A stretch of 23,670 nucleotides of DNA from a virus: IMG/VR virus record IMGVR_UViG_3300042878_000262, positions 1 through 23,670 of that record; one strand, given 5' to 3'. The notes beneath the pieces were generated by a model. The model saw only the letters and a program-made list of their open reading frames with translations. It was not told where the DNA came from and did not search any database. This document shows, piece by piece, positions 1 to 23,670 of the stretch. Position 1 is the first letter of the stretch. The number at the start of each line of letters is the position of its first letter. Made by a program: the position numbers and the translations under genes.

Positions 1-22
1 TACAAAACAAATTAAAAACATT

Positions 23-667
23 ATGAGTAAAATAGAACTTTTAAGCACATGGGGTGATGACAACTCCATTTGCGATATTGCAAGAGTATCGTTTAATAAA
101 AAAGCGGATAACTACACAGCAGAACAAAATAATAGACTGTTAACATATTTAGCAAAACATAATCATTGGAGTTGTTTTGGGCATGCAAGATTGCAGTTTA
201 GGTTACAAGTACCAATTTACGTTGAGCGACAATTAATCAAAACGCAGATAGGAGTTGAATACAATTCTATATCAGGCAGGTATTGTGACTTTTCAGATAC
301 GTACACACTTATCAACGAGTGGCGAACACAATCAAAAAATAGTAAGCAAGGCAGTGCAGAGCCTTTAGACATGTACGGTCAGGAGGCTTGTAACGTTATC
401 GAATATGAAGTAAAAGAGTTTTGTCAGAACGCTTACAAGAAGCTAATTGATTTAGGGGTATCAAAAGAACAAGCAAGAACTATTCTACCTTTAAATCTTA
501 ATACAACAATGATTTATACATGTAGTCTATACGCATTCATCAGACTATGCAAGCAACGTTTGAAGTCAGATGCACAAATCGAAACACGTGAAATAGTTGC
601 GGAAATGCTTTCACAATTAAAAGAAAATGGTAAATTTGCAGAGTCATTAAAAGTATTTGATTTATGA
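23..667 (+). CDS. thyX: Flavin-dependent thymidylate synthase (ThyX), divergent
   Basis: Predicted to make dTMP from dUMP using FAD, NADPH and methylene-tetrahydrofolate, supplying thymidine for phage replication in the cytoplasm. The 214-aa length fits the family. Seen: HWSCFGHARLQF at residues 48-59, matching the ThyX HxSxxEH-type segment; KTQIGVEYNSISGRY at 73-87, which aligns with the ThyX signature ending in NExSxRY and keeps the final S-x-R-Y; and the C-terminal part, ILPLNLNTT at 154-162 followed by a helix ending AQIETRE at 184-190, matching the LPxxxxT and AQxExR regions. Odd: the canonical RHR triplet reads K-T-Q and the Glu after Asn81 is Ser82, so the active site is not typical. 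It opens a nucleotide-metabolism cluster, overlapping the next gene by 4 nt. Its promoter must lie at or beyond the left edge. Family call fairly sure; activity less so. Confidence 0.85.
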   Translation: MSKIELLSTWGDDNSICDIARVSFNKKADNYTAEQNNRLLTYLAKHNHWSCFGHARLQFRLQVPIYVERQLIKTQIGVEYNSISGRYCDFSDTYTLINEWRTQSKNSKQGSAEPLDMYGQEACNVIEYEVKEFCQNAYKKLIDLGVSKEQARTILPLNLNTTMIYTCSLYAFIRLCKQRLKSDAQIETREIVAEMLSQLKENGKFAESLKVFDL

Positions 668-1014
668 AACTAAGATGCATTGAAAAATATTTTGCGAACG
701 TTACTTATGGTAAAGTGTACGACGTTGTAAAACAAGATAAAAGTTACACCTGGATAATCAACGACAAAGGACAGGAGCAACAATTTGACACTATCGAATC
801 ATACTTTGAATTAGTGACCGACAACGCACCGAGCTATTACAACAATGATAATGGGAGCTTGTATTTATTCGCACACCAACACGGGTTAAATGCATGGGAA
901 TGTGATGTTATAAAAAGAGTGGTAAGATGCAGAAAAAAAGGTAACTTTGTTCAAGACCTTGAGAAAACAAAATTTTTAATTGATTTATATTTACAAGAAT
1001 GGAAAGAGAAATAA
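664..1014 (+). CDS. DUF3310-type protein with N-terminal extension
   Basis: 116 aa. The C-terminal half, about residues 60-114, has the look of the phage DUF3310 family (sometimes annotated as a nucleotide-kinase-like protein): a helix with GLNAWECDVIKRVVRCRKKG and then DLEKTKFLIDLYLQEW. The usual family pattern is 'FxxGNVIKYVxRYxxKxGxxDLxKAxWYLxxL'. The N-terminal 55 residues (MKLRCIEKYFANVTYGKVYDVV...) read as a small beta domain of the kind found in short phage proteins with a 'GKVYEV' motif; I do not know its role. The start shares ATGA with the end of thyX, and the 3' end overlaps the MazG-like gene by 16 nt, so all three are probably cotranslated. Position supports a role in nucleotide metabolism, but the biochemical function of DUF3310 is not established. 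Confidence 0.65.
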   Translation: MKLRCIEKYFANVTYGKVYDVVKQDKSYTWIINDKGQEQQFDTIESYFELVTDNAPSYYNNDNGSLYLFAHQHGLNAWECDVIKRVVRCRKKGNFVQDLEKTKFLIDLYLQEWKEK

Positions 1015-1283
1015 TCAACTGGGCAAAGGCTCGTAATTTAGACAACACCGACAATAAGTTTCAACAGCTTGCAAAGGTCATGGAGGAGCTTGGAGAACTA
1101 TCCTCCGCAATATTAAAAAAAGATATAACCGAATCAATAGATGCGCTTGGTGATACTTACATCACACTTGTTATATTAGCACACCAAATGGGTTACTCAC
1201 TTGAAGACTGCGCTAAAAGAGCATTTAAAGTGATTGAATATCGTAAAGGAAAAACAATTAACGGAACATTTATTAAAGAATAA
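999..1283 (+). CDS. MazG-like nucleotide pyrophosphohydrolase
   Basis: 94 aa, the size of a single-domain MazG-like NTP pyrophosphohydrolase, which hydrolyses (d)NTPs to NMPs plus pyrophosphate with Mg2+. Seen: KVMEELGELSSAILKKD with E30xxE33, then E45xxD48 and D52 in TESIDALGDTYITL, the ExxE...ExxD metal-binding pattern of the all-alpha NTP-PPase superfamily. In phages such enzymes are thought to clean the nucleotide pool or to lower ppGpp in the host. It overlaps the upstream gene by 16 nt and sits beside thyX, consistent with pool control. The ATG at 999 is taken because the helix carrying NWAKARNLDN begins right after it. The substrate cannot be read from the sequence. Confidence 0.8.
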   Translation: MEREIINWAKARNLDNTDNKFQQLAKVMEELGELSSAILKKDITESIDALGDTYITLVILAHQMGYSLEDCAKRAFKVIEYRKGKTINGTFIKE

Positions 1284-1285
1284 TC

Positions 1286-1420
1286 ATGTATATATATAAA
1301 GGTGAAACAATAAAATACGCTGGCTTTATGTTAGATGGAAAGTATTGTTTTTATGGGTTTTTTCCTAATAACTTATTGCTTTTAACTAAGCTACAAGTTG
1401 AAAATTTAGAGTTAGCATAA
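1286..1420 (+). CDS. Small hypothetical protein (44 aa)
   Basis: Starts at ATG 1286, two bases after the MazG-like stop, and ends TAA 1418-1420. The product begins MYIYKGETIKYAGFML and contains an aromatic run KYCFYGFFPNNLLLL; no signal peptide or clear TM segment. Close spacing and the same strand suggest it is the last gene of the left operon, since a terminator hairpin follows at 1463. Family not recognised. It might be a small beta-rich phage protein; the ORF 22350-22472 near the other end of the window has a similar size and style but no convincing residue match. Confidence 0.5.
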   Translation: MYIYKGETIKYAGFMLDGKYCFYGFFPNNLLLLTKLQVENLELA

Positions 1421-1432
1421 AAGAATAATTTG

Positions 1433-1440
1433 TATATTTG
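1433..1440 (+). promoter_or_regulatory. Possible -7 promoter element TATATTTG
   Basis: TATATTTG is an exact match to the Bacteroidota -7 consensus TAnnTTTG. No good TTTG -33 element lies 19 nt upstream (the sequence there reads AGTTAG), so this is a half-match. It sits just upstream of the terminator at 1463-1492; a transcript from here would be only about 45 nt unless it reads through. Confidence 0.3.
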
Positions 1441-1462
1441 CATATCATATATTAGTTTTAAA

Positions 1463-1492
1463 CCCTTACATCAATTGGTGTAGGGGTTTTTT
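1463..1492 (+). terminator. Rho-independent terminator
   Basis: Stem arm CCCTTACA at 1463-1470, loop of 8 at 1471-1478, arm TGTAGGGG at 1479-1486 (8 pairs, one G-T), then six T at 1487-1492. The AA before the stem can also pair with the first two T. It ends the thyX operon, and its loop contains the TTG of the next promoter. Confidence 0.8.
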
Positions 1493-1503
1493 CGGTATCT
1501 TTA
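1475..1503 (+). promoter_or_regulatory. Bacteroidota-type promoter for the sigma-factor operon
   Basis: TTG at 1475-1477, an 18-nt spacer, then TATCTTTA at 1496-1503, close to the TTTG-N19-TAnnTTTG pattern. The expected start point, about 5 nt past the -7 element, falls on or next to the ATG at 1509, so the sigma-factor mRNA may be leaderless. The -33 element lies in the loop of the preceding terminator. Read by eye; not tested. Confidence 0.45.
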
Positions 1504-1508
1504 ACCCC

Positions 1509-1991
1509 ATGAATCTAACAGAAATAGCACAGCACCACGATGAATGGGTGCGCATCGTTAAGCGGTTTGGAGCAAAGACCGAAGCGGAGGACATCGTACA
1601 GGACATGTACATTCGTTTTCACAAATACGGCAAAGGGCAAGTCATTACAAAATCATTCATATGGATCATGCTTCGTAACATCTTCTTTGACTATTGCAAA
1701 CGAGAGATATCAATGGTCGACATTGACCTCATGGTTGACCTATCAGAAGACGAAAACAACAAAACATATGAGATTGAGTTATACTATCAAAGCGTCGAAG
1801 AAGAAATAAAAACATGGGAGTGGTTCGACCAACAACTATTTTTATTATATTTGCGAAGTGGAAAATCAATGCGTGAACTTGAAAAGGAAACTAAAATTAG
1901 TTTGACCTCGATTTTTCACACGATTAAAAAATGTAAACGAAAACTTAAAATATGGCAAAAAGAATTTCAAAAGGATTTGGTGATACAGTAG
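1509..1991 (+). CDS. Sigma-70 family (ECF-like) RNA polymerase sigma factor
   Basis: 160 aa. Residues about 20-65 resemble sigma region 2: AEDIVQDMYIRFHKYGKG followed by TKSFIWIMLRNIFFDYCKRE, as in ECF factors (xDxxQExFxxxxxx...xWLxxIxxNxxxDxxR). Residues about 105-147 form a region-4 helix-turn-helix: QLFLLYLRSGKSMRELEKETKISLTSI, then a basic helix HTIKKCKRKLK. No other domain fits in the length. It heads the morphogenesis operon and probably directs host RNA polymerase to phage late promoters, as other phage sigma factors do; which promoters is unknown. Its own promoter at 1475-1503 fits the host type, consistent with host polymerase switching it on. The 3' end overlaps the next gene by 40 nt. 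A terminase-small-subunit-like HTH protein was considered, but region 2 is too clear and a better small subunit lies at 3735. Confidence 0.78.
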   Translation: MNLTEIAQHHDEWVRIVKRFGAKTEAEDIVQDMYIRFHKYGKGQVITKSFIWIMLRNIFFDYCKREISMVDIDLMVDLSEDENNKTYEIELYYQSVEEEIKTWEWFDQQLFLLYLRSGKSMRELEKETKISLTSIFHTIKKCKRKLKIWQKEFQKDLVIQ

Positions 1992-2329
1992 CTAAATTTA
2001 CTGAGGCAACGGGTATTGATAAAGTAGTTCATTTCATTGCTGGGGATGATTGTAATTGTAAACAAAGACAAGAGAAACTAAACAAGTTATTCCCTTACAA
2101 AACACCTGAATGCTTAACGGAAGTAGAACATGAACATCTAACTTACTTACTTCCTAAAATGACGGTAAGAGTTAGACCTTCGGAACAATTGCAATTTTTA
2201 AAGGTTTACAATAGAGTGTTTAAAACCAATGAGCAACCAACTTCATGCGCTTCTTGTTTGAACGACATGTTACGTAAAATGAAACAAGTATACAACGCTT
2301 ATGAAAATGAGGGAGCGTTTTTAGGATGA
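1952..2329 (+). CDS. Conserved phage protein with two Cys pairs
   Basis: 125 aa. It opens with KGFGDTVAKFTEATGIDKVV, then DDCNCKQRQEKLNKLFPY at about residues 32-49, and ends with a CASC pair near residues 99-102. I recognise the DTVxxxTxATGIxxxV...DCxCxxRxxxLNxLFPY pattern as a recurring small protein of Bacteroidota phages, usually near the terminase, without assigned function. The two Cys pairs could bind zinc, which is inference. Start ATG 1952 lies in AAAATATGG, the A-rich context used by many genes here; the 40-nt overlap with the sigma factor is the longest in the window apart from the frameshift pair. Its end overlaps the ParB-like gene by 4 nt (ATGA). Confidence 0.6.
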   Translation: MAKRISKGFGDTVAKFTEATGIDKVVHFIAGDDCNCKQRQEKLNKLFPYKTPECLTEVEHEHLTYLLPKMTVRVRPSEQLQFLKVYNRVFKTNEQPTSCASCLNDMLRKMKQVYNAYENEGAFLG

Positions 2330-2922
2330 ATAAAGTAGTAAAAATATCAGAGGTTAAACTAAACCCAAACAATCCTCGATTAATTAAAGATGATAAGTTT
2401 AAAAAATTAGTTAAGTCTATTGAGGAGTTTCCTGAAATGTTAGATATAAGACCAATAGTGGTTAATGCTGACATGGTAATATTGGGAGGTAATATGAGAT
2501 TTAAAGCGTGCAAAGAGGCTGGCTTAAAAGAAATACCTATCATTATTGCAGACAACCTTACAGAAGAACAACAACGTGAATTTTTGATAAAAGATAATAC
2601 AAGCGGCGGTGAGTGGGATTTTGAAATGTTAGCTAATGAATGGGACGTTGAGCAGTTGGAAGATTGGGGGTTAGATGTGGGTGGTTTTGATGTTGATGAA
2701 GAAGATATGTCTGATGATTTTAGTTTACCTGATGGAGATAAAGCACCGTTTCAACAAATGACTTTTACACTTGCTGATGAACAAGCGGAGCAAATAAAAA
2801 ATGCTATTTCAGATATTAAAGAAACGGAAGAGTATAAGTATGCTGAAACAATGGGTAATGAAAACTCAAATGGTAACGCACTTTATTTAATTATTATGCA
2901 ATGGGCAGAGCAAAGGAAATAA
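2326..2922 (+). CDS. ParB/Srx-like nuclease-domain protein
   Basis: 198 aa. Residues 1-95 fit the ParB-like N-terminal fold: VVKISEVKLNPNNPR (KxxVxxLxPNPxNPR), then DKFKKLVKSIEEF, RPIVVNADMVILGGNMRFKACKEAG (the conserved 'V.dG..R..A.kxlG' motif, here GGNMR), EIPIIIADNLTEEQQREFLIKDN. In Bacteroidota phages such proteins often sit just before the terminase and are thought to act on DNA, as nuclease, CTP-binding clamp or partner of DNA-modification genes. The rest (about 100-198) is acidic (DVDEEDMSDD) and lacks a recognised domain. It overlaps the Mom-like gene by 22 nt, implying translational coupling and perhaps a shared job. Domain call is good; activity is unknown. Confidence 0.72.
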   Translation: MNKVVKISEVKLNPNNPRLIKDDKFKKLVKSIEEFPEMLDIRPIVVNADMVILGGNMRFKACKEAGLKEIPIIIADNLTEEQQREFLIKDNTSGGEWDFEMLANEWDVEQLEDWGLDVGGFDVDEEDMSDDFSLPDGDKAPFQQMTFTLADEQAEQIKNAISDIKETEEYKYAETMGNENSNGNALYLIIMQWAEQRK

Positions 2923-3623
2923 TCGTTAAGGTTATACCTTCTAAAATTGCAAATGAGTTTGTAAAAAAACATCATTATAGCGGTAAAAATGTTTCAAACA
3001 GTTCATTGCATTTTGGGTGTTTTCTTGATAATAAATTACATGGTGTTTTAAGTTATGGTAGCCCTTTAGATAAATCAAAAGTCTTACCATTAGTTCAGCC
3101 AAGTTTATGGAATGAAATGCTAGAATTAAATAGAATGGCTTTTGACGAGTATTTACCAAAGTATTCAGAAAGCAGATGTATTGCAATTTCAATTAGATTA
3201 ATTAAAAAGAATGCTCCACATATAAAATGGATTTTAAGTTTTAGTGACGGTACACAATGCGGAGACGGTACGATATATAGAGCTAGTGGGTTTCAATTAA
3301 CAAACATAGTTACAAATAAAAATACTTGTAAATTACCAAACGGAAGCGTAATTCATAAAATGACATTAGAAAGCTCACCACTTCAAAAACGTACAGAATT
3401 AAACAATAGGAGTTATTACGAATTAACAGATGGTAAATATAATTTTAATAAATACGTAGAAGAAGTAAATGGAGAAGTGTTAATCGGTTATCAATTAAGA
3501 TATATTTACCTAATTGATAAAACTTGCAAAATAACAGTTCCGGTATTACCATTTAGTAAAATAGATGAAATGGGAGCAGGAATGTATAAAGGTGAAAAAA
3601 TAACACTTGCAGAAAGAAAATAA
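2901..3623 (+). CDS. Mom-like (GNAT-fold) DNA adenine modification candidate
   Basis: 240 aa. The N-terminal two thirds follow the pattern of phage Mom-like proteins: ANEFVKKHHYSGK at residues 17-29, FGCFLDNKLHGVLSYGSP at 38-55, the LELNRM segment at 74-79, and ILSFSDGTQCGDGTIYRASGF at 111-131, equivalent to the family's 'SxADxxQGHxGxIYqAxxF'. Phage Mu Mom is a GNAT-fold enzyme that converts adenine in DNA to N6-carbamoylmethyladenine and so blocks host restriction; homologues in Bacteroidota phages have not been tested as far as I know. Here the Gln-Gly-His of that motif reads Gln-Cys-Gly. Residues 170-240 carry a Tyr-rich C-terminal extension (YQLRYIYLI). It is coupled to the ParB-like gene by a 22-nt overlap. 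An alternative is another GNAT-type acyltransferase. Confidence 0.65.
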   Translation: MGRAKEIIVKVIPSKIANEFVKKHHYSGKNVSNSSLHFGCFLDNKLHGVLSYGSPLDKSKVLPLVQPSLWNEMLELNRMAFDEYLPKYSESRCIAISIRLIKKNAPHIKWILSFSDGTQCGDGTIYRASGFQLTNIVTNKNTCKLPNGSVIHKMTLESSPLQKRTELNNRSYYELTDGKYNFNKYVEEVNGEVLIGYQLRYIYLIDKTCKITVPVLPFSKIDEMGAGMYKGEKITLAERK

Positions 3624-3635
3624 TTACTATATTTA
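3607..3635 (+). promoter_or_regulatory. Bacteroidota-type promoter before the tRNA-like RNA
   Basis: TTG at 3607-3609, an 18-nt spacer, then TATATTTA at 3628-3635. The expected start point near 3641-3643 is about 6 nt before the tRNA-like structure and about 90 nt before terS. The -33 element lies within the last codons of the Mom-like gene. Confidence 0.45.
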
Positions 3636-3648
3636 CAAAACAATATAT

Positions 3649-3719
3649 GCGTGGCTAGCTTAAATAAAAAGCATTGAACATTCCAGTTCAAAGATGGGGT
3701 TTACAACCACCGCCACGCT
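3649..3719 (+). ncRNA. tRNA-like cloverleaf RNA upstream of terS
   Basis: Seen: a perfect 7-bp closing stem, GCGTGGC (3649-3655) with GCCACGC (3712-3718). Then the two-base linker TA; a 4-bp arm GCTT/AAGC (3658-3661 with 3669-3672, loop AAATAAA); one base (A3673); a 6-bp arm TTGAAC/GTTCAA (3674-3679 with 3686-3691); a 4-nt spacer; and an imperfect arm GGGGTT with AACC-A-CC (3696-3711, one bulged A). Arm order and linkers match a tRNA. Against a working tRNA: no GG in the D loop, no TTCRA in the T loop, an anticodon arm of 18 nt (8-nt loop CATTCCAG if the stem is 5 bp), and no encoded CCA. It could be a decayed tRNA, a tRNA mimic, or a structured element linked to packaging because it lies 16 nt before terS. 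A promoter-like site sits just upstream. Confidence 0.5.
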
Positions 3720-3734
3720 CTAAAGCCTAAAAAT

Positions 3735-4094
3735 ATGGCATACGACAAACAAAAGATATTTGAACAAGCAAAAGAAATGATAGTTAAACATAAACTATTT
3801 TTTATTGAGGATATTGTCGCTTTTTTACCTATTGCAAAGAAAACATTTTATGAGTATTTTCCTATTGAAGGTAACGAAAGTAACGAGCTAAAAGGATTGT
3901 TAGAAACAAACAGAATCGAATTAAAGGTTTCAATGCGTTCAAAGTGGTACAAATCGAACGCTCCAGCTTTACAGATGGCTTTGATGAAGTTAATAGCAAC
4001 ACCTGAAGAACTACGTAAACTATCAATGACACATACAGCAGTTGAGGAAGTAGAAAAACCAATATTCAAACAGCTTGATTTAGATGTTGATTAA
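3735..4094 (+). CDS. terS: Terminase small subunit
   Basis: 119 aa. The packaging subunit that recognises phage DNA and hands it to the large subunit. Seen: an N-terminal helical part with HKLFFIEDIVAFLPIAKKTFYEYFP at about residues 19-43, which reads as a helix-turn-helix ('FFIEDIVAFLPxSKxTFYExFP' recurs in Bacteroidota phage small subunits). Then NELKGLLETNRIELKVSMRSKWYKSNAP and ALQMALMKLIATPEE, the C-terminal helices usual for the family. The start ATG follows TAAAAAT. It overlaps terL by 11 nt, the standard arrangement. The preceding gap holds the tRNA-like element, whose DNA or RNA could be what this protein binds; that is inference only. Confidence 0.82.
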   Translation: MAYDKQKIFEQAKEMIVKHKLFFIEDIVAFLPIAKKTFYEYFPIEGNESNELKGLLETNRIELKVSMRSKWYKSNAPALQMALMKLIATPEELRKLSMTHTAVEEVEKPIFKQLDLDVD

Positions 4095-5247
4095 GACAAC
4101 AGCACAAACAAAGATAGCAAAGCTAAAAAAAAGACTAAGGATTGTACAGGGTGGAACATCAAGTTCAAAAACCTTTACAATCCTCCCTTTTTTAATTCAA
4201 TACGCATTACAGCATCCGAAGTCAGAGATATCCGTTGTATCAGAAAGTATTCCACATTTAAAGCGTGGTGCATTAAAAGACTTCCTTAAAATAATGGATT
4301 GGACGGGTAATCTAAACCATAACAATTTCAACAAATCTAATCTTACTTATAAGTTCACAAACGGCAGTTATATTGAGTTCTTTAGTGCTGACCAACCCGA
4401 CAAATTAAGAGGTGCAAGGCGTGATATTTTATTTATAAATGAGTGTAATAATGTAGCGTTTGAATCATACCAACAATTAGCAATACGTACAAAGAAATTT
4501 ATTTATTTAGATTACAATCCTACAAATGAATTTTGGGTTCATACTGAATTAATCGGTTCGGAGATAGCAGATTTCACGATATTAACTTATAAAGACAATG
4601 AAGCCCTAGATAATGCAATCGTAAAAGAGATTGAAAGAGCAAAAGAAAAGGCTAAGACGTCCACGTATTGGGAAAATTGGTGGAACGTTTATGGGTTAGG
4701 GCAAATAGGAAGTTTAGAGGGTGTTATTTTCAACAATTGGAAAACAATAGATACTATTCCAGACGATGCAAGGTTGCTTGGTTATGGTGTCGATTTTGGT
4801 TACACGAATGACCCGACAGCAATAGTTGAAATATACAAATGGAACGAGCATAGAATAATTAATGAGATATGCTACAACAAAGGTTTAAGCAACTCACAGA
4901 TTGCAAAGTATATCAACACTAAGCTACCTTGTTATTGTGATAGTGCAGAACCTAAATCAATAGCAGAATTAAGAATGTACGGAGTGAATGCTCATGCAGT
5001 AACTAAGGGTGCTGATAGTATTAACTTTGGTATACAAATAATGCAAGAAGAAAGTTATCTGGTATCAACTAAATCACTAAATTTGATAAATGAACTTCGC
5101 AAGTATGCGTGGGATAAAGATAAGAAAACAGGCGCTAAACTAAACAAGCCGATTGACTCATGGAACCACGGAATTGACAGCGTACGTTATCACGAAATGG
5201 AAACAATAGGTTTAAAAAGAAATAAGGGTATATATGGAATCAGGTAA
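4084..5247 (+). CDS. terL: Terminase large subunit (PBSX-like ATPase/nuclease)
   Basis: 387 aa. The motor that pumps DNA into the prohead and cuts it. ATPase domain: Walker A GGTSSSKT at residues 23-30, Walker B ILFINE at 115-120 with Glu120 as probable catalytic base, and a coupling motif LDYNPT at 142-147. RNase H-like nuclease domain: GVDFGYTNDPTA at 235-246 (Asp237), CDSAEP at 285-290 (Asp286) and NHGIDSVRYH at 361-370 (Asp365) give the three metal-binding acidic residues. The length is on the short side but both domains are complete. It overlaps terS by 11 nt and the next small gene by 14 nt. Unusually, the portal gene is not next; it lies about 14 kb downstream. Confidence 0.95.
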   Translation: MLIKTTAQTKIAKLKKRLRIVQGGTSSSKTFTILPFLIQYALQHPKSEISVVSESIPHLKRGALKDFLKIMDWTGNLNHNNFNKSNLTYKFTNGSYIEFFSADQPDKLRGARRDILFINECNNVAFESYQQLAIRTKKFIYLDYNPTNEFWVHTELIGSEIADFTILTYKDNEALDNAIVKEIERAKEKAKTSTYWENWWNVYGLGQIGSLEGVIFNNWKTIDTIPDDARLLGYGVDFGYTNDPTAIVEIYKWNEHRIINEICYNKGLSNSQIAKYINTKLPCYCDSAEPKSIAELRMYGVNAHAVTKGADSINFGIQIMQEESYLVSTKSLNLINELRKYAWDKDKKTGAKLNKPIDSWNHGIDSVRYHEMETIGLKRNKGIYGIR

Positions 5248-5425
5248 AAGTTTAAGACAAATGATTAATGAAAGCGCGGTTAAGGTTGCTGACGCTTACA
5301 AAGATGAATACGGAGATAATTGGAAATTCCAATGCGTTGAGTCAATCGATAACGAAGTAGCGAAAGCGGAAGCAACGTTAAAGTATTGGAAGGGTGTTAA
5401 ATCGAAAGTAATGCAAGTAAGATGA
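5234..5425 (+). CDS. Small hypothetical phage protein (63 aa)
   Basis: The product starts MESGKSLRQMINESAVKVADAYKDEYG and is predicted to be mostly helical and charged, with no membrane segment. The ATG overlaps the terL end by 14 nt and the gene ends in ATGA with the next one, so it is embedded in the operon and probably translated. Family not recognised. The ending AEATLKYWKGVKSKVMQ is helical. Confidence 0.55.
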   Translation: MESGKSLRQMINESAVKVADAYKDEYGDNWKFQCVESIDNEVAKAEATLKYWKGVKSKVMQVR

Positions 5426-5625
5426 AGACAGCAGTACAATGGTTACTAAATGAATGGCCATCACTTGAAACAACTTTACCAAATTCTTTAATTGTGAAAG
5501 TTTTAGAAATGGAAAAGCAACAACTAAATGATGCGTATAATGCTGACAGACCTAACTTAACATGTTATGAAGAAAACACAGCATTCAAGGAATACTACAA
5601 CGAAACATTTAACAATGAAGATTGA
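5422..5625 (+). CDS. Small conserved phage protein (67 aa)
   Basis: Starts at the ATGA overlap with the preceding gene. The sequence TAVQWLLNEWP...LIVKVLEMEKQQLNDAYNAD is of a kind seen repeatedly as a short ORF in Bacteroidota phages and their hosts ('TAVEWLxxxL......AlEMEKxQIxxAY'); no function is assigned to it. The C-terminal part (ENTAFKEYYNETFNNED) is acidic. It overlaps the tail-chaperone start by 11 nt. Confidence 0.6.
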   Translation: MKTAVQWLLNEWPSLETTLPNSLIVKVLEMEKQQLNDAYNADRPNLTCYEENTAFKEYYNETFNNED

Positions 5626-6292
5626 AATTGAAATACCTTCCAACCTATCTGAGATTAGTTTAGATAGGTATCAAAAGTACATGCTTACTCTTAATAATTC
5701 AGACGACAAAGAGTTTGTGTTTCAAAAGATGATTGAAATCTTTTGTGGGTTAGAACTTAAAGAAGTTGTTAAAATGAAAGCATCGACCGTTATCGATTTG
5801 GTGCAACACTTTAATAAAATCTTCAACGAGAAAACAGCATTCAAACATAGATTCAAATTGAATGGTGTTGAGTTTGGTTTTATTCCTGATCTTGAAGAAA
5901 TATCCTGGGGTGAGTATATCGACATTGAAGCTAACATCGGAGACTTTCAAAACATCCACAAAGCACTTGCAGTAATGTATAGACCAATCGTAAAGGACGT
6001 TAAGGGCAAATATGAAATAGAACCTTACAAAGGTGATTTAAGCTACTCAGAGGCTCTTAAATATGCACCGTTGGACGTTGTGCTACCAGCTTCGGTTTTT
6101 TTTTGGACTTTAGGAATCGAATTAATAAGCAGTACGCTGTCCTCTTTGGAGCAGATGAAGAACAAAACCCATATTCAGAGAATGTTCAGTTCAGCAAACA
6201 ATGGGGATGGTATAGCTCAATCTATCACGTTGCTCAGGGAGACATTAGAAGATTTGACGAAGTTACAGCGCTGGGACTTCATCAATGTTTGA
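5615..6292 (+). CDS. Tail assembly chaperone, short (frame 0) form
   Basis: 225 aa. The start is placed at ATG 5615 (product MKIEIEIPSNLSEISLDRYQKY) rather than the in-frame ATG at 5567. The 5615 start gives only an 11-nt overlap, and the extra 16 residues from 5567 are low-complexity shadow of the upstream gene. The pattern 'LxRYQKYM...FxQKMIEIFCGxxLxxVxKMK......GVEFGFIPDLEEIxxGEYIDxExxIGDxQNxHKAxAVxYRPI' is one I associate with conserved proteins in the tail region of Bacteroidota phages. The frame-0 C-terminus (SANNGDGIAQSITLLRETLEDLTKLQ) also looks like real protein. A perfect slippery heptamer inside the gene opens a second product, as in the G/GT tail chaperones of lambda-like phages. 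Assignment as the chaperone rests on that arrangement and on being upstream of the tape measure gene, though four structural genes lie between. Confidence 0.65.
   Translation: MKIEIEIPSNLSEISLDRYQKYMLTLNNSDDKEFVFQKMIEIFCGLELKEVVKMKASTVIDLVQHFNKIFNEKTAFKHRFKLNGVEFGFIPDLEEISWGEYIDIEANIGDFQNIHKALAVMYRPIVKDVKGKYEIEPYKGDLSYSEALKYAPLDVVLPASVFFWTLGIELISSTLSSLEQMKNKTHIQRMFSSANNGDGIAQSITLLRETLEDLTKLQRWDFINV
6097..6103 (+). other. -1 ribosomal frameshift site T_TTT_TTT
   Basis: Nine consecutive T at 6096-6104 contain the heptamer T TTT TTT in phase with frame 0 (codons TTT 6098-6100 and TTT 6101-6103). A -1 slip leads straight into TTG GAC TTT AGG, the frame that stays open to 6369. This is the X_XXY_YYZ arrangement of known -1 sites. 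I could not evaluate a downstream pseudoknot. Confidence 0.7.
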
Positions 6293-6369
6293 CCTTTTTA
6301 ACCTTTGAACAACAAAAAGCTAAAATCGAAGTTAATCAATTAAAGAAGTCCCATGAAAAACTACTATAA
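6103..6369 (+). CDS. -1 frame extension of the tail chaperone (GT-like)
   Basis: An 88-codon reading frame that is open from 6061 and contains no ATG at all and no GTG at its head, so it is best read as made by frameshifting from the gene at 5615. The fusion would be residues 1-163 of the frame-0 protein plus these 88, about 251 aa. It has strong protein character: NKQYAVLFGADEEQNPYSEN, FSKQWGWYSSIYHVAQGDI, then ALGLHQCLTFLTFEQQKAKIE. WGWYxSxYxxAxGDI is familiar to me from Bacteroidota phage proteins at this locus. By analogy to lambda gpGT the extension would bind the tail tube protein while the common part coats the tape measure protein. It overlaps the following gene by 17 nt. The alternative is initiation at TTG 6103 by itself. 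Confidence 0.62.
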   Translation: MDFRNRINKQYAVLFGADEEQNPYSENVQFSKQWGWYSSIYHVAQGDIRRFDEVTALGLHQCLTFLTFEQQKAKIEVNQLKKSHEKLL

Positions 6370-6811
6370 CCTATCTACTTTATTACATGATTCAATACTT
6401 GCAGACCCTTTAGTGAATAGAGTTACTAAGGGAAGTTTGGATAAAATCACAAATGCTAAGCAAGACATGTATCCATTGTGCCACATTATATTTAACGATG
6501 TAGCATTTAGAGGTAATACAACGGTGTATAATATATCTTTGGTTATGATGTCGATAGTTGACATAAGCAAAGATGATGTTACGGATATATTCAAGGGCAA
6601 TGACAACGAAGATGATGTGTTAAATACAACGTTAAGTATACTAAATAGGATATTTGAGAGGGTTCGACGTGGTGATATTAGTAATTTAGGTTACGAGGTA
6701 TTGGACGACACGGCAAGTTGTGAGCCTTTTGTTGATAGGTTTACAGATGCGGTTGCTGGTTGGACAATGACTTTCGACATATTAGCACCTAACGAAATGA
6801 CTATATGTTAA
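6353..6811 (+). CDS. Conserved tail-completion/terminator-type virion protein
   Basis: 152 aa. The layout is typical of a widespread Bacteroidota phage protein: an N-terminal helix, then VNRVTKGSLDKITNAKQDMYPLCHII, a strand LVMMSIVDISKD, the segment IFKGNDNEDDVLNTTLSILNRIF, VRRGDIS, and a C-terminal CEPFVDRF...AGWTMTFDILAPNEMTIC. The size and the alternating helix/strand pattern resemble tail terminator or head-tail completion proteins, and it lies between the tail chaperone and a gp10-like gene, a usual place for them. The exact role is inference. The ATG at 6353 overlaps the frameshift extension by 17 nt; the end overlaps the next gene by 7 nt. Confidence 0.62.
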   Translation: MKNYYNLSTLLHDSILADPLVNRVTKGSLDKITNAKQDMYPLCHIIFNDVAFRGNTTVYNISLVMMSIVDISKDDVTDIFKGNDNEDDVLNTTLSILNRIFERVRRGDISNLGYEVLDDTASCEPFVDRFTDAVAGWTMTFDILAPNEMTIC

Positions 6812-7383
6812 GTGATTTAAGGGAGTCAGGGTTACAAGATGCGTTGGACAAATTTAAGTCTTCGGTAATTAAGCAAGCACGTACTAATTTAACAAAAGGT
6901 CGTGCGCCATTTGGCTCGCATAACAACACACGAAAGCTTTACAACTCTTTAAAAGGACAAGCGAAGGTATACGCTAAAGGGTACTCACTCAGCTTTGAGA
7001 TGGAAGAATATGGAAACTATCAAGACAAAGGGGTAAGAGGTAAACGTTCTAATTCACGCGCGCCAAAGTCACCCTATAAGTTCGGTAGTGGAACTGGAAC
7101 AAAGGGAGGGTTAACGGAAGGGATACAGAGATGGGTTAAGGCTCGAAAGTTTCAGTTCAGACAACGTGACCCCGAAACAAAGAAATCAACGGGTAAATTT
7201 TTATCATACGATGCGACAGCATGGATTATAACAAGGTCAATCTATGCTAAAGGGTTGCGTCCTACTTTGTTTTTTACCAAGCCATTTGAAGCGGCTTACA
7301 AACGTTTACCACAGGAATTGGTAAATGATTTAAGAATAGATTTAGAGAAAATATTTAATTATTCAATCAAACAACCGAAATGA
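6805..7383 (+). CDS. HK97 gp10-like neck/tail-completion protein
   Basis: 192 aa. The N-terminal helix with DKFKSSVIKQARTNLT, then NTRKLYNSLKGQAKVYAKGYSLSFEMEEYGNYQDKGVRG at about 41-79, match the plan of HK97 gp10-type proteins: a long helix, a strand pair and an 'EYGxYxDxGv+G' turn where family members have a 'yxxxvEfGt' turn. The C-terminal part has AWIITRSIYAKGLRPTLFFTKPF, with an RxxFfxxAf-like element also usual in the family. Highly basic, fitting a role near DNA at the head-tail joint. It overlaps its neighbours by 7 and 4 nt. Family-level call only. Confidence 0.6.
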   Translation: MLSDLRESGLQDALDKFKSSVIKQARTNLTKGRAPFGSHNNTRKLYNSLKGQAKVYAKGYSLSFEMEEYGNYQDKGVRGKRSNSRAPKSPYKFGSGTGTKGGLTEGIQRWVKARKFQFRQRDPETKKSTGKFLSYDATAWIITRSIYAKGLRPTLFFTKPFEAAYKRLPQELVNDLRIDLEKIFNYSIKQPK

Positions 7384-8405
7384 TTAGAGCAAGGTCACCT
7401 TATATTATTACTATCAACGAAGCGAGTCAAGTTAGCACGCGAATAGAGCTATGGATAACCGCAACAACTTACACATCGGATCCACAATACAACCTTAGTA
7501 AGGCTATCCCAGCTTCAAATGCGCCAGCAACATATTACGATATTGCGCCTTATATTAGAGAGTACTTTGACCATACACAATATTCCGATATCAGTGGCTT
7601 AACCGATACTTATTCATGTACTCAATTATTAACTGTTAAGGTAAAAAGATACAAGACCATTGGAGCTACTGAGACTTTAATCGATACATTGCAATACCAA
7701 GCAACGGACGGGTATAGTGAATTTGCTGATAGTGTTAACTATAATGGAGGTAACTATTTGTTAGATCAAAAAACATACTACGTTTACAATTTAGCGACTA
7801 CTGGTTTTATAACGGCTTATTTACCTGATAACTATCAAGTTAAATGGACTTATCCCGACGGGACAGACGGAACACAAATAGCATCGCCGGCGGGGTTATG
7901 GAGATTTCCTTACTATCCTGATTTTGTAGTTCCTGATGCGTCATCATGGAAAATAGAGGTGTTAAATGCTACGGATGTTGTACAGTCTACGTGGTACATT
8001 AAAGTAATTGAAGAGTGTTTGTATACGCCCGTTAAGGTTGATTTCATAAATAAACATGGGGCGTTTCAAAGGGAGTTTTTCTTTAAAGCGTCAACGGATA
8101 GTATCGAGGTGACTAACAAAGATTACAACTTAATGCAACCGTACAATTATAGCTTAACGGGTGGTCAAAGAACTACGTATAATCAAAATGGTTTACAAAG
8201 TATTAAGGTCAATTCAGGATGGGTAGAGGAAGATTTTAAAGACAACTTAAAGCAATTGATGTTAAGTGAGAAAGTTTTAGTTGACGGAAAGCCGGCTATC
8301 CTTAAAACAAAATCGATTGAACTAAACAAGTCGATTAATACTAAACAAATTAATTATAGTTTAGAGTTTGAATTTGCGTATGATTTAATTAATAGCATTG
8401 TATAG
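7380..8405 (+). CDS. Conserved phage structural protein, probably tail
   Basis: 341 aa, beta-rich, no signal peptide or TM segment. The first part (RARSPYIITINEASQVSTRIELWI) looks like an immunoglobulin-like strand set. The second half holds VDFINKHGAFQREFFFKAS, NYSLTGGQRTTYNQNGLQSIKVNSGWV, KQLMLSEKVLVDG and SIELNKSINTKQINYSLEFEFAYDLINSIV, a pattern I recognise as conserved among virion proteins of Bacteroidota phages next to the 740-aa protein that follows. No enzyme motif is visible. Its place between the gp10-like gene and the tape measure cluster suggests a tail tip or baseplate part; the precise role is unknown. It ends immediately before the next ATG. Confidence 0.58.
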   Translation: MIRARSPYIITINEASQVSTRIELWITATTYTSDPQYNLSKAIPASNAPATYYDIAPYIREYFDHTQYSDISGLTDTYSCTQLLTVKVKRYKTIGATETLIDTLQYQATDGYSEFADSVNYNGGNYLLDQKTYYVYNLATTGFITAYLPDNYQVKWTYPDGTDGTQIASPAGLWRFPYYPDFVVPDASSWKIEVLNATDVVQSTWYIKVIEECLYTPVKVDFINKHGAFQREFFFKASTDSIEVTNKDYNLMQPYNYSLTGGQRTTYNQNGLQSIKVNSGWVEEDFKDNLKQLMLSEKVLVDGKPAILKTKSIELNKSINTKQINYSLEFEFAYDLINSIV

Positions 8406-10628
8406 ATGAGACAAGTAGACGTATATATCGAAGTAATCGCTGATTCAAATAACTACGAAAAGTTAGAGTTGTTTAATGATGAAGAGATTCAAATAAATAG
8501 TTCGATACAAAACATTCAAGATTTAGCGAAAGTTTACACAGACTTTACGCAATCGTTTACTATTCCGGCATCACCGCATAATAATAGGTTATTTGAACAT
8601 TTTTACCAAACAGACGTTGACGCGGAAAACAATCCTAACATCAGGAGAAACGCTTTTATCGAGATAGGAACGATTCCATTTAGGAGTGGTAAAATGTCAA
8701 TCGAGAGTTCTAACGTTGTAAAGGGTAAAGTTGAAAGCTATTCGGTGACTTTTTATGGTGATTTAACGAGTTTAAAAGATAAGTTTGGTGATGATAGTTT
8801 AAAAGATTTAGATTTGCGCTCGTATGGTCACGTTTATAATGGTGAAATAGTTAGAACAAAATTAGTAAACGCAACCGATTCAGATATTCGCTACCCTTTA
8901 ATATCATCAGATAGGCAGTGGACTTATGGAATAGGAGCGAGTACCGATATAGATACAAATGGTGGAGCGATTTATTACAACGAGTTATTTCCAGCGTTAC
9001 GTGTAAAAAGAATATTTGAAGCAATACAAACAAAATATAATGTATCTTTTGATTCGTTATTTTTTAATCAAAAAGTTTTTACGGATTTATATTTATGGTT
9101 AAAGAATGCAAAGACATTTGAAGCATTAAGCGAAACACAAAACATATCTTTTACTGGTATAGTAGGAGCGCGTATTTATTCAACCTACATGGACTTGTTA
9201 AATGCTTCGGGTATTGGTGTAACATCAAGTTTTACAAGTGGCACAGCTGGAATGAAAATATATGTTGACGCAGTATTAAATGGTCAAGTAGTAAAAACAA
9301 CTGAAATAAAATCAGGTAGCGCGACAAGCGTTTTTTCATCTTCTTTATTATTAGGAGCTAACAAATTAGAATTTAAAGTGCGTTCTGTTATAGGAGGAAC
9401 AGCAATTGTATATTTCACTTTAGGATATAGAAATTACAACCCTAACACTGGCGCAGAAGGTAACAGGCAAAGTGAAACGGGGAATAGTGGAACGATAACT
9501 TTATCAAATCCTACTATTGACCCGTCGGTGTATGCACCTAACATTAAAATCAGTGATTTTGTAAGCGGAATTTTTAAAATGTTTAATCTTACTTGTTACG
9601 CAAAATCTGTGGATAATTTTCAAGTAGAGCCTTTAGATGATTGGTATACACGTGGTGCGGTTGTAGATATTACAGAGTACGTTGATACAGATGAGATAAT
9701 TATTGAAAGACATAAGCTTTACAAAGAAATTTCATTTGATTATGAGAAAAGCGAAAGCTTTAACAATAAAGAATATTTTAACGAGAAAAATAATACTATA
9801 CGTGAATTTGGAAATGTAAAACAATCATTTTCAGAATATGATGGAGGCGAATATAAAATCGAGGTACCTTTTGAAAATATTTACTTCACTAAAGAAGTGT
9901 TGGCCAATACAGCAGAACCAACATACGCACATTTATTAAGTGAAAAAACATCAGTAGATAGTTATGATAATAAGCCTATATTATTGTACTTAGATGATTT
10001 AAAAACGGGTGTATCGTTTTATTTTAATAATGGTGTTACAACTGCATTAAGAACGCAATATATGCCGTTATGCAATCAATTGACGTATAACAACGCTTTG
10101 TATTCAAATCATTTCTCAGTAGAAGGCAGTGCGTTTGACGGGACACAAATAGATAATAGCCTTTACCAAATGTATTACGCACCATACTTACAAAACCTAT
10201 TTAACCGAAAAAACAGGATAACAAACGTTAAAGCGTTGTTTCCTATTTCATTGCTTACAAGCTTAAAGCTAAATGATAGGTTAATTATACGTGACAAAAG
10301 ATATATAATCAACGAAATGAAAGTTAACCTAACAACTGGTGATGTTGATTTAGCTTTGATAAATGATTTCAGACCTGTTGCGAATGTTAACATCCCACAG
10401 CAAAGTGCGTTGGAATCAGTTGTTGAAGTACCGTTATTTCCAAATGGTTTTGAAACTTTCTCATATCAAACATTAGACCCTATTCTCGGACTTATTTCTC
10501 AAGAAACATCAACGGACGAGGACACTTTGATAAACATTACTATTCCTGCAAACACAACAGGGCTTCCGATTGAATGGAGTATTACTAGAAACTATTTACC
10601 ATACTTAACAATTTACCAAGATGCTTAA
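8406..10628 (+). CDS. Large conserved tail/baseplate-type protein (740 aa)
   Basis: Begins directly after the preceding stop. The N-terminal 130 residues (LELFNDEEIQINSSIQNI, DLAKVYTDFTQSFTIPAS, NRLFEHFYQTDVDA, then IEIGTIPFRSGKMSIESS) follow a motif set I associate with large tail proteins in Bacteroidota phages. The middle contains a beta-sandwich-like, Gly/Ser/Thr-rich stretch (about 245-370), and about 440-670 returns to a mixed region with VDTDEIIIERHKLYKEISFDYEKS. The end, GLPIEWSITRNYLPYLTIYQDA, looks like another small beta module. Size, composition and position before the tape measure gene suggest a tail tip/hub component. No hydrolase motif seen. Function inferred from context. Confidence 0.55.
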   Translation: MRQVDVYIEVIADSNNYEKLELFNDEEIQINSSIQNIQDLAKVYTDFTQSFTIPASPHNNRLFEHFYQTDVDAENNPNIRRNAFIEIGTIPFRSGKMSIESSNVVKGKVESYSVTFYGDLTSLKDKFGDDSLKDLDLRSYGHVYNGEIVRTKLVNATDSDIRYPLISSDRQWTYGIGASTDIDTNGGAIYYNELFPALRVKRIFEAIQTKYNVSFDSLFFNQKVFTDLYLWLKNAKTFEALSETQNISFTGIVGARIYSTYMDLLNASGIGVTSSFTSGTAGMKIYVDAVLNGQVVKTTEIKSGSATSVFSSSLLLGANKLEFKVRSVIGGTAIVYFTLGYRNYNPNTGAEGNRQSETGNSGTITLSNPTIDPSVYAPNIKISDFVSGIFKMFNLTCYAKSVDNFQVEPLDDWYTRGAVVDITEYVDTDEIIIERHKLYKEISFDYEKSESFNNKEYFNEKNNTIREFGNVKQSFSEYDGGEYKIEVPFENIYFTKEVLANTAEPTYAHLLSEKTSVDSYDNKPILLYLDDLKTGVSFYFNNGVTTALRTQYMPLCNQLTYNNALYSNHFSVEGSAFDGTQIDNSLYQMYYAPYLQNLFNRKNRITNVKALFPISLLTSLKLNDRLIIRDKRYIINEMKVNLTTGDVDLALINDFRPVANVNIPQQSALESVVEVPLFPNGFETFSYQTLDPILGLISQETSTDEDTLINITIPANTTGLPIEWSITRNYLPYLTIYQDA

Positions 10629-10794
10629 CACAATTATACAACTATTGAAGTCGAATGACTTTTACGGACAAAGCGAGATTATCGATATCGCAAAAGGCAA
10701 ATATAAACTTACTAATTCCGTGCGCGAAAGCTACAAACAAGCTAAAAGAGAGTTATACTTAAAACAAGCTGAAAGATGGCAGAGAAAAAAATAA
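10621..10794 (+). CDS. Small helical protein between tail tip and tape measure (57 aa)
   Basis: ATG 10621 overlaps the end of the 740-aa gene by 8 nt and the TAA at 10792-10794 lies 19 nt inside the tape measure gene. The product begins MLNTIIQLLKSNDFYGQSEI and continues with KGKYKLTNSVRESYKQAKRELYLKQAERWQRKK, a basic helical tail. Without it a 147-nt gap would remain in an otherwise gapless operon, which favours a real gene. Function unknown; it could be a tail-tip or tape-measure accessory protein. Confidence 0.6.
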   Translation: MLNTIIQLLKSNDFYGQSEIIDIAKGKYKLTNSVRESYKQAKRELYLKQAERWQRKK

Positions 10795-12428
10795 TAGAGT
10801 TAGAGGTTAAAAACAATTTAGGTTCGCTTAAATCACAGCTTAGAGAGGCGCAAGCAGAAGTTGCAAAGTTATCGGAGCAGTTCGGTGCAACGTCACGAGA
10901 GGCAGCCAATGCAGCAAAGAAAGCAGCGGAATTAAAAGACCAAATCGAAGATGCGAAAGCGTTAACGGATGCCTTTAACCCAGATGCTAAATTCAAAGCT
11001 TTGTCTTCATCTTTGGGCGGTGTTGCTTCGGGGTTCGCTGCCTATCAAGGGGCTTTGGGCTTAGTAGGTGTTGAAAGTAAGAAGGTAGAAGAACAATTGC
11101 TTAAGGTTCAGAGCGCAATGGCTTTAGCTGAAGGACTGCAATCAATTGGAGAGGCTAAAGATTCATTTATTCAGTTAGGAGCAGTAATTAAAAACCAAGT
11201 TGTAGCTGCTTTTGCTACACTTAGAGGCGCGATAATAGCGACAGGTATAGGGTTAATAGTTACTGCTATTGCTGTTTTATTGCCTAAAATTATTGAGTGG
11301 GCTGATTGGACAGGTAGAGCGCAAAGGAAACAAGAAGATTTAAACGATAGTTTAGAAAGACAACAATCAAAAATACGTGAAAGTAGGAAAGAACTTGAAA
11401 GAGATTTAGATTTTCGTTTAAGGTATGCGAGAGCATTGGGTAAATCAGATGAGGAATTAGCTAAAATAAAAGAGGGTAACACTAAAAAAACAAATGCTAA
11501 TATTTATTCAGAGATTGAAGCCGCTCGAAAAAGATTAAAAGCATTACGTGAAGCTGATTTAGGCGTTATGGCTTCATCACGTGAAGAATATGAGGAACTT
11601 GTAAAAAACAATAGAAAAAAACGTGAGGCAATTGTTCAAGAAATAAAAGGACTGACTGATAATATTAAAAGAAACAATGAAGATTTATTAATTGAACAAA
11701 CTGAACAAAACAGAAAAGAAGTTGATGTTGTTGTTAAAGGGGCTAAAGAAAAAAAGGAAGCAAAAGAGCGTGAAAAACTTGATGAGATAAATACTTTAAA
11801 ACCTAAAACATCTGATGATATCATAAGTGAGGAACAAAGAAAAAAAGAAAAGCTAGCTAAAATAAATAAAGAAGCAAATGAGGAATATTTAAAAGACCTA
11901 AAGATAAGAGTAGAAAAAGAAGAGGCTATTGAAAGGCAAGCCAAAGAACAAAAAATAAGAATGGCTGGCGAAGCGTTTAGCGTTATTCAAGGTGTTGCTG
12001 ACTTATTCGCTCAAGGTAATGAAGCTGACCAAAAGAAAGCTTTTGAACTAAACAAAGCGGTTAACATTGGACAGGCAATTATGAACACTGCGCAAGGTGT
12101 GACAGCTGCTTTAAGTGGAGGTGGTAACCTTGGTAAAGTGGCAACAGGTTTGAACTTTGTTGAGGCTGGGTTAATAGGAACGATTGGAGCTTTAAACATT
12201 GCAAAGATAGCTAACACACAATTCCAAGGTGGTGGAGATAGTGGCGGAGGTGGTGCAACATCTACACCAACAGCACCACGTACACCGAGCTTTGATATTA
12301 TACAAGCGCAGCCACAAATGCAATTAGGAGCGTTACAACAACAACCTGTAAAAGCTTATGTAGTAAGTGGTGAAGTGTCAACAGCTCAAGCATTAGATAG
12401 GAATAGGGTAAGAAATGCAACATTTTAA
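10776..12428 (+). CDS. Tape measure protein (tail length determinant)
   Basis: 550 aa. Residues 1-65 form a heptad-rich helix (ELEVKNNLGSLKSQLREAQAEVAKL) typical of tape measure N-termini. About 78-175 is hydrophobic and Ala/Gly-rich (SLGGVASGFAAYQGALGLVG, then the membrane-like IIATGIGLIVTAIAVLLP). Residues 180-400 are long charged coiled coil (REKLDEINTLKPKTSDDIISE and neighbours), and the end is Gly-rich (GGGDSGGGGAT) with Gln repeats. By the usual 1.5 angstrom per residue this would set a tail of roughly 80 nm. No lysozyme or peptidase domain is seen. The start overlaps the 57-aa gene by 19 nt; a 21-nt gap follows, one of few in this operon. Confidence 0.82.
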   Translation: MAEKKIIELEVKNNLGSLKSQLREAQAEVAKLSEQFGATSREAANAAKKAAELKDQIEDAKALTDAFNPDAKFKALSSSLGGVASGFAAYQGALGLVGVESKKVEEQLLKVQSAMALAEGLQSIGEAKDSFIQLGAVIKNQVVAAFATLRGAIIATGIGLIVTAIAVLLPKIIEWADWTGRAQRKQEDLNDSLERQQSKIRESRKELERDLDFRLRYARALGKSDEELAKIKEGNTKKTNANIYSEIEAARKRLKALREADLGVMASSREEYEELVKNNRKKREAIVQEIKGLTDNIKRNNEDLLIEQTEQNRKEVDVVVKGAKEKKEAKEREKLDEINTLKPKTSDDIISEEQRKKEKLAKINKEANEEYLKDLKIRVEKEEAIERQAKEQKIRMAGEAFSVIQGVADLFAQGNEADQKKAFELNKAVNIGQAIMNTAQGVTAALSGGGNLGKVATGLNFVEAGLIGTIGALNIAKIANTQFQGGGDSGGGGATSTPTAPRTPSFDIIQAQPQMQLGALQQQPVKAYVVSGEVSTAQALDRNRVRNATF

Positions 12429-12449
12429 TCAAAGTTAAGTTATAAAAAT

Positions 12450-13016
12450 ATGCAGAACATAGAGCTAACAATTAAGGATGACGAACAAGGGGTTTTCGCA
12501 ATTTCATTAGTAGAGAAAGGAGCAATTCAAGAAGATTTTATTTTCTTAAGTGAGATAAGCGTTGAGTTGAAAGTCACCAACGATGAAAAACGCGAAGTAG
12601 TAGGACTTGCTTTGGTGCCGAACAAACAGATATACCGACGTATACAAGACAAAGAGTTTACGATTTCTTTCAGTGAAGAAACTATTGCAAAGGTGCAAGA
12701 ACTCTACCTAAAAAAGAACTACAATAACAACGTAACAGTTGACCATGAACATAGTGTTGAAGGTGTAAGCTTAATCGAGAGTTGGATAGTTGAAGATGAG
12801 AAATTCGACAAATCTAACTTGTATAATCTAAACGCGGTTAAGGGTTCATGGGTTGTTAAAATGAAAGTGTATAATGAAGAGGTGTGGCAACAAATCAAAG
12901 ACGGTAAATTCAAAGGATTTAGTATCGAGGGAAAATTTGACGGCTTAGACCAATTGCAAGCTGAAAGTCATGATGACATTGTAAACGAAATTAAGGAACT
13001 TTTAAAATCAATATAA
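12450..13016 (+). CDS. XkdF-like prohead serine protease
   Basis: 188 aa. It probably cleaves scaffold and capsid proteins during head maturation. Seen: KREVVGLALVPNKQIYRR at 47-64, VDHEHSVEGVSLIESWIVED at 97-116, GSWVVKMKVYNEEVWQQIK at 132-150, and GKFKGFSIEGKF at 152-163. This is the XkdF / herpesvirus-protease-like pattern, with His99 or His101 and Ser158 as probable catalytic residues (FKGFSIEG is the Ser motif). It stands alone rather than fused to a scaffold domain; the scaffold-like gene lies 3 kb downstream. The start is in ATAAAAATATG. It is the first head gene after the tail genes. Confidence 0.8.
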   Translation: MQNIELTIKDDEQGVFAISLVEKGAIQEDFIFLSEISVELKVTNDEKREVVGLALVPNKQIYRRIQDKEFTISFSEETIAKVQELYLKKNYNNNVTVDHEHSVEGVSLIESWIVEDEKFDKSNLYNLNAVKGSWVVKMKVYNEEVWQQIKDGKFKGFSIEGKFDGLDQLQAESHDDIVNEIKELLKSI

Positions 13017-13018
13017 AA

Positions 13019-13738
13019 ATGGGAGTAACAATAATTGACAACACGCAAACTATTAACAATGCTACATGGAAAGTGCAACCTGATGTGTTGACGTCTGAAA
13101 CGGGTATAGTAAAAGAAAACGGAACTATCCACTATATCGGAGGTAAGTTAAAATATCATGCTGAGGGTGATATAAAAGATGTCGGTGTAGGTGTTGACTA
13201 TGGTATGACCGTGTTAGATAGAATCACAGCTGTACCAAGTTCACCAACGGTTGGAGACAGGTATTTATTTGCAAGCGGAACATACGCGGGTGTTATTGAA
13301 TGGAACGGATCGTTTTGGGGCTACGTATTGGAAAATACTGCGGCTACGGTTGGAACGTTGGTTACAGCGGTTAAAAACAACACTACTTATCGTTGGAGCG
13401 GTTCCGCATGGGCTACTTATACGCAACAAAAGGTTATTGACTTAAGTTTGTCACGTAAAACAGATTCTTACACTTTAGTAGCGACTGACAACGGTCAAGT
13501 TGTAGAAATGAACAAAGCAACGGCTAACACTTTAACCATTCCTCAAAACATTTTTACAGCGGGTCAACAAGTATTAATCACACAATATGGAGCTGGGCAA
13601 ACAACAATTGCAGCTGGTTCGGGTGTAACATTAAGAAGTGACGGTGGAAAATTGAAAATCAATAGCCAATATTCGAGTGCTACGATTCTATTTATCTCCG
13701 CAACGGAGGCTTATGTATTCGGTAATTTAGCATTATAA
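13019..13738 (+). CDS. Fibre/appendage-type virion protein with DUF2793-like repeat
   Basis: 239 aa. The middle (about 73-105, SSPTVGDRYLFASGTYAGVIEWNGSFWGYV) resembles the DUF2793-type module common in phage fibres, 'sPxxGDrYlv...G...eWnGs.W', and a second WSGSAWATYTQ follows at 125-135. The C-terminal part, about 150-239, is a repeat-poor beta module: TLVATDNGQVVEMNKATANT, LTIPQNIFTAGQQVLITQYG, TTIAAGSGVTLRSDGG, ending with a VFGNL strand. The same module is common in tail fibres and other virion surface proteins. No signal peptide. It touches the next gene (TAATG, 1-nt overlap). Could be a fibre, a head decoration or a neck appendage. Confidence 0.6.
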   Translation: MGVTIIDNTQTINNATWKVQPDVLTSETGIVKENGTIHYIGGKLKYHAEGDIKDVGVGVDYGMTVLDRITAVPSSPTVGDRYLFASGTYAGVIEWNGSFWGYVLENTAATVGTLVTAVKNNTTYRWSGSAWATYTQQKVIDLSLSRKTDSYTLVATDNGQVVEMNKATANTLTIPQNIFTAGQQVLITQYGAGQTTIAAGSGVTLRSDGGKLKINSQYSSATILFISATEAYVFGNLAL

Positions 13739-13980
13739 TGAGCTTAATACCTTCGTTTATAAGGTTTAAAGAAGTCACTACCGCATTGGATAGTGACTCT
13801 TTATTTTTACAACCTATTGATTCAGATATACCTAAAAAAGTATCGTTGTCAAATTTTACGACCTATTTAGGTGACGAAGATAACGGGATTTTGTTTGGTG
13901 GAACGGGTGCAGATGAGGACGTTTATAAGATTATCGGAGGCGTTGGAGCAAGTATTAATTCAGACATATATAATTTATGA
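13738..13980 (+). CDS. Small virion-associated protein (80 aa)
   Basis: Starts on the last base of the previous gene's stop and overlaps the next by 4 nt. The product has PSFIRFKEVTTALDSDSLFLQPIDSDI and ends GIGAS-like: GGVGASINSDIYNL. Acidic, no TM. The sequence reads like the short 'baseplate wedge-like' N-terminal modules that phage fibres use for attachment, but I do not recognise a named family. The context between two fibre-type genes suggests an adaptor; inference. Confidence 0.5.
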   Translation: MSLIPSFIRFKEVTTALDSDSLFLQPIDSDIPKKVSLSNFTTYLGDEDNGILFGGTGADEDVYKIIGGVGASINSDIYNL

Positions 13981-15008
13981 GCGATATAACAAAGAGAATA
14001 ATAATTAAAAAGGGTAGTGGTATTGCAACAGTGCCAAGTAGCTCAGACCATAGGGACGGCACGTGGTTAGCGACTGATATTTACATGGGTGAGTTCTATA
14101 TGAACACTGTAAATGGTAAGATATACACACGTACAGCAACAGGTATTGAAGAGATCATTTACGATGTTGCAGATTTTGAAGTGTTAGCAAATAAAGCAAC
14201 AGATTTCACTACTATAAACAACACTAAATACCCGACAACTCAAGCAGTCGAAAACCAAATTGATGCTAAATTATTAGCTGAGAATTATTGGATTGTTGGA
14301 AGTACAGAAATTGCAAGGGGATATAGAGCGCAACACAATTCAACAACCGTATTAGCTGAAAATATTGCAACAGGGACATTACAAGGTACAGCAACAGCAG
14401 TAGCGGTGTCAACAACGTCTATACAAACTAAAAAAACACGTTTAAAAATTGGTGTTTCAACACCTGCTGCAAGTGGTATTTGTGGTTATAGGTCAACAAG
14501 TGCCTTTAATATTGTTGGTACAGGGTGGAAAATGGCAGTTGCTTTTGGTGTATCTGATACAGCATTTAATTCAGGAGCAAGGCAATTCTATGGGATGACA
14601 GCAACAACAGCATCTTTAGGTATTTCTTCTACTGTTACTGTTGAAAGCTTATTGAATATTATCGGTATTGGTTCGGATGCTGCAGATACTAATTTACAAG
14701 TATTCCATAACGATGGAACAGGTACAGCTACAAAGATAGATTTAGGAGCTAATTTCCCTGCAAACAGAACGAGCGGAGCGGCTGCAACTGATTTCTTTGT
14801 GTTTGAAATGTACAACCCATTTGATTCTATGAACGTTTACTACAAAGTTACATCTTTAGAGAATAACGTAACAGTTGAGGGTACTATCACAACTAATTTA
14901 CCAAGTGATACAACACCAATAACAATACAGGCTTGTAGAACGTCTGGAGCATCTTCAAATGCTTGTAGTTTTGATATTAGTCAATTAACTTTAAATTGTT
15001 TATCATGA
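13977..15008 (+). CDS. Probable tail fibre / receptor-contact protein (343 aa)
   Basis: Residues 1-60 (ITKRIIIKKGSGIATVPSSS, GTWLATDIYMGEFYMNTVNGKIYTRT) resemble the N-terminal 'xGExyxNxxxgkiytRt' module of Bacteroidota phage fibres. Residues 70-100 contain a helix NNTKYPTTQAVENQIDAKL, a trimer-coil type linker. About 105-343 is a Thr/Ala/Gly-rich beta region (GWKMAVAFGVSDTAFNSG, FEMYNPFDSMNVYYKVTSLEN, ITIQACRTSGASSNACSFDI), a probable beta-sandwich head of the kind that contacts the host surface. No enzyme motif. Overlaps both neighbours by 4 nt. Placement among head genes leaves open that it is a head fibre. Confidence 0.58.
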   Translation: MSDITKRIIIKKGSGIATVPSSSDHRDGTWLATDIYMGEFYMNTVNGKIYTRTATGIEEIIYDVADFEVLANKATDFTTINNTKYPTTQAVENQIDAKLLAENYWIVGSTEIARGYRAQHNSTTVLAENIATGTLQGTATAVAVSTTSIQTKKTRLKIGVSTPAASGICGYRSTSAFNIVGTGWKMAVAFGVSDTAFNSGARQFYGMTATTASLGISSTVTVESLLNIIGIGSDAADTNLQVFHNDGTGTATKIDLGANFPANRTSGAAATDFFVFEMYNPFDSMNVYYKVTSLENNVTVEGTITTNLPSDTTPITIQACRTSGASSNACSFDISQLTLNCLS

Positions 15009-15154
15009 TAGAAGTATACCAAGAAGTAAGAGGCGCTTATACTTATGTAGAAAGTAGCTACTCAAATATAATCAAAGTAGGTAATGAAGTTTTGACCGCT
15101 GATGTAGCAACAGAAATAACAGCTCAAGAAACTATTATAAATGATTACATATAA
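15005..15154 (+). CDS. Small hypothetical protein (49 aa)
   Basis: Starts at the ATGA overlap with the fibre gene and ends TAA 15152-15154. Product MIEVYQEVRGAYTYVESSYS..., ending TAQETIINDYI; acidic, no TM segment. Tight coupling to the fibre gene suggests it is translated and could be a fibre chaperone or structural adaptor. Family not recognised. The 36 nt that follow hold no obvious signal. Confidence 0.5.
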   Translation: MIEVYQEVRGAYTYVESSYSNIIKVGNEVLTADVATEITAQETIINDYI

Positions 15155-15190
15155 AATACAACAAACCGACAATAAAAAAGTTAATAAATT

Positions 15191-15805
15191 ATGAATGAGA
15201 TTAAGTACATTTTAGAGCAAATCAGAAAAACAAAAATTACGGTGCTAATCATTATCTTACTTGGTCTCATTCTTTTTTATTACAAGTCATTGGTTACTCA
15301 AGTAGTAATAACCAAAATAGATAAGGTTGACGAGGTAAAAAAAGACATAACTAATAATGTTTTGATTCAACAAATGTTAAATGACTTGATGTTGAAATAC
15401 AAAGCGGATAGGGCTTATATCTTCCAATTTCACAACACTATTAAATACTACGATGGAACACACAGAAACCATCAGTCAATGAGTTTTGAAGTGTGTAACA
15501 ATGGTGTTAGTCCTGAAGCGCATAATTTACAGAACATTCCTGTTAGTTTATATCCATTGTTCTTACAACAAATAATGTTAGAACGTATGAACTATTGTGA
15601 TGTAAATGAAATACAAGAACATACAACAAAATCGGAATTATTAAGACAGGGTGTTAAGTCTATTTGTATCGCGCCGTATTTTAAGAATGGAAACTTTGTG
15701 GCTTACATTGGTATTGACTATGTGAAAAAGGGAATGTGTAATGACATAGATTTTAGAGAATTTAAACAATTTACAAACGAAATAGGAACAATTTTAATGT
15801 TATGA
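15191..15805 (+). CDS. Membrane-anchored GAF-like domain protein
   Basis: 204 aa. Residues 1-14 are charged, 16-36 form one strong membrane segment (TVLIIILLGLILFYYKSLV), and 38-60 form a charged linker. Residues 64-204 resemble a GAF-fold sensor: DRAYIFQFHNTIKYYDGTHR, MSFEVCNNGVSPEAHNLQNI, a helix LYPLFLQQIMLERM, KSICIAPYFKNGNFVAYIGIDY, and a closing helix FREFKQFTNEIGTIL. Topology is probably N-in with the GAF-like part outside the inner membrane, but orientation is not certain: positive residues RKTK at 12-15 favour N-in. I recognise similar TM-plus-GAF-like proteins in phage genomes without a known function. It lies between fibre and scaffold genes. Possible roles: sensing of infection state, superinfection exclusion or lysis timing; all are guesses. 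Confidence 0.58.
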   Translation: MNEIKYILEQIRKTKITVLIIILLGLILFYYKSLVTQVVITKIDKVDEVKKDITNNVLIQQMLNDLMLKYKADRAYIFQFHNTIKYYDGTHRNHQSMSFEVCNNGVSPEAHNLQNIPVSLYPLFLQQIMLERMNYCDVNEIQEHTTKSELLRQGVKSICIAPYFKNGNFVAYIGIDYVKKGMCNDIDFREFKQFTNEIGTILML

Positions 15806-15963
15806 GAAAAGGAGGTAAAAAAGGATGTCAGTGCAAAGATGGCACGTATTCAAAAGAGTGTTGCGACGGTCAATCACAAGGGATTGGAAGCACTGAACAA
15901 CAAGTAGTAAGTAACGTAAACCATACTATTGAAGTACGGGAAATTACAACAGAACGAGGTTAA
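15802..15963 (+). CDS. Small Cys-rich conserved phage protein (53 aa)
   Basis: The start ATG overlaps the GAF-like gene's stop (ATGA). The product has KGCQCKDGTYSKECCDGQSQ near residues 7-26: a C-x-C ... C-C knuckle with a following G-x-G-S. I recognise 'CxCKDGTYSxxCCDGxxQxQGIG' as a recurrent short motif in Bacteroidota phage proteins, often near the capsid genes. The four Cys could bind a metal or form disulfides; unknown which. The start codon lies 8 nt upstream of an AAAAGGAGGT sequence that is inside the gene and does not serve it. Function unknown. Confidence 0.6.
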   Translation: MRKGGKKGCQCKDGTYSKECCDGQSQGIGSTEQQVVSNVNHTIEVREITTERG

Positions 15964-15987
15964 ATAAGTTATTAAAGAAAAACGTTT

Positions 15988-16572
15988 ATGAATAAAGAAA
16001 TAAAAGACGCTTTAAAAACTATCAAGACATTCCTTGGAATGGAAGTGAAGTTGGAGCAAATGAAGTTAATCGACGGCAACACGGTAATCGAAGCTGATTC
16101 ATTCGAACCGGGTGCGAGTGTTATGATTGTAGTACCAGAAGGCGAACCAGTGCCTTTGGAGGTTGGTAAGTACGAACTTGAAGACGGTCGACTATTGGTT
16201 GTTGAAGAAAAAGGAATGATCGCAGCTATCGAGGAAATGCCTGCAGAATCAGAAGAGGAAGAGATGCCTGTTGAGGCTGATATCACTCCTGAAGTTGAAG
16301 TAAAGCAACCTAAAAAAGTTGTGTCAATCACTGAGCAACACTTTGCAGAAATGGAGGCAAAGATTGCAGAGCTTGAAACTAAGTTAGCAGCAATGACTCC
16401 AGAGGTAATTGTTGAAGAACAACCAACGGATGTAATTGAATTTAGTGCTGAGCCTAAACCAATTCAGTTCAATCCTGAAAACGTACAACCAATGGAGAGA
16501 ATAGATTTAGCAATTAACACGCCTAAATCGTTAAGAGATAGAATTTTAGAAGAAGTATATAACAACAAATAA
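15988..16572 (+). CDS. Scaffold-like head assembly protein
   Basis: 194 aa, very acidic in the middle (EEMPAESEEEEMPVEADITPEVE at about 77-99). Residues 15-75 contain a small beta domain: KLEQMKLIDGNTVIEADSFEPG, ASVMIVVPEGEPVPLEVGKYELEDGRLLVVEEKG. In other Bacteroidota phages I have seen 'L.DGT.IEAD.FE.G..V.I...G...LP.GEYELEDG..LVVEE.G' fused to or next to XkdF proteases and called scaffold. A coiled coil follows (EQHFAEMEAKIAELETKLAAM, about 112-132) and a short C-terminal helix (SLRDRILEEVYNNK). The composition, the coiled coil and the place directly upstream of the capsid gene all fit a scaffold. It would be a substrate of the protease at 12450. Confidence 0.72.
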   Translation: MNKEIKDALKTIKTFLGMEVKLEQMKLIDGNTVIEADSFEPGASVMIVVPEGEPVPLEVGKYELEDGRLLVVEEKGMIAAIEEMPAESEEEEMPVEADITPEVEVKQPKKVVSITEQHFAEMEAKIAELETKLAAMTPEVIVEEQPTDVIEFSAEPKPIQFNPENVQPMERIDLAINTPKSLRDRILEEVYNNK

Positions 16573-16583
16573 ACAAATAAAAA

Positions 16584-17543
16584 ATGGCTACAACAGTTAA
16601 CATTTCAACTTCATACGCTGGGCAAGATTCTAAGCTATGGGTAAAAGCTGCTTTATTAAGCGGTAACACATTGGCAAATGGAGGTATGACAATCATTCCA
16701 AACATTGCTTACAAAACAACAATGCATAAATTAAGCACGGATGCTTTATTAAAAAATGCAACGTGTGACTTTACAGCACTTTCTGAGGTTACTTTAAGTG
16801 AGAGAAGTTTGACATTGGAAAATTTCCAAGTTAATTTACAACTTTGTAAAAAAGATTTTGAAGCTACATTTGAAGCTGAAGAAATGGGAGTTTCTGCACA
16901 CAAAGTATTGGCTAAATCATTCGTAGATTACTTATTAGCTTACATTACTGAGAAAGTTGCTGAGGCGGTTGAGGTTTCTATTTGGAGAGGTGCAACGGCT
17001 ACGGCTGGACAAATTGACGGTATTGCAACTTTATTGGCTGCTGATGCTGGTTTACCAACTGCAAACGAGGTTGCTGGTTCTTCTGCTATTTCTGCTGCTG
17101 CTACGGTAATCGCTGAATTAGGAAAAATTGTTGATGCTATTCCAACTGCATTGTATGGTTCACCTGACTTGAAAATATACGTTCCACAAGGTGTAATGAG
17201 AGCTTATGTAAGAGCGTTGGGTGGTTTCTCAGTTGCTGCTACATCTAACAATGGTGTTGAAGCTAAGGGTACACAATGGTATAATGGTCAGGCGTTAACT
17301 TTCGAAGGTATTCCTTTATTTGTTGCAAATGGTATGGCTGCTAACACTGCAATTGCTGCTGAGACTTCAAACTTGTTCTTTGGTTGCGGTTTATTAAATG
17401 ACCAAAACGAAGTTAAGGTAATCGATATGAGCCCATTAGACGGTTCACAAAATGTCAGATTTGTCCTTAGAGCAGGTATGGCTGTAAATTATCATTCAGT
17501 ATCTGACATAGTTACGTATAATATACCAAATTCAGCTAACTAA
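16584..17543 (+). CDS. Major capsid protein (HK97-fold type)
   Basis: 319 aa. The shell protein of the head. The N-terminus (MATTVNISTSYAGQDSKLWV) is followed by SGNTLANGGMTIIPNIAYKTTMHKLSTDALLKNATCDF at 26-63, an extended arm. Residues 110-140 form the long spine helix (KSFVDYLLAYITEKVAEAVE), 175-190 another helix (VIAELGKIVDAIPTAL), then PDLKIYVPQGVMRAYVRAL. The last third holds the loop VKVIDMSPLDGSQNVRFVLRAGMAVNY, a typical ending of this capsid group. Ala/Thr-rich and regular in codon choice, as for an abundant protein. It follows the scaffold-like gene by 11 nt and is closed by a strong terminator, implying a dedicated 3' end. Confidence 0.85.
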   Translation: MATTVNISTSYAGQDSKLWVKAALLSGNTLANGGMTIIPNIAYKTTMHKLSTDALLKNATCDFTALSEVTLSERSLTLENFQVNLQLCKKDFEATFEAEEMGVSAHKVLAKSFVDYLLAYITEKVAEAVEVSIWRGATATAGQIDGIATLLAADAGLPTANEVAGSSAISAAATVIAELGKIVDAIPTALYGSPDLKIYVPQGVMRAYVRALGGFSVAATSNNGVEAKGTQWYNGQALTFEGIPLFVANGMAANTAIAAETSNLFFGCGLLNDQNEVKVIDMSPLDGSQNVRFVLRAGMAVNYHSVSDIVTYNIPNSAN

Positions 17544-17565
17544 TCAACTAATTAATAACCAATTA

Positions 17566-17595
17566 AAGGGAGGGTATATTCCCTCCTTTTTTTTT
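17566..17595 (+). terminator. Rho-independent terminator after the capsid gene
   Basis: GGAGGG (17569-17574), loop TATATT, CCCTCC (17581-17586), then nine T (17587-17595). The AAAG before the stem can pair with the first T residues and lengthen it. Strong by eye. No clear promoter is seen between this and the next gene, so the tail tube genes must rely on readthrough or an unseen promoter. Confidence 0.85.
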
Positions 17596-17607
17596 AAACT
17601 TTAAATT

Positions 17608-18150
17608 ATGGCTTGCAATTTAACAATAGGAAGAGCAGAAGCATGTAAGGAAGCAATTGGAGGTTTGAAGGCGGTGTACTTCATTAACTTTCAAATTGTA
17701 CCTTCAGACGTTACTTTCTCAAATGACTTAATCACTGCGGTGACAAACGTGGACAACTTGTACAAATATGAGTTGAAATCAAACGAAAATGTATTTGATC
17801 AAGAAATTGTATCGAGCCGTGAAGCTGGAACAACTTTCTTCAGACAAACGTTAACTATCAAATTGAAAAAACAAGATGCGACAACACATAAAGAAATTAA
17901 ACTTTTGGCTTACTCAAGACCACACGTGTTAGTAGAGAACAACAACGGGCAATTTTTCTTAATGGGCTTATTTAGAGGAGCTGATTTAACGGCGGGTAGT
18001 ATAAATAATGGCGGGGCGCTTTCAGATTTTTCGGGTTACAGCTTGACTTTTACCGCTGAGGAGGCTTTACCGGCACCTTTCACGGATATTACAAGCTCTA
18101 CAACTATCGTTTCTGATTGTTTCACGGGTGCAACGGTTGTAACTGCTTAG
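17608..18150 (+). CDS. Tail tube (major tail) type protein, copy 1
   Basis: 180 aa. Begins MACNLTIGRAEACKEAIGGL, then a beta-rich core: LYKYELKSNENVFDQEIVSS, REAGTTFFRQTLTIKLKKQD, RPHVLVENNNGQFFLMGLFR and GSINNGGALSDFSGYSLTFT, ending with a Thr-rich tail. The 'YELK...NFxxxxxxSxExGTxFxxQxlxIxLkK' and 'G.NxGxalxDxsGxxLTFxaxE' motifs are those of tail tube proteins in Bacteroidota phages, as far as I can recall. The position after capsid and its own terminator fits a highly expressed structural protein. It is duplicated immediately downstream. Confidence 0.68.
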   Translation: MACNLTIGRAEACKEAIGGLKAVYFINFQIVPSDVTFSNDLITAVTNVDNLYKYELKSNENVFDQEIVSSREAGTTFFRQTLTIKLKKQDATTHKEIKLLAYSRPHVLVENNNGQFFLMGLFRGADLTAGSINNGGALSDFSGYSLTFTAEEALPAPFTDITSSTTIVSDCFTGATVVTA

Positions 18151-18152
18151 TC

Positions 18153-18740
18153 ATGGCTTGCGCGATAACTTTAGGACGCATAGAGCCTTGTAAGGACAGC
18201 CTGGGAGGGTTACGCAATATTTACTTCATCAACGATGATTTAGTAACAGGTGAGGTTGTATTTTACGATCCTACGGTAGCACCTCCATTTGTTGACACTG
18301 ACGAGGTTTACTATGTTCAAAACGTAGCATCTATATACAAGTTTGAACTGAAATCAAACGAAAATGTTTATGACCAAGAGATAGTAAGCTCACGTGAAAA
18401 CGGTACTACTTTCTTTAGACAAACATTGACTATAAAACTAAAAAAACAGGACATTGCTACGCACAACGCCGTAAAAACTTTAGCGTATGCAAAACCACGA
18501 ATTTTAGTTGAAAACAACGAAGGGCAATTTTTCTTAGTTGGCATGTTTAGAGGCTGTGATTTGACGGCTGGATCTATTAATAATGGCGGTGCTTTGGGTG
18601 ATTTTAGCGGTTATTCCATGACCTTCCAAGCGGAAGAGCTAGTTCCGTCACCATTTGTAATGAATGGTACTGATACTTTCAGAGTAGGTCAAGCGCTTAC
18701 ACTTCCACTATCAGCAGTAAGTACAATAGTTACAAGTTAA
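18153..18740 (+). CDS. Tail tube (major tail) type protein, copy 2
   Basis: 195 aa. The start is placed at ATG 18153 (MACAITLGRIEPCKDSLGGL), which aligns with the first copy's start; the in-frame ATG at 18117 would add 12 residues from the tail of the previous gene. About three quarters of the residues in a roughly 108-residue core are identical to copy 1 by eye, from IYKFELKSNENVYDQEIVSS to FSGYSMTFQAEE. It has a longer loop near 25-45 (TGEVVFYDPTVAPPFVDTDE) and a different C-terminal tail. Two bases separate the genes. Two close paralogues may form a mixed tube, or one may serve as tail tip adaptor; which one is incorporated is unknown. Confidence 0.66.
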   Translation: MACAITLGRIEPCKDSLGGLRNIYFINDDLVTGEVVFYDPTVAPPFVDTDEVYYVQNVASIYKFELKSNENVYDQEIVSSRENGTTFFRQTLTIKLKKQDIATHNAVKTLAYAKPRILVENNEGQFFLVGMFRGCDLTAGSINNGGALGDFSGYSMTFQAEELVPSPFVMNGTDTFRVGQALTLPLSAVSTIVTS

Positions 18741-18746
18741 TTTTAC

Positions 18747-18775
18747 GGAGGGGTTTAATAGCCCCTCTTTTTTTT
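18747..18775 (+). terminator. Rho-independent terminator after tail tube genes
   Basis: GAGGGG (18748-18753), 8-nt loop, CCCCTC (18762-18767), then eight T (18768-18775). With the terminator at 17566-17595 it brackets the two tail tube genes as a separate transcription unit or a graded readthrough unit. Confidence 0.82.
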
Positions 18776-18803
18776 GCAACAAAAACACTCTTTTTTAGTT
18801 ATA
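18773..18803 (+). promoter_or_regulatory. Weak Bacteroidota-type promoter before 18811
   Basis: TTTG at 18773-18776, exactly 19 nt, then TAGTTATA at 18796-18803, a partial match to TAnnTTTG. The predicted start point would fall within a few bases of ATG 18811, again nearly leaderless. The -33 element overlaps the T-run of the terminator. Weak match, given because a promoter is expected here. Confidence 0.25.
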
Positions 18804-18810
18804 CTATTAC

Positions 18811-19128
18811 ATGATAGTATTAACGACATCCACATTGCCACAAACGGTTTATTTTATCCCTCGTGAAGGTACGGGTAATTCAGATAAGATATTCTTAACC
18901 GACGAACAAACAAACGTCACTACAACTATTAATATATCGACCTACGCAACAGGCGACTATTACCACACGGCAACGGCAACCTTTGCATTAAAAGAAGGTC
19001 ATACGTATATTTGTAAGATTGGAAAAACAAACGACATTCGATTTTACGGACGTGTTTTCTGCACTGACAATCCAAGCTCGAATTTTACACAAACGGTAAC
19101 AACCAACGAATTTATAATCTATGAATAA
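18811..19128 (+). CDS. Small conserved virion-region protein (105 aa)
   Basis: Product MIVLTTSTLPQTVYFIPREG, then a strand-rich body (TTTINISTYATGDYYHTATAT, HTYICKIGKTNDIRFYGRVF) and an end TTNEFIIYE. 'YyRxxiFcTdQ...yxv....TxNEFIxYE' is a recurrent pattern in Bacteroidota phage small structural-region proteins, as I remember it. No TM segment. The ATG follows a terminator and a possible leaderless promoter; the end overlaps the portal start by 8 nt, so the two are probably coupled. Function unknown; it may be a portal- or connector-associated protein. Confidence 0.58.
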   Translation: MIVLTTSTLPQTVYFIPREGTGNSDKIFLTDEQTNVTTTINISTYATGDYYHTATATFALKEGHTYICKIGKTNDIRFYGRVFCTDNPSSNFTQTVTTNEFIIYE

Positions 19129-20854
19129 TAACATTATACAACTATCCTCCTATACTGCCCCTGTAATTGTTGAGAACAATAAGAATGAGTGGGTAGAATA
19201 TGGAGCGGATAATAATTACTATCAGTTCTTAATTGACCGTTATAGCAATTCAGCAACGAATAACGCCGTAATTAATAACATTTGTCGATTGATATTCGGT
19301 CAAGGGTTAACAGCTACTGATAGCGCAATGAAGCCAAACGAATGGGCGCAACTACTATCTATTCTTAAGGAAGATGATTTAAGACGTATAATCTTTGATT
19401 TGTACGCATTAGGGCAATGTGCCTTACAGATTCATTATGACAAAGGACATAAGGCAATTACAAGGGCTTTTCACACGCCTATACAATTGTTAAGACCTGA
19501 AAAATGTAATCAAGATGGGGATATTGTAGGTTATTTCTATTCGGACAATTGGAGCGATCCAAAGAAGTACGTGCCTAAACGATTCGATGCTTTTGGAACG
19601 TCTAAAAAAGAAGTTGAGATTTTATATTTAGCTCCTTATAGTGCGGGTATGAAATACTTTTCAAATGTAGATTATCAAGGGGGAATTGATTACGCATATC
19701 TTGAAGAAAAAATAGCTGAATACCTTATTAACGAGGTTGAAAATTCTTTCGCGCCCACCAGTATCGTAAATTTTAACAATGGTACTCCGACTGACGAGAT
19801 GAAGGATGAAATTTCTGCATCTGTAATAGGTAAATTAACGGGGTCAAAAGGTAAGAAAGTAGTTATATCATTTAACGAAAACGAAAACACAAAGACAACT
19901 GTCGATACTATACCATTGCAAGACGCTGCAGACCATTATTCTTATTTGTCAGACGAATCAACTGCTAAGATATTACGTAGCCACAATGTAACTACACCTT
20001 TATTGTTTGGTGTAACTTCAGCAAGTGGTTTCAGTAGTAATGCTGATGAAATGAAAACGGGAGCTTTGTTATTTGAAAACATGGTAATAAAACCGAAACA
20101 ACAGATGATTGTTGAAATGATTAAAAAGATACTTTCGTTTAATGGTGTTTCACTTAACCTTAGATTTAAAACTTTGAACCCTTTACAAGGTGATGAGCCA
20201 CAACCCGTACAAGAGGTAAAGATGAGCGCCCAGGATGAATTGGACGTTGCGAAATACGGTGAGGACATTGATTTAGATGAATGGGTGTTGATTGATAGCC
20301 GTGATGTTGATTATGATTTAGAAGATGAGTTGGATGCTACATTAGAACAATACAATGAACCAACAACTTTATCTAAGGTTCTAAACTTGGTTAAAACAGG
20401 CACAGCACGACCAAACGCAAATAGTATTCAAGACGGTAAGCTTTTTAAACATAGATACAGATACACTGGAGATACTACTGATGAATCTCGTTTGTTTTGT
20501 AAGAAAATGACTCAAGCTAATAAAGTTTATAGAAAAGAAGATATTGTAAGAATGAGCAGTGAAATTGTAAACCAAACAAGTACAAGAGCAGACGGAACAG
20601 AAGGTGGTTTCGGGCCACGTGGGGCGACTACTTATGATGTATGGTTATACAAAGGAGGTGGAGCATGCCACCATAAATGGGTGAGAGAGACGTATTTACG
20701 CAAATCAGACGTTAATTCACCAATAGCGAAAAAATTCATGAAGGAATTTAAACCTTCAGTAGCTCGTAAACTTGGTGAAATTGTGCCAGTGAACGATAAA
20801 AGAGTATATACAAGACCGATTGATATGCCTAATAAAGGATTTTTACCTAAATAA
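19121..20854 (+). CDS. Portal protein with C-terminal extension
   Basis: 577 aa. The dodecameric channel through which DNA enters and leaves the head. N-terminal part: EWVEYGADNNYYQFLIDRYS at 24-43, NAVINNICRLIFGQGL at 48-63, LYALGQCALQIHYDKG at 95-110, matching portal clip/wing layout. Middle: TTPLLFGVTSASGFSSNADEMKTG at about 289-312, a typical portal core motif, then VIKPKQQMIVEMIKKIL. Residues 442-540 form an extension: FKHRYRYTG, FCKKM (Cys460), and YDVWLYKGGGACHHKW at 505-520 (Cys516, His517, His518). This extension also occurs next to head-maturation genes in other Bacteroidota phages, to my recollection, but its role is not known. Cys/His spacing would allow a metal site. It overlaps the preceding gene by 8 nt and is 14 kb from terL. 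Confidence 0.8.
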   Translation: MNNNIIQLSSYTAPVIVENNKNEWVEYGADNNYYQFLIDRYSNSATNNAVINNICRLIFGQGLTATDSAMKPNEWAQLLSILKEDDLRRIIFDLYALGQCALQIHYDKGHKAITRAFHTPIQLLRPEKCNQDGDIVGYFYSDNWSDPKKYVPKRFDAFGTSKKEVEILYLAPYSAGMKYFSNVDYQGGIDYAYLEEKIAEYLINEVENSFAPTSIVNFNNGTPTDEMKDEISASVIGKLTGSKGKKVVISFNENENTKTTVDTIPLQDAADHYSYLSDESTAKILRSHNVTTPLLFGVTSASGFSSNADEMKTGALLFENMVIKPKQQMIVEMIKKILSFNGVSLNLRFKTLNPLQGDEPQPVQEVKMSAQDELDVAKYGEDIDLDEWVLIDSRDVDYDLEDELDATLEQYNEPTTLSKVLNLVKTGTARPNANSIQDGKLFKHRYRYTGDTTDESRLFCKKMTQANKVYRKEDIVRMSSEIVNQTSTRADGTEGGFGPRGATTYDVWLYKGGGACHHKWVRETYLRKSDVNSPIAKKFMKEFKPSVARKLGEIVPVNDKRVYTRPIDMPNKGFLPK

Positions 20855-20861
20855 TTAAGAC

Positions 20862-21362
20862 ATGGCAGAAGCACTATTAATTTCAAAAAAAGACTTGCAA
20901 GAATACACTTCTTTGAACGCAAACACGGACGTTGACAAAGTGATTCAATTTGTACTTGTAGCACAAAACATTTGGATTCAGCAATACACGGGTACAAAGC
21001 TATTGGATAAGATTAAAACGGATATTACCAACAACACGCTTGCGGGTAATTACATAACGCTTGTACGCTCGTATTTAAAGCCTATGCTGATACATTTCAC
21101 AATGGTTGAGTATTTGCCCTTTTGTGCGTACACTATTTCAAACAAGGGGATATATAAGCACCAATCTGAAAACAGTGAAATCGTATCAAAAGAGGAAGTT
21201 GACTATTTAATCGAAAAAGAAAAACGCATAGCTGAAAGTTACTCGCAAAGGTTTTTAGACTATATTTGTAAAAACAATAGTTTATTTCCTGAGTATACAA
21301 CAAACGAAAACGGCGATGTATATCCACAACATAATAACTATCTAACTAATTGGTATTTATGA
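20862..21362 (+). CDS. Head-tail connector-type protein (DUF6712-like)
   Basis: 166 aa, all-helical. Seen: ISKKDLQEYTSLNANTDVDKVIQFVLVAQNIWIQQYTGTKLLDKI at 7-51, SYLKPMLIHFTMVEYLPFCAYTISNKGIYKHQSENSE at 70-106, and YSQRFLDYICKNNSLFPEY at 127-145, ending NNYLTNWYL. This matches the DUF6712 pattern known from Bacteroidota phages, small helical proteins placed after the portal and resembling gp6-type adaptor proteins. It would seal the portal and receive the tail. The gap to the portal is only 7 nt, and the 3' end overlaps a 31-aa ORF by 4 nt. Confidence 0.72.
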   Translation: MAEALLISKKDLQEYTSLNANTDVDKVIQFVLVAQNIWIQQYTGTKLLDKIKTDITNNTLAGNYITLVRSYLKPMLIHFTMVEYLPFCAYTISNKGIYKHQSENSEIVSKEEVDYLIEKEKRIAESYSQRFLDYICKNNSLFPEYTTNENGDVYPQHNNYLTNWYL

Positions 21363-21454
21363 AGAAAAAAAAAGAGTATAAACCAAAGGAGGAGAATATA
21401 ATTAAACTTAAAATCTATTTAAATGATATTAGCAAACCACGGGATAGTAAGTAG
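21359..21454 (+). CDS. Possible very small ORF (31 aa)
   Basis: Starts in the ATGA overlap with the connector gene and ends TAG 21452-21454. Product MKKKKEYKPKEENIIKLKIY, then LNDISKPRDSK; highly basic. It overlaps the start of the LamG gene by 32 nt in another frame. The ATGA coupling and the filling of a 60-nt gap support it; the short length and absence of any familiar motif argue against. Could simply be the leader of the next gene. Confidence 0.35.
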   Translation: MKKKKEYKPKEENIIKLKIYLNDISKPRDSK

Positions 21455-22130
21455 CAGTGGAGCATTGCCTTCTACCTTATTAACAAATTTATATGCAGTT
21501 TACAAAGCGGAATCAAACGCAAATGATTCATTAGGAGTCTATAACGGAACAGCGCAAGGGGGGTTGACGTATAGCAGCGGCCAAAGTGGGAACGCTTTTT
21601 TAGGTAACGGAACAAATGGTTATGTTGGATTACCAAATAATTCATTTAATTTTACAAATGATTTCTCTATAAGCATGTGGATAAATTTAACAGATATAAC
21701 AGGGAATCAAGATTTATTTTGTAACTCAGATATAGTTGGTGGTGGTGTTGATGAAGGTTATAGGTTGTCATTTAGAGGGTCAACAAGTTTTATAAGATTT
21801 TCAATATATGGAAGTTCTATTGTCAATTTAGACACAACAACTTCATCTATACCTTTAAATACTTGGACAAATATAGTGATTACACGTAAAGCAAATACTG
21901 GTTCTAAGATTTATTTAAATGGGAATTTATCAACAAGCAACACATCAACAGTGAATCCAATTTATACTGGTACATTTGCACCTACTATTGGAGCTTATAA
22001 AACAACAACAACTCCATTTTTATCAAATTTACTAATTCTTAACAGTAAAATTGACGAGATAAATATTTGGAATAAAGAGCTAACGTCAATAGAAGTAACA
22101 GAATTACAAACAATATATTATCCTTATTAA
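21423..22130 (+). CDS. LamG/concanavalin-like virion protein, probable receptor binding
   Basis: 235 aa. N-terminal anchor MILANHGIVSSSGALPS, of a type common at the start of Bacteroidota phage adhesin genes, then a full LamG-like jellyroll: LYAVYKAESNANDSLGVYNG, GNAFLGNGTNGYVGLPN, FSISMWINLTDITGNQDLFC, NTWTNIVITRKANTGSKIYLNG, TIGAYKTTTTPFLSNL, SKIDEINIWNKELTSIEV. The SMWIN, 'W.nivit...g..iYlNG' and 'iDEinIWNkeLt..Ev' motifs are those of LamG_3-type domains, which bind sugars or proteins. A domain this size at the end of the tail/connector genes suggests a host recognition or decoration protein. The ATG at 21423 follows TTTAA. No signal peptide. Confidence 0.72.
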   Translation: MILANHGIVSSSGALPSTLLTNLYAVYKAESNANDSLGVYNGTAQGGLTYSSGQSGNAFLGNGTNGYVGLPNNSFNFTNDFSISMWINLTDITGNQDLFCNSDIVGGGVDEGYRLSFRGSTSFIRFSIYGSSIVNLDTTTSSIPLNTWTNIVITRKANTGSKIYLNGNLSTSNTSTVNPIYTGTFAPTIGAYKTTTTPFLSNLLILNSKIDEINIWNKELTSIEVTELQTIYYPY

Positions 22131-22132
22131 TT

Positions 22133-22360
22133 ATGAAAGTTAGACAATTAACATTAGAGCAAAAAAATATCCTTACAGATAAAGTATGGGGGTTTCAAGG
22201 TCAATTATTCAATCCGCAAATTGACGCAAACGGAAATTGGTTTATCTCCAACGAAGAGGTGAACGGATGCACGTTGCAACAAGCCGAGTCTATTCCATGC
22301 GATGCTTGGTTATTAACATTGCCTGAAATTGATTATAGCCCTGTTATACATGAAGCGTAA
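22133..22360 (+). CDS. Small conserved phage protein (75 aa)
   Basis: Two bases after the LamG gene. Product begins MKVRQLTLEQKNILTDKVWG, then QLFNPQIDANGNWFISNEEV, and ends with CDAWLLTLPEIDYSP. 'L.Q.q.n.l.......F.P..D.nGNwxIS.EEV' is a pattern recurring next to adhesin genes in Bacteroidota phages, with no function known. It might be a small adhesin chaperone or a cap. No TM segment. The 3' end overlaps a 40-aa ORF by 11 nt. Confidence 0.58.
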   Translation: MKVRQLTLEQKNILTDKVWGFQGQLFNPQIDANGNWFISNEEVNGCTLQQAESIPCDAWLLTLPEIDYSPVIHEA

Positions 22361-22472
22361 ATACTACGAAGGGCAACAATTAAATGGAAAGATAGTGCAT
22401 ACAATTTGGCACGATTCAAGTAATTATTATATAAAATTTAACGATGGAAGTTTTGAACAGTTTAAAAAATAG
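22350..22472 (+). CDS. Small hypothetical protein (40 aa)
   Basis: ATG 22350 overlaps the preceding gene by 11 nt; TAG 22470-22472 lies 29 nt inside the holin candidate. Product MKRKYYEGQQLNGKIVHTIW, then HDSSNYYIKFNDGSFEQFKK: a compact beta-type sequence with the 'YYIKFNDGS' strand-turn. It fills the only gap (83 nt) between its neighbours. Not recognised as a family. Confidence 0.5.
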   Translation: MKRKYYEGQQLNGKIVHTIWHDSSNYYIKFNDGSFEQFKK

Positions 22473-22653
22473 ATGGAATGCACCGACGCCAAATTTTTGG
22501 AAGAAGGTGCAAAGCATAGGAATAGTTATCGGAGGGTTAGGAGCAGTTATCGTTGCGCCTCCTTTCGGACTATCCTTAATAGGCGGTTATATGGTTGCCG
22601 TTGGGTCGGTGGCGGGTGTTTTATCTCAATTTACAATAGATGAACAACGTTAA
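22444..22653 (+). CDS. Holin candidate (69 aa, two membrane segments)
   Basis: Short N-terminal helix with basic residues (NSLKNRWNAPTPNFWKKVQS), then two hydrophobic segments: about 24-38 (IGIVIGGLGAVIVAP) and 44-61 (SLIGGYMVAVGSVAGVLS), and a short end FTIDEQR. The order 'RW.a.TP.FwKkvq.iGi.ig..G..i.app...sl.gGY.v..G.v..v.sq.t.de' recurs in Bacteroidota phages as a putative holin. It overlaps the endolysin candidate by 14 nt, the usual holin-endolysin arrangement. It would make the inner membrane permeable to the endolysin at the end of infection. Identity as holin is inference. Confidence 0.65.
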   Translation: MEVLNSLKNRWNAPTPNFWKKVQSIGIVIGGLGAVIVAPPFGLSLIGGYMVAVGSVAGVLSQFTIDEQR

Positions 22654-23221
22654 GAACTATACAGATAAACAGATACTCGATAGGGTAAAAAGTTTAAAAT
22701 CATTTAAATCTATTCCTGTTGGTTATTGGATAGTAGGAGTTAGAAGCAATGAGGACGCACCAAATAAATACGATGATAAGTTTTATTTATTCAACGGAGA
22801 ACAATTCGTTAAAGTTGTAACAGGCACTACTAACCCAGGCACACCAATCTTACAAGGTGGCTATCTTAAGTATAATAAGGTAGGCGCTGCGGTTGTTAAG
22901 TCAAACGAATGGTATTACGATGTTTGGAAATTCGGACTACACCAAGGTAAGATGCCCGCATTACGCCAAGTTGGTAACTTCATTGTTTACCGTGACGGAG
23001 ATAAAGATGGTAAAAGTGAAGAGATAGGAACACCAATTGTTGGAAGTGGTTACGGGATCAACTTTCATACGTGTAGCTACCTTGAAAAAGTAGTAGGCGA
23101 GAATATAGGCGGTTGGTCAGCTGGTTGCCAAGTTGTAAATAATACCGAACAATACTACATGATCATAAATTTAATTAAAAATCAAAATAGGGTAACGTAC
23201 TGTTTATTAGAAGAATTTTAG
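22640..23221 (+). CDS. Endolysin candidate, L,D-transpeptidase (YkuD)-like
   Basis: 193 aa, no signal peptide. The C-terminal half has GYGINFHTCSYLEK at 137-150 and IGGWSAGCQVVNN at 156-168: a His (143), then S-x-G-C with Cys163, the arrangement of YkuD-type L,D-transpeptidases (H...16-17...SxGC). In phage genomes of this group such proteins take the endolysin position and are thought to cut or rearrange peptidoglycan cross-links. Residues 115-130 include YRDGDKDGKSEE, an acidic D-x-D-x-D-G loop that might bind Ca2+. N-terminal residues 1-35 form helices. It overlaps the holin candidate by 14 nt and ends 21 nt before a strong terminator, so it closes the late operon. It could instead be a virion-associated wall enzyme. 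Confidence 0.68.
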   Translation: MNNVKNYTDKQILDRVKSLKSFKSIPVGYWIVGVRSNEDAPNKYDDKFYLFNGEQFVKVVTGTTNPGTPILQGGYLKYNKVGAAVVKSNEWYYDVWKFGLHQGKMPALRQVGNFIVYRDGDKDGKSEEIGTPIVGSGYGINFHTCSYLEKVVGENIGGWSAGCQVVNNTEQYYMIINLIKNQNRVTYCLLEEF

Positions 23222-23242
23222 TATATTTACAATGTGTTTTGT

Positions 23243-23272
23243 AGCGGTTTAGAAATAAATCGCTTTTTTTTT
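23243..23272 (+). terminator. Strong Rho-independent terminator of the late operon
   Basis: AGCGGTTTA (23243-23251), GAAA tetraloop (23252-23255), TAAATCGCT (23256-23264): nine pairs including one G-T, followed by a run of T to 23272. The clearest hairpin in the window. A TATATTTA motif at 23222-23229 sits just upstream of it. Confidence 0.92.
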
Positions 23273-23281
23273 GCTTAAAAG

Positions 23282-23312
23282 TTTGCTTATTAATAATAAA
23301 TATTTAAATTTG
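23282..23312 (+). promoter_or_regulatory. Consensus Bacteroidota promoter for the right operon
   Basis: TTTG at 23282-23285, exactly 19 nt, then TAAATTTG at 23305-23312: a full match to the TTTG-N19-TAnnTTTG pattern of the Bacteroidota housekeeping sigma factor. The expected start near 23317 leaves a leader of about 20 nt before ATG 23338. This is the main argument for the host group. Confidence 0.85.
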
Positions 23313-23337
23313 TAACATAATTAAAAACATAAACACA

Positions 23338-23544
23338 ATGAACGTTATCAGAAAAGCACACGAAATCGCAGCAAAACATTTAAGAAATGCAAAATTTGAA
23401 GCGAGATTATTTAAAAACTACGATATGCCTCACCAACCTTTTGAGGTAAGAGTTAAAGGAATCACAAAAGAAGTAGCTATGGAATTACAAGCTATGATGT
23501 GTAAAGTGATAAAATGTGATAGTATTAATATAATTGAATGTTAA
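23338..23544 (+). CDS. Small hypothetical protein (68 aa), first of a new operon
   Basis: Preceded by the consensus promoter at 23282-23312 and the leader AATTAAAAACATAAACACA, whose AATTAAAAACA matches the leader of thyX at the other end of the window. Product begins MNVIRKAHEIAAKHLRNAKF and has EVRVKGITKEVAMELQAMMC, ending KCDSINIIEC. A short helix-strand-helix with several Cys; it could be a small early regulator. Family not recognised. The promoter and start context make it a confident gene, not a known one. Confidence 0.6.
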   Translation: MNVIRKAHEIAAKHLRNAKFEARLFKNYDMPHQPFEVRVKGITKEVAMELQAMMCKVIKCDSINIIEC

Positions 23545-23546
23545 TT

Positions 23547-23670
23547 ATGGAAGAGTTAGAAAAACAAATGGTTGACAAATTGGTTGCCATTTTAAATGAA
23601 TTTATTGATGATGCGCCAGTAGAGTTACATTGTAATAAAGAACACACTTATTTATTTATCCCTTTAAATT
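23547..23670 (+). CDS. Hypothetical protein, 3' end outside the window
   Basis: ATG 23547 is two bases after the previous stop; the frame is open to the right edge (41 codons). Product starts MEELEKQMVDKLVAILNEFI and continues DDAPVELHCNKEHTYLFIPL. It would be cotranscribed with the gene at 23338. No family recognised from this fragment. Confidence 0.5.
   Translation, partial: MEELEKQMVDKLVAILNEFIDDAPVELHCNKEHTYLFIPLN

Follow-up and report, generated by a model that had tools for sequence, protein, structure and literature searches.

A glycine tRNA-like gene adjoining mom in phage genomes and its proposed role as glycine donor for DNA-adenine modification

The window analyzed here, a 23,670-nucleotide stretch of viral DNA (IMG/VR record IMGVR_UViG_3300042878_000262), carries a tRNA-Gly-like gene directly downstream of a gene for Mom, the DNA-adenine modification enzyme. 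The encoded RNA folds into a cloverleaf whose pairs covary among homologues, and it accompanies mom in two enzyme lineages and in several phyla. Its signals for charging with glycine are kept, and features needed for translation are lost. It is probably a dedicated non-translational tRNA-Gly, charged by glycyl-tRNA synthetase (GlyRS), that hands its glycine to Mom. Nearly the same confidence is placed in the wider reading that Mom is an aminoacyl-tRNA-dependent DNA-modifying enzyme, with this purpose-built, phage-encoded tRNA-Gly as glycine donor.

Gene neighborhood

Mom modifies adenine in DNA, and its product is a glycinamide (carbamoylmethyl) group on N6. By family and predicted structure, the gene upstream of the RNA (Table 1) encodes this enzyme. 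The gene product matches PF25680 with an E-value of 2.7e-47 and 161.5 bits (gathering threshold 27.1), and we take this neighbor to belong to the phage Mu DNA-adenine modification family. For the predicted structure (pLDDT 90) the best match is Mu Mom (PDB 8bv8) with a Z-score of 20.8, the next listed reaching 13.4. Apart from Mom, the structure neighbors among the matches listed are CoA-type acetyltransferases. No aminoacyl-tRNA-dependent GNAT enzyme is named among the 50 structure matches listed, which is evidence in neither direction. The C-terminal tail of the window Mom, with a GAGMYKG motif, lies beyond the part that aligns with Mu Mom and is strongly conserved in the subfamily. The tail is a candidate RNA-binding element. 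The ParB_N-domain gene that precedes mom may direct or assist the modification; a ParB/sulfiredoxin gene is also located upstream of mom in phage Y8A.

Table 1. Coordinates of the mom locus and of the RNA element in the window
Feature	Position	Strand	Description	Evidence
ParB-domain gene	2326..2922	+	overlaps the start of mom	PF02195, E 4.6e-9
mom	2901..3623	+	DNA-adenine modification enzyme, GNAT fold	PF25680; phrog_1384; predicted model compared with Mu Mom 8bv8
C-terminal tail of Mom	3549..3623	+	GAGMYKG motif	conserved in subfamily
TATATTTAC	3628..3636	+	weak match to the Bacteroidota -7 element TAnnTTTG	sequence
tRNA-Gly-like gene	3649..3719	+	71 nt up to the discriminator base	RNAfold z -5.04; Rfam tRNA 29.7 bits; covariation; family model 80.3 bits (window RNA itself among the model's sequences)
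Acceptor stem	3649..3655/3712..3718	+	7 bp, then TA linker	fold
D-type arm	3658..3661/3669..3672	+	4 bp, then 1-nt spacer	fold
Anticodon-type arm	3674..3679/3686..3691	+	6 bp	fold
Anticodon-like TCC (glycine)	3682..3684	+	C35 = 3683, C36 = 3684	lies in anticodon-type loop; almost every homologue has NCC
T-type arm	3696..3699/3707..3711	+	4 bp, one unpaired A	fold
Unpaired A	3709..3709	+	3' strand of T-stem	family-conserved; none in the ordinary host tRNA-Gly genes compared
Probable terS	3735..4094	+	neighbor, outside the mom/RNA system	precedes terL (4084-5247)

A preliminary description of this DNA had placed a promoter-like site 6 nt before the RNA. This is not borne out, as a search upstream of the window RNA found no sigma-70 promoter. 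A possible promoter, from sequence, is TATATTTAC. The exact TAnnTTTG is absent from the window copy and from most same-strand copies, and the same-strand copies, the window included, probably share the mom transcript. In the opposite-strand copies of the first set, TAnnTTTG stands 4-19 nt before the RNA in 22 of 24 distinct cases, with 7% in shuffled sequence. The RNA is found on either strand relative to mom and is opposite in 24 of 80 loci of the second Mom lineage. Since it occurs in both orientations and the opposite-strand copies carry a promoter element, the RNA is concluded to act in trans.

Structure of the RNA element

The cloverleaf is confirmed as a real tRNA-like structure, and the arms and coordinates first drawn by eye stand as they were drawn. 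In RNAfold the minimum free energy structure and the centroid are identical (-25.8 kcal/mol), and none of 200 shuffled sequences is equally stable. The acceptor, D and anticodon arms are reproduced exactly, and the T-type arm is closed by two extra pairs. The Rfam tRNA model (RF00005) aligns end to end in a 161-base search with a marginal 29.7 bits (gathering threshold 29); a search of the whole window at the gathering threshold reported nothing, the RNA included. ARAGORN likewise made no call. Among annotated phages, no DNA relatives of the window were detected at blastn sensitivity.

The anticodon-type loop, given as 8 nt in the preliminary description, has a size of 6-8 nt that is set by whether C3679 and G3686 form a pair. 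As had been noted, neither the D-loop nor the T-loop has its consensus bases. The loops read AAATAAA and TTTACAA, so that the elbow motifs (D-loop GG and T-loop TTCRA) are absent from the window copy; some homologues retain them. In place of a regular 5-bp T-stem there are four pairs and an unpaired A. The early doubt about an ordinary tRNA function is well founded.

The complete glycine identity set is present in the window RNA: G1-C72, C2-G71, G3-C70, U73 (position 3719), C35 and C36. These are the glycine identity elements of bacterial GlyRS.

Conservation and lost translation features

Covariation among the homologues is strong. In the family alignment, 18 of 20 pairs are changed on both sides and pairing holds in 96.7% of the cells; slid controls reach 51% at most. 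Across the 36 aligned RNAs, the inner arms and pairs 4-7 of the acceptor stem covary freely. Pairs 1-3 are fixed as G-C, C-G and G-C (with one A-U at pair 3), and U73 is fixed as well. Among 108 distinct members, G1-C72 and C2-G71 are each found in 108, G3-C70 in 102 and U73 in 106, counts to be read with the training of model R1 on members bearing the identity set, which may favor similar matches. In the second lineage all four elements are present in 52/52 RNAs. Anticodon positions two and three remain CC, the clear exceptions being locus L106 and one copy in L182. The RNA of L106 (5775-5844) is linked to mom and has the full glycine acceptor signals, with an anticodon-type loop that lacks CC. 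A CCA tail is encoded in 34 of 50 distinct genomic copies.

The T-stem departs from that of ordinary tRNAs in a constant way. Every one of the 60 distinct RNAs in the first set has the unpaired A (58 when a strict pairing rule is applied), as do 52/52 of the second. Ordinary host tRNA-Gly genes from 8 genomes have regular T-stems without it. In the RNAs of bacterial genomes the feature is less uniform, some Bacillota copies having a T instead or a regular stem. The region of the T-stem concerned is one that EF-Tu contacts. Many Pseudomonadota copies are only 65-67 nt long and have no D arm; in an alignment of this class 13 of 19 pairs are changed on both sides and 90% of the cells are paired. 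The first anticodon letter drifts, and about 27 copies carry ACC; tRNA-Gly(ACC) was universally missing in a published survey (PMC8007984). The conserved charging signals, together with the decayed translation features, make the RNA look built for glycine charging and not for protein synthesis.

Several loci deviate in gene or RNA number. Psychrobacter phage vB_PmaS_Y8A (L162) has two tandem D-armless tRNA-Gly-like genes, at 3162-3226 and 3234-3299, between mom and terS. Its published genome reports no tRNA genes and lists a second Mom-like gene, ORF69 (PMC10434257). In the clostridial-type loci L176, L178, L179 and L181-L185, a second mom directly follows the first and is itself followed by a tRNA-like gene. 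L182 has two RNAs in tandem, with regular T-stems. Just past mom in L171 (match ends at 2223) lies a tRNA-like stretch, seemingly without an anticodon arm, that does not start with GCG.

Linkage of the RNA to mom

The partner of the RNA is the upstream mom and not terS. Starting from mom, the RNA adjoins the gene in 80/80 of the nearest viral-contig relatives, of which 35, with the window, had been used to build the family model. A second Mom lineage, with 31% identity over 143 aa, contributed no loci to the model, and here too the RNA lies beside mom in 80/80. Starting from terS, with some loci having short upstream flanks, both the RNA and mom are found in the same 7 of 80 homologues (chance about 3e-10), and the RNA in 0/73 of those without mom. 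The link to terS and packaging in the preliminary description is therefore not upheld, as 73 of the 80 homologues have neither mom nor the RNA.

Starting from the RNA, three sequence patterns retrieved 129 viral loci. In 124 of these mom lies within 200 nt, and in three more a mom end is found at the contig edge, giving 127/129. The remaining two have no mom. In L364, a 137-kb virus, the T-stem lacks the extra A by eye. In L352 (3749-3820) no mom is present between the neighboring genes, and the T-stem letter is G in place of A; this RNA may be a remnant left when mom was lost. The very same RNA sequence accompanies two very different Moms, one in L077 and the other in L150 and L157. Therefore, the pairing of RNA and mom outlasts replacement of the enzyme.

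In bacterial genomes, about 50 of 61 Mom loci have the RNA and about 11 do not. These loci belong to the Bacteroidota, Bacillota, Pseudomonadota, Acidobacteriota, Verrucomicrobiota, Planctomycetota, Actinomycetota and others. The RNA-bearing members cluster in the Mom protein tree, with 12 changes versus 28 in shuffles, many inner branches of the tree being weak. None of 14 distant Mom loci has the RNA next to mom. These comprise Mu of E. coli and loci from phages of Pseudomonas, Listeria, Enterococcus, Aeromonas, Acinetobacter, Corynebacterium, Methylophilales, Lactococcus, Staphylococcus, Porphyromonas and Elizabethkingia. The Methylophilales locus has one weak match about 1 kb upstream of mom. 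Given its absence beside mom in about 11 of the 61 close genomic loci and in every one of the 14 distant loci, a dedicated RNA is not required by every Mom. Where no RNA lies close by, the donor may be host tRNA-Gly or something else.

Ordinary tRNA-Gly genes in whole genomes are picked up by model R1 as well, with scores reaching about 54 bits; two further criteria, the T-stem feature and adjacency to mom, were therefore applied. The E-values of the home-made models are rough. The sets of loci contain near-copies, and distinct counts are used where relevant.

Proposed mechanism

Once expressed, the RNA would be charged by the host GlyRS; this step is proposed because the glycine identity set is kept. 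The altered T-stem and elbow would exclude the charged RNA from EF-Tu and the ribosome. Mom, with its GNAT fold, would accept the glycyl group and transfer it to the adenine N6 in phage DNA. In this transfer, N6 would attack the glycyl ester, generating N6-glycyladenine. The free glycyl amine would then probably attack the purine C6, displacing N6 as an amide and yielding the glycinamide adenine. Against a tRNA donor speak the CoA-type acetyltransferases among the structure neighbors listed and a review in which the donor for Mom is given as an acyl-CoA, for example glycyl-CoA (PMC7824862). The tRNA-donor proposal would replace such a donor for the RNA-linked Moms. No tRNA tied to Mom was found in searches of openly licensed PMC papers; within that literature the element is apparently undescribed, as had been suspected.

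Comparison with known systems

A direct precedent is the non-translational tRNA-Gly(UCC) of S. aureus, which is charged by GlyRS, poorly bound by EF-Tu and supplies glycine for the pentaglycine bridges of the cell wall (PMC8007984). The RNAs share the UCC type and the variant D and T loops; in the window copy the loop reads TCC and both motifs are lost. However, the S. aureus tRNA is chromosomal, serves the cell wall and has no tie to a DNA-modification gene, whereas the Mom-linked RNA is viral, often D-armless and marked by the conserved extra A in the T-stem.

The com-mom system of phage Mu has an enzyme of the same family and, by prediction, the same fold as the window Mom. Mu mom has no adjoining RNA, whereas the close subfamily of the window Mom combines its conserved C-terminal tail with a dedicated tRNA gene. 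The GNAT toxins (TacT and related), a further precedent, share the GNAT fold with Mom and are reported to recognize glycyl-tRNA. They acetylate charged tRNA and thereby stop translation, whereas the Mom-linked tRNA is proposed to donate glycine to DNA. Phage translational tRNA genes are likewise tRNA-type genes in phages, and in more canonical Mom-linked homologues a tRNA-Gly is called. Unlike them, the Mom-linked RNA is a single gene fixed beside mom, with a degenerate elbow, an altered T-stem and anticodon letters that are not used in glycine decoding.

Alternative explanations

The RNA could instead be a target, that is a tRNA or glycyl-tRNA modified by Mom or by an activity linked to Mom, or a decoy shielding host or phage from a toxin or defense enzyme that attacks tRNA-Gly. 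GNAT toxins are reported to acetylate glycyl-tRNA, and the acceptor stem is reported to guide the choice of tRNA-Gly by FaRel2, a toxSAS with an implicated role in antiphage immunity. A decoy would, however, have no need to stay with mom across two enzyme lineages, and Mom enzymes are known for modifying DNA. A donor better explains why the elbow has been lost while the charging signals are retained, and a target or decoy is considered unlikely.

A scaffold or regulator that binds Mom, or that senses glycine levels for control, without donating glycine, is rather less likely. It would account for an RNA beside mom in all viral loci from both Mom lineages, and the translation of Mu Mom is reported to be under RNA-level control by Com (PMC6483171). 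A cis element is ruled out by the opposite-strand copies, and the fixed identity set with U73, as well as the CCA of many copies, would be left unexplained.

It is quite improbable that the RNA is an ordinary elongator tRNA-Gly for GGA/GGG codons, located near mom by chance. In homologues closer to the canonical form ARAGORN reports a tRNA-Gly(TCC), and the window uses GGA 115 and GGG 55 times among 6528 codons. Yet the linkage to mom is near-perfect and does not follow phage type, and a chance neighbor would not follow two Mom lineages. The lost elbow motifs, the T-stem insertion, the D-armless copies and the ACC loops likewise argue against decoding.

A packaging RNA or a pac site (both suggested in the preliminary description), or an integration site, is rejected with near certainty despite the position directly before terS in the window, since at terS loci the RNA occurs exactly where mom does, lies on either strand relative to mom, has its own promoter-like element in opposite-strand copies and shows wide sequence variation in which changes compensate one another. 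Among the options first offered, a tRNA mimic comes nearest, but the evidence favors a glycine-accepting tRNA.

Implications

The RNAs linked to mom evade standard tRNA finders, as in the published genome of Psychrobacter phage Y8A. The family provides a large natural set of minimal tRNAs, released from the ribosome, that would show what GlyRS alone requires. Since the modified base was first described, the source of Mom's glycinamide group has, to our knowledge, been an open question. If the proposal of a dedicated tRNA-Gly is true, this donor is named in a specific and testable form. We know of no earlier DNA modification that is fed by an aminoacyl-tRNA. The modification by RNA-linked Moms would then be the first supplied in this way, with the amino acid of a tRNA ending up in DNA.

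Follow-up and report, generated by a model that had tools for sequence, protein, structure and literature searches.

Analysis of the window, a virus record of 23,670 bases from a phage related to Bacteroidota phages, revealed a gene read in two frames around a run of nine T's. Comparison of homologous sites suggests that the shift between the frames is produced mostly by slippage of RNA polymerase (programmed transcriptional slippage), a reading to which we give a probability of about two in three. As judged from the aligned sites, the conserved feature is an uninterrupted run of at least nine T's in any phase, not a heptamer, and the run slides.

The slip gene with its run and both frames, the gene that follows it, the large terminase and the tape-measure-like ORF are on the plus strand. 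The frame-0 gene (5615..6292) encodes a G-like protein of 225 aa that matches the phrog_32199 family (E 4.5e-12). Its likeliest start is the ATG at 5615 (MKIEIEIPSNL), and an ATG is found at or near the matching place in 322 of the 327 listed sites with a complete ORF. The T9 slippage run occupies 6096..6104, is read in frame 0 as GTT TTT TTT TGG and consists of 9 to 11 T's, in any phase, in the homologues. The original prediction of a nine-T run in phase with a T_TTT_TTT heptamer at 6097..6103, followed by an 88-codon -1 frame without an ATG of its own, proved correct in its coordinates: the heptamer lies inside the run, and the -1 frame (6103..6369), which carries a W-G-W-Y motif, is open from TTG at 6103 to TAA at 6367-6369. 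Both frames are under purifying selection in the dual-coded stretch of about 190 nt at 6105..6292. The next gene (6353..6811, phrog_30964) starts at an ATG that falls within the final part of the -1 frame, and among the matches listed an ATG lies within -20 to +6 of the -1 stop at 419 of 424 sites; slipped messages may provide translational coupling of this gene. The slip site is the sole genic run of seven or more T's in the window. Other T runs (T9 at 17587, T8 at 18768 and T9 at 23264) lie between listed ORFs and are terminator-like by position.

Homologous sites were taken from IMG/VR contigs and from Nonlabens phages. The first scan for relatives provided the best 80 of 121 matches, and the later profile scans (five with patterns upstream of the run, one with patterns on both sides and one with the T domain) each provided the best 80 of about 570 to 600 matches, so that the family was sampled and not exhausted. 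In the both-sides scan one pattern touched the Phe codons of the run, in degenerate form. At least 625 records were obtained; eight without a G or T match were dropped, 617 had both domains, and removal of 177 of these with an identical 120-nt site left 440 non-identical sites, 279 of them from scans whose patterns sit upstream of the run. These 440 sites are related to one another, and counts over them are not counts of independent events.

The second frame encodes, on sequence evidence, a real protein domain, as indicated by selection, by its 440 homologous sites and by a relative in which it is fused in frame. Selection was analyzed in both frames on a set of 172 sequences; nine without complete frames were excluded, and the remaining 163 supplied 66 independent nearest-neighbour pairs. 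Protein-altering changes are strongly suppressed in the -1 frame (dNN/dNS 0.24, 0.19-0.30), corroborating the protein character that had been assigned to it from its residues, while the frame-0 tail shows moderate constraint only (dNN/dSN 0.65, 95% 0.53-0.78); the control, the silent -1 frame of the upstream part, gave 1.63, and the doubly silent class of the test is small (54 sites). The frame-0 tail extends 27 to 92 codons from the start of the run (median 64) and the -1 part 83 to 95 codons in 327 listed sites, so that the greater part of the T domain is encoded in both frames. AlphaFold predicted an all-helical T domain with a mean pLDDT of 89.7, and a frame-0 protein with a mean of 83.5 in which the tail after the run scores about 50.

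The two frames could alternatively be two separate genes, the second using an internal start or coupling, or could result from a DNA-level indel or a sequencing error, explanations that we regard as extremely improbable. The Nonlabens phage protein P12024S_39 is indeed annotated as a gene of its own with an ATG at L081:6528, but the N-terminal motif of the domain (FR.R...L) lies upstream of that ATG, and of 424 complete listed -1 frames 421 have no ATG in their first 32 codons past the slip; a second gene with its own ATG, which the original prediction had named as a contrary outcome, is thus not what the homologues display. Its proposed comparison of split and fused homologues found the frames split at the 440 listed sites and fused in one genome (L632), as a single frame of 245 aa that lacks a T run and matches the T domain in part (E 1e-4). 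Selection on both frames and this fused relative also speak against two genes or an indel. At the level of model matches, several BFVD proteins with lengths of 240-268 aa fit both the G and the T models, and together with L632 they indicate that the T domain occurs fused as well as split. A sequencing error or a phase-variable DNA run was considered and rejected: there are no length alleles, and the T domain is in frame 0 in none of the 440 listed sites.

The run itself is conserved without exception, far more than chance would allow. In 81 of 81 close records (the best 80 of 121 loci plus the window) T9 is present in this phase and is followed by a homologous -1 frame that is open, and in the 440 listed non-identical sites the run before the -1 domain is 9 (365 sites), 10 (74) or 11 (1) T's long, with no run below nine. 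The phases 0, 1 and 2 are represented by 24, 408 and 8 of these sites and the shift is always -1. Phase-0 T9 sites read TTT TTT TTT CTG; phase-1 T9 sites have GTT, CTT or a similar codon, TTT TTT and then TGG or TAY; and phase-2 T9 sites read GAT, AGT or TAT, TTT TTT, and TTG or TTA. Loss of the T on the 3' side (CTG) goes together with TTT as the 5' codon, and loss of T's on the 5' side (GAT, AGT, TAT) with TTG, TTA or TTT as the 3' codon. Parsimony on a tree of 140 representatives gave 14 changes of run length or phase, of which 10 were changes of phase and none went below nine. When the 3' flanks of 152 representatives were shuffled 20,000 times, with phylogeny ignored, no trial left all runs at nine or more. 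Constraint on the protein accounts for part of the flanking T's, with a hydrophobic residue before the run and an aromatic one after it. In 51 close sequences, synonymous variation dips 11-20 codons upstream of the run (about 6035-6064 in the window; 0.200 vs 0.27-0.49), a stretch that is possibly a cis element.

Classical -1 ribosomal frameshifting at T_TTT_TTT, by tandem slippage of tRNA-Phe as in lambda G/GT, is in our opinion a distinctly less probable explanation, and several observations speak for it. The heptamer is in frame in all 440 listed sites, passages of PMC4066793 place U_UUU_UUY with the more efficient E. coli motifs, and tail-chaperone frameshifts of 6-7% were measured in an HK97-like cluster, as given in an extract of PMC3711429. 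An in-frame T_TTT_TTT is, however, automatic in any run of at least nine T's, so that ribosomal slipping there may add to the yield. Under the ribosomal explanation an in-phase T7 or T8 would suffice, yet neither was found in the 440 listed sites. T_TTT_TTC would work as well, yet in the 366 listed sites where a change from T to C would alter neither protein the last base of the heptamer is never C, whereas comparable doubly silent positions within these overlaps have C in 286 of 948 cases (30%). Stimulators, which are not obligatory, were not detected in 89 representatives: there was no downstream structure (mean z -0.09, with pseudoknots outside the test), and Shine-Dalgarno-like sequences upstream showed no excess (10 of 89 vs 16% in the control).

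Genes of the same phages avoid such runs elsewhere. At the 440 listed loci, coding runs of at least nine T's outside the site were observed 4 times against about 42 in synonymous shuffles, approximately a tenfold avoidance, and T7 is avoided equally with an in-frame heptamer (0.40) or without one (0.35 and 0.41) in the same phages. Coding A runs at these loci are at 0.62-0.86 of expectation up to a length of 8 and at 0.13 at 9, a sharp threshold. Baranov et al. (2005) took it as a mark of transcriptional slippage when genes avoid A/T runs in a length-dependent way (PMC1088944, in part); replication slippage could be an alternative cause of the avoidance of T runs. The same source, in the portion consulted, takes a conserved 9A or 9T run together with a conserved ORF layout as the criterion for slippage, and here a conserved run of at least nine in the same ORF layout is found in non-identical homologues. 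Bacterial slippage is reported on runs of 9 A or T (extract of PMC5009743), and the RNA polymerase of E. coli prefers poly(T) for slippage and needs at least 7 (extract of PMC6260861). Since the E. coli enzyme slips measurably on T7 according to the same extract, a floor of nine needs an extra reason, for example yield.

Polymerase slippage is ranked first because run length is kept in any phase, T_TTT_TTC is absent, stimulators were not detected and T runs of nine or more are avoided in genes. As regards the programmed -1 frameshift of the original prediction, a programmed entry into the -1 frame that yields a G-T-like fusion was upheld, but a ribosomal mechanism agrees poorly with a constraint on length and not on phase. 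A combination, with the polymerase giving most of the yield and ribosomes acting on U9-U10, or a ribosomal slip that needs a longer U run, appears improbable to us: the T run satisfies both mechanisms, but the phase decides on which side of the heptamer the extra T's fall, and we know of no ribosomal requirement for nine U's. The junction peptide V-F-F-L-D is identical under both mechanisms and therefore cannot tell them apart.

With polymerase slippage, one start would give two products, the short G-like protein by plain reading and a G-T fusion from a minority of messages. RNA polymerase would slip on T9, where the rU:dA hybrid is weak, and add one U to a fraction of the transcripts, whose ordinary translation would continue through V-F-F-L-D into the T domain. 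In the fusion the last 62 frame-0 residues would be exchanged for the 88-residue helical -1 domain. How much fusion is made relative to the short protein would then depend on the proportion of slipped to unslipped messages, a balance that in lambda gpG/gpGT is set by the ribosomal shift.

Phages P12024S and P12024L of Nonlabens carry a homologous G-like protein with 23-27% identity (P12024S_38/_39 and P12024L_40/_41). They resemble the window in having T9 in the same phase, a -1 T domain that shares the FR.R and W.WY motifs, and a terminase upstream; they differ in that the pair is annotated as two hypothetical proteins and that the frame-0 tail extends just 28 codons from the run codon. In bacterial genome records T9 was present in five of five distinct split copies (L471, which is the same as L626, L627, L628, L629 and L631), including L629, where it is in phase 2, and the very remote L631 (G profile E 0.005). 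The scan of genome contigs gave one matching contig, labelled as a Winogradskyella MAG, and matches were found in 3 of 397 genomes of its family, 3 of 395 of its order and 1 of 395 of its phylum. When the T domain was compared by blast with the phage collection, one search had no match and another matched Nonlabens only (E 0.3). The profiles gave no usable G or T match in Flavobacterium phage 6H, which had come up as a weak fold match.

A G/GT-like role of the pair in tail assembly is suggested by the short/long architecture, the tail-gene context, a tape-measure-like ORF downstream and a weak fold match. This match, in BFVD, is a 'Tail assembly chaperone protein' at rank 46 (E 0.059, prob 0.92). 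No Pfam family was above the cut-off for either protein (one row for the T domain, E 0.016, was below it), NCBIfam gave no match for either, and PDB gave neither a sequence match nor a strong fold match for the two. A G/GT pair usually lies directly upstream of the tape measure gene. Here the large terminase adjoins upstream (4084..5247; TIGR01547, E 2.9e-28, 99.4 bits, slightly below the curated cut-off of 105.05), and four ORFs (6353, 6805, 7380 and 8406) separate the slip gene from the tape-measure-like ORF (10776..12428; phrog_3336, E 1.4e-8). The four intervening genes had been predicted as such; for the proposed G/GT pair of a tail cluster, the tail-gene setting and the architecture are in agreement, but the usual order directly before the tape measure is not.

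Two other regions of the window were recorded. Two adjacent ORFs at 17608-18740 encode clearly similar proteins, a tandem duplication, which are tail-tube-like by eye and share the motifs ELKSNEN, EIVSSRE.GTTFFRQTLTIKLKKQD and GAL.DFSGY, with a capsid-like ORF upstream and a portal ORF downstream. The ORF at 1509-1991 is sigma-70-like by eye, and in the Nonlabens phages a gene annotated as sigma-70 region 2 is located in the same stretch, ahead of the terminase.

Lambda gpG/gpGT is alike in its shared N-terminus, in a longer product reached through the -1 frame and in its tail-gene context. The pair probably works like G/GT, the likeness being one of architecture; no annotated chaperone is matched at the level of sequence families, and at the level of fold the match is weak. 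The pair differs further in that about 62 codons of tail under selection are retained in its short form, which makes about 190 nt dual-coded, and in that its shift is probably transcriptional. In lambda the shift is ribosomal, with a ratio of 30:1 (extract of PMC5009743), and the mean distance from slip site to stop in the PRFect phage set is 26 nt (extract of PMC10885494). Shigella mxiE/spa13, IS elements with 9 A and Thermus dnaX also have a conserved run of about nine A or T that joins or leaves a frame, with runs avoided elsewhere; mxiE is a T9 case. These are secretion, transposase or replication genes, and the excerpts of the literature searched contained no phage tail chaperone among such systems. 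Searches of open-licence literature (tail-chaperone frameshift; slippage in tail, phage or Flavobacteria), as far as its accessible text goes, found neither this family nor slippage in a tail chaperone.

Tail chaperone frameshifting is textbook ribosomal recoding. On balance we favor the view that in a Bacteroidota phage lineage polymerase slippage on a sliding, never-shortening run of at least nine T's sets the ratio of two tail-chaperone forms, with two selected C-termini within 190-270 nt, and that the G/GT trick has moved from the ribosome to the polymerase. The deposition of these genes as two hypothetical proteins would thereby be explained, and annotation tools that search for heptamers only would be given a warning. 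If this view is true, the length thresholds of slippage in Bacteroidota would be testable on one conserved site, and what evolution fixes would be the ratio of the two proteins and not the ribosomal mechanism.
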